DNA of 64,000 bases, taken from assembly GCF_028290435.1 (NCBI RefSeq), contig NZ_JAQGJV010000015.1, positions 1 to 64,000 on the forward strand. Reading direction: 5' to 3'. Shown piece after piece: positions 1 to 64,000 of this stretch; the first letter of the stretch is position 1; each line of letters starts with the position of its first letter. This DNA is from Devosia sp. (GTDB taxonomy: Bacteria > Pseudomonadota > Alphaproteobacteria > Rhizobiales > Devosiaceae). The translations under genes and the position numbers were made by a program. A model generated the notes under the pieces. It had not been told where the DNA came from. It did not search any database and worked only from the letters and a program-made list of their open reading frames with translations.

Positions 1-561
1 CGCCCGCACCGCAAGTGCCGCGTGTCGATCCACACTGCCCGTCCGGGCATCGTGATCGGCAAGAAGGGCGCTGACATCGACAAGATCCGCGCCAAGGTGA
101 AGAAGTTCACCGACAGCGAAGTGCACATCAACATCGTTGAAGTGCGCAAGCCGGAAACCGATGCGACGCTGGTTGCCCAGGGCATTGCCCAGCAGCTGGA
201 ACGCCGCGTGGCTTTCCGTCGCGCCATGAAGCGTTCGGTGCAGACCGCAATGCGCATGGGCGCAGGCGGCATCCGCGTGAACGTTGGTGGCCGTCTCGGT
301 GGCGCCGACATCGCTCGTACCGAATGGTACCGCGAAGGTCGCGTTCCGCTGCACACGCTGCGTGCCGACATCGACTATGGTACTGCCGAAGCCGCGACCA
401 CCTACGGCATCATCGGTATCAAGGTCTGGATTTTCAAAGGCGAAGTGCTCGAGCACGATCCGATGGCCCACGAACGCCGTGCTACCGAAGGTGGCAATAG
501 CGGCGGCGGCGAAGGTCAGCAGCGTGCTCCGCGGCCCGATCGCGACCGCGAACGCGCATAA
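1..561 (+). CDS. rpsC: 30S ribosomal protein S3, 5' truncated by window edge
   Basis: Frame open from base 1 ([30 protein letters not shown]); KH-domain S3 signature; first gene of a canonical ribosomal order. Confidence 0.97.
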
Positions 562-576
562 GAAGGTTAGTTCATT

Positions 577-990
577 ATGCTGCAACCTAAGAAGACCAAG
601 TTCCGCAAGGCCCACAAGGGCCGTATCCATGGCGTTGCCAAGGGTGGCACTGACCTGGCTTTCGGCCAGTATGCCCTCAAGGCAACTGAGCCAGAGCGCG
701 TGACTGCTCGCCAGATCGAAGCGGCTCGCCGCGCGATCACCCGCGAAATGAAGCGCCAGGGTCGTGTCTGGATCCGCATTTTCCCAGACGTACCGGTTTC
801 CAAGAAGCCGACCGAAGTACGTATGGGTAAGGGCAAGGGTTCGGTTGAACTCTGGGCCGCTCGCGTCAAGCCGGGCCGTATCGTATTCGAGATCGACGGC
901 GTCCCTGAGGACGTTGCCAAGGAAGCCCTTCGCCTCGGCGCGATGAAGCTTCCGATCATGACGCGGGTTGTTACCCGCATTGCAGACTGA
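577..990 (+). CDS. rplP: 50S ribosomal protein L16
   Basis: [19 protein letters not shown]...; synteny. Confidence 0.98.
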
Positions 991-1001
991 GGGGCGCGGT
1001 T

Positions 1002-1199
1002 ATGACCACTGCCAAAGATGTGCGGGCCAAAACCCCGGATGAGCTGAAGGATCAGCTCGTTAGCCTGAAGAAAGAACAGTTCAACCTGCGTTTCCAGCGT
1101 GCTACCCAGCAGCTCGAAGCCCCGGCCCAGGTCAAGAAGGTCCGCCGCGATATCGCGCGGATCAAGACGATCCTGGCCGAGAAGAACGCAGCGAAGTAA
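1002..1199 (+). CDS. rpmC: 50S ribosomal protein L29
   Basis: 65 aa, L29-like, synteny. Confidence 0.96.
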
Positions 1200-1211
1200 G
1201 GAGCGGCGACC

Positions 1212-1463
1212 ATGCCAAAACGCGTTCTACAGGGGACTGTTGTCTCCGACACCAATGAGAAGACGGTTGTGGTGCGCGTCGAGCGCCGCTTTACGCATCC
1301 CGTCATGAAGAAGGTTGTGCGCCGGTCCAAGAAGTACCATGCGCACGATGAAGCTAATGTGGCGAAGATCGGCGATATCGTGTGGATCGAAGAGTGCGCG
1401 CCAATTTCGAAGAACAAGCGCTGGACGCTTGTTCCGACTGCAGCAGCAGCGCCGTCGGCGTAA
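1212..1463 (+). CDS. rpsQ: 30S ribosomal protein S17
   Basis: [30 protein letters not shown]; synteny. Confidence 0.97.
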
Positions 1464-1526
1464 GATATAGGTCAAGATCGGCAGTTCCGGGGACGGTAGG
1501 TCGGTTTAACAAGAAGGCATCCAGTC

Positions 1527-1895
1527 ATGATTCAGATGCAATCAAATCTCGACGTCGCGGATAATTCCGGCGCGCGTCGTGTCATGTGCATCAAGGTGCT
1601 GGGCGGTTCGCATCGCAAGTACGCGTCGGTTGGCGACATTATCGTTGTGTCGGTCAAGGATGCTATTCCGCGCGGCCGCGTTAAAAAGGGTCAGGTTATG
1701 AAGGCGGTCGTCGTACGCACCTCCTTCGATATCCGTCGCCCCGATGGCACGGTGATCCGTTTCGACAAGAACGCCGCGGTTCTGATTAACAATCAGAAAG
1801 AGCCGATCGGCACCCGTATCTTCGGACCAGTTCCACGCGAGCTTCGCGCCAAGAACCACATGAAGATCATCTCGCTCGCACCAGAGGTGCTGTAA
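1527..1895 (+). CDS. rplN: 50S ribosomal protein L14
   Basis: [27 protein letters not shown]; synteny. Confidence 0.98.
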
Positions 1896-2206
1896 TGGCT
1901 GCCAAAATTAAGAAGGGCGATAAGGTCGTCGTCCTGACAGGCAAGGACAAAGGCAAGACTGGCCAGGTTCTTTCCGTCATTCCGACCGAAACCAAGGCGC
2001 TCGTGCAGGGTATCAACCTTGTCAAGCGCCACACCAAGCAGACCGCGTCGACCGATGCCGGCATCTTCACCAAAGAAGCGCCGATCCATCTGTCCAACAT
2101 CGCGCTCGCCGATAAGGATGGCAAGGCCACTCGCGTCGGTTTCCAGATCAAGGACGGCGTCAAATCGCGCGTCGCCAAGTCGACCGGAGACGTGATCGAT
2201 GGCTGA
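1895..2206 (+). CDS. rplX: 50S ribosomal protein L24
   Basis: [26 protein letters not shown] motif; start overlaps the rplN stop. Confidence 0.97.
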
Positions 2207-2756
2207 TACAGTTTATATGCCTCGCCTTCGGGTCGAGTATGAAGAAAATATCCGCAAGGCTCTGACCGAGCAGTTCGGCTACAAGAATGTCATGGAGCTG
2301 CCCAAGCTCGACAAGATTGTGCTGAACATGGGCGTTGGCGAAGCCGTCAACGACACCAAGAAGGTCAAGACCGCTGCGGCCGATCTCGAAAAGATCGCCG
2401 GCCAGAAGCCTGTCATCACTCATGCCCGCAAGTCGATCGCCGGCTTCAAGGTGCGTGAAGACATGCCGCTGGGCGTCAAGGTGACCCTGCGCAAGCAGCG
2501 CATGTATGAATTCCTCGACCGTTTGGTGAACATCGCACTGCCGCGTGTTCGCGATTTCCGCGGTTTGAACCCGAATTCGTTCGATGGCCGTGGCAACTAT
2601 GCTATGGGCATCAAGGAACACATCATTTTCCCGGAAATCAACTACGACCAGGTTGACCAGGTCTGGGGCATGGACATCGTCATAGCGACGACGGCCAAGA
2701 GTGATGACGAAGCGCGTGCGCTTCTCAAGGCTTTCAACTTCCCTTTCCGCACGTAA
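2199..2756 (+). CDS. rplE: 50S ribosomal protein L5
   Basis: 185 aa L5 sequence, synteny. Confidence 0.98.
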
Positions 2757-2786
2757 GCGGGCAGGGGAAGGCATAAGGATCAGGAC

Positions 2787-3092
2787 ATGGCCAAGACCAG
2801 CTCCATCGAAAAGAACAACAAGCGCAAGGCACTTGCCAAGCAGTATGCGCCCAAGCGCGCTGCTTTGAAGGCTCTGACCAAGGATCAGTCGATCCCGGCA
2901 GACCAGCGCTTCGCCGCCCAGCTCAAGCTGGCGGAACTGCCGCGCAACTCCGCCAAGGTCCGCGTTCGCAATCGTTGCGAAGTGTCCGGTCGCCCGCGCG
3001 GCTTCTACCGCAAGCTGAAACTGAGCCGCATCGCGCTGCGCCAGCTGGGCAATATGGGCGAGATCCCAGGCCTGGTTAAGTCGAGCTGGTAA
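2787..3092 (+). CDS. rpsN: 30S ribosomal protein S14
   Basis: 101 aa; RVRNRCEVSGRPRGFYRKLKLSR. Confidence 0.98.
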   Translation: MAKTSSIEKNNKRKALAKQYAPKRAALKALTKDQSIPADQRFAAQLKLAELPRNSAKVRVRNRCEVSGRPRGFYRKLKLSRIALRQLGNMGEIPGLVKSSW

Positions 3093-3104
3093 GGAAAAAG
3101 ACAG

Positions 3105-3503
3105 ATGAGCTTTTCAGATCCCATCGGCGATATGCTGACCCGCATCCGTAATGCGCAGATGCGCCGTAAGAATTCCGTTTCGACGCCGGCTTCGACCCTT
3201 CGCGGTCGGGTGCTGGACGTTCTCCAGTCCGAGGGTTTTATCCGCGGCTACTCGGAGACCAAGTTCGAGAACGGCGCTGCCGAGTACGAGATTGAACTCA
3301 AGTACTCGGATAATGAAGCGGTTATCCGCACGATCGAGCGCGTTTCGCGTCCCGGCCGTCGCGTTTACGCTTCGGTGAAGAATATTCCGCAGGTTGCCAA
3401 TGGCCTGGGTGTCTCGATCCTCTCCACCCCCAAGGGTGTGATGGCCGACCACGAAGCCAAGGCTGCCAACGTTGGTGGCGAGGTACTCTGCCGCGTCTTC
3501 TAA
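3105..3503 (+). CDS. rpsH: 30S ribosomal protein S8
   Basis: [18 protein letters not shown]... Confidence 0.98.
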
Positions 3504-3542
3504 TGAAGGCATGGTAAGACGATTACTCAAGGATAACTACGA

Positions 3543-4076
3543 ATGTCACGTACAGGCAAACAGCCGGTAGCCCCGGTTAGCGGCGTTACGGTGACCATTA
3601 ATGGTCGCACCGTTTCCGCCAAGGGCCCCAAGGGTGAACTGAGCATCGCGCTCATGGACGCCATCAATGTCGAGCAGACCGAAGCTGGTCTGGTTGTGTC
3701 GCCTGCGAACGACACCCGGTTTGCCAAGGCAGCCTGGGGCACCACGCGCGCTCTGATCCAGAACATGGTGACGGGCGTCAGCGCCGGGTTCGAACGCCGC
3801 CTGAACATCCAGGGCGTTGGTTATCGCGCTGCCCTTCAGGGCAAGGACATCAAGCTGTCGCTTGGGTTCAGCCACGAAGTGATCTATGAAGCCCCTCAGG
3901 GAATCACCCTTGCCGTGCCAGTGCCGACGGAAATCGTCATCACCGGCATCGACAAGCAGGCCGTCGGCCAGGTTGCGGCGAACATTCGTGCATGGCGCAA
4001 GCCAGAGCCCTACAAGGGCAAGGGCGTTCGCTATGCTGGCGAGTTCGTCTTCCGCAAAGAAGGCAAGAAGAAGTAA
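3543..4076 (+). CDS. rplF: 50S ribosomal protein L6
   Basis: 177 aa L6, KPEPYKGKGVRYAGE. Confidence 0.98.
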   Translation: MSRTGKQPVAPVSGVTVTINGRTVSAKGPKGELSIALMDAINVEQTEAGLVVSPANDTRFAKAAWGTTRALIQNMVTGVSAGFERRLNIQGVGYRAALQGKDIKLSLGFSHEVIYEAPQGITLAVPVPTEIVITGIDKQAVGQVAANIRAWRKPEPYKGKGVRYAGEFVFRKEGKKK

Positions 4077-4088
4077 GGAGCGCCTGCA

Positions 4089-4451
4089 ATGGCTATCAGT
4101 GCAAAGGGAGCGGATCGCCGCAAGGCCCGTGTCCGCAAGGCGCTCAAGGCTCGTGCCTTCGGTCGTCCGCGTCTGTCGGTTTTCCGTTCGGACAAGAATA
4201 TCTACGCCCAGATCATCGACGATACGACAGGCCGTACGCTGGCCGCCGCATCGACGCTGGACAAGGACGTCAAGGCGTCGGTTGGCAACGGTGCTACCGC
4301 CGAGGCTGCTGCAGCGATTGGCAAGTTGATTGCCGAGCGCGGCTCCAAGGCCGGCGTTGCCGAAGTGATCTTCGATCGCGGCGCCTACATCTATCATGGC
4401 CGGGTCAAGGCCCTAGCAGACGCTGCCCGCGAGGGCGGCCTGCAGTTCTGA
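4089..4451 (+). CDS. rplR: 50S ribosomal protein L18
   Basis: 120 aa L18, synteny. Confidence 0.97.
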
Positions 4452-4476
4452 TCCACGGCGCGAGAAAGAAGATACT

Positions 4477-5007
4477 ATGAGCAGAGACGTTCAAGAACGC
4501 GATAGCGAATTTGTCGATCGCCTGGTCCACATCAATCGTGTGGCCAAGGTGGTCAAGGGTGGCCGTCGTTTTGGTTTCGCTGCGCTTGTCGTGGTCGGTG
4601 ACCAGAAGGGCCGCGTTGGCTTTGGTCACGGTAAGGCCCGTGAAGTTCCAGAGGCAATCCGCAAGGCAACCGAACAGGCCAAGCGCCAGATGATCCGGGT
4701 GCCGCTGCGCGACGCCCGTACCCTGCACCACGACGTCACCGGACGTCACGGCGCTGGCAAGGTCATCCTGCGTGCCGCCGTTCCGGGTACCGGCATCATC
4801 GCCGGTGGTCCGATGCGCGCCGTGTTCGAGACGCTGGGCATCAACGACATCGTTGCCAAGTCGCAGGGGACTGCTAACCCCTACAACATGGTGCGGGCCA
4901 CCTTCGATGCGCTCAAGCGCGTCGATAGCCCTCGCTCGGTTGCATCGCGTCGTGGCTTGAAGGTTTCGGAACTGCAAGCCCGTCGTGGCGAAACAGTCGA
5001 GGCTTGA
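4477..5007 (+). CDS. rpsE: 30S ribosomal protein S5
   Basis: [30 protein letters not shown]. Confidence 0.98.
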
Positions 5008-5033
5008 TCCGGTAACCCGGACGGAGAGATATC

Positions 5034-5222
5034 ATGGCTGAACAAAAGACCCTCGTCGTGAAGCAGATCGGCTCGCCGATCCGCCGCGACAAAGTGCAGC
5101 GCGCGACCCTGATCGGTCTCGGGCTCAACAAGATGAACAAAGAGCGCGAGCTGATCGATACGCCCGAAGTGCGTGGCATGATCCGTAAGCTCCCGCATCT
5201 CGTCCGTGTTATCGGCGAGTAA
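5034..5222 (+). CDS. rpmD: 50S ribosomal protein L30
   Basis: 62 aa L30, synteny. Confidence 0.96.
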
Positions 5223-5237
5223 GAAGGTAGCTTCGTA

Positions 5238-5738
5238 ATGACCCGTTTGAACGAACTTCGCGACAATCCAGGCGCCAACAAGATCCGCATGCGGATCGGC
5301 CGTGGCATCGGCTCGGGCAAGGGCAAGACCGGCGGCCGTGGCGGCAAGGGCCAGACGGCACGCTCCGGCGTTGCCATCAACGGCTTCGAAGGCGGCCAGA
5401 TGCCCCTTCACATGCGTATGCCAAAGCGCGGCTTCAATGCCCTGAACCCAGGGGATTGGAACGAGGTTCGCATCGACCGTATCCAGGCCTATATCGACAG
5501 CGGCAAGCTGGACATCAAGGGCGTGGTTGACGCCGCTGCCTTGATCGCTGCGCGCGTCATCCGTCGTCCCAAGGACGGCGTGCGCCTGATCGGCTCGGCT
5601 GGCTTCACGGCTAAGAATGTGACCTTCAAGGTCGACTATGCGACGGCCGGCGCGACTGCAGCTATTGAATCTGCCGGCGGCAAGCTCGATATCATCCCGA
5701 CCAAGGCGACGTGGAAGAAGACTCCATACGCTGGTTAA
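5238..5738 (+). CDS. rplO: 50S ribosomal protein L15
   Basis: 166 aa L15, [15 protein letters not shown]. Confidence 0.98.
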
Positions 5739-5867
5739 TTATCGGCACGGGCACATCCGGCCATTGGTTGGGTGTGCTCTTCTGGTTTGTTGCGTTGGGG
5801 ATACAGATGCATCTGCATCCTGAAGCGCTCCGAGCGCACCTGGCCTTGAAGCCATAGGGAGCGATAC

Positions 5868-7208
5868 ATGGCGTCCGCAGCCGAGCAACTAGCTCGTAAT
5901 CTGAATTTTTCGACATTCTCCAAGGCGAAAGCCCTGCAGCAGCGCATCTGGTTCACACTAGGCGCGCTGCTCGTCTATCGTCTGGGTACTTTCATTCCGG
6001 TTCCGGGTATAGACCCGGATGCTTTCCAGGCCACTTTCGAGCAGAGCCAGCAGGGCATCATCGGCATGTTCAACATGTTCTCCGGCGGTGCCGTGCAGCG
6101 CATGGCGATCTTTGCACTGAACCTCATTCCCTACATTACCGCGTCGATCGTGGTGCAGGTGATCGCCACGGCGTCGCCGCGTCTCGAAGCGATGAAGAAA
6201 GAGGGCGAAGCTGGCCGTCGCAAGATGAACCAGTATACCCGCTATCTGGCGGTCGTGTTCTGTGCCGTGCAGGCCTATGGCATTGCCATCGGGCTGGAAG
6301 CCAGCCAGGGCGTCGTGCTGCATCCGGGCTGGATGTTCCGTTTCACCACGGTCATTACCCTGGTCGGCGGCACCATGTTCCTGATGTGGCTGGGTGAACA
6401 GATCACTTCGCGCGGCGTCGGCAACGGTATTTCGCTTATCATTTTCGCCGGTATCGTCGCCAATCTGCCCACAACGCTGGTGCAGACGATGGAACTCAGC
6501 CGTACAGGTGCCTTGCCGGCTGCTGCTGGCATTTTCATTCTTGTGCTGGCTATCGTCGTGATCGCCGGTATCGTGTTCTTCGAACGCGCTCAGCGCCGGT
6601 TGCTGATCCAGTATCCGAAGCGCCAGGTTGGCAACAAGATGTTCCAGGGCGATACCTCGCACCTGCCGCTCAAGCTGAATACCTCGGGTGTTATCCCGGT
6701 GATTTTCGGCTCGTCCTTGCTGCTGCTGCCGGCGACCATCGCGTCGTTCGCTGCGCAGGGCAATGCGCCGGTGTGGTTGCAGACGGTGACGGCCATGCTC
6801 GGCCGTGGCCAGCCGCTCTATCTGACGCTGTTCGCCGTGTTCATCATCTTCTTCTCGTTCTTCTATACGGCCATCGTGTTCAATCCGCAGGAGACCGCGG
6901 ATAACCTGAAGCGCTCCGGCGGCTTCATTCCGGGCGTGCGTCCGGGCGAACGCACGGCGGCGCATATCGACTATGTGCTGACGCGCATCACGGTTGTCGG
7001 CGCGCTCTACCTGACGGTCGTGGCCTTGATACCCGAGATCATCCACAACCAGCTGGCGGTCAGCCAGTTCATCGGTGGCACCTCGCTGCTGATCATGGTG
7101 ACGGTGACGCTCGATACAGTGAGCCAGATCCAGAGCCATCTGATCGCGCAGCAGTATGAGGGGCTCGTTAAGAAGTCCCGTCTTGGTGGGGGAGGTAAGC
7201 GTCGATGA
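5868..7208 (+). CDS. secY: Preprotein translocase subunit SecY
   Basis: 446 aa multi-TM SecY; overlaps adk start (ATGA). Confidence 0.98.
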   Translation: MASAAEQLARNLNFSTFSKAKALQQRIWFTLGALLVYRLGTFIPVPGIDPDAFQATFEQSQQGIIGMFNMFSGGAVQRMAIFALNLIPYITASIVVQVIATASPRLEAMKKEGEAGRRKMNQYTRYLAVVFCAVQAYGIAIGLEASQGVVLHPGWMFRFTTVITLVGGTMFLMWLGEQITSRGVGNGISLIIFAGIVANLPTTLVQTMELSRTGALPAAAGIFILVLAIVVIAGIVFFERAQRRLLIQYPKRQVGNKMFQGDTSHLPLKLNTSGVIPVIFGSSLLLLPATIASFAAQGNAPVWLQTVTAMLGRGQPLYLTLFAVFIIFFSFFYTAIVFNPQETADNLKRSGGFIPGVRPGERTAAHIDYVLTRITVVGALYLTVVALIPEIIHNQLAVSQFIGGTSLLIMVTVTLDTVSQIQSHLIAQQYEGLVKKSRLGGGGKRR

Positions 7209-7768
7209 GGTTGATCCTGCTGGGACCGCCGGGAGCGGGGAAGGGTACGCAGGCCAAGATTCTGGTCGAAGCTTACGGTATTCCCCAACTGTCGACTGGC
7301 GACATCTTGCGGTCGGCCATCGAGGCGAAGACGGAGATGGGCCTGGCGGCCAAGGCCGTCATGGACCGTGGTGACCTGGTCTCCAACGATATCGTCAACG
7401 GTATCGTCTCGGAACGTCTCGATGCCGCTGATTGCCATAACGGGTTTATCCTTGACGGCTTTCCGCGCACGATTGCCCAGGCCGAGGCGCTCGACGAAAT
7501 GCTCGAGCAAAAGGGCATGCAGCTCAACGCTGTGATCGAGATGACGGCGAATGCCGAGGTCCTGGTCGAACGCGTGATCAACCGGGCCAAGGAAAGCAAC
7601 CGCCCGGACGATCATCCGGACGTCATTCGCAAGCGGCTCGAAGTGTACAATCGCGATACGGCGCCGCTGGTGGACTACTACCGCCAGCATGGGCTGGTCA
7701 AAACGGTAGACGGCATGGCACCGGTCGAGCAGGTAACTGCTGCGATCAAGGCAGCCATCGAAAACTGA
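7205..7768 (+). CDS. adk: Adenylate kinase
   Basis: MRLILLGPPGAGKGTQAK P-loop; DGFPRT motif. Confidence 0.98.
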   Translation: MRLILLGPPGAGKGTQAKILVEAYGIPQLSTGDILRSAIEAKTEMGLAAKAVMDRGDLVSNDIVNGIVSERLDAADCHNGFILDGFPRTIAQAEALDEMLEQKGMQLNAVIEMTANAEVLVERVINRAKESNRPDDHPDVIRKRLEVYNRDTAPLVDYYRQHGLVKTVDGMAPVEQVTAAIKAAIEN

Positions 7769-7785
7769 AAGCTTTGGATTGGCCG

Positions 7786-7820
7786 GGGCAGTTGACACTG
7801 CCCTGTCTTATCCTTATGAA
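7786..7820 (+). promoter_or_regulatory. Putative sigma70-type promoter for rpsM-rpsK-rpoA-rplQ
   Basis: TTGACA (7792-7797), 17-nt spacer, TATGAA (7815-7820). The -35 lies in the loop of a perfect 6-bp inverted repeat GGGCAG/CTGCCC (7786-7791/7798-7803). Confidence 0.6.
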
Positions 7821-7945
7821 CCGCACCAGTCTCATGGATTATTGGGCTGGATTCGGTTCCTCACGCAGGTTGGGGGTCGAAATCCGGTCCCTTGTTGTTT
7901 AAGGACACCGCCGTGATGGCAGGTGTTGAATGAAGGAGAGCAGAC

Positions 7946-8314
7946 GTGGCCCGTATTGCTGGCGTCAATATCCCGACGAATAAGCGCGTTGTCATCGCGC
8001 TGCAGTATATCCACGGGATCGGCGACAAGTTCGCCGAGGATATCTGCACCAAGGTTGGCATTCCGGCCGATCGTCGTGTCAACGAGTTGACCGACGCGGA
8101 AGTGATCCAGATCCGTGAAGCCATCGACCGCGACTACGTCGTGGAAGGTGACCTTCGCCGCAATGTGGCGATGAATATCAAGCGGCTGATGGATCTGGGC
8201 AACTACCGTGGCCTTCGCCACCGTCGTGGCCTGCCGGTTCGTGGTCAGCGTACCCACACCAATGCTCGTACCCGCAAGGGCCCGGCGAAGGCGATCGCTG
8301 GCAAGAAGAAGTAA
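7946..8314 (+). CDS. rpsM: 30S ribosomal protein S13
   Basis: [26 protein letters not shown]. Confidence 0.98.
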
Positions 8315-8333
8315 GAACCCGCTTCGGGTTCTT
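8313..8333 (+). promoter_or_regulatory. Hairpin overlapping the rpsM stop codon
   Basis: AAGAACCCG-CTT-CGGGTTCTT, perfect 9-bp stem. Confidence 0.6.
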
Positions 8334-8393
8334 CGATGTAGCTGCTGGGGCTGGATGGCTAACGGCAGCGCCGATATCGAATAGAGGAATTAC

Positions 8394-8786
8394 ATGGCTA
8401 AGACTGAAACGACTCGCGTTAAGCGCAAGGAACGTAAGAATATCACGTCGGGTGTTGCCCACGTGAACGCCTCTTTCAACAACACGATGATCACCATCGC
8501 CGACATGCAGGGCAACACGATTTCGTGGTCCTCGTCGGGCGTGATGGGGTTCAAGGGTTCGCGTAAGTCGACCCCTTATGCCGCTCAGGTTGCTGCTGAA
8601 GACGCCGCCAAGAAGGCCCAGGAACATGGCATGAAGACCCTTGAGGTCGAAGTACGCGGTCCTGGTTCGGGCCGCGAATCGGCACTCCGGGCGTTGCAGG
8701 CGGCTGGGTTCAACGTCACCTCGATCCGCGACGTGACCTCGATCCCGCACAATGGCTGCCGTCCGCGCAAGCGGCGCCGCGTCTAA
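8394..8786 (+). CDS. rpsK: 30S ribosomal protein S11
   Basis: 130 aa S11; [13 protein letters not shown]-terminus. Confidence 0.98.
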
Positions 8787-8803
8787 TCTAGACGGTTTAG
8801 AAG

Positions 8804-8825
8804 CTCCCGGCCGCGCGGCCGGGAG
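8804..8825. promoter_or_regulatory. Perfect 22-bp palindrome in the rpsK-rpoA intergenic region
   Basis: CTCCCGGCCGCGCGGCCGGGAG. Confidence 0.7.
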
Positions 8826-8886
8826 TCTTATTGCGTTTGCGGCGGAGCGGCCTGGGCGAGGCCGCGATTTTGAAAGGACACAACCT

Positions 8887-9906
8887 GTGACGATCCAGAG
8901 GAACTGGCAAGAACTGATTAAGCCGACCAAGCTGGAGATTGTTTCGGGCAGCGATAACGCGCGCGTGGCCTCGGTTGTTGCCGAGCCGCTTGAGCGCGGT
9001 TACGGGCTTACCCTGGGTAACGCTCTTCGTCGCGTGCTGCTGTCGTCGCTTCAGGGCGCCGCAGTGACTGCAATCCAGATTGACGGCATCTTGCATGAAT
9101 TCTCGTCGCTTCCGGGCGTGCGTGAAGACATGACCGATCTCGTGCTCAACGTGAAAGAAATCGCGTTGAAGATGGGCGGCGAAGGCCCCAAGCGCCTGCA
9201 GCTCTCCAAATCCGGCCCCGCGGCCGTGACTGCCGGCGACATCAAGGTCACCGGCGACATCGAAGTGCTGAACCCTGAGCTCGTCATCTGTCATCTTGAT
9301 GACGGCGCCGAGATCAATATCGAGTTTACGGTCGACACCGGCAAGGGCTACGTCCCGGCCGACAAGAACCGTCCGGAAGACGCTCCGATCGGCTATATCC
9401 CGGTCGATGCGTTGTTCTCGCCGGTTCGCCGCGTTTCCTACAAGGTCGATGCGACCCGTGCGGGTGAGAGCCTGGACAAGGACAAGCTGACCCTGCAGGT
9501 CGAAACCAATGGCGCAATCTCGCCGGATGACGCCGTGGCTTATGCTGCGCGTATCCTGCAGGACCAGCTGTCGGTGTTCGTGAACTTCGAAGAGCCCAGC
9601 AAGGAAAAGACGCAGGATTCCGTTCCGGAACTGGCGTTCAACCCGGCACTGCTCAAGAAGGTCGACGAGCTCGAGCTTTCGGTGCGTTCGGCCAATTGCC
9701 TCAAGAACGACAACATCGTCTATATCGGCGACCTGATCCAGAAGACGGAAGCCGAGATGCTGCGGACCCCGAATTTCGGCCGCAAGTCGCTCAACGAAAT
9801 CAAAGAAGTGCTCGCGCAGATGGGCCTTCATCTCGGAATGGACGTTGCCAATTGGCCACCCGAGAATATCGATGACCTCGCCAAGCGCTACGAAGATCAT
9901 TATTGA
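8887..9906 (+). CDS. rpoA: DNA-directed RNA polymerase subunit alpha (GTG start)
   Basis: [18 protein letters not shown]...[22 protein letters not shown]-terminal extension in the ORF track is not conserved-looking. Confidence 0.97.
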
Positions 9907-9938
9907 TCCCGCGCTGCCAAGCACTTTAGGAGACAACC

Positions 9939-10367
9939 ATGCGCCACGGTAATTCAGGCCGCAAACTTAACCGGACTGCCAGCCATCGCAAGGCAATGTT
10001 CGCCAATATGTCCGCCGCGCTGATCAAGCACGAGCAGATCGTCACGACCTTGCCCAAGGCCAAGGAACTGCGTCCGATCGTCGAGAAGCTGATCACGCTG
10101 GGCAAGCGCGGCGACCTGCATGCTCGCCGCCAGGCCATCGCGCAGATGCGCGATGAGGGCCAGGTGGCCAAGCTGTTCGCAGTCCTCGGGCCGCGCTACC
10201 AGGAACGTCAGGGCGGCTATATCCGTATCCTGAAGGCCGGTTTCCGCTACGGCGACAACGCGCCGCTGGCAGTGATCGAGTTCGTCGATCGCGACGTCAA
10301 TGCCAAGGGCCTCGATAGCGGTCCAGTGTTCACGCGCGAAGACGAAGACGAGTCCGTCGCAGCGTAA
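9939..10367 (+). CDS. rplQ: 50S ribosomal protein L17
   Basis: [24 protein letters not shown]. Confidence 0.98.
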
Positions 10368-10397
10368 GACTGCTTCGACTTGACGGAATGATTTTGG

Positions 10398-10427
10398 GCG
10401 GCCACGGATAATCCGCGGCCGCTTTTT
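10398..10427 (+). terminator. Rho-independent terminator of the ribosomal operon
   Basis: GCGGCCACGGATAATCCGCGGCCGC followed by TTTTT. Confidence 0.85.
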
Positions 10428-10461
10428 GTTGTGCTTGGCCATCATTGCTTTGGGGGATGCG

Positions 10462-11501
10462 ATGGCGGGCAAAGGACTGGTTCTGGTCACGGGCGCGAGC
10501 GGGTTTGTTGGCAAATGGACCGTGATCGAACTTCTCCGCGCCGGCCATTCGGTGCGCGGCACTGTTCGGTCGGCCGCAAAGGCCGAGGCCGTGCGCAGGG
10601 CGGCGGCCCGGGCGCTGGGCGGCGACGATCGGCTACAATTTTGCACATGTGATCTGATGGACGATGCGGGCTGGGCCGATGCCATGGTGGGCGTCGACGC
10701 GGTAATGCATGTGGCGGCGCAAATCCTCGCCATCGAGCCCAGGGATCCCAATGTGGTGATCGGGCCGGCGGTCGGAGGCACGCGCCGGGTGCTGCGCTTC
10801 GCGGCCGAGGCCGGGATCAAGCGGGTGATCCTGACCTCGTCGATCGCCACGGTCGGCTACGGGCAGGGCCACACCAGCGGCAAGCGCATCTATACCGAAG
10901 AGCATTTCACCAAACTTGAGGGCATGAAGTTTACCTGGGCCTATTGCATCGGCAAGACCAGGGCCGAGCAGGTGGCCTGGGCGTTCGCCAAGGAAAAGGG
11001 CCTTGAGCTGACCACGATCCATCCCGGCGCCATTCTTGGACCAGCAGTTGATGACGACGCCAGCATCTCGCTGGGGATGGTCTCGGGGCTGCTGGAAGGC
11101 ACGACACCGGCCATGCCCAGCAATGGATTCCCATCGTCGATGTGCGCGACGTGGCGGCAATGCATGTGGCTGCGCTGGAGCGACCGGATTCGGCGGGACA
11201 GCGCTACCTCGCCACCTCGGATTATGTCCCGTTTCCCGAAGTCGCCAATATCCTGCGCGCGGCGTATCCAGAGCGGTTGGTCACGTCCAAGTCCGTGCCA
11301 GACTGGATCATCAAGCTGCTCGCCTGCTTTGGTGGGCCGACCCGGCAGATCATCAACGACATCGGCAACGAGAAGCACTTTGACCGCAGCAAGGGCGAGA
11401 TGCTGCTCGGCCGGGCCTTCATTTCGGGCAAGGAGGCCATTCTGGCGAGCGCGGAAAGTTTGATCGCGCTCAATCTGCTAAAGCCTAAACGCCAGCGTTA
11501 G
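10462..11501 (+). pseudogene. NAD-dependent epimerase/dehydratase (SDR family), interrupted by an apparent 1-nt deletion near 11105-11140
   Basis: N-terminal part MAGKGLVLVTGASGFVGKW in frame 1. C-terminal part VRDVAAMHVAALERPDSAGQRYLATSDYVPF continues in frame 0 from about 11125. Confidence 0.8.
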
Positions 11502-11704
11502 TCGGCGTTCCCGCAGTCCCGCGCGGCGTCGGCGAATGTGCCAAAGCGCCATGTCCCGCATCCCTGAATCTTGAAGTTTCCGTGTTTGAGACGTTGCTCG
11601 GCGTGGTTTCCAGTGAAGGCTTTTGAGGCGATGTATTGGGGTTGACCTTCCCATGATTGGAACGCCCACCCTCATGGAATCGTCGAACCTCAATGGAACA
11701 TTTC

Positions 11705-13114
11705 ATGTCTACAGCAACGAAGACCTATGCCCGCAGAACCCGATGGTGGGCGCTTGGCCTCATCGCCACTGCACAGTTCATGGTTATCATGGACACCTCG
11801 ATCATCGGCGTCGCACTGCCTCAGATGCAGGCTGATCTCGGTTTCACACAGCACAACCTGTCCTGGGTCTTTAACGCCTACGTGGTCGTTTTTGGTGGCC
11901 TGCTTCTGCTTGGAGGTCGCATGTCCGACCTGTTCGGTGCGCGGAAAATGTTCGGTGGCGGCTGGTTCATCCTGCTCGTAGGCTCGCTGGTTGCGGGTCT
12001 CGCCGGCAATGTCGGGGTCGAACTCGCTGGCCGTGCGGTCCAGGGTATCGGCGCTGCCTTGATCGCACCATCAGCGCTTACCTTGCTGATGATGCTGTTT
12101 GGCGCCAACCCCAAGGAATTGACCAGGGCGCTTGCGCTCTACGGCGCAGCGGCGCCGGCCGGCGGCACTGCGGGCGTGTTTCTCGGCGGCGTGATCACCG
12201 AGTACATCTCGTGGCCGTGGGTGTTTTTCATCAACATACCGATCGCGGTTATCGCCATCATTGGCGCAAGGGTGCTGATGCCAGCGGGGACGAGGAACGG
12301 CCGTGGGTCGATCGACATCTTCGGAGCGCTCACGGTGACCCTTGGTCTCGGCGCTGCTGTCTATGGCGTCGTCCGGGCCCCAGAGGTGGGTTGGGGATCG
12401 GGCGAGACCTGGATCGCCTTGGGTATCGCTGCCGTCTTGCTCATTGCGTTCGTGATCGCCCAGACTGTCCGGCGCGAGCCGCTGATGCGGCTGTCGATCC
12501 TGGGCACGCCGAACCTTGGGGCGGCGAACCTGGCACAGATGTTGCTCGCCGGCGCGTGGATTCCGATGTGGTTTTTCCTCAACCTCTACCTTCAGCAGGT
12601 CTTGGGCTACACGGCATTTCCGTCCGGAGCGGCGCTGTTGCCGATGACGATCCTGACCATGATCGCGATGGTGGTGCTAGCGCCATGGGTGATAGCGCGT
12701 TTTGGAACCAAGACGCCGATCGTTGTCGGCTTGTTGCTGCTGGCACTCGGCATGGGCTGGCTGTCACTGGTTCAACCAGATGGAAACTACTGGGTCGATG
12801 TTCTCCCGGCCTCCCTGTTGGCAGCGCTCGGTATGTCGCTGGCCTTTATCCCTTCGCTCGGCACCGCGATCTCGGCGGCACGGCCGGAAGAGGGCGGGTT
12901 GGCTGCCGGCATCGTCAACACCAGCTATCAGGTTGGTTCCGCCTTGGGGCTGGCCGCGATGACGGCGGTTGCTGCCGCTTACGGTGCCGATCAACTCGGA
13001 AATGCGGCCGCGCTCACCAATGGGTTCTCGACCGCCTTCCTCGGCGCAGGCGGGATCGCGCTTGTCGGCGCCATTCTGGCGCTGCTCACGATACGATCCC
13101 GACCGATTGCCTGA
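11705..13114 (+). CDS. MFS transporter, DHA2 (EmrB/QacA) family
   Basis: Multi-TM; MDTSIIGVALPQMQADLGFTQHNLSWVFNAYVVVFG. Confidence 0.92.
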   Translation: MSTATKTYARRTRWWALGLIATAQFMVIMDTSIIGVALPQMQADLGFTQHNLSWVFNAYVVVFGGLLLLGGRMSDLFGARKMFGGGWFILLVGSLVAGLAGNVGVELAGRAVQGIGAALIAPSALTLLMMLFGANPKELTRALALYGAAAPAGGTAGVFLGGVITEYISWPWVFFINIPIAVIAIIGARVLMPAGTRNGRGSIDIFGALTVTLGLGAAVYGVVRAPEVGWGSGETWIALGIAAVLLIAFVIAQTVRREPLMRLSILGTPNLGAANLAQMLLAGAWIPMWFFLNLYLQQVLGYTAFPSGAALLPMTILTMIAMVVLAPWVIARFGTKTPIVVGLLLLALGMGWLSLVQPDGNYWVDVLPASLLAALGMSLAFIPSLGTAISAARPEEGGLAAGIVNTSYQVGSALGLAAMTAVAAAYGADQLGNAAALTNGFSTAFLGAGGIALVGAILALLTIRSRPIA

Positions 13115-13139
13115 CGTCTGGGCGCCAGATCGGTGTTCT

Positions 13140-13727
13140 CTAAAACGACCTCAATGGAAGACCTCGTGGCCCAGCGGCCATGAGGTCTTTACGATTGAGG
13201 CCCCAAGCCGTGTAGGCGGCCTGGAGTTCTTTCATTGAATCGAACTGAACCATGGGAAGACCGGTGGCGCGCAACAGAGCGATGTCGCGTTGGCGCTTGC
13301 GCGGCTGCTCGATGAGAATGAAGTTGATCATATCCCATTTGAGGCTGTCCTGGGCGCCGGCTAGCATGCCGTGGCGTTCCTGCTCGAACAGGGTGCGACG
13401 CAGATAGCGGCCGAACGCCGTCCAGCGATCGGTGCCGAGCAGGATGATGCCGGTGGCGCGGGTCACGCGCTGCTGCAGCAGGCTCATGTAGTTGCCCTCG
13501 ATCACCCAGCGCTCTGTTTCTATCGCTTCGGCATGGGCGGCTTCGAATTCCGATTGCGGACGCATGACCCAGTCGGTGTGCGGCTGGTGGCGCAGGATAT
13601 CGAGGAAGATTGCTTCGGCGCCGATATGGGCAGCGATGGCGGCAGTCAGGGTCGATTTGCCGGCATTGGATGGGCCGCAGACGCAGATACGCGGCCCGAA
13701 GCTTTCGAGAGGCGGGACAGTGAGCAT
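13140..13727 (-). CDS. P-loop adenylate-kinase/topology-modulation (FlaR-like) family protein
   Basis: GPSNAGKSTL Walker A; WVIEGNY; general family fold. Confidence 0.7.
   Translation of the reverse strand: MLTVPPLESFGPRICVCGPSNAGKSTLTAAIAAHIGAEAIFLDILRHQPHTDWVMRPQSEFEAAHAEAIETERWVIEGNYMSLLQQRVTRATGIILLGTDRWTAFGRYLRRTLFEQERHGMLAGAQDSLKWDMINFILIEQPRKRQRDIALLRATGLPMVQFDSMKELQAAYTAWGLNRKDLMAAGPRGLPLRSF
13149..13200. terminator. Large bidirectional hairpin/terminator downstream of the MFS gene, inside the 3' end of the convergent CDS
   Basis: AAGACCTCGTGGCC-CAGC-GGCCATGAGGTCTT (14 bp, one GU) flanked by CCTCAAT/ATTGAGG. Confidence 0.75.
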
Positions 13728-13881
13728 TTTCAGTTCCGATATGTTTGAGGGGATCGGGGTGGAAAAGGCGAATAATGGTCGGCGGAGGCACCAATGAAAA
13801 AGGCCGCTCCCTTAGGAGCAGCCCATATTCGGATTGGGGACGGGCGCTATAGGCCCGAACAGCTATGCTGGCAAGCCGAGC

Positions 13882-15069
13882 TTACTCCGGCTGCACGTCC
13901 TTGCCGGTATAGACCTCGTCGACCCAGAACTGGTCGCGGCGGTCGAAGCCGTTGAACGGGGTCAGCGAGGCCTGGGTGTAGGCGCCCATCAGGCCGAACT
14001 CGATCCAGTCGTCCTCATCGATATCGGACGGCAAGGTGAAGGTCTGCGGCAGCACGTCATAGCTGTCGCAGGTGGGGCCCCAGACAGTGAATTCGGAGAA
14101 TTCGGCGTCATTGTCATGCACGCGGGCGCCGCGCCAGACGCGGACCGGCGGGGTGAAGTGCATGAACTTGACTTCCATCAAGCTGCCATAGGCCCCGTCA
14201 TTGACATAGACCGACTGGCCGCCACGCTGATGCTTTACGCGCAGCAACAGCGATGTGGACGAGGTCACGAGGGCACGGCCGGGCTCGATGATCAGCTCGG
14301 GCTTGCGCTTTTCGCCGAAGTGATCGTTGACGGCGGTCGCGATGGTTTCGAAGTAATAGTCCATCGGCGGGGCTTCGCTGGTCGGGTAGGGGGCCGGATA
14401 GCCGCCGCCGATATTGAGGCGCTTCAGCTCGATGCCGGCTTCCTCGACGATGCGGGCGGCCGCGGCGATATGGCGCTCATAGGCATAGGCGTCTTCGCAC
14501 TGGCTACCGACGTGGAAGCAGAGGCTGGGCGTGTAGCCCATCTGGTCGACCATGGTGGCGATTTCGGCCGCGCCCTGTTCCATGACGCCAAACTTGATGC
14601 CGAAATCGTAGGATTTCAGCGCCTTGCCGGCCTTGAAACGGGTGGTGACCTCGACATCGCGCGAGGGCGAGACCACGGCGGCGAGCTGGTCGAGCTGCTG
14701 GGGATGGTCGATGGTGAAGGAGCGGACGCCGAACTCTTCATAAGCGCGGGCGATCTCGCGCTTGTTCTTGATCGGGTTGTTGTAATGCATCACGGCGCCG
14801 GGCGCGTTGTCGCGCACCAGTTCCATTTCGGTATTGGAGGCGACGTCGAAGGCCTTGAGGCCTTCGCGGTGCAGCTGGGCGATGATGTGGGGCGAGGGAT
14901 TGCATTTGACGGCATAGGTCAGCAGCCCGTCAAAACCCTTCTTGAAGACCTTTGTGGCCTTGTGCAGCTCACGTTCGGAGAACAGGAAGGCCGGGAAATC
15001 CGGGGCTTCCGCCGCGATCAGGGCGGAGGTGTTCGGGAACACGTGGTTCGGCTCGTCTGTCATGGACAT
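13882..15069 (-). CDS. Ornithine/lysine decarboxylase, PLP fold type III
   Basis: FLFSERELHKATKVFKKGFDGLLTYAVKCNP; FHVGSQ; WGPTCDSYD. Confidence 0.93.
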   Translation of the reverse strand: MSMTDEPNHVFPNTSALIAAEAPDFPAFLFSERELHKATKVFKKGFDGLLTYAVKCNPSPHIIAQLHREGLKAFDVASNTEMELVRDNAPGAVMHYNNPIKNKREIARAYEEFGVRSFTIDHPQQLDQLAAVVSPSRDVEVTTRFKAGKALKSYDFGIKFGVMEQGAAEIATMVDQMGYTPSLCFHVGSQCEDAYAYERHIAAAARIVEEAGIELKRLNIGGGYPAPYPTSEAPPMDYYFETIATAVNDHFGEKRKPELIIEPGRALVTSSTSLLLRVKHQRGGQSVYVNDGAYGSLMEVKFMHFTPPVRVWRGARVHDNDAEFSEFTVWGPTCDSYDVLPQTFTLPSDIDEDDWIEFGLMGAYTQASLTPFNGFDRRDQFWVDEVYTGKDVQPE

Positions 15070-15265
15070 CTTGCCTTTCTGGGGCTGCAAAAAGCGGTGA
15101 GAAGAGCGCTGCATATAGGGCCGCATGCCCCCTCACGCAAACGTTTATTTATGACGATTTTGTAGGGTTCGAATGACACCTTAATGGCGCCGGAATCGGG
15201 GCGTTCTGCTGCGGAAATGTTAGCGTTCGGTTGCCCCCGAACGTATCAATCCGGAGGTTGGTCCG

Positions 15266-16723
15266 ATGACACCGCGCAGTTTGGCTTTGGCAATTGGCGC
15301 TCTTGCAGTTCTGGCTATTGGTGGCACGCTGGCGCTGGTACCGCTGACCACGCGCAACGAGACCCTGGCGGCAGCCATAGCACCGGACGTGGCGGTTCCG
15401 TCCAGCGATACGCAGGTCAAACTGAGCTTCGCGCCGGTGGTCAAGGCCGTGGCGCCGTCGGTGGTCAATGTCTATGCGACCACGATCGAGCAGCAATCCA
15501 GTTCGCCCTTTGCTAATGATCCGTTCTTCCAGCGGTTTTTCGGCGGGCAGGGCCAGTTCCAGTCGCGGCCGCGGGAGTCCCAATCGCTGGGCTCCGGAGT
15601 GATCGTGGATGCCTCCGGCATGATCCTGACCAACCGTCACGTGATCGAGGGGGCGACCGATGTGCGCATCGCGCTGTCGGATGGCCGGGAGTTCGCGGTC
15701 GACGTGGCGGTCGAGGATGCGCAGACGGACCTGGCTGTGCTCAAGATCCGCGATCCCAAGGGCGCGACTTTCCCGGCGATCACTTTCGCCGATTCCGATG
15801 CGCTGCAGGTCGGCGACCTGGTGCTGGCGATCGGCAATCCGTTCGGGGTGGGCCAGACGGTCACCAGCGGCATAGTCTCGGGTCTGGCGCGCACCGGAGT
15901 GGAAAGCTCGGACTACGAGTTCTTCATCCAGACCGACGCCGCGATCAATCCGGGCAATTCGGGTGGAGCGCTGGTCGATCTGGACGGACATCTGGTGGGC
16001 ATCAATACGGCGATCTATTCGCAAACCGGCGGTTCGGTGGGGATCGGCTTTGCCATCCCGGCCAATATGGCGCGGCTGGTTGCTGATGCCGGGGTCCGCG
16101 GCGGCGCGATCGTGCGGCCGTGGTTCGGCGCCAAGATGCAGGCGGTCAATTCCGATATCGCCAGCAGCCTGGGCATGGTGGCGCCGCATGGTGCGCTGAT
16201 CACCGAGGTGGCGCCGGATGGGCCTGCGGCCAAGGCCGGGTTTGCCTCGGGCGATGTGATCCTGTCGGTCGATGGCGTGGCGATCGACGATCCCAGCGCC
16301 TTCAACTTCCGGCTGGCCACCAAGCCCATCGGCAAGGCCACGACATTGCAACGGCTGCGCAGCAGCAAGACTGACGACGTGCCGTTCAATGTCGAGGCTG
16401 CGCCGGTGCCGACGCCGGATATGCTGGCGACCATCAATGGCGATTCACGGTTTTCGGGCACCACAGTGCGGCAGATCACGCCGGACCTCGCCGAGGCCAA
16501 GGGGCTGCCTTACGACGCCAAGGGCGTGATCGTGACTGTGGTGGCGAAGGGGTCGCCGGCGGACCAGATGGGCCTGCAGGTTGACGATGTCCTGATGACG
16601 CTGAACGATGCGGCGATGGATACGGCCAAGACCTTCGAGCAGACCGCGTCCCAGCGCGTGCGCACATGGCAGGTGACGTTGGAGCGTAGCGGGCAGGTGT
16701 TGCGCAGCATTGTGAGTGGCTAG
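15266..16723 (+). CDS. Do/DegP-type periplasmic serine protease with two PDZ domains
   Basis: LGSGVIVDASGMILTNRHVIEGA; TDAAINPGNSGGALVD catalytic Ser motif. Confidence 0.95.
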   Translation: MTPRSLALAIGALAVLAIGGTLALVPLTTRNETLAAAIAPDVAVPSSDTQVKLSFAPVVKAVAPSVVNVYATTIEQQSSSPFANDPFFQRFFGGQGQFQSRPRESQSLGSGVIVDASGMILTNRHVIEGATDVRIALSDGREFAVDVAVEDAQTDLAVLKIRDPKGATFPAITFADSDALQVGDLVLAIGNPFGVGQTVTSGIVSGLARTGVESSDYEFFIQTDAAINPGNSGGALVDLDGHLVGINTAIYSQTGGSVGIGFAIPANMARLVADAGVRGGAIVRPWFGAKMQAVNSDIASSLGMVAPHGALITEVAPDGPAAKAGFASGDVILSVDGVAIDDPSAFNFRLATKPIGKATTLQRLRSSKTDDVPFNVEAAPVPTPDMLATINGDSRFSGTTVRQITPDLAEAKGLPYDAKGVIVTVVAKGSPADQMGLQVDDVLMTLNDAAMDTAKTFEQTASQRVRTWQVTLERSGQVLRSIVSG

Positions 16724-16751
16724 GCGGGCCTAGGCCGGCAGGCTGCTCTCG

Positions 16752-16887
16752 AACCCCCACCCAACCTCCCCGGAGTCTGCCGACGAGTAAGGGTGAATTG
16801 AGTTCAACAGCGTGAATTGAACTCCATCCCGCCCCGCGAGTGGAGCGGTCACCTCCCCCTTGATGGGGGAGGGCTAGGGTGGGGGTG
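16752..16887. repeat. Nested intergenic palindrome of a Rhizobiales-type CCCCCACCC/GGGTGGGGG repeat
   Basis: AACCCCCACCCAACCTCCCC versus GGGGGAGGGCTAGGGTGGGGGT; inner GAGTTCAA/TTGAACTC. Confidence 0.7.
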
Positions 16888-16957
16888 TCGTTTAGCCACA
16901 ATCCATCGGCGCCACCGTCCCCTCCCTTGCGGCACGTTCCGCCCCCACCCACTGTCC

Positions 16958-17045
16958 TTCCCGCGGGCTTGACCCGCGGGCCACGATCAGCGCGCACCAT
17001 GGCCAGTGTTTGCGGAGAGCGCCCCGCGGGTCAAGCCCGCGGGAA
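16958..17045. repeat. Dispersed inverted repeat family B, copy 1
   Basis: Perfect 23-bp inverted repeat TTCCCGCGGGCTTGACCCGCGGG (16958-16980) / CCCGCGGGTCAAGCCCGCGGGAA (17023-17045). Confidence 0.85.
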
Positions 17046-17504
17046 GAACCGTGGGGGTGGAGTGCCTGGATGATCACAAGCCCATCTGACTTATCGGCGT
17101 TCCCCATCTTTTCCCCACCACCAATTCCAGCGCTATCCTCACCCCCGATATCTCCACAATGGCTGCGGGTTCGCGACGAACGGCCGTGGGGAGTTTGGTG
17201 GGAGGGGAATGCGGTCGCGCGATCCCTGGGCCAGCGCGACGTTCGTCTCCTGAGACAATGGAGGCCACGTTCGGGCGGCCAGAAACCCCATCGCATGCGG
17301 CGAGGCGCTGTCTCGCTTACTACAAAACCCATGAGGCACGTCCCGCCGCATGCCGCAGTCTTTCCAAAACCGTGAGCCGCTCGGGCCGCACGGCGTTTCG
17401 TCATGACCGCCGGTGAAACTTGCATCTCCGCTTTATCGGGGATCACTGCGAAGTTGACGCCCGAGAACGGTGTATGCGCTTGAGCAGTCTGATAGAATGC
17501 GGCC

Positions 17505-18821
17505 ATGACCGACCTGTTTTCCGCCGACCCCATCGATAGTGACACCGCGCGACCGCTGGCCGACCAATTGCGGCCGCGGGTACTGGATGAGGTGATCGGG
17601 CAGACCCATCTGTTGGGGCCCGATGGCACACTGCGGCGGATGATCGCTTCGGGGCGGCTGGGGTCGCTGATCCTGTGGGGACCGCCGGGCACCGGCAAGA
17701 CCACCGTGGCGCGGCTGCTGGCCGACCAGATCGGCTATCGGTTCGAGCAGATATCGGCGGTGTTTTCCGGCGTCGCCGATCTCAAAAAGGTGTTCGAGAA
17801 GGCGCGGTTCGAGCGGCTGTCAGGCCACAAGACGCTGCTGTTCGTCGATGAAATCCATCGGTTCAATCGAGCGCAGCAGGATGGCTTCCTGCCGGTGATG
17901 GAAGACGGCACCGTAGTGCTGGTGGGCGCGACGACAGAAAATCCGTCGTTCGAACTCAACGCCGCTTTGCTGTCGCGCAGTCAGGTTTTGCGGTTCGAGT
18001 CGTTGTCGCTGGAAGACCTGGGCCTGCTGGTCGAGCGGGCGGAGGAACTGACTGGCGAGGCGCTGCCACTCAACGATGAGGCGCGCGCAACGCTACTGAC
18101 ATTGGCCGATGGCGACGGCCGGGCGCTGCTGGGACTGGTCGAGGAAGTGCTGTCCTCCGCCAAGCCGGGCGAGGTGCTGGATGGGCAGGCGCTGCTGACC
18201 GTGGTGCAGCGCCGCGCGCCGATCTACGACAAGGCGCAGGACGGGCACTACAACCTGATTTCGGCCCTGCACAAGACGGTGCGCGGCTCGGACCCCGATG
18301 CGGCTCTCTATTACTTTGCGCGCATGCTCGATGCCGGTGAGGATCCGCTGTTCCTGGCCCGACGGCTGATCCGCATGGCGGTCGAGGATATTGGCTTGGC
18401 TGACCCCCAGGCCTTGCCGCAGGCCGTTGCCGGGCGAGACGCCTACCAGATGCTGGGATCGCCCGAGGGCGAGTTGGCGCTGGCGCAGGTTGTCGTCTAT
18501 CTGGCGCTCGCCCCCAAGTCGAACGCGGTCTACACCGCCTTCAAGGGCGCCACGAGTGTTGCCAAGGCGACGGGCTCGCCGATGCCGCCCATGGTCATCC
18601 TCAATGCGCCGACCAAGCTCATGAAGGGCTCTGGCTACGGCGACGGCTATCAATACGACCACGACACGCCAGAGGGTTTTTCGGGCCAGGAATACTTCCC
18701 CGAAAAGATCGGTCGCCAGAAATTCTACGAGCCGGTGGAGCGCGGATTCGAGCGGGAATATCGCAAGCGGATCGAATATTTCGAACGGTTGCGGGCGGAA
18801 AAGCGCGGCGGGGGCGAGTAA
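17505..18821 (+). CDS. rarA: Replication-associated recombination protein A (RarA/MgsA), AAA+ ATPase
   Basis: MTDLFSADPIDSDTARPLADQLRPRVLDEVIGQTHLLG; LWGPPGTGKTT. Confidence 0.95.
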   Translation: MTDLFSADPIDSDTARPLADQLRPRVLDEVIGQTHLLGPDGTLRRMIASGRLGSLILWGPPGTGKTTVARLLADQIGYRFEQISAVFSGVADLKKVFEKARFERLSGHKTLLFVDEIHRFNRAQQDGFLPVMEDGTVVLVGATTENPSFELNAALLSRSQVLRFESLSLEDLGLLVERAEELTGEALPLNDEARATLLTLADGDGRALLGLVEEVLSSAKPGEVLDGQALLTVVQRRAPIYDKAQDGHYNLISALHKTVRGSDPDAALYYFARMLDAGEDPLFLARRLIRMAVEDIGLADPQALPQAVAGRDAYQMLGSPEGELALAQVVVYLALAPKSNAVYTAFKGATSVAKATGSPMPPMVILNAPTKLMKGSGYGDGYQYDHDTPEGFSGQEYFPEKIGRQKFYEPVERGFEREYRKRIEYFERLRAEKRGGGE

Positions 18822-19204
18822 TGGTTGGCGTGGTATTGGTGGGCGTCGGCGGGGGTATCGGCGCCATGGCTCGCTACGGGGCATCAATCTTGGTAGGCCG
18901 TCTGTGGCCATCCGGCTTTCCATTAGCGACGCTGCTCATCAACATTATCGGCTCGCTGGCCATGGGGCTCTTGGTCGGCTGGATGGCCAAGGCCATGCCG
19001 AGCTGGGCACCTGAAGGGCGGCTATTCCTCGCGGTCGGCGTGCTGGGCGGGTTCACCACGTTTTCCTCGTTTTCGCTGGATACGATTGCCTTGATCGAGC
19101 GCGGCGAAATCGGGCAGGCGGGCACCTATGTGGTGTTGTCGGTTGTGGTTTCGGTCGTCTGCCTATATCTGGGGCTTTTGATGACAAGAGGCCTGCCCGT
19201 ATGA
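18821..19204 (+). CDS. crcB: Fluoride exporter CrcB/FluC
   Basis: GGIGAMARYGASILVG; GVLGGFTTFSSFSLDT. Confidence 0.93.
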   Translation: MVGVVLVGVGGGIGAMARYGASILVGRLWPSGFPLATLLINIIGSLAMGLLVGWMAKAMPSWAPEGRLFLAVGVLGGFTTFSSFSLDTIALIERGEIGQAGTYVVLSVVVSVVCLYLGLLMTRGLPV

Positions 19205-20193
19205 GTGCGGTTCAACAGCGCCTGGTGAGCCAGGACGAAGATGGAATGCGGCTGGACCGTTGGTTCGCGCACCATTTTCCCCAGCTCGGTTTCGGGCGTT
19301 TGCAAAAGCTGATCCGCAATGGCGAGGTCAAGGTCGACAAGGCCAAGGTGACGACCAGTACGCGAGTGGTTGCTGGCCAGACCGTGCGCATTCCACCTAT
19401 CGACGATCCCGAAACGGTCAAGCCGGTCAAGGTGCGCGACGAGGACGCCGATTTCCTGCGCGACCTGATCCTCTATGAGGATGACGACATCTACGTGTTC
19501 AACAAGCCCAGCGGCTTGGCGGTGCAGGGCGGCAGCGGCACTTATCGCCATCTCGACGGGATGCTGAAAAGTCTGCCCAACAAGAAGGGCGAGCCACCGC
19601 GCCTGGTGCACCGGCTGGACCGGGACACGTCGGGCTGTCTGGTTGTTGCCAAGACGCATGCTGCGGCTAGTCATTTTGGCACGGTGTTCCGTTCGCGTTC
19701 GGCGCGGAAAATCTATTGGGCGGTTGTCGCCGGCAATCCCCATCCGCAGCAGGGCGAGATTTCGTGTTTCCTCGCCAAGCAGGGTGGCATGGATGGCGAG
19801 CAGGTGGTTGTCGTGAAGAACGGCACGCCGGGCGCGCAGCATTCGACGACCTACTATTCGACCACGGATACGGCCAGCCGGCGCTTTGCCTGGGTGACGC
19901 TGAAGCCGGTGACCGGACGTACGCATCAGTTGCGCGTGCATATGGCGCAGTTGGGAACGCCGATCATCGGGGATCCGCGCTACTTCAATATTGAGAACTG
20001 GCAGGGCGCGCCGGGGCTGGGCGAGGCGTTGCATCTGCATGCGCGACGTATCGCGTTCCCGCTAAGGGGCGGAAAGCGCCTGGATATTTCGGCCCCGCTG
20101 CCGCCGCACATGCGGCAGAGTTTTGATGCGCTGGGCTTCGATCCCGATCGGTACGATATCCAGCAACAGGACCCGGAGGAGGAGGGCGCATGA
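19201..20193 (+). CDS. Pseudouridine synthase, RluC/RluD family
   Basis: LVHRLDRDTSGCLVVAKT signature; S4 domain N-terminus. Confidence 0.95.
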   Translation: MSAVQQRLVSQDEDGMRLDRWFAHHFPQLGFGRLQKLIRNGEVKVDKAKVTTSTRVVAGQTVRIPPIDDPETVKPVKVRDEDADFLRDLILYEDDDIYVFNKPSGLAVQGGSGTYRHLDGMLKSLPNKKGEPPRLVHRLDRDTSGCLVVAKTHAAASHFGTVFRSRSARKIYWAVVAGNPHPQQGEISCFLAKQGGMDGEQVVVVKNGTPGAQHSTTYYSTTDTASRRFAWVTLKPVTGRTHQLRVHMAQLGTPIIGDPRYFNIENWQGAPGLGEALHLHARRIAFPLRGGKRLDISAPLPPHMRQSFDALGFDPDRYDIQQQDPEEEGA

Positions 20194-20864
20194 TCCTCGT
20201 CATGTTCGATATGGACGGCACGCTGATCGACACGCAGGCCCTGATCACCGAGCATATGGCGGCGACATTTTCGGGCGCGGGGCTGGAAGCGCCGGGGCCG
20301 GAAGAGTCGCGGCGGGTGATCGGGCTATCGCTGCCGGTGGCGCTGGGGCGGCTGGCCAAGAGCGATGATACGGGGCTGATCGAGCGGTTGGTGGAAAGCT
20401 ACAAGAGCCACTATCGCGCCTCCGTGGTGACGGATGAGGGGCGAGAGGGCCTGTTTCCCGGTGCCCTGGCCGCGCTGGAGCGACTGCGGCTGTGGCCGGA
20501 TACGCAACTGGGCATTGCCACGGGCAAGGGGCTCAATGGGGTGCATCGCATTTTGGGGCTGCATGGCATCGAGGACTATTTCGTGACGCTGCAGACGCCG
20601 GACCATAATCCGTCCAAGCCGCATCCGGGGATGATGTATCGGGCGATGAGCGAGACCGGGGCGACGGCCGAGCAGACTGTGATCGTCGGCGATACCACGT
20701 TCGATATCGAGATGGGCAAGGCTGCGGGCGCGAAAGCTATTGCGGTTTCATGGGGTTATCATGAGACGGCGGAATTGCTGGAGGCCGGGGCGGACGCGGT
20801 GATCGATCGCTATGAGGACCTCGATGCGGCGATCAGGACGGTATTGGAGTTGAGCGATGCGTGA
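20190..20864 (+). CDS. HAD-superfamily hydrolase (phosphoglycolate phosphatase-like)
   Basis: MILVMFDMDGTLIDT; VGDTTFDIEMGKAAG. Confidence 0.93.
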   Translation: MILVMFDMDGTLIDTQALITEHMAATFSGAGLEAPGPEESRRVIGLSLPVALGRLAKSDDTGLIERLVESYKSHYRASVVTDEGREGLFPGALAALERLRLWPDTQLGIATGKGLNGVHRILGLHGIEDYFVTLQTPDHNPSKPHPGMMYRAMSETGATAEQTVIVGDTTFDIEMGKAAGAKAIAVSWGYHETAELLEAGADAVIDRYEDLDAAIRTVLELSDA

Positions 20865-21633
20865 CCAGCTTGAAGATGCCCACCAGCATGCTGACGCGGG
20901 TCTTGGCCGGGCGCATCATCGGGTGAAGTCGGATCTGCCGAAGCGATTCTATAAGGAGGTCAGTGTCTTAGCGGTGGACGGCGGGTTCACGGTGGCGCTG
21001 GATGGGCGGCCGGTGAAGACGCCGGGCAAGATCGCGGTGGTGGTGCCGGTCGCAGAGATCGCCACGGTGATGGCGGCGGAGTGGGCGGCGCAGGGAGAGT
21101 TTGTCAATCCCGATCCTATGCCCATGGTACGATTGATCAATTCGGCGCTGGAGAGCGGGGAGAAGATGATCCCGGCGTTCCGCGACGAGGTGCTGAAGTT
21201 TGCCGCGGGCGATGCACTGCTGTATCGGGCCGAGGCCCCGCAGACGCTGGTGGACGAACAGGAAGCAAGCTGGGACGCGTCGTTGGTAACGCTGGCGCGC
21301 CATTTTGGCGTGAGTTTTCAACCCACTATCGGAATTATCCACCAGGCGCAGCCGGCGGCGACGCTGGCGCGGCTAGGCGATTCGCTGCAGGCCGAGGGAC
21401 TGCTGGTGATGACGGCGCTGGTGTCGATCACCGGGCTGACGGGGTCGGGACTGCTGGCGATCGGGCTGTTGCATAAGTTGTTTACGCCGGACCAGGTGTG
21501 GGCGGCGGCGCATGTGGATGAGGATCACCAGATCCGCGCCTGGGGGCAGGACGAAGAGGCGGCCGAGCGGCGTGCCAAGCGGCGGCTGGAATTCGATACT
21601 GCCGCTAACGTCGTGGAATGGCTGCGCAATTAG
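20857..21633 (+). CDS. ATP12 family chaperone (F1-ATPase assembly)
   Basis: RFYKEVSVLAVDGGFTVALDGRPVKTPGK; ATP12 family features. Confidence 0.92.
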   Translation: MRDQLEDAHQHADAGLGRAHHRVKSDLPKRFYKEVSVLAVDGGFTVALDGRPVKTPGKIAVVVPVAEIATVMAAEWAAQGEFVNPDPMPMVRLINSALESGEKMIPAFRDEVLKFAAGDALLYRAEAPQTLVDEQEASWDASLVTLARHFGVSFQPTIGIIHQAQPAATLARLGDSLQAEGLLVMTALVSITGLTGSGLLAIGLLHKLFTPDQVWAAAHVDEDHQIRAWGQDEEAAERRAKRRLEFDTAANVVEWLRN

Positions 21634-22076
21634 GCTTTGCTGGCTGCCATGGCGATGACCCAATCGGCGGTTTCGGGATCGATCTCGCGCAGGGGATCGA
21701 GGACGAAATCGCGTTCGTGCGCATAGGGATGCGGCAGGGTCAGGCGCGGGGATAAGTCGATCCGCCGGTCATAGGCGATGATATCGATATCTATAAGGCG
21801 CGGGCCCCAGACTTCGATACGTTCGCGACCCATGGCGAGCTCGATGGATTGCAGAACGTCCAGCAATTTCAATGGCTTGAGGCTGGTGACAATGCTCATC
21901 GCCATGTTGGCGAAGTCGGGTTGATCGGTCTTGCCCCAGGGTTTTGTGGTGATGACGGTCGAGGTCGCAATCAGGGCGATCTGCGGCTGCGAAATGATTC
22001 GATCGACTGCATCGGCCAGTTGGGCCGGTGGATCGCCGATATTGGCGCCAAGACTGAGCCAAGCTTTTGACATCAT
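21630..22076 (-). CDS. folK: 2-amino-4-hydroxy-6-hydroxymethyldihydropteridine pyrophosphokinase
   Basis: AWLSLGANIGDPPAQL; WGPRLIDIDIIAYD; LTLPHPYAHERDFVLDPL. Confidence 0.96.
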   Translation of the reverse strand: MMSKAWLSLGANIGDPPAQLADAVDRIISQPQIALIATSTVITTKPWGKTDQPDFANMAMSIVTSLKPLKLLDVLQSIELAMGRERIEVWGPRLIDIDIIAYDRRIDLSPRLTLPHPYAHERDFVLDPLREIDPETADWVIAMAASKA

Positions 22077-22079
22077 TGA

Positions 22080-22460
22080 CTATTTCCGGACGCGGTGGAG
22101 CTCGATGGCGACTTCGCCACGGACCATGGCGATGGGGGCTTCGGGTTTGCGGATGCGCAGGATTACCCAGTTAATCCCTAGAAAAGACTGGAAGAGTGCC
22201 TCGATAATGTTATTGGCAACGGCTTCCAGAAGCTTCATGCGGCGGTCTTCGAAGCTCTGTTTCACCACGTCATAGATATCCGCGTAGGATATCCCGGACG
22301 AGAGGCGGTCGCTTTCAGCCGCGGCCGACAGATCGGCGCCCAATTCCAGATCGATGAAGAATCGCTGGCCGAGCTTGGCTTCCTCGGCGAAGACCCCATG
22401 GTAGCCGTAAAAGCCCAGGTCTTTCAGGATGATACGGTCGCCAGTGAAAGGATCGGCCAT
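22080..22460 (-). CDS. folB: Dihydroneopterin aldolase
   Basis: DRIILKDLGFYGYHGVFAEE; in a fol cluster. Confidence 0.93.
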   Translation of the reverse strand: MADPFTGDRIILKDLGFYGYHGVFAEEAKLGQRFFIDLELGADLSAAAESDRLSSGISYADIYDVVKQSFEDRRMKLLEAVANNIIEALFQSFLGINWVILRIRKPEAPIAMVRGEVAIELHRVRK

Positions 22461-22464
22461 GTGG

Positions 22465-23349
22465 TCACCTCGGGTTTTCGGGGGGACCATACAGCGTTGC
22501 TTGCGCCACGCGAAGGGCGTCGCGATTGGGGCGGATATCGTGGACGCGAAAGATATGCCCGCCTTTGGAGTAGGCCAGCACGTTGGTGGCGATGGTGCCG
22601 GCGAGACGCTCGTGCGGCTCATTGCCGAGCAGTTTGCCGATCATGGATTTTCGCGAGGTGCCGACCAGAATCGGAAAGTGGTCGTTTTGGGTGGTTCCTG
22701 AACAAGCATGCTGGATTTCTTGAAGCAGTTGATAGTTCTCGGCCAGCGACTTGGAAAAACCGAAGCCGGGATCGAGGATCAGGTTTGTGCGGCTTATCCC
22801 CGCGCGCTCGGCCAGCGCTATTGTGGCATCGAAATAGCGGCGGACTTCATCGGTGATGGGTTTGGTGAGATCGCGGGCCTTGTCCCAATGCATGGCGATG
22901 ACGGGGACGTTGTGGAGCGCGGCGATGTCGGCCATTTCGGGCGCGCCTTGCAGGCCGTGGACGTCGTTGATGAGGGCGGCGCCGGACTGGATGGCCTGGT
23001 CGGCGACCAGGGGCTTATAGGTGTCGATGGAAATGGGCGCGGTGATGCCGGCGGCGACGAGGGCCTCGATGACGGGGATGACGCGGTCGAGTTCGTCTTG
23101 AATCGAGACCGGGGCGGCGCCGGGGCGAGTGCTTTCGCCGCCGATATCGATGATGTCGGCACCTTCGGCGATCATGGCGTGGGCATGGGCGATGGCGGCG
23201 TCGAGGAGGGCGTGTTCGCCGCCGTCGGAGAAGCTATCAGGGGTGACGTTGAGGATGCCCATGAGGGTGGGCGTGGGGCCGAGGGTGAGGGCGCGGTGAT
23301 GGGACAGGGGGATGGTGTGGGTGGTGTGCAAGGTGGGTGCCGATCGCAT
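22465..23349 (-). CDS. folP: Dihydropteroate synthase
   Basis: LMGILNVTPDSFSDGGEH; GADIIDIGGESTRPGA. Confidence 0.97.
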   Translation of the reverse strand: MRSAPTLHTTHTIPLSHHRALTLGPTPTLMGILNVTPDSFSDGGEHALLDAAIAHAHAMIAEGADIIDIGGESTRPGAAPVSIQDELDRVIPVIEALVAAGITAPISIDTYKPLVADQAIQSGAALINDVHGLQGAPEMADIAALHNVPVIAMHWDKARDLTKPITDEVRRYFDATIALAERAGISRTNLILDPGFGFSKSLAENYQLLQEIQHACSGTTQNDHFPILVGTSRKSMIGKLLGNEPHERLAGTIATNVLAYSKGGHIFRVHDIRPNRDALRVAQATLYGPPENPR

Positions 23350-23501
23350 CGAGGTTGAACAGGCTTACCCCCACGGCGGGGCTTTACTCAAGGGTAGGGC
23401 GTGAAGCGGAGGTTTTCGGTTTTCGCGGGGTGACCCGGGGAAATGGTTGGATTGGGGCTAAACGTCCCCCCACCCCTGGCCCGCCCCACGAGACGGATGG
23501 T

Positions 23502-24290
23502 TCAGTGGGGCAGCGTGGGGAAGATTGGCGTTTCCGGTTTGGCATCACGGGGGTGGAGGAGCCAGATGCCGGAGCCGTGTTCGCTGCACATGATGCCGGC
23601 ACCTTCGGGGTCGTAGGGGCGGTCGCCAGCGATGTCGTCGCTAAACCAGACGGGGTGGGTTATCTCGAAACGGGCTTGGAGGCGCGGGCCATCGACGCAG
23701 CAAGCGGCGTGAGCGAGGGCGCCGTAAAGCGGGCGAATGGGAATGCCGGCATCGCGCATGGCGCGCTCGATGCGCCGGATGTGGATGCAAGTGACGAGGC
23801 GGGTTGGATCCAGATCATATTCGATCTGGCCGTCGGACCAATGTTGGCCGGCGCGGATCAGGTCGGCGTATTTGCGCAGGACAGGGTCGGCGGCGAGGTG
23901 TTGGACGCGCTGGTGTTCCGCTTGGGTCCGAAGGCGGGATATCTGAGCCCAGCGGCGCCGGCGGACGTAGAAGAAATCGATGCCACCCCAATTGGGCGCG
24001 GTAGTGCCGTCGGACATGAGGATGGAGCGGATCAGCACGAAGACGGCGACGAGCAAGATTGGGAGGGCGATGATGGCGGCTTGGTCAAGTTCGGGCGGCG
24101 TGCGGGGTTCGTTGAGGTGGTAGAGCAGGGCTATGGCGATGATGAATCCGGGGCCGACAATAGCCATCGCGGCAACGACGCTGCCGACGCTGCCGAGCGG
24201 GTGGTTGAGGAATCTGTGCAGCGTTCCGGGGGCGGGTACGGCCTCGCCGGATTGATCCATCGTCGCGCCGGAGGGCGTTTGGCCGCCCAA
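23502..24290 (-). CDS. Hypothetical membrane protein (conventional start uncertain; frame open to 24704)
   Basis: TM-like segments VGSVVAAMAIVGPGFIIAIALLY and AAIIALPILLVAVFVLI; upstream frame also hydrophobic. Confidence 0.5.
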   Translation of the reverse strand: MGGQTPSGATMDQSGEAVPAPGTLHRFLNHPLGSVGSVVAAMAIVGPGFIIAIALLYHLNEPRTPPELDQAAIIALPILLVAVFVLIRSILMSDGTTAPNWGGIDFFYVRRRRWAQISRLRTQAEHQRVQHLAADPVLRKYADLIRAGQHWSDGQIEYDLDPTRLVTCIHIRRIERAMRDAGIPIRPLYGALAHAACCVDGPRLQARFEITHPVWFSDDIAGDRPYDPEGAGIMCSEHGSGIWLLHPRDAKPETPIFPTLPH

Positions 24291-24983
24291 GAGGACGACG
24301 AGTGTTACAACGCCAAGCGCGCTGCCGAGCGGGATCAGGAAGAGGTAGGCGAAAGCCTGAACCTGAAGAAGCAGGCGCGACCAGCGGGCGTTGAACAGCA
24401 GGCCAATGCCGCCGATGACGCTAGGGGCGAAGTAGACGACGAACAGCAGGATAAACCCGCCGCCGGTGGCGCGGTAGCCGGGATTGGCGCCAGGATCGGT
24501 GAGGAACAGGCCGATAAAGGGGATGGCGATGGCGGAGCAGGCCAGGCCGACGAGGATGTGGGCGATGGCGAGGATTCTGGTGGCGATGGCGCGCGCTCCG
24601 GGCGGGGTTGTTTGGAGCGGGAGTGCCAGTTGGTGGGTGAACTGGGGCTGAATTGGAGCGAGGTGAGGCGAAGTTCGAATTCTGGGATCGAGTGTGTTGC
24701 CACCTCACCCGTGACCAGCCATTCGAGCGTAGCTCTCATGGAGCGATTTGCCCTACGGGCCGCGTCGACGCCCTCAAGGGCGACGATGGGACTGCTTGAT
24801 CTTTGATCGGGTGGCACGCGGTCCGCTGCGCTGCAATGCCGCAATGCGGATTTGGCGATTGCGGCGCGCCGGTTGAGGCACGTACACCTATGGCGTGCCC
24901 CGCTCCTCCCGAGCCGGCTAATCCACATTGCCGACAGGACAAATCGGTTTCAGCCGAGGCTGACTGTCGCCGGAGTATGCGCC

Positions 24984-26195
24984 GTGTCTAATATTGCATC
25001 TGTAGCGAGCGGCCTCACCACGGGGGCCAAGCTGGCGATCTTGGCGATGGCGGTGGGGTCGTTTGGAATCGGGACTGGCGAGTTCGCGATCATGGGATTG
25101 CTGCCTAACCTTGCAGCAGACCTTGGAATCAGCGCGCCGGAAGCGGGGCATGTGATCAGCGCCTATGCGTTGGGCGTGGTGGTGGGGGCGCCGCTGGTGG
25201 CTATCCTGGGCGCCAAGCTGGGGCGGCGGCCGCTGCTGCTGGGATTAATGGTGCTGTTTGCGCTGGGCAATTTCGGCAGCGCGGTGGCGCCGAATTATGC
25301 GTCGCTGATCGTGCTGCGGTTTATCAGCGGGCTGCCGCATGGGGCCTATTTCGGCATTGCGGCGCTGGTGGCGGCCTCGATGGTGGATGTGGGCTATCGG
25401 GCCCGGGCGGTGGGTCGGGTGATGCTGGGGCTGACCATATCGACGCTGGTGGGCCTGCCTGTGGCGACGTGGCTGGGACAGGGCATGGGCTGGCGGCCGA
25501 CTTTCGCCGGGGTGGGCGTGATCGGGGTTGTGGCCTTTGCAATGATCGCGCGATTTGTGGTGCCGATGGCGCTGGTCGCCGGGGCGTCGCCGCTGAAGGA
25601 ATTGAGTGCGCTCAAGCGTCCGCAGGTGTGGCTGACGCTGGGCATCGCGGCGATCGGCTGCGGCGGGATGTTCTCGGTGTTCACTTATGTGGTGCCGTTG
25701 CTGACGGAAGTGGCGGGTGTGCCAATCGGTTGGGTGCCGCTGGTGCTGGCGCTGTTCGGGGTGGGCATGACGTTGGGCAATATTGTCGGCGCGGCCATGG
25801 CGGACAAGGCGCTGATGCGGACCATCGGCGGGATGCTGGCGTTCAACGTGCTGGTGCTGGCTGCGATACCGATCATGGCGCAATCGGTACTGGGGGCATC
25901 GCTGAGCGTGCTGTGCGTCGGCTTCACGGTGGCAATCGGCACGGCGCTGCAGACGCGGCTGATGGACGTAGCAGCGGATGGGCAGACGCTGGCGGCAACG
26001 CTGAACCACGCGGCGTTCAACCTCGCTAATGCGCTGGGCGCACTGTTTGGTGGGATGGCGATTTCGGCGGGCTATGGCTGGGGGTCGACCGGGGTCGTCG
26101 GCGCAGTGATGGCAGTCGGCGGGCTGATGTTGTTCGGGATTTCGGTGGCGCTGGAGCGGCGGGAGACGCTGTGGGCACCAGCCGCCGCAGAATAA
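24984..26195 (+). CDS. MFS transporter, AraJ/YdhP-like (GTG start)
   Basis: 12-TM; GSFGIGTGEFAIMGLLPNLAADLGIS. Confidence 0.9.
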   Translation: MSNIASVASGLTTGAKLAILAMAVGSFGIGTGEFAIMGLLPNLAADLGISAPEAGHVISAYALGVVVGAPLVAILGAKLGRRPLLLGLMVLFALGNFGSAVAPNYASLIVLRFISGLPHGAYFGIAALVAASMVDVGYRARAVGRVMLGLTISTLVGLPVATWLGQGMGWRPTFAGVGVIGVVAFAMIARFVVPMALVAGASPLKELSALKRPQVWLTLGIAAIGCGGMFSVFTYVVPLLTEVAGVPIGWVPLVLALFGVGMTLGNIVGAAMADKALMRTIGGMLAFNVLVLAAIPIMAQSVLGASLSVLCVGFTVAIGTALQTRLMDVAADGQTLAATLNHAAFNLANALGALFGGMAISAGYGWGSTGVVGAVMAVGGLMLFGISVALERRETLWAPAAAE

Positions 26196-26199
26196 CGCG

Positions 26200-27057
26200 T
26201 CAGACAAACGCCAATCGGTATTGGCGCGGAGTCACTTGCTTGAGGGCTTTGAACTGGCGGTTGAAGTTGGCGAGGGAGTCATAGCCGACGTCGCCGGCGA
26301 TCTGGCCGATGGGGATGGCGGTGGAGGACAGGAGAGCGCAAGCGCGGCCAATGCGGAGGCGGATCAGGTATTGGCTGACGGTCTGGCTGGTGTGGCGCAG
26401 GAAGGTGCGGTGCAGGCCTGAGGGGCTGAGGGCGGCGATATCGGCCAAGGTGGCGATGGTCAGCGGCTCGGCGAAGTTTTGGTGGATGTGGTTGAGGACG
26501 CGGTCGATGCGGGTGCGGTCGGCGGTGGGGCCGGTGGCATTGGGGGCGGTGGCAGCGAGGGGGGTGGCGGCGCGGTCGGCGGCGAGCAGGCTGAGGACTT
26601 GCAGCAGGAGCAGGAAGCGCTCGGTTGGGGGCCGCTGAAACAGGGTTTCGATCAGGGGGCGGGCGGCGGCGGCGGTCGCGGGGGAAAAGCGCAGGCCGGC
26701 GGCGGCGCGGGTGAGCATGGCGCCGATGTTGCGCAGCTCGGGGAATTTGGCGGTCAGGTGATCGGCCCAGTCCTGGAGGAACCACATGACGAGGGCGATG
26801 TGCGGCTGGGCCGGATCGGGCTGGTCGATGGACGACCAGGTGTGCGGCAGGTAGGGGCCGATGAGGACGAGGTCGCCATCGTCGTATTGGCCAATATGGT
26901 CGCCGATGAAGCGCTGGCCACGGGAATTGAGGGTGAGGGTCAGTTCGTATTCGGGATGGTGATGCCATTGGAAGGGAATGGCGTCGTCGAGGCGGCGGTT
27001 GAGCATGGCCCAGGAGGCGTCGTCAGTGACCGTGAGGTGTTCGAGATAGGGCTTCAT
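26200..27057 (-). CDS. AraC-family transcriptional regulator
   Basis: Cupin-like N-terminus HHHPEYELTLTLNSRGQRFIGD; C-terminal HTH FNRQFKALKQVTPRQYR. Confidence 0.92.
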   Translation of the reverse strand: MKPYLEHLTVTDDASWAMLNRRLDDAIPFQWHHHPEYELTLTLNSRGQRFIGDHIGQYDDGDLVLIGPYLPHTWSSIDQPDPAQPHIALVMWFLQDWADHLTAKFPELRNIGAMLTRAAAGLRFSPATAAAARPLIETLFQRPPTERFLLLLQVLSLLAADRAATPLAATAPNATGPTADRTRIDRVLNHIHQNFAEPLTIATLADIAALSPSGLHRTFLRHTSQTVSQYLIRLRIGRACALLSSTAIPIGQIAGDVGYDSLANFNRQFKALKQVTPRQYRLAFV

Positions 27058-27188
27058 CTGGCACCGGAGCAGTCGTGGACGCCAGAATAGTATCAATAGT
27101 TGCCGGTCCAAGGCAAGCTTTGGTGGCGGCGTGGCGGTAGGTTAACCCCATCGAACAGTCCTGAGGGGACGAGACATGGGAGAGTTTC

Positions 27189-28124
27189 ATGCAAGCCGAA
27201 GCCAAACGCGACAGCCATCCGACGACGCAGGTCGTGACCACGCAGCTCAAGGATATCGTCAAGAAGCTGCCCCTGAGAGTGCTGAGCCCAGCCGACTGGC
27301 AGCACTGGGTGACGAAGGGCTATGTGATTGTTCGAAATGCGGTTCCGCAGCAAAATGTCGAGCGGCTCAAGGCTTTACTCTGGGATTTTGATGAAAAGAA
27401 TCCGGCAGACCAGAGCACCTGGTATGCCCCGCAGCGGCGCGACCACCTCATGAAGGAGCTCAACGGCACCGGCATGGTGGAAATCTACAACCACCAGTAC
27501 TTGTGGGACAACCGGATGGAACAGCGCATGTACGATGCGTTCGTGGACATCTGGGACCTGGAAGAGCTGTGGGTGTCGATCGACCGGGCGAACCTGAATG
27601 TGCCCAAGAAGGTGCATGGCAATCCGAACGGGTTCATCCACTGGGACAGCGACACCTCGCTCGATCCGTTGCCGATCGGCGTGCAGGGGGTGTTGAGCCT
27701 CGTCAAGCAGGATGGGGACGTCGGTGGGTTCCAGTGCATTCCGGAGCTGTTCTACAACTTCGATACCTGGGTGAAGACGCAGCCGGCGGATCGCGATCCG
27801 ATGCATCCGGATACGACGGGGCTGACCATCACCAATATCGAGATGGAGCCGGGCGACCTGATGATCTTCAATACGCTCTTGGCCCATGGCGTGCGGCCGA
27901 ACCACTCCAAGGACCGGGTGCGGATGGCGCAGTATATCTCGATGTATCCGGCCAATGAGGGCGACGTGATCGACCGTGCCGAGCGGGTGCGGCTGTGGCG
28001 GGAACTGGATTCGCCCAAGCGCGATGCGTTCCCGGGGGACCCGCGCGAGTGGGAGAAGAAGCATGCGCAGACGGCGAAGTTGAACCCGCTGGGGGAGAAG
28101 TTGCTGGGGCTGAAGAGCTGGTAG
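27189..28124 (+). CDS. Phytanoyl-CoA dioxygenase (PhyH) family protein
   Basis: HWDSD iron-binding motif, distal H..R; PhyH fold features. Confidence 0.85.
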   Translation: MQAEAKRDSHPTTQVVTTQLKDIVKKLPLRVLSPADWQHWVTKGYVIVRNAVPQQNVERLKALLWDFDEKNPADQSTWYAPQRRDHLMKELNGTGMVEIYNHQYLWDNRMEQRMYDAFVDIWDLEELWVSIDRANLNVPKKVHGNPNGFIHWDSDTSLDPLPIGVQGVLSLVKQDGDVGGFQCIPELFYNFDTWVKTQPADRDPMHPDTTGLTITNIEMEPGDLMIFNTLLAHGVRPNHSKDRVRMAQYISMYPANEGDVIDRAERVRLWRELDSPKRDAFPGDPREWEKKHAQTAKLNPLGEKLLGLKSW

Positions 28125-28314
28125 GATGATGGGGCGCCGGTGGCGCCCCAAATCATTTGAAAGGGAGCGCGAAGGGCAGCGCCCGGGTGTTTGAGGTCTA
28201 CAGGTAGCGGCCGGATTGAGCTAAACCAGCCACTGGCTGGTGTTTTTTTCCGGCTGGGTTATTCTGAAGCCAGCGTCGAACTTATTGCGTATGTCTCACC
28301 GCTGGGGTCACACC

Positions 28315-31023
28315 ATGCGATTTGAGCTCGGCTTTCGACGCGTATGCCTGCTTGTCCCGGCGACAGCCATCACCACGATCCTGTGGTCGAGCGGTGCGGA
28401 AGCGGCCTGTGTGTTCGCCCCGACGGCGGGCGATGACGCCTATATTTGCGATAGCGGCGTATCGGGGGGACTGAGCGATCCGAGCGGCAATAACAGCCTG
28501 ACCTTTCCAGCCGGCGGCGCCGGGGTGATCAATGGCAATGTCACGTTCGGCGGCGGCGCGGACCGGGTGACCATGGCCTCGGGGCAGGTGACGGGGGCCG
28601 TGAGCCAGGGCAACGGCATCGACGACTTCACCATGAGCGGCGGGCAGATCGGCTCGCTGCAGCAGGGCGATGGCTACGACACTTTCAACATGAGTGACGG
28701 GAGCATCACCGGAGCGTTCGAGGACGGCGATTACGCGGTCATGAGTGGCGGCACGATCGGCCGGGTCGACATGAAGCTGGCCGACAATTTCTTTTATCTG
28801 CAGGGCGGGCGCATCCACGGCAACCTGGTGACGGGCTTTGGGCTCGACACCATCGACATGTCTGGCGGCACCGTAGGCGGCAATATCAGCGTCAGTGGCG
28901 GCAACGATATCATGCGGCTGAGCGGTGGGACGGTGGGCGGCGAAATCCGCATGAGCTTCGGCAATGACGAGCTGACCTGGGACGGCGGCGGCGCGGTGTT
29001 CGGCAGTGTGCTGATGGGGCAAGACGGGGACCTGGCGACCTTGCGCGGCCTGCGGGAAGCGACGCTTTCGGTGACGCCGTCGATCGATGGCGGCGTGGGC
29101 ACCGATGCGCGCGTGGTGACGCCGGCGACGGACGTGCTGATTTTCGACGACACGCAGAGCGCCAATGGCGCGCGCTATACCAATTGGGAGGCTATCGAGC
29201 TGACCAACGGTTCGTCGTTCACGCTGGACGGACGGCCACTGGTGCTGGGAGGCGGCGATACGCTGACCGGTTCGCTGGGGATCGATACGACCAGCGACAT
29301 TATCGTCAATGGCAATGCGGCGATCGGCCCGTTCGGGGCGGGACTGGCGCGCGTGAGCAATGCGGGCACGATCTATATGAGCCACGCGGTCACTACGCCA
29401 ACCGACCGGCTGACCATCAGCGGTGATTATGTAGGCCTGAATGGCTCGGTGGTGCTCGATACCTATCTGGGCACTGACGGCTCGGCGTCGGACCGGTTGC
29501 TTATTTCGGTTGGGACGGCAAGCGGGCTGACGGGGCTCGGCATCGTCAATGCGGGCGGACCAGGCGCGAGCACTAGCCAGAGCGGCATCATGGTGGTGCA
29601 GGCAATCAATGGCGGGACAACAAATGGTGACGCCTTCGCGCTGGACCGGGCGGTGGCGGCGGGGGCTTATGAATACCTGCTGTTCAAAGGTGGCGTGGAG
29701 GCGAACACAGGGGAGAACTGGTATCTGCGCTCCAGCCTGATTAACGTGCCGCTGCCGCCAGCGCCGCCGCCGCCCGAGCCACCGGCGCCACCGCCGCCCG
29801 CACCGCCGCCGCCGGTGAATGAGCCAGTGCCGACGCCGCCCGATCCGGGACCGGTGATCAATCCCGGGCCGCCGGTGCCGGACGTGGAAGCGCCGGTGGT
29901 GCCGGCCGATCCGCCGGTGGTGCCGCCGATCGCGCCGCAGCCGATCGATCCAGATCCGGTACTGGACCCTGGCGTGGCGGCGCCGACACGAACCGCGCCA
30001 TCTGCGGGGCGCCTGTCGATCGTGCCGCCCACGTCGCAGGCCCGGCTGCCGACGGCGGACCTGCTGGCGGGGGCCGCGGCGGTGCCGCTCTATCGGCTGG
30101 AAGCGGCCACTTATGCGGTGGTGCCGGTCGCGGCGCTGGCGCTGGGATTACAAGCGCTGGGGACGCTGGACGAGCGCCGGGGCAGCCAGGGTAATGTCGT
30201 GGATGACACGCAGCCGGGCTGGCTGCGAGTCTATGGGCAGCGCACCGAACAATCCTGGACCGCCACGGTCGCGCCCACGTTCGATGGGCAGACTTATGGC
30301 GTTCAGGCCGGGCTCGACCTGCTCAACACGGAAAGCGACGGATACCGGACGACCGGTGGCGTGTTTACCGGCATGGCGGGCATGAGTGGCGACATTCGCG
30401 GCTTTGCGCTGGGTTGGGCCGATTATGATGTCGGCACACTCAATCTCAATTCGACGCAGGCCGGGGTGTATCTGACCCAGGTCGGCCCGTCCGGCTGGTA
30501 TGTCGACGGCGTGCTGATGGGCTCCTGGCTCGGCGGGTCCGCGACTTCGACGCGGGACGTGGGTGTGGATGTGTCCGGCCTTGGGCTGATAGCGTCGCTG
30601 GAGGCGGGGTATCCGCTGCCGCTGGCGGGCGGGTGGACATTGGAGCCGCAGGGTCAGATCATCTGGCAGGGCTTGTGGCTGGACCAGACCTCGGACAGCT
30701 TTGCCGATGTGCGCTTCAGCCAGGCCAGCGGGGCGACCGGCCGTATCGGCGTGCGGCTGGACAACCGGATTGCGCTGGAAAACGGGTTTATCGAGCCGGC
30801 GCTATTCGCCAATCTTTGGCAAGATTTCGGCAGCACCGAAACGATGCTCGATGCTGACCGGCTGGAAACCCGGCATGATGACACGGCGGTAGAGGTGGGC
30901 GTTGGCTTTAGCGCAGAGCTGGCCCCGAAGGTCAGCGTGTTCGGGAATGCCAGCTATACCAGGGGCTTGGGCAGCGAACGGACGTCGGGCAAGGCGCAGT
31001 TCGGCTTGCAGGTGAGCTTCTAG
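28315..31023 (+). CDS. Autotransporter outer membrane protein with beta-helical repeat passenger
   Basis: Signal peptide, repeats of the type D.f.MSGG.I.G, Pro-rich linker, C-terminal beta-domain ending ...GKAQFGLQVSF. Confidence 0.9.
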   Translation: MRFELGFRRVCLLVPATAITTILWSSGAEAACVFAPTAGDDAYICDSGVSGGLSDPSGNNSLTFPAGGAGVINGNVTFGGGADRVTMASGQVTGAVSQGNGIDDFTMSGGQIGSLQQGDGYDTFNMSDGSITGAFEDGDYAVMSGGTIGRVDMKLADNFFYLQGGRIHGNLVTGFGLDTIDMSGGTVGGNISVSGGNDIMRLSGGTVGGEIRMSFGNDELTWDGGGAVFGSVLMGQDGDLATLRGLREATLSVTPSIDGGVGTDARVVTPATDVLIFDDTQSANGARYTNWEAIELTNGSSFTLDGRPLVLGGGDTLTGSLGIDTTSDIIVNGNAAIGPFGAGLARVSNAGTIYMSHAVTTPTDRLTISGDYVGLNGSVVLDTYLGTDGSASDRLLISVGTASGLTGLGIVNAGGPGASTSQSGIMVVQAINGGTTNGDAFALDRAVAAGAYEYLLFKGGVEANTGENWYLRSSLINVPLPPAPPPPEPPAPPPPAPPPPVNEPVPTPPDPGPVINPGPPVPDVEAPVVPADPPVVPPIAPQPIDPDPVLDPGVAAPTRTAPSAGRLSIVPPTSQARLPTADLLAGAAAVPLYRLEAATYAVVPVAALALGLQALGTLDERRGSQGNVVDDTQPGWLRVYGQRTEQSWTATVAPTFDGQTYGVQAGLDLLNTESDGYRTTGGVFTGMAGMSGDIRGFALGWADYDVGTLNLNSTQAGVYLTQVGPSGWYVDGVLMGSWLGGSATSTRDVGVDVSGLGLIASLEAGYPLPLAGGWTLEPQGQIIWQGLWLDQTSDSFADVRFSQASGATGRIGVRLDNRIALENGFIEPALFANLWQDFGSTETMLDADRLETRHDDTAVEVGVGFSAELAPKVSVFGNASYTRGLGSERTSGKAQFGLQVSF

Positions 31024-31835
31024 CGCCAGCCTTTGGATTCGACGGCGGTTTTCAGCACTAGCGTGATGACCGAGGCCAAGGCGAGCACCGAGGCGGCGGC
31101 GAAGGAGCCGGTGACGTTGAAGTCGTTGAACAGCAGCGAGATCTGCAGGGGCAGGGTGTTGGTCTGGCCGCGGATGGCGCCGGAGACGACGGAGACGGCG
31201 CCGAACTCGCCCATGACGCGGGCATTGCAGAGGATGGCGCCGTAGAGCAGGGCCCAGCGGATATTGGGCAGGGTGACGAGCGTGAACATCTGCCAGCCAT
31301 TGGCGCCGAGGGAGAGCGAGGCTTCCTCGTCCTCGGAGCCCTGTTGCTGCATCAGGGGGATCAGTTCGCGCGCCACGAAGGGGGCGGTGACGAACAGGCT
31401 GACGAGGAAAATGGCGGAGACGGTGAACATCAACTGGACGCCGACGCTGGCCAGCGCGGGGCCGAGCAGGCCTTGGCCGCCATAGAGGAACAGGTAGATG
31501 ACGCCGGCAACGATGGGGCTGACCGAGAAGGGTATCTCGATGACGGTGATGAGAAATTGCCGGCCGGGGAATCGGAAGCGGGTGACCAGCCAGGCGGCGC
31601 AGACGCCGAAGACGACGTTGATCGGGACGACGACAAGCGAGGTCAGCACCGTCAGGCCGATGGCGTGGAGCGTGTTGCGCTCAAGGATGTTGGAAAAGTA
31701 GACGCTGACGCCCTCGCGGAAGGCGAAGGCAAAGATAACGGCAAGTGGCACCATGAGAACCAGCGCGGAGACGGCGAAGGCCAGCGCGATGAAAATGCGT
31801 TCGGCGAGGCTGCGGCGGTGGACGAGCTCGGTCAT
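31020..31835 (-). CDS. cysW: Sulfate ABC transporter permease CysW
   Basis: VSGAIRGQTNTLPLQISLLFNDFN; permease EAA-like loop. Confidence 0.93.
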   Translation of the reverse strand: MTELVHRRSLAERIFIALAFAVSALVLMVPLAVIFAFAFREGVSVYFSNILERNTLHAIGLTVLTSLVVVPINVVFGVCAAWLVTRFRFPGRQFLITVIEIPFSVSPIVAGVIYLFLYGGQGLLGPALASVGVQLMFTVSAIFLVSLFVTAPFVARELIPLMQQQGSEDEEASLSLGANGWQMFTLVTLPNIRWALLYGAILCNARVMGEFGAVSVVSGAIRGQTNTLPLQISLLFNDFNVTGSFAAASVLALASVITLVLKTAVESKGWR

Positions 31836-32671
31836 CAGCGGGTCCGGTCGGTGTAGCGCAATTGCCAGGCCTGGAGCGCGTTGGTGATGAAGAGGGTCGC
31901 GAAGGCGGTCAGCAGCAGAATCAGCGCCAAGGCGGCGGCGGCTTCGTAATTGTATTCGTCGAGGCGGATGAAGATCAGCAGCGAGACGATTTCGGTGAGG
32001 CCGGGCAGGTTGCCGGCGATGAACACGACAGCGCCGAACTCGCCGAGGCTGCGGGCGAAGGACAGAACGCAGCCGGCCATGAAGGCCGGCAGGATGACCG
32101 GGGCGATGATGCGGGTGAAGACCTGCCAATTGGTGGCGCCGAGGGTCTTGGCGGCCTCCTCGAGATCGACCTGAAGGTCTTCGAGCACCGGCTGGACGGT
32201 GCGGACCACGAAGGGGATCGAGGTGAAGATCATGGCGACGATGATGCCGAGCTGGGAGTAATTGACCTTGATGCCGAGGGGTTCGAGGAACTGGCCATAC
32301 CAACCGGTTTGGGAAAAGAGCGTGACGAGGGTCAGGCCGGCGACGGCGGTGGGCAGCGCGAAGGGCAGGTCGATCAGGGCATCGAGCAGGCGCTTGCCGG
32401 GGAAGCGGTAACGGGTGAGTACCCAGGCCATCAGCATGCCGAAAACACCGTTGAACGCGGTGGCGGCGAGAGCTGAGCCGAAGGTAACGCGGTAGGCGGC
32501 GAGCGAACGCGGCATGGAGATGATGCGCCAGAATTCGGGCCAGCCCATGCCGCCCACCTTGAGCAGCATGGCGAGCAGCGGCAGCACGACGATGATGACG
32601 AGATACAGCATGGTGACCCCAAGGGTCACACCAAAGCCGGGCAGGAGATGCTTGGAGCGACGAGCGGCCAT
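31835..32671 (-). CDS. cysT: Sulfate ABC transporter permease CysT (CysU)
   Basis: LPGFGVTLGVTMLYLVIIVVLPL; FARSLGEFGAVVFIAGN; overlaps cysW. Confidence 0.93.
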   Translation of the reverse strand: MAARRSKHLLPGFGVTLGVTMLYLVIIVVLPLLAMLLKVGGMGWPEFWRIISMPRSLAAYRVTFGSALAATAFNGVFGMLMAWVLTRYRFPGKRLLDALIDLPFALPTAVAGLTLVTLFSQTGWYGQFLEPLGIKVNYSQLGIIVAMIFTSIPFVVRTVQPVLEDLQVDLEEAAKTLGATNWQVFTRIIAPVILPAFMAGCVLSFARSLGEFGAVVFIAGNLPGLTEIVSLLIFIRLDEYNYEAAAALALILLLTAFATLFITNALQAWQLRYTDRTR

Positions 32672-32738
32672 ACTATCCCATCAAGTCAAACGGCGTGGCT
32701 TAGTGCCACGCCGTCGAGAGTCATGATTGCTCAGGTGC

Positions 32739-33737
32739 TTACTGATTGACGAACACCTTGTCGAGCAGGCCGCCATCGGCGAAATGCTCTTCGGAGACCT
32801 TCTTCCAGCCGCCGAATGCGTCTTCGACGGTGACGAGGCGAATGGCCGGGAAATCGGCGGCGTGGGCGGCCAGGATTTCGGGATTGTTGACGCGGTGGAA
32901 GTTGGCGGCGGCGATCTCCTGGCCTTCGGGGGTGAAGAGGAAATCGAGATAGGCCTTGGCGATATCACGGCTGCCACGGGCATCGGCGACCTTGTCGACG
33001 ATGGCGACGGGGAACTCGGACAAGAGGCTGACGCTGGGGATGACGGCGTCATACTTGTCGGCGCCGAGCTGCTTGCGCACGCCTTGCACTTCGGCTTCGA
33101 AGGTGACGAGGACGTCGCCCTGCTGGCGTTCGGTGAAGGCGGTGGTGGCGGCGCGGCCGCCGGTTTCAAAGACCGGCACATTGGCGAACAGCTTGGTCAG
33201 GAAGGGTTCGACCTTGGTTTCGTCGCCGGCATATTCCTCATCGGCCCAGGCGCGAGCGGCCAGATAGGTGTAGCGGCCGTTGCCGGACGTCTTGGGATTG
33301 GGGAAGATCACCTGGACGCCATCGGCGGCGAGATCGCCCCAGTCCTTGATGCCCTTGGGATTGCCGGCGCGGACGAGGAAGGCCGGAAACGAGTAGAACG
33401 GGGAGGCGTTGTTGGGGAACTGGGTGGCCCAATCGGCCGCAACGAAACCGCCATCGGCAAGCTTCTGGATATCGGGGACCTGGTTGAAGGTGACGACATC
33501 GGCCTGCAGGCCTTCAAGCACGGCGCGGGCCTGGGCGGACGAGCCTGCATGGGACTGATCGACCGTGAGATCGACGCCGGTGGATGCCTTGTAGGCGGGG
33601 ATGAAGGCGGCGTTGATGGCTTCGAACAGCTCGCGGGAAATGTCGTAGGAGACGTTGAGAATCTGCGTTGGCTGGGCGAAAGCGGGCGTGCCGCCCAACG
33701 CCAGGGCTGCCACGGCGATGGCGAGGAACTTCTTCAT
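32739..33737 (-). CDS. Sulfate/thiosulfate-binding periplasmic protein
   Basis: Signal peptide; QILNVSYDISRELFEAINAAF; DVVTFNQVPDIQKL. Confidence 0.94.
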   Translation of the reverse strand: MKKFLAIAVAALALGGTPAFAQPTQILNVSYDISRELFEAINAAFIPAYKASTGVDLTVDQSHAGSSAQARAVLEGLQADVVTFNQVPDIQKLADGGFVAADWATQFPNNASPFYSFPAFLVRAGNPKGIKDWGDLAADGVQVIFPNPKTSGNGRYTYLAARAWADEEYAGDETKVEPFLTKLFANVPVFETGGRAATTAFTERQQGDVLVTFEAEVQGVRKQLGADKYDAVIPSVSLLSEFPVAIVDKVADARGSRDIAKAYLDFLFTPEGQEIAAANFHRVNNPEILAAHAADFPAIRLVTVEDAFGGWKKVSEEHFADGGLLDKVFVNQ

Positions 33738-34059
33738 GTGACGCGGGCTCCGAAGGGCTGTGCGGGAAAGGTGGAGGGAACCTAGCAGCGGGTTTGGGCG
33801 CGTCAAACGTAAAGCATTGATGTGGATGACTAATTTACGATGTTGCCGGGAGGGGCAATGGCGTTGCGCGGGAACGAGGTCTCAGGCGAAATTGTTGCGT
33901 GTGTCTGGTGGCGTGGCGCGGCCTGACCGGCTGATATGAGACCGATTACAGGGTGACAATGGTGGATGCCGGGCAAAAGCGTAAGCATTCGTTATAGGCA
34001 AAATGCGAAACTGGTTCAGTGACATAGTGCCCATTTTTAACAGTCAGTAGAAATACCGA

Positions 34060-35967
34060 ATGCATCCCGTCTGGTACGGACTCTTGGCAAATCTGGCAGT
34101 GGTGACGATTTTCGTCTCCAGCTGGGCCTATATACAGGCCATGTTCGACCGCTGGTCGCCGTGGGTGCGCGCCCTTGCGCTGGGAACGCTGTTCGGCATT
34201 GGCGCAGTGATGGCTATGCTGAGCGCCTTCATGTTGGATGAAGGCGTGTTTATCGACCTGCGGACGACGCTGATTTCGTCGGCGGGATTGTTTGGCGGGC
34301 CGGTGGCGGGATTGACGGCAGCACTGATTGCGGCCGGATATCGGCTCTATATGGGCGGCGCGGGAGCGTGGGGCGGGTGCCTCGGTATCGCGGTGGCCGT
34401 AGGGCTGAGCCTGGCGCTCTATGCCGCGGCGCGCGGGCGCAAATTGCGGCGCCGCGATGTGCTGGTTCTCGCCTTGCTGATAGCGGCGATGGGCATCATC
34501 ATTGTGTTCGTGCTGCCGAGCCAGCATCGCGATGCTGCCCTGGCACAGACAGCGGTGCCAAGCGCCGTGCTGCATTTCATATCGAGCCTGCTGGCGGGGC
34601 TGGCGCTGCTCTATGACGAGCGCCGGCGCATTGCAGTGCGCGAAAACCAGACCTACCGCACCATCATCGAGTCGCTGCCGGACAGCCTCAACGTCAAGGA
34701 TCGCGATGGCCGGTTCATCGCCGCCAATCCGGCGACCGCGGCGCTGATGCATGCCAAAAGCGCGGCCGAACTGATCGGCAAGACCGACGCGGATTTCTAT
34801 GCGCCGCCGGTGGCGAGCCGCTTCCGGCAGGATGAACTGGACGTCATGGCCAGGGGCGTGATGACGAGCATCGAACAGAAACTGCCCGATCTGGACGGCA
34901 ATCCGAAGTGGCTGTCGACGCTCAAGGTGCCGCTGTTCGATGACAGCGGCGCGGCGGCGGGAATCATCACCCTCAATCGCGACGTGACCGAGCGGCGCAA
35001 CCTGGAGCTGGCGCTGGAGCAAAGCCAGCAGCAGTTGTCCTATGCGATGGCGCAGATGGCCGACGGCGTGGCGGTGTTCGACCGCAACGGGATCATGGTG
35101 TTCAGCAACGAGCAATATCGCGACAGCTTTCCACTGACGCGGGATGTGCGCGTGCCGGGCAACCATGTGCGCGATATCTTGCGGGCGTCGGCGCAACGCG
35201 GCGAGCAGACCGTGCTGGAAGTGGATGATCTGGAAGAATGGGTCAATCTGACGGAGGCGGCGCTGTATACGCCCACCGAACATGACGTGCCGTTGGTTGG
35301 CGGACGCTGGGTTCAGTTTCGCACCAGCGCGTCTCCCGACGGGGCGAGCATGGTGGTGGTGTCGGATATCACCAAGATCAAGACGGCGGAGACCAATCTG
35401 CGGGCGCTGACCAACCTGCTGCAGCAGCAGGCGGTGACCGACGGGCTGACCGGGCTGTTGAACCGGCGGGCGTTCGACGAGGCGCTGGAGGGCGAACTGG
35501 CGCGCAGCGCGCGCGACAAGAGCTGGATCAGCCTGTTGCTGATGGATATCGATCGGTTCAAGGCGTTCAACGATCATTATGGCCATCAGGAAGGCGACAC
35601 GTGCCTGCGCGCCGTGAGTGCCGAGTTCAAGCGGGTGCTGAAGCGGTCGAGCGACGTGGCGGCGCGCTATGGCGGCGAGGAATTCGTGGCGATCCTACCC
35701 GATACCGACGAGGACGGGGCGTTCGCCATCGCCGATGAGTTTCTGAAGGGCTTGCGGGCGCTGGGGATGGCCCATGCCGGCAGCGAGAAGGGCATTGTCA
35801 CGGCCAGCATCGGCATTGCGTGCTATCGTCCGGACGAGGATTTGCGCGGGGCGGTAGAGCTGGTGGGGCGGGCCGATCAGGCGCTGTATGGCGCCAAGCT
35901 CGCCGGGCGGGATCGGCTCACGGGCTGGCGCGGCGCACGCGACAAAAGTGCATTGGGCTTCGGGTGA
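34060..35967 (+). CDS. Diguanylate cyclase with 5TM-LYT-like membrane sensor, PAS domains and GGDEF
   Basis: LFGGPVAGLTAALIAAGYRLYMGG; VARYGGEEFVAILPDTD. Confidence 0.92.
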   Translation: MHPVWYGLLANLAVVTIFVSSWAYIQAMFDRWSPWVRALALGTLFGIGAVMAMLSAFMLDEGVFIDLRTTLISSAGLFGGPVAGLTAALIAAGYRLYMGGAGAWGGCLGIAVAVGLSLALYAAARGRKLRRRDVLVLALLIAAMGIIIVFVLPSQHRDAALAQTAVPSAVLHFISSLLAGLALLYDERRRIAVRENQTYRTIIESLPDSLNVKDRDGRFIAANPATAALMHAKSAAELIGKTDADFYAPPVASRFRQDELDVMARGVMTSIEQKLPDLDGNPKWLSTLKVPLFDDSGAAAGIITLNRDVTERRNLELALEQSQQQLSYAMAQMADGVAVFDRNGIMVFSNEQYRDSFPLTRDVRVPGNHVRDILRASAQRGEQTVLEVDDLEEWVNLTEAALYTPTEHDVPLVGGRWVQFRTSASPDGASMVVVSDITKIKTAETNLRALTNLLQQQAVTDGLTGLLNRRAFDEALEGELARSARDKSWISLLLMDIDRFKAFNDHYGHQEGDTCLRAVSAEFKRVLKRSSDVAARYGGEEFVAILPDTDEDGAFAIADEFLKGLRALGMAHAGSEKGIVTASIGIACYRPDEDLRGAVELVGRADQALYGAKLAGRDRLTGWRGARDKSALGFG

Positions 35968-36107
35968 GGGCGGTCTGCAAACGGCGGCTTGCTGCCCTCC
36001 GGTGCTCACGCACTTGAGTACGCTCCGCTCCGGTTCTCGAGGCCCACCGTGTTCGCTTGCGCGGAGCTTCGGTTCGACTCGCTCTGACCCGAAGCGCAAC
36101 GCACTTT
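35945..36107. repeat. Covarying palindromic element family A, copy A1
   Basis: AAAGTGCATTGGGCTTCGGGT (35945-35965) pairs with ACCCGAAGCGCAACGCACTTT (36087-36107); core CCTCCGGTGCTCACGCAC..GTACGCTCCGCTCCGGTTCTCGA. Confidence 0.85.
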
Positions 36108-36184
36108 GCGGTGGTCAACCTAGTGGAGATCGAGCGTCGCGGGATGCACCCCGGTTTGCGCCGGGGTGACATCGATTTTGCAGG

Positions 36185-37516
36185 CTAGTTCAGCGCCTTC
36201 ACGGGCGTTGCGAAGAGGTCGTATTCGTCGCTGTCGGTGACCAGGACGTCGATCATGTCGCCGGGCTTGATGCCGGTGGCGTTGGAGACGATGACCTGGC
36301 CGTCGATCTCGGGAGCATCCCACTTGGAGCGGGCGATGGCCTTGTTGGCGTCGGGCTGCACATCATCGACCAGCACCTGGATGGTGCGGCCGACCTTTTT
36401 GGCGAGCTGGCCGGTCGAGACGTTCTGGGCGACTTCCATCAGGCGTTCGAAACGATCCTGCGCGACGTCGTCGGGGACGATATCGGCGAGCTCATTGGCG
36501 GGGGCGCCGGTGACGGGCTCGTATTTGAAGCAGCCGGCACGGTCAATTTCGGCTTCTTCGATGAAGTCGAGCATCATCTCGAAATCTTCTTCGGTCTCGC
36601 CCGGGAAACCGACGATGAAGTTGGAACGCACAGTCAGATCAGGCACTTGCTCGCGCCAGTTGAGAATGCGATTCAGCGTCTTGTCCTGATGGGCCGGGCG
36701 GCGCATGGCCTTGAGGATCTTTGGCGAGGCGTGCTGGAAGGGGATGTCCAGGTAGGGCAGGACCAGACCTTCGGCCATCAGCTCCATGACCTGATCGACA
36801 TGCGGGTAGGGATAGACATAGTGCAGGCGGACCCAGGCGCCGAGCTGGCCGAGTTCCTTGGCGAGATCATAGAACTTCGCCTTGACCGGGCGGCCGCGAT
36901 AATTGCTCTCGGCGTATTTGATATCGACGCCGTAGGCGCTGGTATCCTGGGAGATGACCAGCAGTTCCTTGACGCCGCCGCGGATCAGGCCTTCGGCTTC
37001 GCCCAGAATGCCGGCAGCGGGGCGGGAAGCCAGATCACCGCGAATTTGGGGAATGATGCAGAAGGAGCAGCGATTGTTGCAGCCTTCGGAAATTTTCAGA
37101 TAGGCGTAATGGCGCGGCGTGAGCTTGAGGCCCTGTTCGGGGACCAGGTCGACGAAGCGGTTCGGCACCGGCGGCAGATGCTCATGCACGGCGCTGACGA
37201 CGTTCTCGTACTGATGCGGGCCAGAAATGGCGAGCACGGACGGATGGGTCTTGCGGATCAGCTCTTCCTCGACGCCGAGGCAACCGGTGACGATGACGCG
37301 GCCGTTTTCGGCCAGCGCTTCGCCGATGGCTTCTAGCGATTCCTGCTTGGCGCTATCGAGGAAGCCGCAGGTGTTGACGAGCACGATATCGGCGCCCGCA
37401 TAGTCGCGGCTGAACGAATAGCCCTGCGCGCGAAGGGTGGACATGATGCGCTCGCTATCGACGAGGGCTTTGGGGCAGCCGAGGCTGACGAGGCCAATTT
37501 TTGGCGCTTGGCTCAT
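36185..37516 (-). CDS. rimO: Ribosomal protein S12 methylthiotransferase RimO
   Basis: [28 protein letters not shown] radical SAM cluster. Confidence 0.97.
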
Positions 37517-37840
37517 GTGAGCTTGTATTCCAATGTTCGAAGGTTGGCGGCGTCATACAGAAAATCTGACGGTTACGCAATGTGACTGTCGCGGGGCTGG
37601 CGTGTGCGCAGCGGTGAACACGCAGGGTTGAAAGCCGGGATCGGTGAACAGTGTGATCGTTACTGTGCAGGTTATGGGTTGCAATGGACTGAGCTAGTGG
37701 GGAAGATATTCGAGCGTCAGTTGAGGTGGCGCCGTCATATCCGCAGCAGCTCATCGAAGATGAACTGCTTCAACTGAGCCGCGCTTCCGAACCGGAAAAC
37801 CGCTTCGCACTTTTCCTGGAAACGCTTAAGGAGTCCACCA

Positions 37841-38218
37841 ATGTTCGATCGTCTCTCCGTTTACGCGCCGCAGGCCCTCGCGGTGCTCCGCATCGTGGCT
37901 GCAATCCTGTTCATCCTGCATGGCACGCAAAAGCTTATCGGCTTTCCCGCAGCGGAATTCTCCCCGCCGCTGATGAGCCTGTTCGGTCTGGCCGGCCTTA
38001 TCGAGATCGTCGGCGGCCTGCTGATCCTCGTCGGCTTCTTCACGCGCCCCGCCGCCTTCATCGCCGCCGGCGAAATGGCCGTTGCCTATTGGATGGCGCA
38101 TGCTCCCAACAGCGTGTTCCCGTCCAACAATGGCGGCGATGCGGCGATCCTGTTCTGCTTCGTGTTCCTGTACCTGGTGTTTGCAGGGCCGGGCGCGTGG
38201 AGCGTCAACAAGAAGTAG
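37841..38218 (+). CDS. DoxX family protein
   Basis: 4 TM; ILHGTQKLIGFP; GLLILVGFFTRPAAF. Confidence 0.92.
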   Translation: MFDRLSVYAPQALAVLRIVAAILFILHGTQKLIGFPAAEFSPPLMSLFGLAGLIEIVGGLLILVGFFTRPAAFIAAGEMAVAYWMAHAPNSVFPSNNGGDAAILFCFVFLYLVFAGPGAWSVNKK

Positions 38219-38240
38219 GGTCTTTTTGGCCTGAAGATGA

Positions 38241-38276
38241 AGAAGCCGCCGCGATTGAGTTCGCGGCGGCTTTTTT
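38241..38276 (+). terminator. Rho-independent terminator after doxX
   Basis: AGCCGCCGCG-ATTGAGTT-CGCGGCGGCT followed by T-run. Confidence 0.9.
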
Positions 38277-38291
38277 ACGGCATCTACCGGG

Positions 38292-38369
38292 CTTCCGCGG
38301 ACTTAATCCGCGGGCCGTTCGCCGCTTGGGCCGTAGTGAGAGCGGCCCGCGGGGTCAAGCCACCGGGAA
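38292..38369. repeat. Dispersed inverted repeat family B, copy 2 (degenerate)
   Basis: TTCCGCGGACTTAATCCGCGGGCCG...GAGAGCGGCCCGCGGGGTCAAGCCACCGGGAA. Confidence 0.75.
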
Positions 38370-38425
38370 GGATCGAGTGGGGGAGGGATCAACGCAAAGG
38401 AGAGGAGGTTTCGCCTTCGCGAACT

Positions 38426-38983
38426 CTAAGTCCTTGGTGTCGGCGTGCGCTTTGCGGTGCGTTTGGGCTTGAACACTTCGCCGGGCTCGGTCGCGGGAGC
38501 GCGCAGGGGCGGCGTGCCCGGTGGGGTAGCCGGCGTCGTCTGCGGGTAATAGGGGCCGGGTTCGGTTGCCGGGGTGATGTATTCGTCGGCCTCGGCGTAG
38601 TCGCGGTCTTCGCCTTCTTCGGCCAGGTCGCGAATGGCGTCGCGCACTTCATCGAGCAGCGAGGCCGAGTAGCGCGAGCGGTTGACGCTGTCGCTGCTGG
38701 ATTCGTGGGCCTTGAAATAGACCAGCAAGGCCTCGCAGCCGATGCGCAGGAGAATCCACGACAGGAGGCTGAAGACGGCAATTTCGAGCAGGCCCCAAAG
38801 GCCATTGCCGAAGCCGGAGCCGAAGGTGAAGAACAGATGGCCAATGGCCCAGAGCAGGATGGCGCAGAGGCCGAGCGCGTAGAGGATCGGCACCAGGCGC
38901 GGTGACAAGATGGAGTCGAGCTTGAACAGCGTTTGTCTCGTAAACAGGCGCTTGAGGTCATCCAGGGTCATTTCGGTCTCCAC
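38426..38983 (-). CDS. DUF4282-like membrane protein
   Basis: TM segments, RLFTRQTLFKLDSILSPRLVPILYALG. Confidence 0.7.
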   Translation of the reverse strand: METEMTLDDLKRLFTRQTLFKLDSILSPRLVPILYALGLCAILLWAIGHLFFTFGSGFGNGLWGLLEIAVFSLLSWILLRIGCEALLVYFKAHESSSDSVNRSRYSASLLDEVRDAIRDLAEEGEDRDYAEADEYITPATEPGPYYPQTTPATPPGTPPLRAPATEPGEVFKPKRTAKRTPTPRT

Positions 38984-39036
38984 GATTCAGGCCGGTTTCG
39001 CCATGTCTGCACTATTTGGGGCGGCGCTGGCAAATC

Positions 39037-39777
39037 TCACGCGCTTGGCAGCTCTGCTGAGACGGCAATAGTTGGCCCAAACTGCGCCTCAAAGGTCTGG
39101 CGGAGGACCGAATCGACTTCGGGCAGGGAGACGAGATGGCCGAGGTCCTCGAAGCTGGTGACGCCCTGGTCGGCGATTCCGCAGGGGACGATGCCGTCGT
39201 AATGGCTCAGGTCCGGCGAGACGTTGAGCGAAATGCCGTGGAAAGTCACCCATTTGGAGACGCGCACGCCAATGGCGGCGATCTTGTCCTCACGGCCGAT
39301 GCCTTTGTCGGGGCGCGCAACCCAGACGCCGACGCGGCCGGGGCGGCGTTCGGCGCGGATGTTGAAGGCGGCCATGGTGTCGATGACCCATTGTTCCAGG
39401 GACTGCACCAAAGCGCGGATGTCGCGGCCGCGCTCGCGCAGGTCGAGCATGATGTAGGCCACGCGCTGGCCGGGGCCGTGATAGGTGTACTGGCCGCCAC
39501 GGCCCGCATCATAGACCGGGAAGCGGTCGGACAGCAGGTCATCGGCGTGGGCCGAGGTGCCGGCGGTGTAAAGCGGGGGGTGTTCGAGCAGCCAGACGGC
39601 CTCGGCCGCCTCGCCGGCCGCGATGGCGGCGGCGCGGGCGCGCATGGCGTCGAGCGCCTGGGGGTAGGGCACGGGCGTGGCGGAAATGATCCACTCGACC
39701 GGTTTGGCATCGGCCCGCAGCATTTTATGAGCAGGGGGCTCGATGTCGGATCGCGGCATTAACACTTTGATAACCAT
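39037..39777 (-). CDS. lipB: Octanoyltransferase LipB
   Basis: [35 protein letters not shown]. Confidence 0.96.
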
Positions 39778-39896
39778 AGTTGCCAGAAGATTACCCGGAG
39801 AGATTCCGCCCGAGAGTCACGGTGCAGCTTAGCTGAAGCGGCCCTGAATTTCGACAGCGCCAGGTGGCGCGCCGGACAAAGGTTCGAGACATATCT

Positions 39897-40130
39897 ATGA
39901 GCACTCTGGACAATATTGAAGTGGACATCACCGTCGAGCTCGGCGCGACGACGATGCCGGTGCATCATCTGCTGCGCATGGGCCGCGGTGCGGTGATCGA
40001 GCTGGACACAACCGAGAACGACCCGCTGCGGATTTATGCGAACAATACGCTGGTCGCGCATGGCGAAGTGCGCGTGGATGAGGGGCGGTTGCGGGTTCTC
40101 ATCTCCGAAAAAGTCTACCGCCGCGGCTAG
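39897..40130 (+). CDS. FliN/SpoA (surface presentation) domain protein
   Basis: IEVDITVELGATTMPVHHLLRMGRGAVIELD...VRVDEGRLRVLISE. Confidence 0.88.
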   Translation: MSTLDNIEVDITVELGATTMPVHHLLRMGRGAVIELDTTENDPLRIYANNTLVAHGEVRVDEGRLRVLISEKVYRRG

Positions 40131-40135
40131 GCACA

Positions 40136-40264
40136 TCGATCTTTGGGGGATGCCGGTCTGCAAATGCCGGTCGTCTGCGCTTCCGGTGCTCACGTACCCG
40201 AACGTACGTTCCGCTCCGGTTCTCGACGACCAGCATTTTCGACTCGGCCTGCCCCAAAGCTCGA
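40136..40264. repeat. Covarying palindromic element family A, copy A2
   Basis: CTTTGGGG (40141-40148)/CCCCAAAG (40252-40259); GCCG/CGGC; AAATGC+GGTCGTC / GACGACC+GCATTT; hairpin ACGTAC-CCGAAC-GTACGT. Confidence 0.9.
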
Positions 40265-40403
40265 CGCGCCTGGTGCTGACTGGGACATCCACAATTCTCT
40301 TACGCACTATCTCATCTTAGGCAATTTAACCGCTTGAGGTTACGGATGAGCTTTGCTACATGCCCATCACGCTTCGCCGCAGGGGGAAGCTCTACCATGG
40401 CGT

Positions 40404-40488
40404 GCGGTCGTGGCGGAATTGGTAGACGCGCAGCGTTGAGGTCGCTGTATCGCAAGATGTGGAAGTTCGAGTCTTCTCGACCGCACCA
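40404..40488 (+). tRNA. tRNA-Leu (anticodon GAG)
   Basis: GCGGTCG..CGACCGC acceptor stem, encoded CCA, anticodon arm CAGCG-TTGAGGT-CGCTG, variable arm typical of class II. Confidence 0.95.
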
Positions 40489-40514
40489 GTCGCCTTCGAA
40501 AGCGACACGAAAAC

Positions 40515-40540
40515 AAGCCACCCCTTGGGGTGGCTTTTTT
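40515..40540 (+). terminator. Rho-independent terminator after tRNA-Leu
   Basis: AAGCCACCCCTTGGGGTGGCTTTTTT. Confidence 0.92.
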
Positions 40541-40649
40541 GTTTCCGGAACTCCAATAGCTTTCATTGGTTTTTTGATGGCCAGGTCACGCGCCGGTGCG
40601 TTGACCACTCACGGAAAACATGATCATCCAAATCTGCTTTAGGAGAACT

Positions 40650-41087
40650 ATGATGCATATTGGACGGATAATTTTTGGCGCGGCCCTGCTGTTCTCATCG
40701 TCGGCGATGGCGGCGGACTATCAGGTGCAGATGCTCAACAAGGGCAGCGACGATGCCAGGATGGTTTTCGAACCCGCGCTGACCACGATCGTGCCCGGCG
40801 ATACGGTGACCTTTGTTGCAACGGACAAGGGGCACAATGCAGAGACAATCCCGGGCATGCTTCCCGATGGCGCCGAGCCTTTCAAGGGCGCTTCGGGCAA
40901 GGACGTCACGGTGACGTTCACGGTTCCCGGCGCCTACGGAATCAAGTGCCTGCCGCATTTTGGCATGGGCATGGTGGCTTTGGTGGTTGTGGGCGATGCG
41001 CCGGCCAACCTCGATGCCGTCAAGGCCGTCAAGGTGCCACCCAAGGCGGCTGAGCGATTCGAAGCGCTGTACCCCCAGATCAAGTAA
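40650..41087 (+). CDS. Pseudoazurin (type I copper protein)
   Basis: Signal peptide; [36 protein letters not shown] copper site. Confidence 0.94.
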
Positions 41088-41202
41088 GCAGCTCTACTTT
41101 CAGGACGATGCACAAGGCCACTCTTCGGGGTGGCCTTTGTTTTTTGCTTAACCGTCGGCGCAGCTATGCGACGCCCGCATGACAGACGACGTATGGGTGC
41201 AA

Positions 41203-41230
41203 TTGACTTACTAAGTGTACTTATTATATG
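41203..41230 (+). promoter_or_regulatory. Putative promoter/operator of marR-emrAB
   Basis: TTGACT (41203-41208), TATATG (41225-41230), overlapping near-palindrome TAAGTGTACTTA (41212-41223). Confidence 0.5.
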
Positions 41231-41237
41231 TGCGACT

Positions 41238-41738
41238 ATGGATCAGCAAGATACTCAGACACTGGATTGCAAACCCACGAGCGGCATCGCCGACGTGGCG
41301 CCGATCAGCAAACTGATTTTCTCGGTGACCAAGCAGATGCGCCGGGTTTTCGAGCAGCAGGCGCGGTTGCAGGACATGACGCTGCCGCAGTGGCGGGCGC
41401 TGGGGCAATTGGTGCAATCGAACGGGCTCTCGCAGGCGGCTCTGTCCGCGCTGATCGAGACCGATCAGATGACCACCAGCAAGATATTGCGACTGCTGGA
41501 GACGCGCGGGCTGATCGAGCGGCTGCCGGACCCGGCCGATAGCCGGGCCAAGATCGTGCGGGCGACGCCGCCGGTTACGGCCATGGTTGAGGCGATGAAG
41601 GCTGTGGCGGGCGAGCTGCACGAGACGATGCTCGAAGGCATTTCGGAGGCGGACAGGCAAGTTTTGGTCCGCTCCCTCAACAAGATTTTCGACAATTTGA
41701 CCAGTCAGAGCGACCGGCAAAAGGACGCAGACAAATGA
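41238..41738 (+). CDS. MarR family transcriptional regulator
   Basis: LPQWRALGQLVQSNGLSQAALSALIETDQMTTSKILRLLETRGLIERLPDPADSRAKIV. Confidence 0.95.
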   Translation: MDQQDTQTLDCKPTSGIADVAPISKLIFSVTKQMRRVFEQQARLQDMTLPQWRALGQLVQSNGLSQAALSALIETDQMTTSKILRLLETRGLIERLPDPADSRAKIVRATPPVTAMVEAMKAVAGELHETMLEGISEADRQVLVRSLNKIFDNLTSQSDRQKDADK

Positions 41739-42877
41739 ACGCTCCCATGAAGAAGAATGCCGAAGCCGATGCCACGCCGGTGGCTGCCCCAAAGCCCGTA
41801 ACGGCAGTGCCGCCGGCGCCGGAAGCGGTGGAGGCTGTCGCCCCGCCCAAGAAGAAGGGCAGGCTTCGCCGCAATCTGCTGATGTTCGGCCTGCCGCTGG
41901 TGCTGGCCGGGGGCGGCGCGTATTTTTACCTGAATGGCGGGCGTTTCGTGGACACCGACAACGCCTATGTGCAGCAGGTCAAGGTGTCGCTGTCGGCCGA
42001 CGTCGCCGGGCGCGTAACCGAAGTGGACGTGGCGGAGAATCAGGAGGTCGCGGCCGGCGACGTGCTGTTCAAGATCGATCCCGAACCCTATCGCATCGCC
42101 ATGGACCAGGCCGAAGCGGCGCTGGCATCGGCGCGCGTCAATGTCGAGCAATTGCGCGTGGCCTATGGCACTGCGCAGGCTAAGCTGACGGCAGCGCAGC
42201 GGACGCTCGATCTGCGGCAGGGTGAGTTCGATCGCCAGCAGACTTCGGTCAATACGGGCGTGTCGGCGACGGCGAGCCTGGATGCCGTGAAGCTGTCGCT
42301 GCAGGACGCCAAGTCCGATGTGGCGCTGGCGGAGCAAGACCTGGCGGGCACGGTGGCGGCACTGGCCGGCGATCCAAATATCCAGACTGATATGCACCCT
42401 GCGGTGCGGACTGCTATCGCAGCGCGCGAAAGCGCGGCGCGCGACCTGGCCAAGACCACGGTCGTCGCTCCGGCGGCTGGCGTGATCAGCCAGATGGCCA
42501 GCCTCAATATCGGGCAATTCGTTTCCACCGGCACGACGATCGCCAGCCTGATCAAATCGACCGACACCTGGATCGAAGCCAACTTCAAGGAAACCCAACT
42601 GGATGGCCTGAAGCTTGGCCAGCCGGTCGAAGTGAGTGTTGATGCCTATCCGGGGCTGAAGCTGCATGGCGCGGTGGACAGCATCGGGGCGGCGACGGGG
42701 TCGCAGTTCGCGCTGATCCCGGCGCAGAATGCCACGGGCAACTGGGTTAAGGTGACCCAACGCATCACGGTGCGGGTCAAGCTGGACGACCAGAAGGACG
42801 CCGATCTGCTGCGCGCCGGCATGAGCGCCGTCGTGGCGGTCGATACGGGCAAAACCGTGCTGGACAAGCTGCTCTAA
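41735..42877 (+). CDS. HlyD/EmrA-family membrane fusion protein
   Basis: RFVDTDNAYVQQVKVSLSADVAGRVTEVDVAENQEV. Confidence 0.95.
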   Translation: MNAPMKKNAEADATPVAAPKPVTAVPPAPEAVEAVAPPKKKGRLRRNLLMFGLPLVLAGGGAYFYLNGGRFVDTDNAYVQQVKVSLSADVAGRVTEVDVAENQEVAAGDVLFKIDPEPYRIAMDQAEAALASARVNVEQLRVAYGTAQAKLTAAQRTLDLRQGEFDRQQTSVNTGVSATASLDAVKLSLQDAKSDVALAEQDLAGTVAALAGDPNIQTDMHPAVRTAIAARESAARDLAKTTVVAPAAGVISQMASLNIGQFVSTGTTIASLIKSTDTWIEANFKETQLDGLKLGQPVEVSVDAYPGLKLHGAVDSIGAATGSQFALIPAQNATGNWVKVTQRITVRVKLDDQKDADLLRAGMSAVVAVDTGKTVLDKLL

Positions 42878-42906
42878 AGCTCAAAGCGCCTTAATTCCTG
42901 ATGATT

Positions 42907-42930
42907 GCGCCGGCCCGTGTGGGCCGGTGC
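42907..42930 (+). promoter_or_regulatory. Intergenic hairpin between emrA-like and emrB-like genes
   Basis: GCGCCGGCCC-GTGT-GGGCCGGTGC, no U-run. Confidence 0.5.
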
Positions 42931-42975
42931 TTGATTTTGCACGTGCTCTGAAACAGAGCGGAAAGCCGCATAAAA

Positions 42976-44517
42976 ATGGCGCAACAGATACCCGACTCGC
43001 TGCCCACAGTGGTGGTGAAGAACAAGGGCTTGCTGACGGCCGCGATCATGGTTGCGGTCATCATGCAGGTGCTCGACACCACGATCGCCAATGTGGCGCT
43101 GCCGCATATGCGCGCCAGCCTGGGTGCGTCCCAGGATGAGATCAACTGGGTGTTGACGTCCTACATCGTGGCGGCAGCCATCGCCACGCCGCTGACCGGC
43201 TGGGTTTCCGACCGGCTGGGCCGGCGCAACCTGCTGCTGATCGCCATTGTGGGCTTTACCGGCGCCTCGTTGCTGTGTGGCGTCGCCAGCAACCTCGTGC
43301 AGATGGTGCTGTTCAGGGTGGTTCAGGGCGTCTGTGGCGCGTTCCTCGTGCCGCTGGCGCAGGCGACGATGATGGATATCAATCCGCGCGAAAAGCTGGG
43401 CCAGTCGATGGCGCTGTTCGGCGCCGGCATCATGTTCGGGCCGATCATCGGGCCGACTCTGGGTGGTTGGCTGACCGAGACGTTCAACTGGCGCGCGGTG
43501 TTTCTGGTGAACCTGCCGGTCGGCGCGCTGGCGTTCTTCATGCTGTTCGGGCTGATGCCCAATACCGTGATCAAGATCCGGCGCTTCGATTTCTTCGGCT
43601 TCGGCATGCTGGCGCTGGCCGTGGCTTCGACGCAGATGCTGCTCGATCGCGGGCAGGGCGTCGACTGGTTCAACTCGATCGAAATCTGGACCTATCTGCT
43701 GCTGGCCATCTCGGGGTTGTGGGTGTTCGTCACCCACTGCATGACGGCCGAGAACCCGTTTATCGACCTGGCGATGTTCAAGGATCGGAACCTCGTCATG
43801 GGTCTGATCCTGATCTTTGCCACGGGCATCACGCTGTTCTCGGGCCTGGCGCTATTGCCGCCGATGCTGCAGAACCTGATGGGATTCCCGGTGATCGAAA
43901 CCGGTATCCTGATGGGGCCGCGCGGTATTGGCACCATGGTGTCGATGATCGTGGTGGGCCGGCTAGTGGCCAAGGTCGATCCGCGCATCCTGATCATCGG
44001 CGGTACTCTGCTGATGGGGTATTCGCTCTACATGATGACCCAGTTCGACATTGTCATGGGCAGCGGACCGATCCTGATATCAGGGCTGATCCAAGGCGTG
44101 GGGATGGGCTTTGTGTTCGTGCCGCTAAACTCGCTGGCGTTTGCCACTATCGGGGCCAAGTACCGCGTCGATGCGACGGCGATGTTTAGCCTGGTTCGTA
44201 ACGTGGGGCAGGGCGTCGGCATCTCGATCGTCACGACCGTATTGGCGCAGATGCAGATGGTGAACTACAGCGAGCTGACGGCGCGAATTACGCTGGATTC
44301 AGCACCGCTGCGGGACTTTGCGGCGGCTCATGGCGGGTTCGGCAATGTCGTCGGCACGCTCAACGGCATGATCAGCCAGCAGGCCGCGATGCTGGGCTTC
44401 CTCGACGATTTCAAGCTGATGATGATCGTGACGCTGGTGTCGATGCCGATCGTGTTCCTGTTGCGACCTGCGAAGGGTCCGGTGAAGGTTGATCCGGCCC
44501 ATGCGATGGCCGACTAG
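42976..44517 (+). CDS. MFS multidrug transporter, EmrB/DHA2 family
   Basis: 14-TM; VLDTTIANVALPHMRASLGASQDEINWVLTSYIVA. Confidence 0.95.
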   Translation: MAQQIPDSLPTVVVKNKGLLTAAIMVAVIMQVLDTTIANVALPHMRASLGASQDEINWVLTSYIVAAAIATPLTGWVSDRLGRRNLLLIAIVGFTGASLLCGVASNLVQMVLFRVVQGVCGAFLVPLAQATMMDINPREKLGQSMALFGAGIMFGPIIGPTLGGWLTETFNWRAVFLVNLPVGALAFFMLFGLMPNTVIKIRRFDFFGFGMLALAVASTQMLLDRGQGVDWFNSIEIWTYLLLAISGLWVFVTHCMTAENPFIDLAMFKDRNLVMGLILIFATGITLFSGLALLPPMLQNLMGFPVIETGILMGPRGIGTMVSMIVVGRLVAKVDPRILIIGGTLLMGYSLYMMTQFDIVMGSGPILISGLIQGVGMGFVFVPLNSLAFATIGAKYRVDATAMFSLVRNVGQGVGISIVTTVLAQMQMVNYSELTARITLDSAPLRDFAAAHGGFGNVVGTLNGMISQQAAMLGFLDDFKLMMIVTLVSMPIVFLLRPAKGPVKVDPAHAMAD

Positions 44518-44523
44518 ACAAAG

Positions 44524-44555
44524 AAAAAGGCCGCCCCGAAGGGCGGCCTTTTGTT
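44524..44555. terminator. Bidirectional terminator
   Basis: AAAAAGGCCGCCC-CGAA-GGGCGGCCTTTT. Confidence 0.9.
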
Positions 44556-44559
44556 TGGC

Positions 44560-44802
44560 TTATGGCGCGGCTGGCGCCGGGGCCATTGTATCGGCCGGTG
44601 CGGGGGCCATCGTATCGGCGGGAGCCGGAGTGGTGGTTGCCGGAGCTGGCGTTGCTGGCGCCGGAGTGGCTGGTGCCGGGGTGGTAACAGGCGCCGTGGT
44701 TTCGGCTGCCGGGGGCGTTGCATTCTTCGGTGCGTCGCCGCCACAAGCGGCCAGGGTCAGGGCAAGCGCGAAAGCAGCCGGAACGAGCAGGAATTTGGAC
44801 AT
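44560..44802 (-). CDS. Small Ala/Pro/Thr-repeat lipoprotein
   Basis: Signal peptide with lipobox LAAC; APATPAPATPAPAT and ADTMAPAP repeats. Confidence 0.7.
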   Translation of the reverse strand: MSKFLLVPAAFALALTLAACGGDAPKNATPPAAETTAPVTTPAPATPAPATPAPATTTPAPADTMAPAPADTMAPAPAAP

Positions 44803-45054
44803 TAGTCACCTTATGATTTGCTTTTGAATTTGTGTTCAAGCGCACGTGAACGTCGTGGCCTAATAAGGCAAAGATGCGACCATAATGGCGCCAGGTGCTG
44901 AATCGTTGCATAGCCGGACAAGATTGTTCCGAGCCACAGGGCGCGCGGGCCAATAATCGCCGGGCGGCTGACGCCGGAAAACCGGCAGGCGTTTTTGCCG
45001 ATTCTTGGCGGTTGCAGTGGGTTGCGGCGAATTGCCTGCCCTTTACCTTGATGT

Positions 45055-45423
45055 TCAGTCCGGCGCGCGCGTAGTGAGCGGGCGTTGTTGGGCCAAGGCT
45101 GTGGGCGCTTTAGAGCGCCAGGCGTCTTCCAGCCGCAGCGATAGTTCCTCGTCGGCGATGACGTCGAGACGGACCAGCACCGCTGGCCAGCCGACATAGT
45201 GGTCGGTTTCGAAATAGATCTCGGGGGAAATTTCCATCAGCAGCGTCTTCTGTTCCGCGGGGCAAAGCAGCACCAGCGTCTGCGCGTCCTTGAGGCGGCA
45301 GAACGACTTGCTGGCGACCTTGAGAGCAGGAGTGCCATAGCTGGTGGAGCGCGCCAGGCCGGGCAGGCCGCGGGCCTCGGCCAGGGCGACGATGCGGTTG
45401 AAGGCGGCGTCAAGATCGGTCAT
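45055..45423 (-). CDS. MmcQ/YjbR family protein
   Basis: STSYGTPALKVASKSFCRLKD...EIYFETDHYVGWPAVLVRL. Confidence 0.88.
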   Translation of the reverse strand: MTDLDAAFNRIVALAEARGLPGLARSTSYGTPALKVASKSFCRLKDAQTLVLLCPAEQKTLLMEISPEIYFETDHYVGWPAVLVRLDVIADEELSLRLEDAWRSKAPTALAQQRPLTTRAPD

Positions 45424-45594
45424 GCGATCAACTCCTTCTGCTGCGGCCACAATGCGCCGGCCGCGCCTTAAGATGCGACCTGTAAAAAATGATCGTGCGC
45501 GGACGGAAAGGCGCTGCCTGAGTCTGGCGCATCGGAACAGCATTGGCTATGGCTTGGAATGCCCCTGAAACCTGCGACACGCAAAGGGCTCCCA

Positions 45595-47010
45595 ATGAGC
45601 ACAGAGCCAGATACTGCACCCGGAACCGAGACCGGGATCAATGCCAATATGCTTCGCGACAGCGAAGACCGCATCAGTGCGACCTGGCTATGGAATTTAC
45701 GCGAGGCGCTAGCCGAGGGCGAGGTCGAGGACGTCGTCGCGCTGATGGAGCCACTGCATGCCGCCGATACCGGCGACGTGCTGGAATCGCTGGATCACGA
45801 CGAGCGGCTGGCTCTGGTGCTGACGCTCGGCGACCGTTTCGATTATTCGGCGCTGACCGAGATCGACGAGAGCGTGCGCGTCGAACTGATGGAGGCATTG
45901 CCCAATGCCGACATCGCGCGCGGCGTGTCGGGCCTCGACAATGACGACGCCGTCTTCATTCTCGAAGATCTTGAGCACAAGGACCGCGAAGAGGTCCTGT
46001 CCAAGCTGCCGACTTTCGAGCGGCTGAGCCTCAAGCGCAGCCTGGACTTTCCCGAGGAATCCGCCGGGCGGCGGATGCAGACCGATTTCATCGCCATTCC
46101 GCCATTCTGGACGGTGGGGCAGACCATCGACTATCTGCGCAGCGAGCAGGACCTGCCGGACGAATTCTACCAGATCTACGTGGTGGATGCGGGCTACCAG
46201 GTGCAGGGCACTATCCCGCTGGATAAATTCCTGCGCTCGAACCGCGAGACGCGGATCGAAGACATCATGAATACCCAGGTGATCCTGGTGGATGCCAGCG
46301 AAGACCAGGAAGAAGCCGCGCGCGATTTCGAGCGCTACGATCTGGTCGAAGTGGGCGTGGTGGACGAAAGCCGGCGGCTGGTCGGCGTGCTGACCATCGA
46401 CGACATGGTCGACGTTATCCACGAAGAAGCCGACGAGGACATGAAACTGCTCGGCGGCGTCGGCGACGAAGATACCTCCGACAACACCTTGGACACCGTG
46501 CGCAGCCGATCGCCCTGGCTGGTGGTCAACCTGATCACGGCGGTGCTGACCTCGCTGTTGATCGGGCTGTTCGATGCCACGCTGGAGCAGATGGTGGCGC
46601 TAGCGGTGCTGATGCCGATCGTGGCCTCGATGGGCGGCAATGCGGGCACGCAGACCATGACGGTGACGGTGCGGGCGCTGGCGATGCGCGAACTGGACGG
46701 TCGCAGGCTGCGCCGGCTGATCACGCGCGAAATGGTCGTTGGGGTGGTCAATGGCGTGATCTTCGCCATCCTGATCGGGCTGGTGACGGCAATTCGCTTC
46801 GGCAATGTGCAATTGGGCATCGTCATCGGGCTGGCGATGGTCATCAACATGATCGTGGCCGGAACGGCGGGGATTCTGATCCCGGTAGCGCTGGACAAGG
46901 CCAAAGCCGATCCGGCGGTGTCCTCCTCGGTATTCGTGACCACGATCACCGACATGGTCGGGTTTTTTGCGTTCCTCGGCATTGCGGGGCTGTGGTTCCA
47001 CCTGTTCTGA
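45595..47010 (+). CDS. mgtE: Magnesium transporter MgtE
   Basis: MgtE N domain, CBS pair, C-terminal TM (MPIVASMGGNAGTQTMTVTVRALA). Confidence 0.96.
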   Translation: MSTEPDTAPGTETGINANMLRDSEDRISATWLWNLREALAEGEVEDVVALMEPLHAADTGDVLESLDHDERLALVLTLGDRFDYSALTEIDESVRVELMEALPNADIARGVSGLDNDDAVFILEDLEHKDREEVLSKLPTFERLSLKRSLDFPEESAGRRMQTDFIAIPPFWTVGQTIDYLRSEQDLPDEFYQIYVVDAGYQVQGTIPLDKFLRSNRETRIEDIMNTQVILVDASEDQEEAARDFERYDLVEVGVVDESRRLVGVLTIDDMVDVIHEEADEDMKLLGGVGDEDTSDNTLDTVRSRSPWLVVNLITAVLTSLLIGLFDATLEQMVALAVLMPIVASMGGNAGTQTMTVTVRALAMRELDGRRLRRLITREMVVGVVNGVIFAILIGLVTAIRFGNVQLGIVIGLAMVINMIVAGTAGILIPVALDKAKADPAVSSSVFVTTITDMVGFFAFLGIAGLWFHLF

Positions 47011-47283
47011 GCCTCTGGTGATTCTGCGAGGCTGGGGACAAGTGGCAGGACCAAGGCGTTTTTTTGGCGGCGATTTGTTCGCCTGACTGGCGGCAAACTG
47101 TCATTAAACCTTTACAGACTGTGATGTCGGACGGTTAAGGAAATCTTCCGCAACGCTGTGGAGTGTGGCAACTCTGCCGCTTGCCAAGAGTTTATGTCGC
47201 AGTTAACGCTTTATGACCGGGTGCTGCTAGGGGGGTCACACCACTGGCAGTTCGCGGGGGATGAGGCTGACAAGGAGCGGCAT

Positions 47284-47385
47284 ATGCGAAGTCAACCAAA
47301 GGCCAATATCTGGCGGGCTGCAACCTGGACACTGGTTTGCCTGCTTTCAATGGGACTGGTTTTTTCCGTCGTCGCCGGGGTTTAG
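47284..47385 (+). CDS. Candidate 33-aa single-TM microprotein
   Basis: AAGGAG SD 7 nt before ATG; MRSQPKANIWRAATWTLVCLLSMGLVFSVVAGV. Confidence 0.5.
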   Translation: MRSQPKANIWRAATWTLVCLLSMGLVFSVVAGV

Positions 47386-47414
47386 GACCCCACTTATTAG
47401 CGAAACGAACAAGG

Positions 47415-47441
47415 AAGGGCGCCCAGCCACGGGGCGCCCTT
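47415..47441 (+). terminator. Hairpin/terminator after the microprotein ORF
   Basis: AAGGGCGCCC-AGCCACG-GGGCGCCCTT. Confidence 0.75.
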
Positions 47442-47464
47442 CTGCTCGTCTAGGAGACAAATCC

Positions 47465-48142
47465 ATGAAGCTGCTCATCGGCAATCGCAATTATTCCACC
47501 TGGTCGCTGCGGCCGTGGCTGGTGCTGGCACATTTCGGCATTCCGTTTGAGGACGAAGTGCTGATGCTGTCTGGCGAGGGGTGGCGCGAGACGCTGGCGA
47601 AGCGGTCGCCGACCGGCAAGGTGCCGGTGCTGATCGATGGCGAGTTGGTGGTGCCCGAAACCATCGCCATCATCGAGTATCTGGCCGACCGGTTTCCCGA
47701 CAAGGCGATCTGGCCCGCAGATATCCAGCAGCGGGCCATGGCGCGGGCGGTAAGCGCCGAAATGCATTCCAGCTTCATGGGCCTGCGTGGCCATGCGCCG
47801 ATGAATTTGCGGGCCTCGCATGTGGGCAAGGTTTCGCCGGAGTCGGTGGCCAAGGACATGCACAGGCTGGAAACGCTGTGGGGCGAGCTACTGGCCAAGT
47901 CGGGTGGGCCGTTCCTGTTTGGCGAATTTACGGCGGCGGACGCGATGTTCGCGCCGGTGGCGACGCGAATCCGCACGTACGGGCTTGCGGTGTCGGATTG
48001 TGCGGGCGCCTATGTCGAGGCGATCTACAGCCTGCCGGCCTTCCAGCAATGGCTGGGGCTGGCGCTGCATGAGCCGTGGATCGTCGACGACGACGAGATC
48101 GACGTCATTCAGGGCCGCGTGGCGCGGGGCGTGCTGGCATGA
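47465..48142 (+). CDS. Glutathione S-transferase family protein
   Basis: MKLLIGNRNYSTWSLRPWLVLAHFGIPFED; SPTGKVPVLIDGELVVPETIAIIEYL. Confidence 0.93.
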   Translation: MKLLIGNRNYSTWSLRPWLVLAHFGIPFEDEVLMLSGEGWRETLAKRSPTGKVPVLIDGELVVPETIAIIEYLADRFPDKAIWPADIQQRAMARAVSAEMHSSFMGLRGHAPMNLRASHVGKVSPESVAKDMHRLETLWGELLAKSGGPFLFGEFTAADAMFAPVATRIRTYGLAVSDCAGAYVEAIYSLPAFQQWLGLALHEPWIVDDDEIDVIQGRVARGVLA

Positions 48143-48564
48143 TCCATATGGTGAAGTTATGCGTCGGCGTATCCAGCATCGAGGAGCTGGAGAGCTATCG
48201 CAATGAGCGGGCGCATTGGTGGGACGCCGATTATGGCGAGGACGTGCATGTACACCGCACCCGGATGATGCCCAAGCGCGCCGCCGAGATGGAGGGGAAA
48301 TCTTCGATCTATTGGGTGATTGCCGGCGTGATCGGGGTGCGGCAGCCGATCTTGCGGCTGGCTCAATACACCGACGGCGAGGGCAAGAATTACTGCGACA
48401 TCATTATGAGCCCCGACATGGTGCGGACGGTGCCGTATCCGAAGCGGCCGGTCCAGGGCTGGCGCTACCTGCCGCCAGCCGATGCGCCGCCGGACCTGGC
48501 GGCGAACGGCAATGAAGGGGCGGAAGAGATTGCGCGGGACTTGGCTCGGCTGGGGCTGATTTAG
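48139..48564 (+). CDS. DUF1489 family protein
   Basis: MIHMVKLCVGVSSIEELESYRNERAHWWDADYGEDVHVHRTRMMPKRA; overlaps GST stop by 4 nt. Confidence 0.8.
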   Translation: MIHMVKLCVGVSSIEELESYRNERAHWWDADYGEDVHVHRTRMMPKRAAEMEGKSSIYWVIAGVIGVRQPILRLAQYTDGEGKNYCDIIMSPDMVRTVPYPKRPVQGWRYLPPADAPPDLAANGNEGAEEIARDLARLGLI

Positions 48565-48705
48565 GACCCGTCGCCAGTCAGCTGATGCCGGTCTGCAAAT
48601 GCCGGTTCTCTGCGCTTCCGGTCCTCACGTACCGACGTACGCTCCGGTCCGGTTCTCGAGAACCAACATTTTCGACTCGGCCTGAGCTGACTGGCAACGG
48701 GTCCT
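48563..48705. repeat. Covarying palindromic element family A, copy A3
   Basis: AGGACCCGTCGCCAGTCAGCT (48563-48583)/AGCTGACTGGCAACGGGTCCT (48685-48705), one mismatch; GGTTCTC/GAGAACC; hairpin CGTAC-CGAC-GTACG. Confidence 0.92.
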
Positions 48706-48862
48706 GCGGTCGCAGCTCCTTCTCGCCAAGCGGCGCGAAGGGGCCGTGGTCAAGGCCGATATTTGATCGTTGCCCCGCCTTCGCGGGGATGATGTTAAGG
48801 CGCTGTTAACCATAACGGCCTTGTCTGCAAGGCAAGGAATATTCCGTGATTTGGGGATAGCG

Positions 48863-49723
48863 ATGGGGCGTCAAGGCGCGCATGTCATTGTGGTGGGAAA
48901 CGAAAAAGGCGGGTCGGGCAAGTCGACCACCGCGTTCCATCTGGCCATTTATCTGAGCTATCAGGGGCACCGGGTCGCTACGATCGACGCGGACAGCCGG
49001 CAGCAGACCTTCACCCACTATGTGCGCAACCGGCGCAGTTGGGCCAAGGAAAAAGGGCTGGCGGTGCCGACGCCGCGGCATTTCCACCTGCCATCGGCCT
49101 GGGGCGACTCGGTCAAGGAAAACCAGAAGGCCGAATTCGACGTATTCCGCCGTTCAGTGACCGAGGTCGAGGACAATGTCGATTTCCTCGTCATCGATAC
49201 GCCAGGCTTCGACACCAATCTGACGCGGCTGGCGCATTGCATGGCCGATACGCTGCTGACCCCGGTCAATGATAGCCTGATCGACCTCAACGTGCTGGCG
49301 CGGATCGATCCGAGCGGGGACGGTCCGGTCGAAGCCAGCCATTATTCGCGGCTGGTGCAGCGCGCTCGCGCGGAGCGGCTGGCGATGGATGGCAAGACCA
49401 TCGACTGGGTGCTGGTGCGTAATCGCATTTCCATGCTGGCCTCGCGCAATGCCAAGCAGGTGCATGCGACGATGGAGCGGATCGCAGAGCGGTTCGGCTG
49501 CCGGGTTGCCGATGGCATTGCCGAGCGGATGATTTTCCGCTCGCTGTTTGCCACGGGGATGACGGTGTTCGATCCGCTGGATGGCGATCTGATGGGCGGG
49601 CCGTCCTCGGTGTCCCATATCACGGCGCGCAACGAGTATCGCGACCTGGTGGCGGCGATGCACCTGCCGATCATCAAGCCCAAGGCGGACCTGCCGGCCG
49701 AGCCGATGCTTCTATCCGCATAA
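48863..49723 (+). CDS. mipZ: Division-plane positioning ATPase MipZ (ParA superfamily), copy 1
   Basis: HVIVVGNEKGGSGKSTTAFHLAIYL; FLVIDTPGFDTNLTRLAHCMADTLLTPVNDSLIDLNVL. Confidence 0.92.
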   Translation: MGRQGAHVIVVGNEKGGSGKSTTAFHLAIYLSYQGHRVATIDADSRQQTFTHYVRNRRSWAKEKGLAVPTPRHFHLPSAWGDSVKENQKAEFDVFRRSVTEVEDNVDFLVIDTPGFDTNLTRLAHCMADTLLTPVNDSLIDLNVLARIDPSGDGPVEASHYSRLVQRARAERLAMDGKTIDWVLVRNRISMLASRNAKQVHATMERIAERFGCRVADGIAERMIFRSLFATGMTVFDPLDGDLMGGPSSVSHITARNEYRDLVAAMHLPIIKPKADLPAEPMLLSA

Positions 49724-49730
49724 GTCCCTG

Positions 49731-49874
49731 AGAGACCGTTTGGAAACTCTACTTTGGCGGCCATCTGCCGCGATTTTCTCCGCTTCCGGTGCTCACGTAC
49801 CAAACGTACGCTGCGCTCCGGTTCTCGAAAACCACGGCAGCTGACTCACCAAAGCGAGTTTTCAAACAGCCTCT
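49731..49874. repeat. Covarying palindromic element family A, copy A4
   Basis: AGAGACCGTTTGGAAACTC/GAGTTTTCAAACAGCCTCT; CTGCCGCGATTTTC/GAAAACCACGGCAG; hairpin CGTAC-CAAAC-GTACG. Confidence 0.9.
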
Positions 49875-49946
49875 AAGCGGTTTGCCGCCCCTTGTATGCG
49901 ACGGGGGAAGCGGCAACACTCCGCGCCGAGTGATTTGGGGTGTCGG

Positions 49947-50837
49947 ATGACGCGGAACGGGGCGCATGTCATTGTCGTGGGCAATGAGAAGGGTGGGTCG
50001 GGCAAGTCCACGACCGCTTTTCATCTGGCCGTTTACCTACTGCACCAGGGCCATACGGTCGCTACCATGGATGTGGATAGCCGGCAGCAGACGCTGACGC
50101 ACTACGTGCGTAACCGCCGCGACTGGGCCCGGAACAAGGGCCTGACGCTGCTGCATCCCATTCATTATCACCTGCCGCTGGCACGCGGGGATTCCATAAA
50201 GGAAAACCAGGGCGCCGAGTTCGACCTGTTCCGGCAGGCGATCGGGGACGTCGAGCATGAGGTGGATTTCCTCATCATCGATACGCCGGGTTTCGACACG
50301 CATATGACGCGGCTAGCGCATTGCCTGGCCGATACGCTGGTGACGCCGGTCAATGACAGCCTGATCGATATCAACGTGATGGCCCATATCGATCCGGTCA
50401 GCGGCGAACCGACCGAGATGAGCCATTATGCGCGGCTGGTGCAGCGGGCGCGTTCGGAGCGGATGGCGGTCGATGGCCAAAGCATCGACTGGGTGCTGGT
50501 GCGCAACCGCATTTCCATGTTGTCGTCGCGCAATACGCGGCAGGTGCAGACGCTGCTGGAGCGAATCGCGGCGCGGCTGGGGTGTCGGGTAGTGGACGGC
50601 ATCGCCGAGCGGGTGATTTTTCGCTCGCTGTTTCCGACGGGAATGACCGTGTTCGATACCCTTGATGACGAATTGCTGGGCGGGTTGCCCTCAATGTCGC
50701 ATATGAGCGCGCGGCAGGAATATCGCACTCTGGTGGCGGCGCTGCATTTGCCGATGCGCAAGCCGGGGCGGGCCGTAGATCTGACGGGCGATTCGGATTT
50801 GCAGGGCTTTGAAGAAATGCTGGGCAGCGAAATCTAG
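49947..50837 (+). CDS. MipZ/ParA-superfamily ATPase, copy 2 (tandem paralog)
   Basis: AHVIVVGNEKGGSGKSTTAFHLAVYLLHQGHTVATMDVDSRQQTLTHYVRNRRDW; co-linear with copy 1. Confidence 0.92.
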   Translation: MTRNGAHVIVVGNEKGGSGKSTTAFHLAVYLLHQGHTVATMDVDSRQQTLTHYVRNRRDWARNKGLTLLHPIHYHLPLARGDSIKENQGAEFDLFRQAIGDVEHEVDFLIIDTPGFDTHMTRLAHCLADTLVTPVNDSLIDINVMAHIDPVSGEPTEMSHYARLVQRARSERMAVDGQSIDWVLVRNRISMLSSRNTRQVQTLLERIAARLGCRVVDGIAERVIFRSLFPTGMTVFDTLDDELLGGLPSMSHMSARQEYRTLVAALHLPMRKPGRAVDLTGDSDLQGFEEMLGSEI

Positions 50838-51017
50838 GTTTCGAGCCATACAAAGAAATCCCTATCGGGGTCGCCCCGTTCAGGTTGCGGAAACCATCGC
50901 ACCATAGGATGAACATGCGGGTGGCCGTTTCGAGTGAAACGAGTCTGGCCGCTATTGTTCGAGTGACCGACCTGCCGGCTTCTAGCCGGTAGCGGCGCTG
51001 GACGAAGCGGAGCCCGG

Positions 51018-52241
51018 ATGGCCATCGACAACTTCACACTGGTGGCTGCATCGGGCGCGGTAATCTGCGTACTCGGTTTCGTGTTGTTTTACATGTGGCG
51101 CCAGGATCGCAGCGCGCCATGGTTCGGCTGGCTGGGACTGAGCTATGTGCTCGGAGCATCGGCGGCGATCCTGCTGGGGACGCGCGCCAGTGGCCCAACC
51201 TTCGTTAATACCGGCGTGGCCACCGCATTGCTGCTGCTGTGCTTCGGCTGCATGTGGACGGGCGCGCGGGCGTTCGAGCGCCGTAAGGCTGTGTGGTGGG
51301 CCTTGGTCATGGCTCCCGCGCTGTGGCTGTCCTCATTCCTCATTCCCGATTTCAGCAATATGCTGGGCCTTCGGGTGGTGATCGCCTCAATCCCGGCCTC
51401 GACCTTCCTGCTGCTGGGCGGCTTGGAACTCTGGCGCGGCCGGTTCGAAATTCTGCCATCACGCAAGGCAGCCATCGCATTTCACGTTAGTGCGGGACTA
51501 TTTTTTGCGTTCCGCATTGTCTCGGTGGGTGCTTTGCCGTTTCCGCTTGGCGGGCTGAGCATCCATCCACTGGCGACGGCGGCGTTTAATTTCATCACGT
51601 TCGTGCATGCGATGTTCCTCACGGTGCTGATGATCAGCATGACCAAGGAACGCCGCGAATCCACGCAGCGGACATTGGCGGAAAGCGATGCGCTGACGGG
51701 CTTGCCCAACCGGCGAGCCTTTGCCACCGAGGCCGAGCGGCTAATGCGCCGGCAGAAGTATAACCGAGCGCCGCTGGCGCTGCTGATTCTGGATCTGGAT
51801 CACTTCAAGTCGATCAATGACCGCTTTGGGCACGATGCCGGCGATCGTGTGCTGGTGGAATTCGGGGCGGTGCTCGACGGCGCTCTGCGTCGAGACGATT
51901 TCCGCTACCGCATGGGCGGCGAGGAATTCTGCTGCCTGCTGCCGGGGCTGACCATCCGCGAGGCGCAGGCGACTGCAGAGCGGATTTGCCAGGCGTTCCA
52001 GGCGACCACTGTGGAAGTGCTGGGCGGCTCCGTGCGTGGCACGGTCAGCATCGGCATTTCATCGACGGATATCTGCGGGTATGTGCTGGAAGACCTGCTC
52101 AACGAGGCCGATGCCGCGACCTACGAGGCCAAAGCCAGCGGGCGCAATCGCGCGGTGGTTGCAATTGCCAAGCCGATGGCGCCGGCAACGCCTTTGCTCG
52201 GCAATGTTACTGATATCAGGGTGGCCAAGCTGCGGGCCTAA
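51018..52241 (+). CDS. Diguanylate cyclase, membrane sensor plus GGDEF
   Basis: Multiple TM; DALTGLPNRRAF; RMGGEEFCCLLPG. Confidence 0.93.
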   Translation: MAIDNFTLVAASGAVICVLGFVLFYMWRQDRSAPWFGWLGLSYVLGASAAILLGTRASGPTFVNTGVATALLLLCFGCMWTGARAFERRKAVWWALVMAPALWLSSFLIPDFSNMLGLRVVIASIPASTFLLLGGLELWRGRFEILPSRKAAIAFHVSAGLFFAFRIVSVGALPFPLGGLSIHPLATAAFNFITFVHAMFLTVLMISMTKERRESTQRTLAESDALTGLPNRRAFATEAERLMRRQKYNRAPLALLILDLDHFKSINDRFGHDAGDRVLVEFGAVLDGALRRDDFRYRMGGEEFCCLLPGLTIREAQATAERICQAFQATTVEVLGGSVRGTVSIGISSTDICGYVLEDLLNEADAATYEAKASGRNRAVVAIAKPMAPATPLLGNVTDIRVAKLRA

Positions 52242-52945
52242 TCGGCCCAACTGCCGTGGGCATAGAGGCCGGTGAAGGTGACGTTCATGCCACCACAGGC
52301 GTTGTTGTCCGCGACGGCTAGATAGGGCCCCAGTTGCCACATGCGGACCGAGCAGCTGGTGGATGCCGGATCGTAGGGCAAGAGGGTCTCGTCATAGTCC
52401 TGGGTGAAGGCCACGCTGCCCTTCTTGGGTTGGACGGTGGCGACGATGCTGCCCTGGTTGACCCTGCCGCTGGAGACCCGCAGCGGATCGAACATGCCCC
52501 AGGTGGCTGTGCCGTCGATGGCGATCTTGCCTTCGGGAGCCCCCTTGATGACGATCTGCTGTTCGATGGAATAGCGCCACGAGCCGGTCCAGACCGCGCC
52601 GGAGTAATCGGCCGTAACCAGGGCCGATCTGGGCAGCAGGGCGCTGATGAGCATGTAGTTGGGGGCATCGCCCAGGATCGAGGCGCAGGCCATGTCGCCG
52701 ATCGTGCTGGTGACGATGACGACGGTGCCGGGATGTAATTGGCGGCTGACCGGCGCGCAGGCGTCGCCGCCTCGTGGGCAGCCCTCGATGGCCATGGGTT
52801 GCATGGTCAGCAGACCGGGGCCGGAGACCTGATAGGTTTTGGGATGCGGATTGTCGCCGCGCAGGTCGCTGAGGCCGTCGCAATCGGCGGCCATGGCGGG
52901 GCTAGCCAGCAGGCAGAGCAAGGCGGCGAGAGTGAGCTTGGACAT
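52238..52945 (-). CDS. Hypothetical secreted protein
   Basis: Signal peptide MSKLTLAALLCLLASPAMAA; 235 aa. Confidence 0.7.
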   Translation of the reverse strand: MSKLTLAALLCLLASPAMAADCDGLSDLRGDNPHPKTYQVSGPGLLTMQPMAIEGCPRGGDACAPVSRQLHPGTVVIVTSTIGDMACASILGDAPNYMLISALLPRSALVTADYSGAVWTGSWRYSIEQQIVIKGAPEGKIAIDGTATWGMFDPLRVSSGRVNQGSIVATVQPKKGSVAFTQDYDETLLPYDPASTSCSVRMWQLGPYLAVADNNACGGMNVTFTGLYAHGSWAD

Positions 52946-53004
52946 TGGCAGCCTCCGGTTGAGGGATGGCTAGCCCAAGCTGCGTGAACCGGGAATGAAG
53001 CGGT

Positions 53005-53274
53005 TCAGTCCTGGCCGAAGGTGAGATCGAGGGCGCGCTTGCCGCCGGGGGCGAAGACGTCGATCTCGATGGCCACGCGCGGCTGTACGACCCGGCGGGT
53101 CCGGGAGGAGAGGGCCAGCACGGCGGCCAGCAGCTCGCCGACGGTGCGGCGCTGATGCAGCAGGCGGGCGGAAATCCCGTCCATGGTGCGACGGCGCACC
53201 TTAGGATCGGGGGAGGCAAGCTTGGAACGGCCGACGAAATTGGCCAACTCGTTCAAGGCAGTACGTTCGCTCAT
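53005..53274 (-). CDS. Hypothetical protein, 89 aa
   Basis: MSERTALNELANFVGRSKLASPDPKVRRRTMDGIS...ALDLTFGQD; plausible codon usage. Confidence 0.55.
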   Translation of the reverse strand: MSERTALNELANFVGRSKLASPDPKVRRRTMDGISARLLHQRRTVGELLAAVLALSSRTRRVVQPRVAIEIDVFAPGGKRALDLTFGQD

Positions 53275-53404
53275 TGGGCTACTCCAAACACAGGCACCAA
53301 TTTGCTTCCCTATCGGCCGAACATTTGACGCCCATACACGGCGCGTCCGGCTCATTGTCGTTTCAATCGCCGCAGCGGCAGGTCCGCTACGGTTGGGCTG
53401 GCGA

Positions 53405-54979
53405 TCAGCCCTGCATTGCCAGGCAGGAGAGGTTCTGCTGCTTGAGGCGGTTGCACATGTCGGTCGCGGCATCGCGGCCACCGAAGCCGACGAAGCGGGC
53501 GCGGTAGAACACTTTGCCGTTCTTTTCGAAGCGTTCGACGTAGGAGCGGAAATCGCCAAGGGTGGCGACCTTGCCGGCGGCATCGGTCAGCATGCCCTGG
53601 GCATTGGACTCGGATGGGGCGGCGCCGATCTGGACGATCCAGCCACCGGGCGGCACGGCTGCCTTGTTGTCATTGGCGGCGGTGCCGATGGAACCGCTGG
53701 TCAACAGATCGACAGGCTGGCCCTCGGCGCCAACGCCGACGGGCGGCAGCAGCGGCGCGGACGGAGCGGTCTGCCCGAGCGCAGCCGGCGGCGCGCCAAG
53801 GCTATAGGTATCGCTGAGCCAGGCGCCGATGACGTCCTGGCTGGGATATTCGGGCGATGGCGCCTGGCTCGGCGCAGCGAGCGTGTTGGCGGCCTGGACG
53901 GCCGGCTGCAGGCCCAGATCGGCGGGCATGGGAGCGGGCTGCGGCGCGACGCTGGCGAGGGTGACTTCGGGCACGGCCTGCTGGAACGGCACTTGCTGGG
54001 GCTGGGCACCGTTGCCGGCAACGAGCTGAGCCAGGCGGAAGCCAGGCAGGGGCATGGGCATGACAAAGGTGCCGGCGGCGGGCGTCTCGGCGGGCGATTG
54101 CGCCACGGCGACCTGGATATTGCCCTGGCGGCCGGGTTGCGGGATCATTGCGGTTTGCAGATAATTGCCTTGGCGGCCTTTCGGCAGATAGGTGGCGACC
54201 AGTTCGCGCACCTTCTGGTCGCGGGCGCCGCCGCTGTTAAAGCCGAAGGCGACGACGACGATATGGCGATTATCCTTGCGGGCGGCGGTCAGCAGGTTGG
54301 AGCCGGCGGCATTGATATAGCCGGTCTTGATGCCGTCGACGGCGTCCATGTAGCCCAGCACGCGGTTATGGTTGCCATACGTGCGGCGGCCATAGCTGAA
54401 GCTGCGGGTCTGGAAGAATTCGTAATAGTTGGAAAAGTGCTGATAGATGGCGATGCCGAGAACGGCCTGGTCGCGCACTGTGGTGAGCTGGCCGCCATCG
54501 GGCAGGCCCGAGGCATTGCGGTAGGTGGTGTTGCGCATGCCGAGCGCGCGGGCAGTTGCCGTCATGCGCTGGGCGAATTTTTCTTCCGAGCCGGAAATGT
54601 GCTCGGCGATCACGCGGGCCATGTCATTGGCCGACAAGGTGACGATGGCCTTGATGGCGTCTTCCACCGAAATGGTAGCGCCGGCGCGCAGGCCCAGCTT
54701 GGTTGGCTCGGCAGCGGCGGCATGGCGCGACACGGTCATCTTGGTGGTCAGGCTCAGGTTACCGGCCGACAGTTCTTGGAACAGGATGTAGAGCGTCATC
54801 ACCTTGGTGATCGAGGCGGGATAGCGCTTGGAGTCAGCGGCTTCCTCGTACATGACCTTGCCGGATTTGGCGTCGACCACGATGCCAGCATATTTACGAA
54901 GATTTTCAATGGCCTGAGCCGGCGCGACCATGGGCGCCAGGATGGCGAAGGACACAAGGACTGCGGCAAGGGTGCGCAT
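53405..54979 (-). CDS. D-alanyl-D-alanine carboxypeptidase with C-terminal SPOR domain
   Basis: RYPASITKVMTLYILF SxxK; SANDMA; KTGYINAAGSN; C-terminal SPOR-like GGWIVQIGAAPSESNAQGML...FGGRDAATDMCNRLKQ. Confidence 0.93.
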   Translation of the reverse strand: MRTLAAVLVSFAILAPMVAPAQAIENLRKYAGIVVDAKSGKVMYEEAADSKRYPASITKVMTLYILFQELSAGNLSLTTKMTVSRHAAAAEPTKLGLRAGATISVEDAIKAIVTLSANDMARVIAEHISGSEEKFAQRMTATARALGMRNTTYRNASGLPDGGQLTTVRDQAVLGIAIYQHFSNYYEFFQTRSFSYGRRTYGNHNRVLGYMDAVDGIKTGYINAAGSNLLTAARKDNRHIVVVAFGFNSGGARDQKVRELVATYLPKGRQGNYLQTAMIPQPGRQGNIQVAVAQSPAETPAAGTFVMPMPLPGFRLAQLVAGNGAQPQQVPFQQAVPEVTLASVAPQPAPMPADLGLQPAVQAANTLAAPSQAPSPEYPSQDVIGAWLSDTYSLGAPPAALGQTAPSAPLLPPVGVGAEGQPVDLLTSGSIGTAANDNKAAVPPGGWIVQIGAAPSESNAQGMLTDAAGKVATLGDFRSYVERFEKNGKVFYRARFVGFGGRDAATDMCNRLKQQNLSCLAMQG

Positions 54980-55219
54980 AAGAACTGCGCGCCAAGGGGA
55001 TTTCGCCTGGGAAGCCACCCGGTACTCCAACATAACTCTCGGGCGCGAACACCGCCCGTACACAATTTACAAAGCCGGAGGCCTGACGATGCCCCCATCC
55101 GCCAATTCACCCGTTACTGGCGCAATCTAGCGACAGCGCGTTACGAATCCGTAAAATGCGAACGATTTGGGTGAGAGTGTGATCGAGAGGCAGCTAATGT
55201 GCAGAGACGAGCGGGAAGA

Positions 55220-55870
55220 ATGGACATGAAGCTTTATACCCGGGCGCAGAATTCGGCTGGGGAGCGGGTGCGTATCGCGCTCAACCTCAAGGGCATCGCC
55301 TATGAGTATGTGGCGGTGTCGACGCTTGGGCCCGGCGAGTATGCGCGGATTAATCCGCAGGCCCTGATGCCGGCTCTGGAGGTCCATGGGCGCGTCATCA
55401 CGCAGTCGGCGGCGATCCTCAACTATCTAGAGGCGGCCTTTCCCGAACGGGCGCTGCTGCCGGCCGATCTGGTGGTGCGGGCGCAGGCGATCGCCTTTGG
55501 TTCCGTGGTTGCCGCAGAGATGCACGCGCTGACGGTGCAGCGGGTGCGGCGGTTCCTGAGCAGTAACATGGGCACCGACGAAGCCCAGGTGCAGCAATGG
55601 GTGGCCCATTGGCTGGGGCTGGGCTTTGCCACGCTGGAGGGATTGCTGGCGGCACGATCGGCCGATTGGCCTTTTTGCTTCGGTGAAGAGCCGGGTTGGG
55701 CGGATCTATTCATGGTTCCGCAGGTGGCTAACGGTCGCCGGCTCGGAATCGATCTGACGGATTACCAGCGCGTGACGGAAATCGCCGATCGGTGTCGCCA
55801 GCTCGAACCATTCCGTCTGGCCGAGCCGCAAATGCAGCCCGACTATCCTGGCGAGCCCGTGCCACGCTGA
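55220..55870 (+). CDS. Glutathione S-transferase family, maleylacetoacetate isomerase-like
   Basis: [43 protein letters not shown]. Confidence 0.88.
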
Positions 55871-55872
55871 TA

Positions 55873-55896
55873 AACGCCCGATTTCCGGGCGTTTTT
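55873..55896 (+). terminator. Rho-independent terminator
   Basis: AACGCCCGATTTCCGGGCGTTTTT. Confidence 0.9.
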
Positions 55897-56001
55897 GCCG
55901 GTCACGAATTAGAGAAGGATTGGCCCTTAACACCGGCTGGATTTTGCCTACATAATGGGTCCACCACGCTGCTTCGTTTCTCCCACGACAGATGTATTGC
56001 C

Positions 56002-56427
56002 ATGACGCCATCAAGCCTTTTCGCCCAGAATCCCGAAGTGGACGCCGCCCTGCGGTTGTCCGCGGTTCCCGCCTGGGCTGGGCCGAAGGACGACGACGGC
56101 GGCAAGGGCGCTGGCGGGGGCGGAGTGGGCGGCACCGAAACCGGAACCGCGACCAAAACGCGGACCAAGACCAAGCGGCCGAACCTGTATCGAGTGCTGC
56201 TGCTGAACGACGATTACACGCCGATGGAATTCGTCGTTCTGGTCCTGCAGGACGTCTTCAACAAATCGCGTGAAGAGGCCATGCAGATCATGATGCACGT
56301 TCACCAAAAGGGGGTGGGTGAATGCGGCGTCTTTCCATACGAGGTCGCCGAAACCAAGGTGACGCGCGTCATGGATACTGCACGCAAAAACCAGCATCCG
56401 CTGCAATGCGTGATGGAAAAGCAATAG
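56002..56427 (+). CDS. clpS: ATP-dependent Clp protease adaptor ClpS
   Basis: [58 protein letters not shown]. Confidence 0.95.
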
Positions 56428-56436
56428 GAACATCAG

Positions 56437-58791
56437 ATGCCCTCATTTTCTCGCGGACTTGAAAAGGCTCTGCATCAGGCGATGAACCTGGCGCGTGAGC
56501 GCAACCATGAGTTCGCAACCCTCGAGCACCTGCTGCTCGCCCTCACCGACGACCGGGAGACCATTGCGGTGCTCACCGGTTGCGATGTCGATGTCGATGC
56601 GCTCAAGAGCGATCTTGAAGATTTCATCAATGAAGAGCTGGACAGCCTGATCGTGGCCAATGGCCAGGACGCGCGGCCGACCGCCGCGTTCCAGCGCGTG
56701 ATCCAGCGCGCTGTCATCCATGTCCAATCCTCGGGCCGCGAAGAAGTGACGGGCGCCAATGTGCTCGTCGCTATTTTCGCCGAGCGCGAGAGCCATGCTG
56801 CATACTTCCTCGAACAGCAGGACATGAGCCGGCTGGACGCGGTCAATTTCATCAGCCACGGCATTACCAAATCGGGTGCCAGCGAGGAACGCAAAGTGCG
56901 CGGAGCCGAGGACGGCAGTGAAGGCAATGGCGAAGGCGGAAGTGGCCGCGGCGAGAACGCCAAGAGCTCGGCTTTGGCCGATTTCTGCGTCGATCTCAAT
57001 GCCAAGGCGCGAGCCGGCAAGATCGACCCGCTGATCGGCCGCGATGCCGAACTGCGGCGGACCATCCAGATTCTGTGCCGCCGTTCCAAGAACAACCCGA
57101 TCTATGTGGGTGACGCTGGCGTCGGTAAGACGGCTATCGCCGAGGGTCTTGCGCGCAAGATCGTCGAAGGCGACGTGCCCGAAGTGCTCAAGGAAGCGGT
57201 GATCTATTCGCTCGATATGGGCTCGCTGCTGGCCGGCACCCGTTATCGCGGCGACTTCGAGGAACGCCTCAAGGCGGTGATGAAGGAGCTGGAAAAGCTC
57301 CCCAATTCCGTGCTGTTCATCGACGAAATCCACACCATGATCGGTGCGGGCGCGACCTCCGGCGGCGCGCTCGATGCTTCGAACCTGCTCAAGCCGGCAT
57401 TGGCGAGCGGCGCGATCCGTTGCATCGGCTCGACCACCTATAAGGAATATCGCCAGTTCTTCGAGAAGGATCGGGCGCTGGTGCGTCGCTTCCAGAAGAT
57501 CGACGTCAATGAGCCGTCGATCCCGGATGCGATCGAGATCGTGAAGGGCCTTCGTCCTTATTTCGAAGAGTTCCACAAGATCAAGTACACCGACGAAGCA
57601 TTGACCGCCGCTGTCGAGCTTTCGGCGCGTTACATCAACGACCGCAAGCTGCCGGACAAGGCCATCGACGTGCTCGACGAGACCGGCGCCAGCCAGATGC
57701 TGCTCAAGGCAGAGGACCGCAAGAAGGTCATCGACGTTGAGGACATCGAAGCGACCATCGCCACGATTGCTCGCATTCCGCCAAAATCGGTGTCCAAGTC
57801 GGATTCCGAGATGCTGCGGAGTCTCGAATCCAACTTGCGCACCGTGGTGTTCGGGCAGGACGTGGCGATAACCTCGCTGGCATCAGCGATCAAGCTGGCG
57901 CGTGCTGGCCTGCGCGAACCGGAAAAGCCAATTGGCTCGTACCTCTTCACCGGCCCGACCGGTGTCGGCAAGACCGAAGTCGCCAAGCAACTCGCCGATA
58001 CGCTCGGTGTGGAACTGCTGCGGTTCGACATGTCCGAATATATGGAGCGGCATACCGTGTCGCGCCTGATCGGCGCGCCTCCGGGCTATGTCGGGTTCGA
58101 CCAAGGTGGCTTGCTGACCGATGGCGTGGACCAGCATCCGCATTGCGTGGTGCTGCTCGATGAAATCGAGAAGGCGCATCCGGATCTCTACAACATCCTG
58201 TTGCAGGTGATGGATCACGGCAAGCTGACCGACCACAACGGCAAGCAGGTGGATTTCCGCAATGTCATCCTGATCATGACCTCCAATGCCGGGGCCATGG
58301 ACTTGCAGAAGAGCCCGATCGGGTTCGGCCGCAAGCGCGAGCAGGGCGACGACGAAGAGGCGATTAACCGCCTGTTCACGCCGGAGTTTCGCAATCGTCT
58401 GGATGCGATCATCTCGTTCGCTCCGCTGCCGCGCGAAGTTGTGCGTCGCGTGGTCGAGAAGTTCGTGCTGCAGCTTGAAGGCCAGTTGGCCGAGCGTGGC
58501 GTGACCATCAACCTGACGCCGGAAGCTGCCGATTGGCTGGCCGAGCACGGCTATGACGAACGCATGGGCGCCCGCCCACTGGGCCGAGTGATCCAGGAAT
58601 ACGTCAAGAAGCCACTGGCAGAGCAGGTGTTGTTTGGCGAGCTAGTGAACGGTGGTTCGGTAACGGTTGCCGTTGTCGGCGAAGGCTCCGAGGCCAAGCT
58701 GGAACTGGTGGCAGTGCCGCCGCGTCCAGCCAAGCCGAAGGCCCTGCCGCGCCCGAAGAAGAGCAAGGCGACTGTCGAAAAAGACAACTAA
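56437..58791 (+). CDS. clpA: ATP-dependent Clp protease ATP-binding subunit ClpA
   Basis: 784 aa; two AAA modules (GDAGVGKTAIAEGLA; GPTGVGKTEVAKQLA). Confidence 0.98.
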   Translation: MPSFSRGLEKALHQAMNLARERNHEFATLEHLLLALTDDRETIAVLTGCDVDVDALKSDLEDFINEELDSLIVANGQDARPTAAFQRVIQRAVIHVQSSGREEVTGANVLVAIFAERESHAAYFLEQQDMSRLDAVNFISHGITKSGASEERKVRGAEDGSEGNGEGGSGRGENAKSSALADFCVDLNAKARAGKIDPLIGRDAELRRTIQILCRRSKNNPIYVGDAGVGKTAIAEGLARKIVEGDVPEVLKEAVIYSLDMGSLLAGTRYRGDFEERLKAVMKELEKLPNSVLFIDEIHTMIGAGATSGGALDASNLLKPALASGAIRCIGSTTYKEYRQFFEKDRALVRRFQKIDVNEPSIPDAIEIVKGLRPYFEEFHKIKYTDEALTAAVELSARYINDRKLPDKAIDVLDETGASQMLLKAEDRKKVIDVEDIEATIATIARIPPKSVSKSDSEMLRSLESNLRTVVFGQDVAITSLASAIKLARAGLREPEKPIGSYLFTGPTGVGKTEVAKQLADTLGVELLRFDMSEYMERHTVSRLIGAPPGYVGFDQGGLLTDGVDQHPHCVVLLDEIEKAHPDLYNILLQVMDHGKLTDHNGKQVDFRNVILIMTSNAGAMDLQKSPIGFGRKREQGDDEEAINRLFTPEFRNRLDAIISFAPLPREVVRRVVEKFVLQLEGQLAERGVTINLTPEAADWLAEHGYDERMGARPLGRVIQEYVKKPLAEQVLFGELVNGGSVTVAVVGEGSEAKLELVAVPPRPAKPKALPRPKKSKATVEKDN

Positions 58792-58814
58792 GCGCAAGCT
58801 TGGAGAGAATGCGG

Positions 58815-58840
58815 AAGGCCGGGAGCGATCCCGGCCTTTT
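58815..58840 (+). terminator. Rho-independent terminator after clpA
   Basis: AAGGCCGGGA-GCGA-TCCCGGCCTTTT. Confidence 0.92.
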
Positions 58841-58903
58841 GTTTTTGGGATTTAAGGCTCGTGCCTAGCCCTATGCATCCTCACCTACCGTTCTTTCCTT
58901 CTT

Positions 58904-58983
58904 CTTCCCGAGGACTTGATCCGCGGCCTCTGGCCGCTTGCACCGTGTTGAGAGCGGCCCGCGGGTCAAGCCCGCGGGAAGGA
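58904..58983. repeat. Dispersed inverted repeat family B, copy 3
   Basis: TTCCCGAGGACTTGATCCGCGGCC...GAGAGCGGCCCGCGGGTCAAGCCCGCGGGAAGGAAG. Confidence 0.8.
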
Positions 58984-59029
58984 AGTGAAGTGGTTCAGTG
59001 CCTAAGGCCTAATGCGCGTCGTGGTGCTT

Positions 59030-59284
59030 CTAGATGAACGTCGGTGGGTTGGTTTCCGGCTGTTCGGCAAGCGCCTCTAGCCGGTCCAGGGTCACACCAA
59101 CCTGGTGGGCGACAGCGAGGTTGAAATCGTCATCTGGCCCGGTGGTTTCGTATTCGCGCAGGGCCTCGGGGATCAGCCCGGCCTCGGCGGCGAATTCCTC
59201 AAGGCTGAAGCCGAGGGCGATACGGCGATTATGGTCGCCTTTCGGCGATCGCTCGTCATCGTAGACTGGTTCGGTCATGGTCAT
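59030..59284 (-). CDS. Small HTH (XRE-like) domain protein
   Basis: RRIALGFSLEEFAAEAGLIPEALREYET resembles XRE helix-turn-helix. Confidence 0.65.
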   Translation of the reverse strand: MTMTEPVYDDERSPKGDHNRRIALGFSLEEFAAEAGLIPEALREYETTGPDDDFNLAVAHQVGVTLDRLEALAEQPETNPPTFI

Positions 59285-59351
59285 CTCCTCGTGCGACGTG
59301 GTGAGGAGATAAGCCGGCGGCAGGCAAAAAGTTCAACTGTGGAGCGTGAGG

Positions 59352-60002
59352 TCAGAGTTTGGCGGCGCGCGGCCCCAGCAGCGCAAAGCCAAGCAGGAAC
59401 GCGGTATAGACTGCCAAGGGCAAAGCCAGCGCATAAATGTCCAGAGTGCGATAGCCAAGTGCGCCAAAGGCGGCCCCGGCGAGCAGCGACGCCCAGACCA
59501 ACAGGTGCTGCGCCCAGCGCCAGGGCGGAGCCTCATGGCGCAAGGCGCGGGCCAGATCCTGGCCGGCGACGAACAAGGTGCCGGTGACGAAGGTAGCGCC
59601 GAGGCGCACCGAGCCTTCCGAGAGCAGTACGGCATTCTGCGCGCCGGCGGCGATGGCAAGCGCCAGCATGGCCTGCGAGGCGGGATAGCCAGCCAGCGTA
59701 AGCGAGAGCGCGGTGACGAGGGCGAGCAGCACCAAGGCAAGGGTGAGGACCGGGCCCCAGTGGCGGCTGGTGAGCGCCAGCGCCGAGCCAGCGAAGCTGC
59801 CGAGGAAGAACAGCAGCACCAGCGACGCCGTCAGTAGCGCCACCGACCAGACGCCATTGACGAGCGCATCGCCAAGCTGGGTGGTATTGCCGCTCATGAA
59901 CGAGGTGTAGAAGCCGCCCAATTTTATGAAGCCGATGGCGTCGATGAACCCCGCGGCAGCGGTGAGCAGGAGGCCGAGGCTGAGCTTGGGGGCGGGGGTC
60001 AC
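59352..60002 (-). CDS. DUF1275 (YoaK) family membrane protein
   Basis: AAGFIDAIGFIKLGGFYTSFMSGNTTQLG. Confidence 0.88.
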   Translation of the reverse strand: MTPAPKLSLGLLLTAAAGFIDAIGFIKLGGFYTSFMSGNTTQLGDALVNGVWSVALLTASLVLLFFLGSFAGSALALTSRHWGPVLTLALVLLALVTALSLTLAGYPASQAMLALAIAAGAQNAVLLSEGSVRLGATFVTGTLFVAGQDLARALRHEAPPWRWAQHLLVWASLLAGAAFGALGYRTLDIYALALPLAVYTAFLLGFALLGPRAAKL

Positions 60003-60056
60003 GCGGGGTCCGATGGGGCAGGAGGGTGAGGCCGGGATCGCTCCCGGCCTCGTGCG

Positions 60057-60929
60057 TCACAGATAGGGTTTGAAGAAGGCCACGGTGGCAGCGACCATTT
60101 CGTCCAGGGTTTGGACGCCGGTGGCAGTATTGAAGCCGTGGTCCATGGGGCGAATCCACAGTTCCTCCGGGCCGTCATGGGCGGCGATGAATTTTTCGCC
60201 GGTGCCGACCGGGATTGCCTCGTCATTCAGTCCCTCGGCGACAAAGAGCGGGCCCTTATAGGCCGCGATTTCTTCGAGCGGGTGGGTGGTGGCGATTTCC
60301 TCGAAATAGGGTTGCTTGAGGTAGAGCGAGAACCCCCAGGGCATGGGCAGTTCGAGCGGTGTCGCGCCGGTCTTGAGGCCGGCGGCGATCTTGTCGGCGC
60401 CGAGCAGCTTGGCAAAGGTCACCTCGGGCTCGCCGACGGCGGCCCAGAGGGCGGTTGCGAGTGGAGTGCCGGTGCGGCCGGCAATGGCGCTGGCGACGAG
60501 GCCGCCCTGGCTCCAGCCGATCACGGCGATCTTGCTGCTATTGACGCGTGGGTCGGCCTTGAGGAAATCGAGCGCGGCGGTCGCGGCGGCGATCTGGCCG
60601 GAATAGGTCATGTCGGCGAATTCGCCGCCGCTATCGCCCGAGCCCGGGAAATCGATGCGCAGGCTGGCATAGCCGGCGTCAGCCAGCAGGCGGGCGGTGC
60701 GGGTGTAGATGCCTTCCTTGACCGAGGGTATTTCCAGTTCGTCGCGGCTGCCGCCGAAGCCATGCAGGAGCAGGATAACCGGCGCCGGGTGGCCGGCGGG
60801 AACGGAAAGGGTGCCGACGATACTAAGGCCATCGACGGGGTAGTTGATCGTCTCTTCTGTCGTCTGTGCCTGCACGGAACTCACCGTCAAACCAATTGCC
60901 ATCATGGCGGGTATCAAGGCTTTGAACAT
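60057..60929 (-). CDS. Secreted alpha/beta hydrolase
   Basis: VILLLHGFGGSRDE; IGWSQGG nucleophile elbow; signal peptide. Confidence 0.9.
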   Translation of the reverse strand: MFKALIPAMMAIGLTVSSVQAQTTEETINYPVDGLSIVGTLSVPAGHPAPVILLLHGFGGSRDELEIPSVKEGIYTRTARLLADAGYASLRIDFPGSGDSGGEFADMTYSGQIAAATAALDFLKADPRVNSSKIAVIGWSQGGLVASAIAGRTGTPLATALWAAVGEPEVTFAKLLGADKIAAGLKTGATPLELPMPWGFSLYLKQPYFEEIATTHPLEEIAAYKGPLFVAEGLNDEAIPVGTGEKFIAAHDGPEELWIRPMDHGFNTATGVQTLDEMVAATVAFFKPYL

Positions 60930-61025
60930 TGTTGCACCATCCCATTGCTTGGCGCCTTGGAGCGCTGGAAAGAGTGTTTAGCCAAATCGGCGACCTGGCA
61001 ACCAGTTCATTGGTCGGCTGCAAAC

Positions 61026-61445
61026 TTAGCCCAGGTGCGCCGCGATAGTCTTGGCGAGGGCGGCAAGTTCGGCATCGTCACCCTTGCCGCCAGCGTGGGG
61101 GGCAAGGGTTTGGCCGTCATAGGACGGGATCAGATGAAAATGCAGGTGGAAGACGCTCTGGCCTGCGGCGGCTTCGTTGGACTGGGCGAAGCGGATTCCA
61201 TCGGCAGCGGTGACGGCGAGGAGAGCTTTTGCGACGCGCTGGACCAGCGGCATGATGGCCGAGAGGGTCGCAGGATCAGCATCGAGCAAGTTGCGGGAGG
61301 CGGTCTTGGGGATGATCAGCAGGTGGCCGCGGGACTGGGGAAAAATGTCCATCATGACGAGAGCGGTGGCGTCCTCGTAGACCTTATGGGCCGGAATTTC
61401 TCCGCGGATGATTTTGGCGAAGATGTTGGAGGGGTCGTAGGTCAT
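61026..61445 (-). CDS. HIT family protein
   Basis: SNIFAKIIRGEIPAHKVYED; QSVFHLHFHLIP (HxHxH). Confidence 0.95.
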   Translation of the reverse strand: MTYDPSNIFAKIIRGEIPAHKVYEDATALVMMDIFPQSRGHLLIIPKTASRNLLDADPATLSAIMPLVQRVAKALLAVTAADGIRFAQSNEAAAGQSVFHLHFHLIPSYDGQTLAPHAGGKGDDAELAALAKTIAAHLG

Positions 61446-61473
61446 GATTCTCTCTCGCGGAGTGAGGATGCGC

Positions 61474-62598
61474 CTATTCGGCTGGTTTCAATTCGTCAGC
61501 GGCGGGCTTCTGGAAATAGCGGAAGCGGAAGTAGTTGAGGAGAGCCAGGCCGGTGAGGGTGACGGGGGCGTATTTGAAGCCGCGACGGATGAAGAACAGG
61601 GCGATGGAGACGGCCGTGCCGGCGCTCATGGCGCCTTTGCCCATGGGGGAGGTGAAGGAGGAAGGGACGATGTGGCGATAGAGCAGGGCGTCGGAGCGAT
61701 AGTAATCGCGGGCGCGGAGGGCAAAGGCGCGCTTGGAGGCGGAATAATCCTTGAGCTCGGCCATGCCCATATCGCCGTGGAACTCGACTTCGGAGCCCAG
61801 GGCCCACACTTCGGGCGGGGCAAGGCGGGTTTTGCCGAGGTCGGTGAACAGGTCGATCAGGTCGGCGAAGGTGACGTAGTTGGCGTTCCAGGCGTCGTCG
61901 GTCTTGGCGCCGTGGGCGAGGATCAGGACGTCGGCGCGCTCGAGTTTTTCGCGCATGGCGGCGGAGTTGCCGGGGGAGAAGTCAGTGCCGGATTTGGCGG
62001 TTTCGACAATGCCGCCGGCCCTGGTCAGGCGGTCGACCATGGCGGAGCCGAAGGCGCCGCTGGCGCCGGTGATGAGGAAGTGGCGGCCCTTGATCTGGCA
62101 TGAAGTGCCGGCGATCAGGTCGAAGATGTTGCTGAAGGACGAGAAGAAGTTGTGCGGATAGACGTGGTGCATGGCGTGGTAGTTGTTATCCACCCAGAGC
62201 AGGCCCTGCTGGCCTCCAACGCGGGACATCGACATGTGGTTGTAGTCGAGGCCTTCTTCCTTGAGGGTCATGCCCAGCATCACGGTGCGGACGACGACCA
62301 CCACCACGATGGGCGGCCACGGGAAAATAGTCAGGAAGATCAGCGTGCCGAGGATCGAGGTTAGGTATTCGGGCAGGATATGGAACCAGATATTGGCCCG
62401 CGCATAGGCCGGGTTGATCTGCATATCGAGGCCGAGGAACTTGTGGTGCACCCAATGCCAGGACGAGAACGTGCGTAGCAGTTGGAAGCGCGAGGTCTCC
62501 CAACGGTGGAGAACCCAATGCAGGGCATCGAACAGCGCCGTCGAGACAACGAAGGCTAAAAATGCTTGGAGCGCGAACGCGATTATGTCCCAGATCAT
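61474..62598 (-). CDS. Bifunctional sterol desaturase / short-chain dehydrogenase fusion
   Basis: His motifs HWVLHR, HWVHH, NYHAMHH then GRHFLITGASGAFGSAMVDRL Rossmann. Confidence 0.85.
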   Translation of the reverse strand: MIWDIIAFALQAFLAFVVSTALFDALHWVLHRWETSRFQLLRTFSSWHWVHHKFLGLDMQINPAYARANIWFHILPEYLTSILGTLIFLTIFPWPPIVVVVVVRTVMLGMTLKEEGLDYNHMSMSRVGGQQGLLWVDNNYHAMHHVYPHNFFSSFSNIFDLIAGTSCQIKGRHFLITGASGAFGSAMVDRLTRAGGIVETAKSGTDFSPGNSAAMREKLERADVLILAHGAKTDDAWNANYVTFADLIDLFTDLGKTRLAPPEVWALGSEVEFHGDMGMAELKDYSASKRAFALRARDYYRSDALLYRHIVPSSFTSPMGKGAMSAGTAVSIALFFIRRGFKYAPVTLTGLALLNYFRFRYFQKPAADELKPAE

Positions 62599-62653
62599 GG
62601 AATTTAGATAAGGCCGTTGGAGGGCGGAGGGAAGGGGCGATAGTGCCGCGCCG

Positions 62654-63892
62654 CTACTTGTCCGTCCGTTCGCCCTTCCGGAACGGCGTGTATTGATCCA
62701 GCATTTCCTGCTGGTGTTCGACCGAGGCGCGTTCCTGTTCGAGGAAATCGGCGACGGCGGCGCGTAGGCCGGGATGGGCGATCCAGTGGACGGAGTAGGT
62801 GCTGGCGGGGGCGTAGCCGCGGGCGAGCTTGTGTTCGCCCTGGGCGCCGGCTTCGACGACCTGAAGCTTGTGCTGGATGGCGAAATCGATGGCCTGATAA
62901 TAGCACAGCTCGAAATGCAGGAACGGGACTTCGCGGATTGCGCCCCAGTTGCGGCCGAAAATGCGATCCGAGCCGAGGAAGTTGATGGCGCCGGCGATGG
63001 GGGTGTCGCCGTCATAGGCCAGCATCAAGACGATGCGGTCGGCCATGGTCTGGTTGAGCAAGGAAAAGAATTTGCGATTGAGGTAGGGGCGGCCCCATTT
63101 GCGGGCGCCGGTGTCCTCGTAAAAATCGTAGAAGGCGTCCCAATGGTGCTCCATCAGGTCGCTCCCGGTCAGCCATTTGATGGTGAGGCCATCGGCCAGC
63201 GCGTCGCGCCGCTCGCGGCGGATGGTCTTGCGTTTGCGCGAGGAGAGGGTTTCGAGGAAATCGTCGAAGGTCGCAAAACCCTCATTGTGCCAGTGGAACT
63301 GGGTATCGACGCGCTTGAGCCAGCCGTCCGACTCGATGAGGTCGGCTTCGGCTTCGGGCACGAAGGTGGCGTGGACCGAGGAGGCATCGCGCTGGATGGC
63401 CAGTTGCTGTGCGGCGGCGAGCAGGGCGGCTTCGATAGCGGCATCGCCCGAGGGCACCAGCAGCTTGGGCGCGGTGGCCGGCGTGAACGGCACCGAGCAT
63501 TGCAGCTTGGGGTAATAGGAGCCGCCCGCGCGCTCTAAGGCATTGGCCCAGCCGTGGTCGAAGACGTATTCGCCCATGGAATGAGATTTGAGGAATAGCG
63601 GCATCAGACCGATCGGCTTGCCGTCGGCATCGTCGATGGTGATGTGCTGGGGTTGCCAGCCGGTTTTGCCGGTGGCGCAGCCGGATTGCTCAAGGGCGAG
63701 GAAAAAGGCGTGGTCCAGGAAGGGGTTGTCCGGCTTACCATTGGTGGACGGCACGAGGCTGTTCCAGACCGCGGCGGGGATGGCCGCGGTCGAGTTATGG
63801 ATAGTGGCCGTATAGGAATTATCTGGCAAGTTCGGGATCGAACCCTTCGAAAACAATCTGGTCAATGTAGGGAGCAGCCGCAAGGGCTTCAA
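62654..63892 (-). CDS. GNAT/FemAB-like (COG3146-type peptidoglycan-recognition) protein; start uncertain
   Basis: LETLSSRKRKTIRRERRDA; FYEDTGARKWGRPYLNRKFF; EAGAQGEHKLARGY. Confidence 0.85.
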   Translation of the reverse strand: MKPLRLLPTLTRLFSKGSIPNLPDNSYTATIHNSTAAIPAAVWNSLVPSTNGKPDNPFLDHAFFLALEQSGCATGKTGWQPQHITIDDADGKPIGLMPLFLKSHSMGEYVFDHGWANALERAGGSYYPKLQCSVPFTPATAPKLLVPSGDAAIEAALLAAAQQLAIQRDASSVHATFVPEAEADLIESDGWLKRVDTQFHWHNEGFATFDDFLETLSSRKRKTIRRERRDALADGLTIKWLTGSDLMEHHWDAFYDFYEDTGARKWGRPYLNRKFFSLLNQTMADRIVLMLAYDGDTPIAGAINFLGSDRIFGRNWGAIREVPFLHFELCYYQAIDFAIQHKLQVVEAGAQGEHKLARGYAPASTYSVHWIAHPGLRAAVADFLEQERASVEHQQEMLDQYTPFRKGERTDK

Positions 63893-64000
63893 CCTTACTG
63901 CGAATGGTCCAGGCGGTCACGGGTTTGCCGAGCGCTCGCCAGAACTTGATTGCGGGCAGTTCGAGCGCATCCTTGTCGCAGGAGATGAAATCGAACTGGG
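63819..64000 (-). CDS. Glycerophosphodiester phosphodiesterase C-terminus (truncated by window edge)
   Basis: Minus-strand frame QFDFISCDKDALELPAIKFWRALGKPVTAWTIRSKVEALAAAPYIDQIVFEGFDPELAR*. Confidence 0.7.
   Translation of the reverse strand, partial: QFDFISCDKDALELPAIKFWRALGKPVTAWTIRSKVEALAAAPYIDQIVFEGFDPELAR

What the first reader, a model, noticed from the sequence alone, without database searches (positions are those of the whole stretch)
48563..48705. Copy A3: 21-bp outer stem that includes the stop codon of the DUF1489 gene
AGGACCCGTCGCCAGTCAGCT begins with the last two bases of the TAG stop and pairs with AGCTGACTGGCAACGGGTCCT with one C-A mismatch. This is the best-preserved arm pair, so this copy may be the youngest or the most constrained.
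Basis: seen in the sequence. Interest (0 to 1): 0.7.

Follow-up and report, generated by a model that had tools for sequence, protein, structure and literature searches.

The report
Stop-codon-seated mobile hairpin repeat
The feature is one of about 49 copies in this genome of a long DNA hairpin that lands right on gene stop codons; its tip is nearly the same in distantly related alphaproteobacteria while its stem sequence differs from copy to copy yet stays paired, which makes it a mobile repeat of a kind I could not match to a described family or enzyme.

Summary
In detail: 48563-48583 and 48685-48705 form a 21-bp stem with one C-A mismatch, and the stem starts inside the DUF1489 TAG stop. 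The whole ~141-bp unit (48564-48704) folds far better than shuffles (z -7.8). It is one of ~49 genomic copies of a dispersed hairpin family, also found in other alphaproteobacteria, with a conserved ~47-nt cap and variable but complementary arms (687 double-change cells, 179 when shuffled). In the closest relative five orthologous sites are clean empty sites: the unit inserts at a TA in the gene's own stop, and NEITHER arm is in the empty site. A3's 5' arm recurs (17-19 of 21) at unrelated loci. Complementarity ends at the first base of the stop. So the arms arrive with the element: insertion yes, inverted copying of the target no. New: the 3' foot covaries with the stop codon (TAG 35, TGA 7, TAA 2, one cross); neighbouring copies share orientation (40 of 42); the sense strand shows no G-U excess, so pairing looks DNA-level. 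No Y1 (REP), IS630 or reverse-transcriptase gene was found in the own genome. Best reading: a non-autonomous, cap-recognised DNA hairpin with unknown mobiliser.

The parts
48562..48564 (+). TAG stop codon of the DUF1489 gene; TA 48562-48563 is the likely target and left TA of the element
   Evidence: Read directly. The stop position is conserved in congeners without the element. TA at both ends in the empty-site comparisons of sister copies.
48564..48704 (+). Inserted hairpin unit, copy A3 (~141 bp)
   Evidence: Best match of model R1 in the genome, 167 bits; boundaries inferred from the empty sites of sister copies.
48563..48583 (+). 5' outer arm (element-borne; shared 17-19 of 21 with copies at unrelated loci)
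48685..48705 (+). 3' outer arm; its foot is complementary to AG of the stop
   Evidence: foot/stop covariation across 122 copies
48612..48658 (+). Conserved cap GCGCTTCCGGTCCTCACGTACCGACGTACGCTCCGGTCCGGTTCTCG
   Evidence: Invariant or nearly invariant in the family alignment; cap pattern found in many alphaproteobacterial genera
48705..48706 (+). Right flanking TG, where many sister copies have TA
40126..40278 (+). Second copy of the same type in the window, also starting at a TAG stop
   Evidence: 162.5 bits; absent at the orthologous site in G003
35943..36091 (+). Third, diverged copy with a nested insert in its 3' arm
   Evidence: 74.8 bits
49729..49880 (+). Copy with the same cap but a different stem subfamily (B type), after the MipZ-like gene
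   Evidence: 89.4 bits; sequence read

Best explanation
A3 is one copy of a non-autonomous, REP-like mobile hairpin. Shown: a ~141-bp unit is present after the stop codon of DUF1489 here and absent in 23 congeners; sister copies inserted at a TA of the stop, leaving TA at both ends; the unit has a fixed cap and arms that change sequence in pairs; copies are polar within a chromosome region. Inferred: the unit moves as a folded single DNA strand recognised through the conserved cap by an enzyme supplied in trans. It enters the strand that is exposed at gene ends by both transcription and lagging-strand synthesis. The arms carry no fixed sequence but must pair, out to the stop codon, so they drift freely as Watson-Crick pairs.
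For: About 49 copies in the own genome, 0 to ~43 in congeners. Eighteen G000 copy sites located in G003, five of them clean empty sites (L040, L044, L047, L056, L057) with TA at the junction. Covariation: 93.9% of cells paired against 77.8% shuffled, 687 double-change cells against 179, score 0.408 against 0.119, all slid controls at or below 0.071. Orthologous copies: 39 double Watson-Crick changes against 16 single changes. Stop/foot covariation. Orientation: 40 of 42 neighbouring copies agree, against 53% for genes 4-15 kb apart; flank GC skew positive in element orientation for 114 and 124 of 138 copies, control 43-46% of gene ends; copy by copy in two complete genomes. Mesorhizobium AR07: 32 of 40 neighbours agree, 20 of 5000 shuffles as high. 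Cap shared across alphaproteobacteria with unrelated arms.
Against: No mobilising enzyme was found: Y1 transposase absent from 24 genus genomes, IS630-type and RVT_1 absent from the own genome and G003, no recurrent neighbour gene in 80 loci. If the top strand is the folded one, G-T mismatches should outnumber A-C, but the reverse holds (48 against 138; 42 against 80 without four hot columns). GC skew is weak in AR07, so the link to replication direction is not proven there. The preference for stop codons is stronger than a TA target alone should give.
Confidence: 0.55

Rival explanations
1. A 3'-untranslated RNA element: the sense transcript folds into a long hairpin rooted in the stop codon and acts on ribosome release, mRNA 3'-end stability or termination; selection on the RNA keeps the arms paired and the element on the sense strand.
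For: In 117 congener copies with parsed stems, 64 start at the stop of the upstream same-strand gene (49 at one of two adjacent positions), and 52 against 11 copies abut only a sense or only an antisense stop. The stop codon itself takes part in the covarying stem. Sense small-RNA reads with a similar cap sequence are reported in Thalassospira (PMC6413936). E. coli REPs within 15 nt of a stop are reported to stall ribosomes (PMC5082802; PMC12306157).
Against: On the sense strand A-C mismatches outnumber G-U pairs, the opposite of what selection on sense RNA should give. Several copies lie just past a T-rich, terminator-like tract or a tRNA 3' end. No U tract follows A3, so it is not an intrinsic terminator. 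Orientation follows the chromosome region as well as the gene. Copy number is patchy, 0 to ~50 within one genus.
Confidence: 0.25
2. One reading: insertion coupled to inverted copying of the target, so that the 3' arm is a reverse-complement copy of the local sequence after the stop.
For: The 3' arm is absent from relatives, and the 3' foot mirrors the stop codon, including TGA to TCA and TAA to TTA.
Against: The 5' arm is not in the empty sites either. A3's arms recur in copies at other genes and in other species. Coding bases upstream of the stop are not mirrored.
Confidence: 0.05
3. A MITE moved by a DDE transposase with TA target duplication (IS630/Tc1 or Correia-like), the arms being ordinary terminal inverted repeats.
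For: TA at both ends in empty-site comparisons, unit size, no coding capacity.
Against: Terminal sequences are the least conserved part and the middle the most conserved, the reverse of a MITE. TGA-stop copies often have TCA, an inverted and not a direct repeat. No IS630-type transposase in G000, G003 or G006.
Confidence: 0.1
4. An old family kept similar by recombination and hairpin-templated repair more than by movement; arms are homogenised by strand switching during replication.
For: Orthologous copies at the same site with largely replaced but complementary arms (L043/L105, L051/L126, L055/L114).
Against: Clean empty sites show gain or precise loss of whole units.
Confidence: 0.15

Closest known systems
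REP / REPIN elements with TnpA-REP (RAYT) transposases (PMC8266576, PMC3116915)
   Same: Dispersed non-autonomous extragenic hairpins with compensatory changes; a folded single strand is the likely substrate.
   Different: REPs are 20-50 nt with a conserved 5' tetranucleotide, and REPINs are conserved at the ends with a variable middle. Here the unit is ~141 bp, the middle (cap) is conserved and the ends vary; no Y1 transposase in the genus sample.
Br-REP1 and Br-REP2 of Bradyrhizobium (PMC5082802)
   Same: Palindromic repeats in 3'-UTRs of an alphaproteobacterium, patchy among related species.
   Different: Different published consensus, much shorter palindromes, no reported seat on the stop codon or free-arm covariation.
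IS200/IS605 family ends (PMC6006769)
   Same: Subterminal hairpins, lagging-strand-template targeting, polar insertion.
   Different: No transposase gene, no guide tetranucleotide found, TA at both ends.
Correia/NEMIS-type MITEs (own knowledge)
   Same: Size range, TA target, dispersed near genes.
   Different: Those have conserved terminal inverted repeats; here the termini are the variable part.
Integron attC sites (own knowledge)
   Same: Folded strand with variable but complementary arms, seated right after a stop codon.
   Different: attC is conserved at its ends and variable at the tip; here the reverse; no cassette array seen.

Membership tests
REP/REPIN | 20-50 nt palindrome preceded by a conserved tetranucleotide (mostly GTAG) | tested here: not met
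   Unit ~141 bp; the stem begins in the gene's own stop codon, TAG, TAA or TGA, and coding base -1 varies.
REP/REPIN | Y1 (TnpA-REP) transposase in the genome | tested here: not met
   PF01797 in 0 of 24 genus genomes, control genomes positive.
REP/REPIN | Multicopy, extragenic, hairpin-forming | tested here: met
   About 49 copies, mostly at gene ends.
MITE of a DDE IS (IS630, Correia-like) | Conserved terminal inverted repeats | tested here: not met
   Outer pairs show all four Watson-Crick types; the cap is conserved instead.
MITE of a DDE IS (IS630, Correia-like) | TA target duplication | tested here: inconclusive
   TA at both ends in empty-site comparisons, but TA is its own reverse complement and TGA copies often show TCA.
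IS200/IS605-like single-strand insertion | Orientation bias with replication (lagging-strand template) | tested here: inconclusive
   Strong regional polarity and GC-skew match in the genus; origin and terminus not mapped, weak skew in AR07.
Intrinsic terminator | GC hairpin followed by a T tract | tested here: not met
   Sequence after 48705 is GCGGTCGCAG.
Known Rfam RNA families | Score above a family's gathering threshold | tested here: not met
   Only a tRNA at 40404-40485 in the window.
Group II intron / retroelement | Reverse transcriptase in a high-copy genome | tested here: not met
   RVT_1 absent from G000, G003, G006 and G010.

The most novel reading that the evidence does not exclude
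A class-wide family of mobile single-strand DNA hairpins that is inside-out compared with REPs: a fixed cap is the recognition site, arms are free but forced to pair, and the foot is matched to the host gene's own stop codon. It is inserted with a fixed polarity relative to both gene and chromosome region, by an enzyme system not yet described.
Probability: 0.35. Interest if true: 0.85.

Novelty: new variant of a known kind. Interest (0 to 1): 0.62.

Why it matters
If right, a common and apparently overlooked repeat of alphaproteobacteria moves as folded DNA without any of the transposases known for such hairpins, and it uses stop codons as landing sites. Stem arms that change in pairs, without the G-U intermediates expected of RNA, give a natural test of whether DNA hairpins themselves are selected or repaired in bacterial chromosomes. 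The same copies bear on how a hairpin rooted in a stop codon affects translation termination.

Tried and rejected
Inverted copying of target: rejected. REP/RAYT: no Y1 transposase. IS630: absent from own genome and G003. Retroelement: RVT_1 absent from own genome, G003, G006, G010. Linked gene: no protein family recurs beside copies across genera. Phage origin: no match in 50,697 phage records. Intrinsic terminator: no T tract. 'Youngest copy': A3 ties with at least 14 others. The tRNA-end case L126, where the 3' arm seemed to mirror the tRNA CCA end, was first read as target copying, but part of that arm (GGTGCTGACTGG) also follows other copies, so it was dropped as evidence. An early reading that nearly all copies sit on sense stops was corrected by a stricter count: 52 sense-only, 11 antisense-only, 12 both, 42 neither. 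Proof of replichore polarity by GC skew failed: sampling was noisy in G006 and G010, and skew is weak in AR07. In AR07 a best two-arc split of orientations explains 36 of 41 copies, but shuffles reach 33.5 on average and up to 37, so only the neighbour-agreement test is used. A literature search by cap sequence found only the Thalassospira small-RNA paper as a plausible hit.

Full report
Observation. A48563 and G48564 are the last two bases of the DUF1489 stop. The full region folds into one long hairpin with z -7.8 against shuffles. No Rfam family matches it.

It is one copy of a family. DNA and covariance-model searches of the genome that holds the window find about 49 loci, five of them on the window's contig, four inside the window. 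All share a ~47-nt cap (GCGCTTCCGGT[C/G]CTCACGTAC-loop-GTACGCTCCG[G/C]TCCGGTTCTCG). The arms are variable and complementary. A second stem subfamily uses the same cap. Congeners have from none to about 43 copies.

Wider range. Near full-length matches occur on Shinella and Sphingobium plasmids. Small alphaproteobacterial genomes carry a similar cap on quite different, still complementary arms. The window's genus is probably Devosia: a Devosia MAG site (L281) shows the same sequence as a G003 site.

Covariation. On 101 aligned copies, 93.9% of pair cells are standard pairs (77.8% when partners are shuffled), 687 cells carry changes on both sides (179 shuffled), and the covariation score is 0.408 against 0.119, while sliding the partner by one to three columns drops it to 0.071 or less. 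Between orthologous copies of G000 and G003 (and one G008/G015 pair) there are 39 double Watson-Crick changes against 16 single changes. G-U pairs are rare on the sense strand, 48 against 138 A-C mismatches, or 42 against 80 without four hot columns, where column composition alone predicts a ratio near 1.1. The alignment was fitted to the model, which favours G-U over A-C, so the bias runs against the result.

Insertion. Upstream flanks of G000 copies were searched in G003 (~91% identical flanks) and 18 orthologous sites were found. Five are clean empty sites: L044 (CGC-TA-GGTCTTG), L056 (CTC-TA-AGCC), L040 (AAC-TA-GACC), L057 and L047. The occupied sites read ..TA-[unit]-TA.. or a one- or two-base variant of it. 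Neither arm is in the empty site. Many other G003 sites hold unrelated palindromes instead. About ten sites are shared, several with altered but complementary arms. Loss is possible at single sites; net gain is the simpler reading given 0-50 copies per congener.

A3's own site. In 23 congeners the region after DUF1489 has no model match, and A3's arms match there no better than a shuffled arm. The stop position is conserved there as TAG, TGA or TAA, so the stop is the gene's own. G003 has a different palindrome there, so A3 itself has no clean empty site in the closest relative.

Stop codon. Across 122 distinct copies, in the genus and in named alphaproteobacteria, the complement of the 3' foot equals the gene's stop codon 44 times (25.3 expected, maximum 34 in 5000 shuffles). 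Where the foot reads as a stop complement, the cases are TAG-TAG 35, TGA-TGA 7, TAA-TAA 2 and one cross. The third stop base is paired in 113 copies, the second in 86, the first in 57, and coding bases -1 to -6 at chance. In the genus, 64 of 117 copies start at a sense-strand stop, and 52 against 11 abut only a sense or only an antisense stop. Two readings remain open: the element may supply the last bases of the stop on insertion (G003 empty site TAA against G000 TAG at L056, and TAA against TGA at L047), or the foot may co-evolve with the stop.

Polarity. Neighbouring copies on a contig agree in orientation in 40 of 42 cases, against 53% for genes 4-15 kb apart, and flank GC skew is positive in element orientation (copy by copy). 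In Mesorhizobium AR07, 32 of 40 neighbours agree (24.9 expected; 20 of 5000 shuffles as high). A link to replication direction is likely in the genus but not shown, because origin and terminus were not mapped and skew is weak in AR07.

Mobiliser. Not found: Y1 transposase, IS630-type DDE and reverse transcriptase are missing from the own genome and G003, no linked gene recurs, and phages have no match.

Mechanism. Shown: dispersed unit, presence/absence at stops, paired evolution of arms, polarity, fixed cap. Inferred: movement as a folded single DNA strand, cap recognition, an enzyme in trans, entry at exposed coding strand near gene ends. The A-C excess over G-T on the top strand is unexplained; it would fit folding of the bottom strand, or repair of G-T mismatches in a folded top strand.

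Known relatives. It works like REP/REPIN and IS200/IS605 hairpins (PMC8266576, PMC3116915, PMC6006769) but is inside-out, conserved at the tip and free at the ends, and it fails the size, tetranucleotide and Y1 tests. It is not filed as a REP. Small-RNA reads TTCGGTGCTCACGTACTTTTAG and TGCGCTCCGATGCGCGTGAACC, reported as microRNAs at more than one locus of Thalassospira lucentensis (PMC6413936), resemble this cap and suggest it can be transcribed in the sense direction; their loci were not examined.

Limits. Copies are related, so shuffle counts are not probabilities. Genes were called by open-frame length, not by a gene finder. Most papers of subscription journals were not searchable, so an earlier description may exist.

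Noticed in passing
G003 loci L134-L151 (orthologous gene ends): Sites lacking this element often carry other long palindromes (for example CCCGCGGACTTGATCCGCGGGCC and GTCATTCCCGCGAAGGCGGGAAC types), so gene 3' ends are shared landing sites for several hairpin families.
   Followed up: partly
window 49729-49880: A copy with the same cap but a different stem subfamily (GGAAACTCTACTTTGGCGGCCATCTG...), following the MipZ-like gene; over ten such copies in the genome.
   Followed up: partly
window 35943-36091; L028, L019, L087: A nested ~20-nt insert (CGC..GCGCGGACCTTCGGTTCG) in the 3' arm at the same place in several copies; L102 and L132 carry a similar insert in the 5' arm.
   Followed up: no
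window ~40258-40275; L042, L045, L113, L126, L154, L205: The motif GTGCTGACTG or a close variant follows several copies directly on the 3' side, at unrelated genes.
   Followed up: no
L036 (G000 C46:113800): Tandem duplication of the outer 5' arm (TAGGTCCGTCGATCTT), which moves the element 15-16 nt away from the stop.
   Followed up: no
L051 (G000) and L126 (G003): Orthologous copies right after a tRNA CCA end with entirely different yet complementary arms at ~92% flank identity.
   Followed up: partly
L043/L105, L055/L114, L166, L168, L195: Copies near or directly after T-rich tracts that look like intrinsic-terminator tails instead of a stop codon.
   Followed up: partly
window 48862-49723 and 49896-50837: Two adjacent MipZ/ParA-like paralogues downstream of DUF1489.
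   Followed up: no
PMC6413936, Table 5: Small-RNA reads resembling the cap were reported as bacterial microRNAs in Thalassospira; they may be fragments of this repeat.
   Followed up: partly
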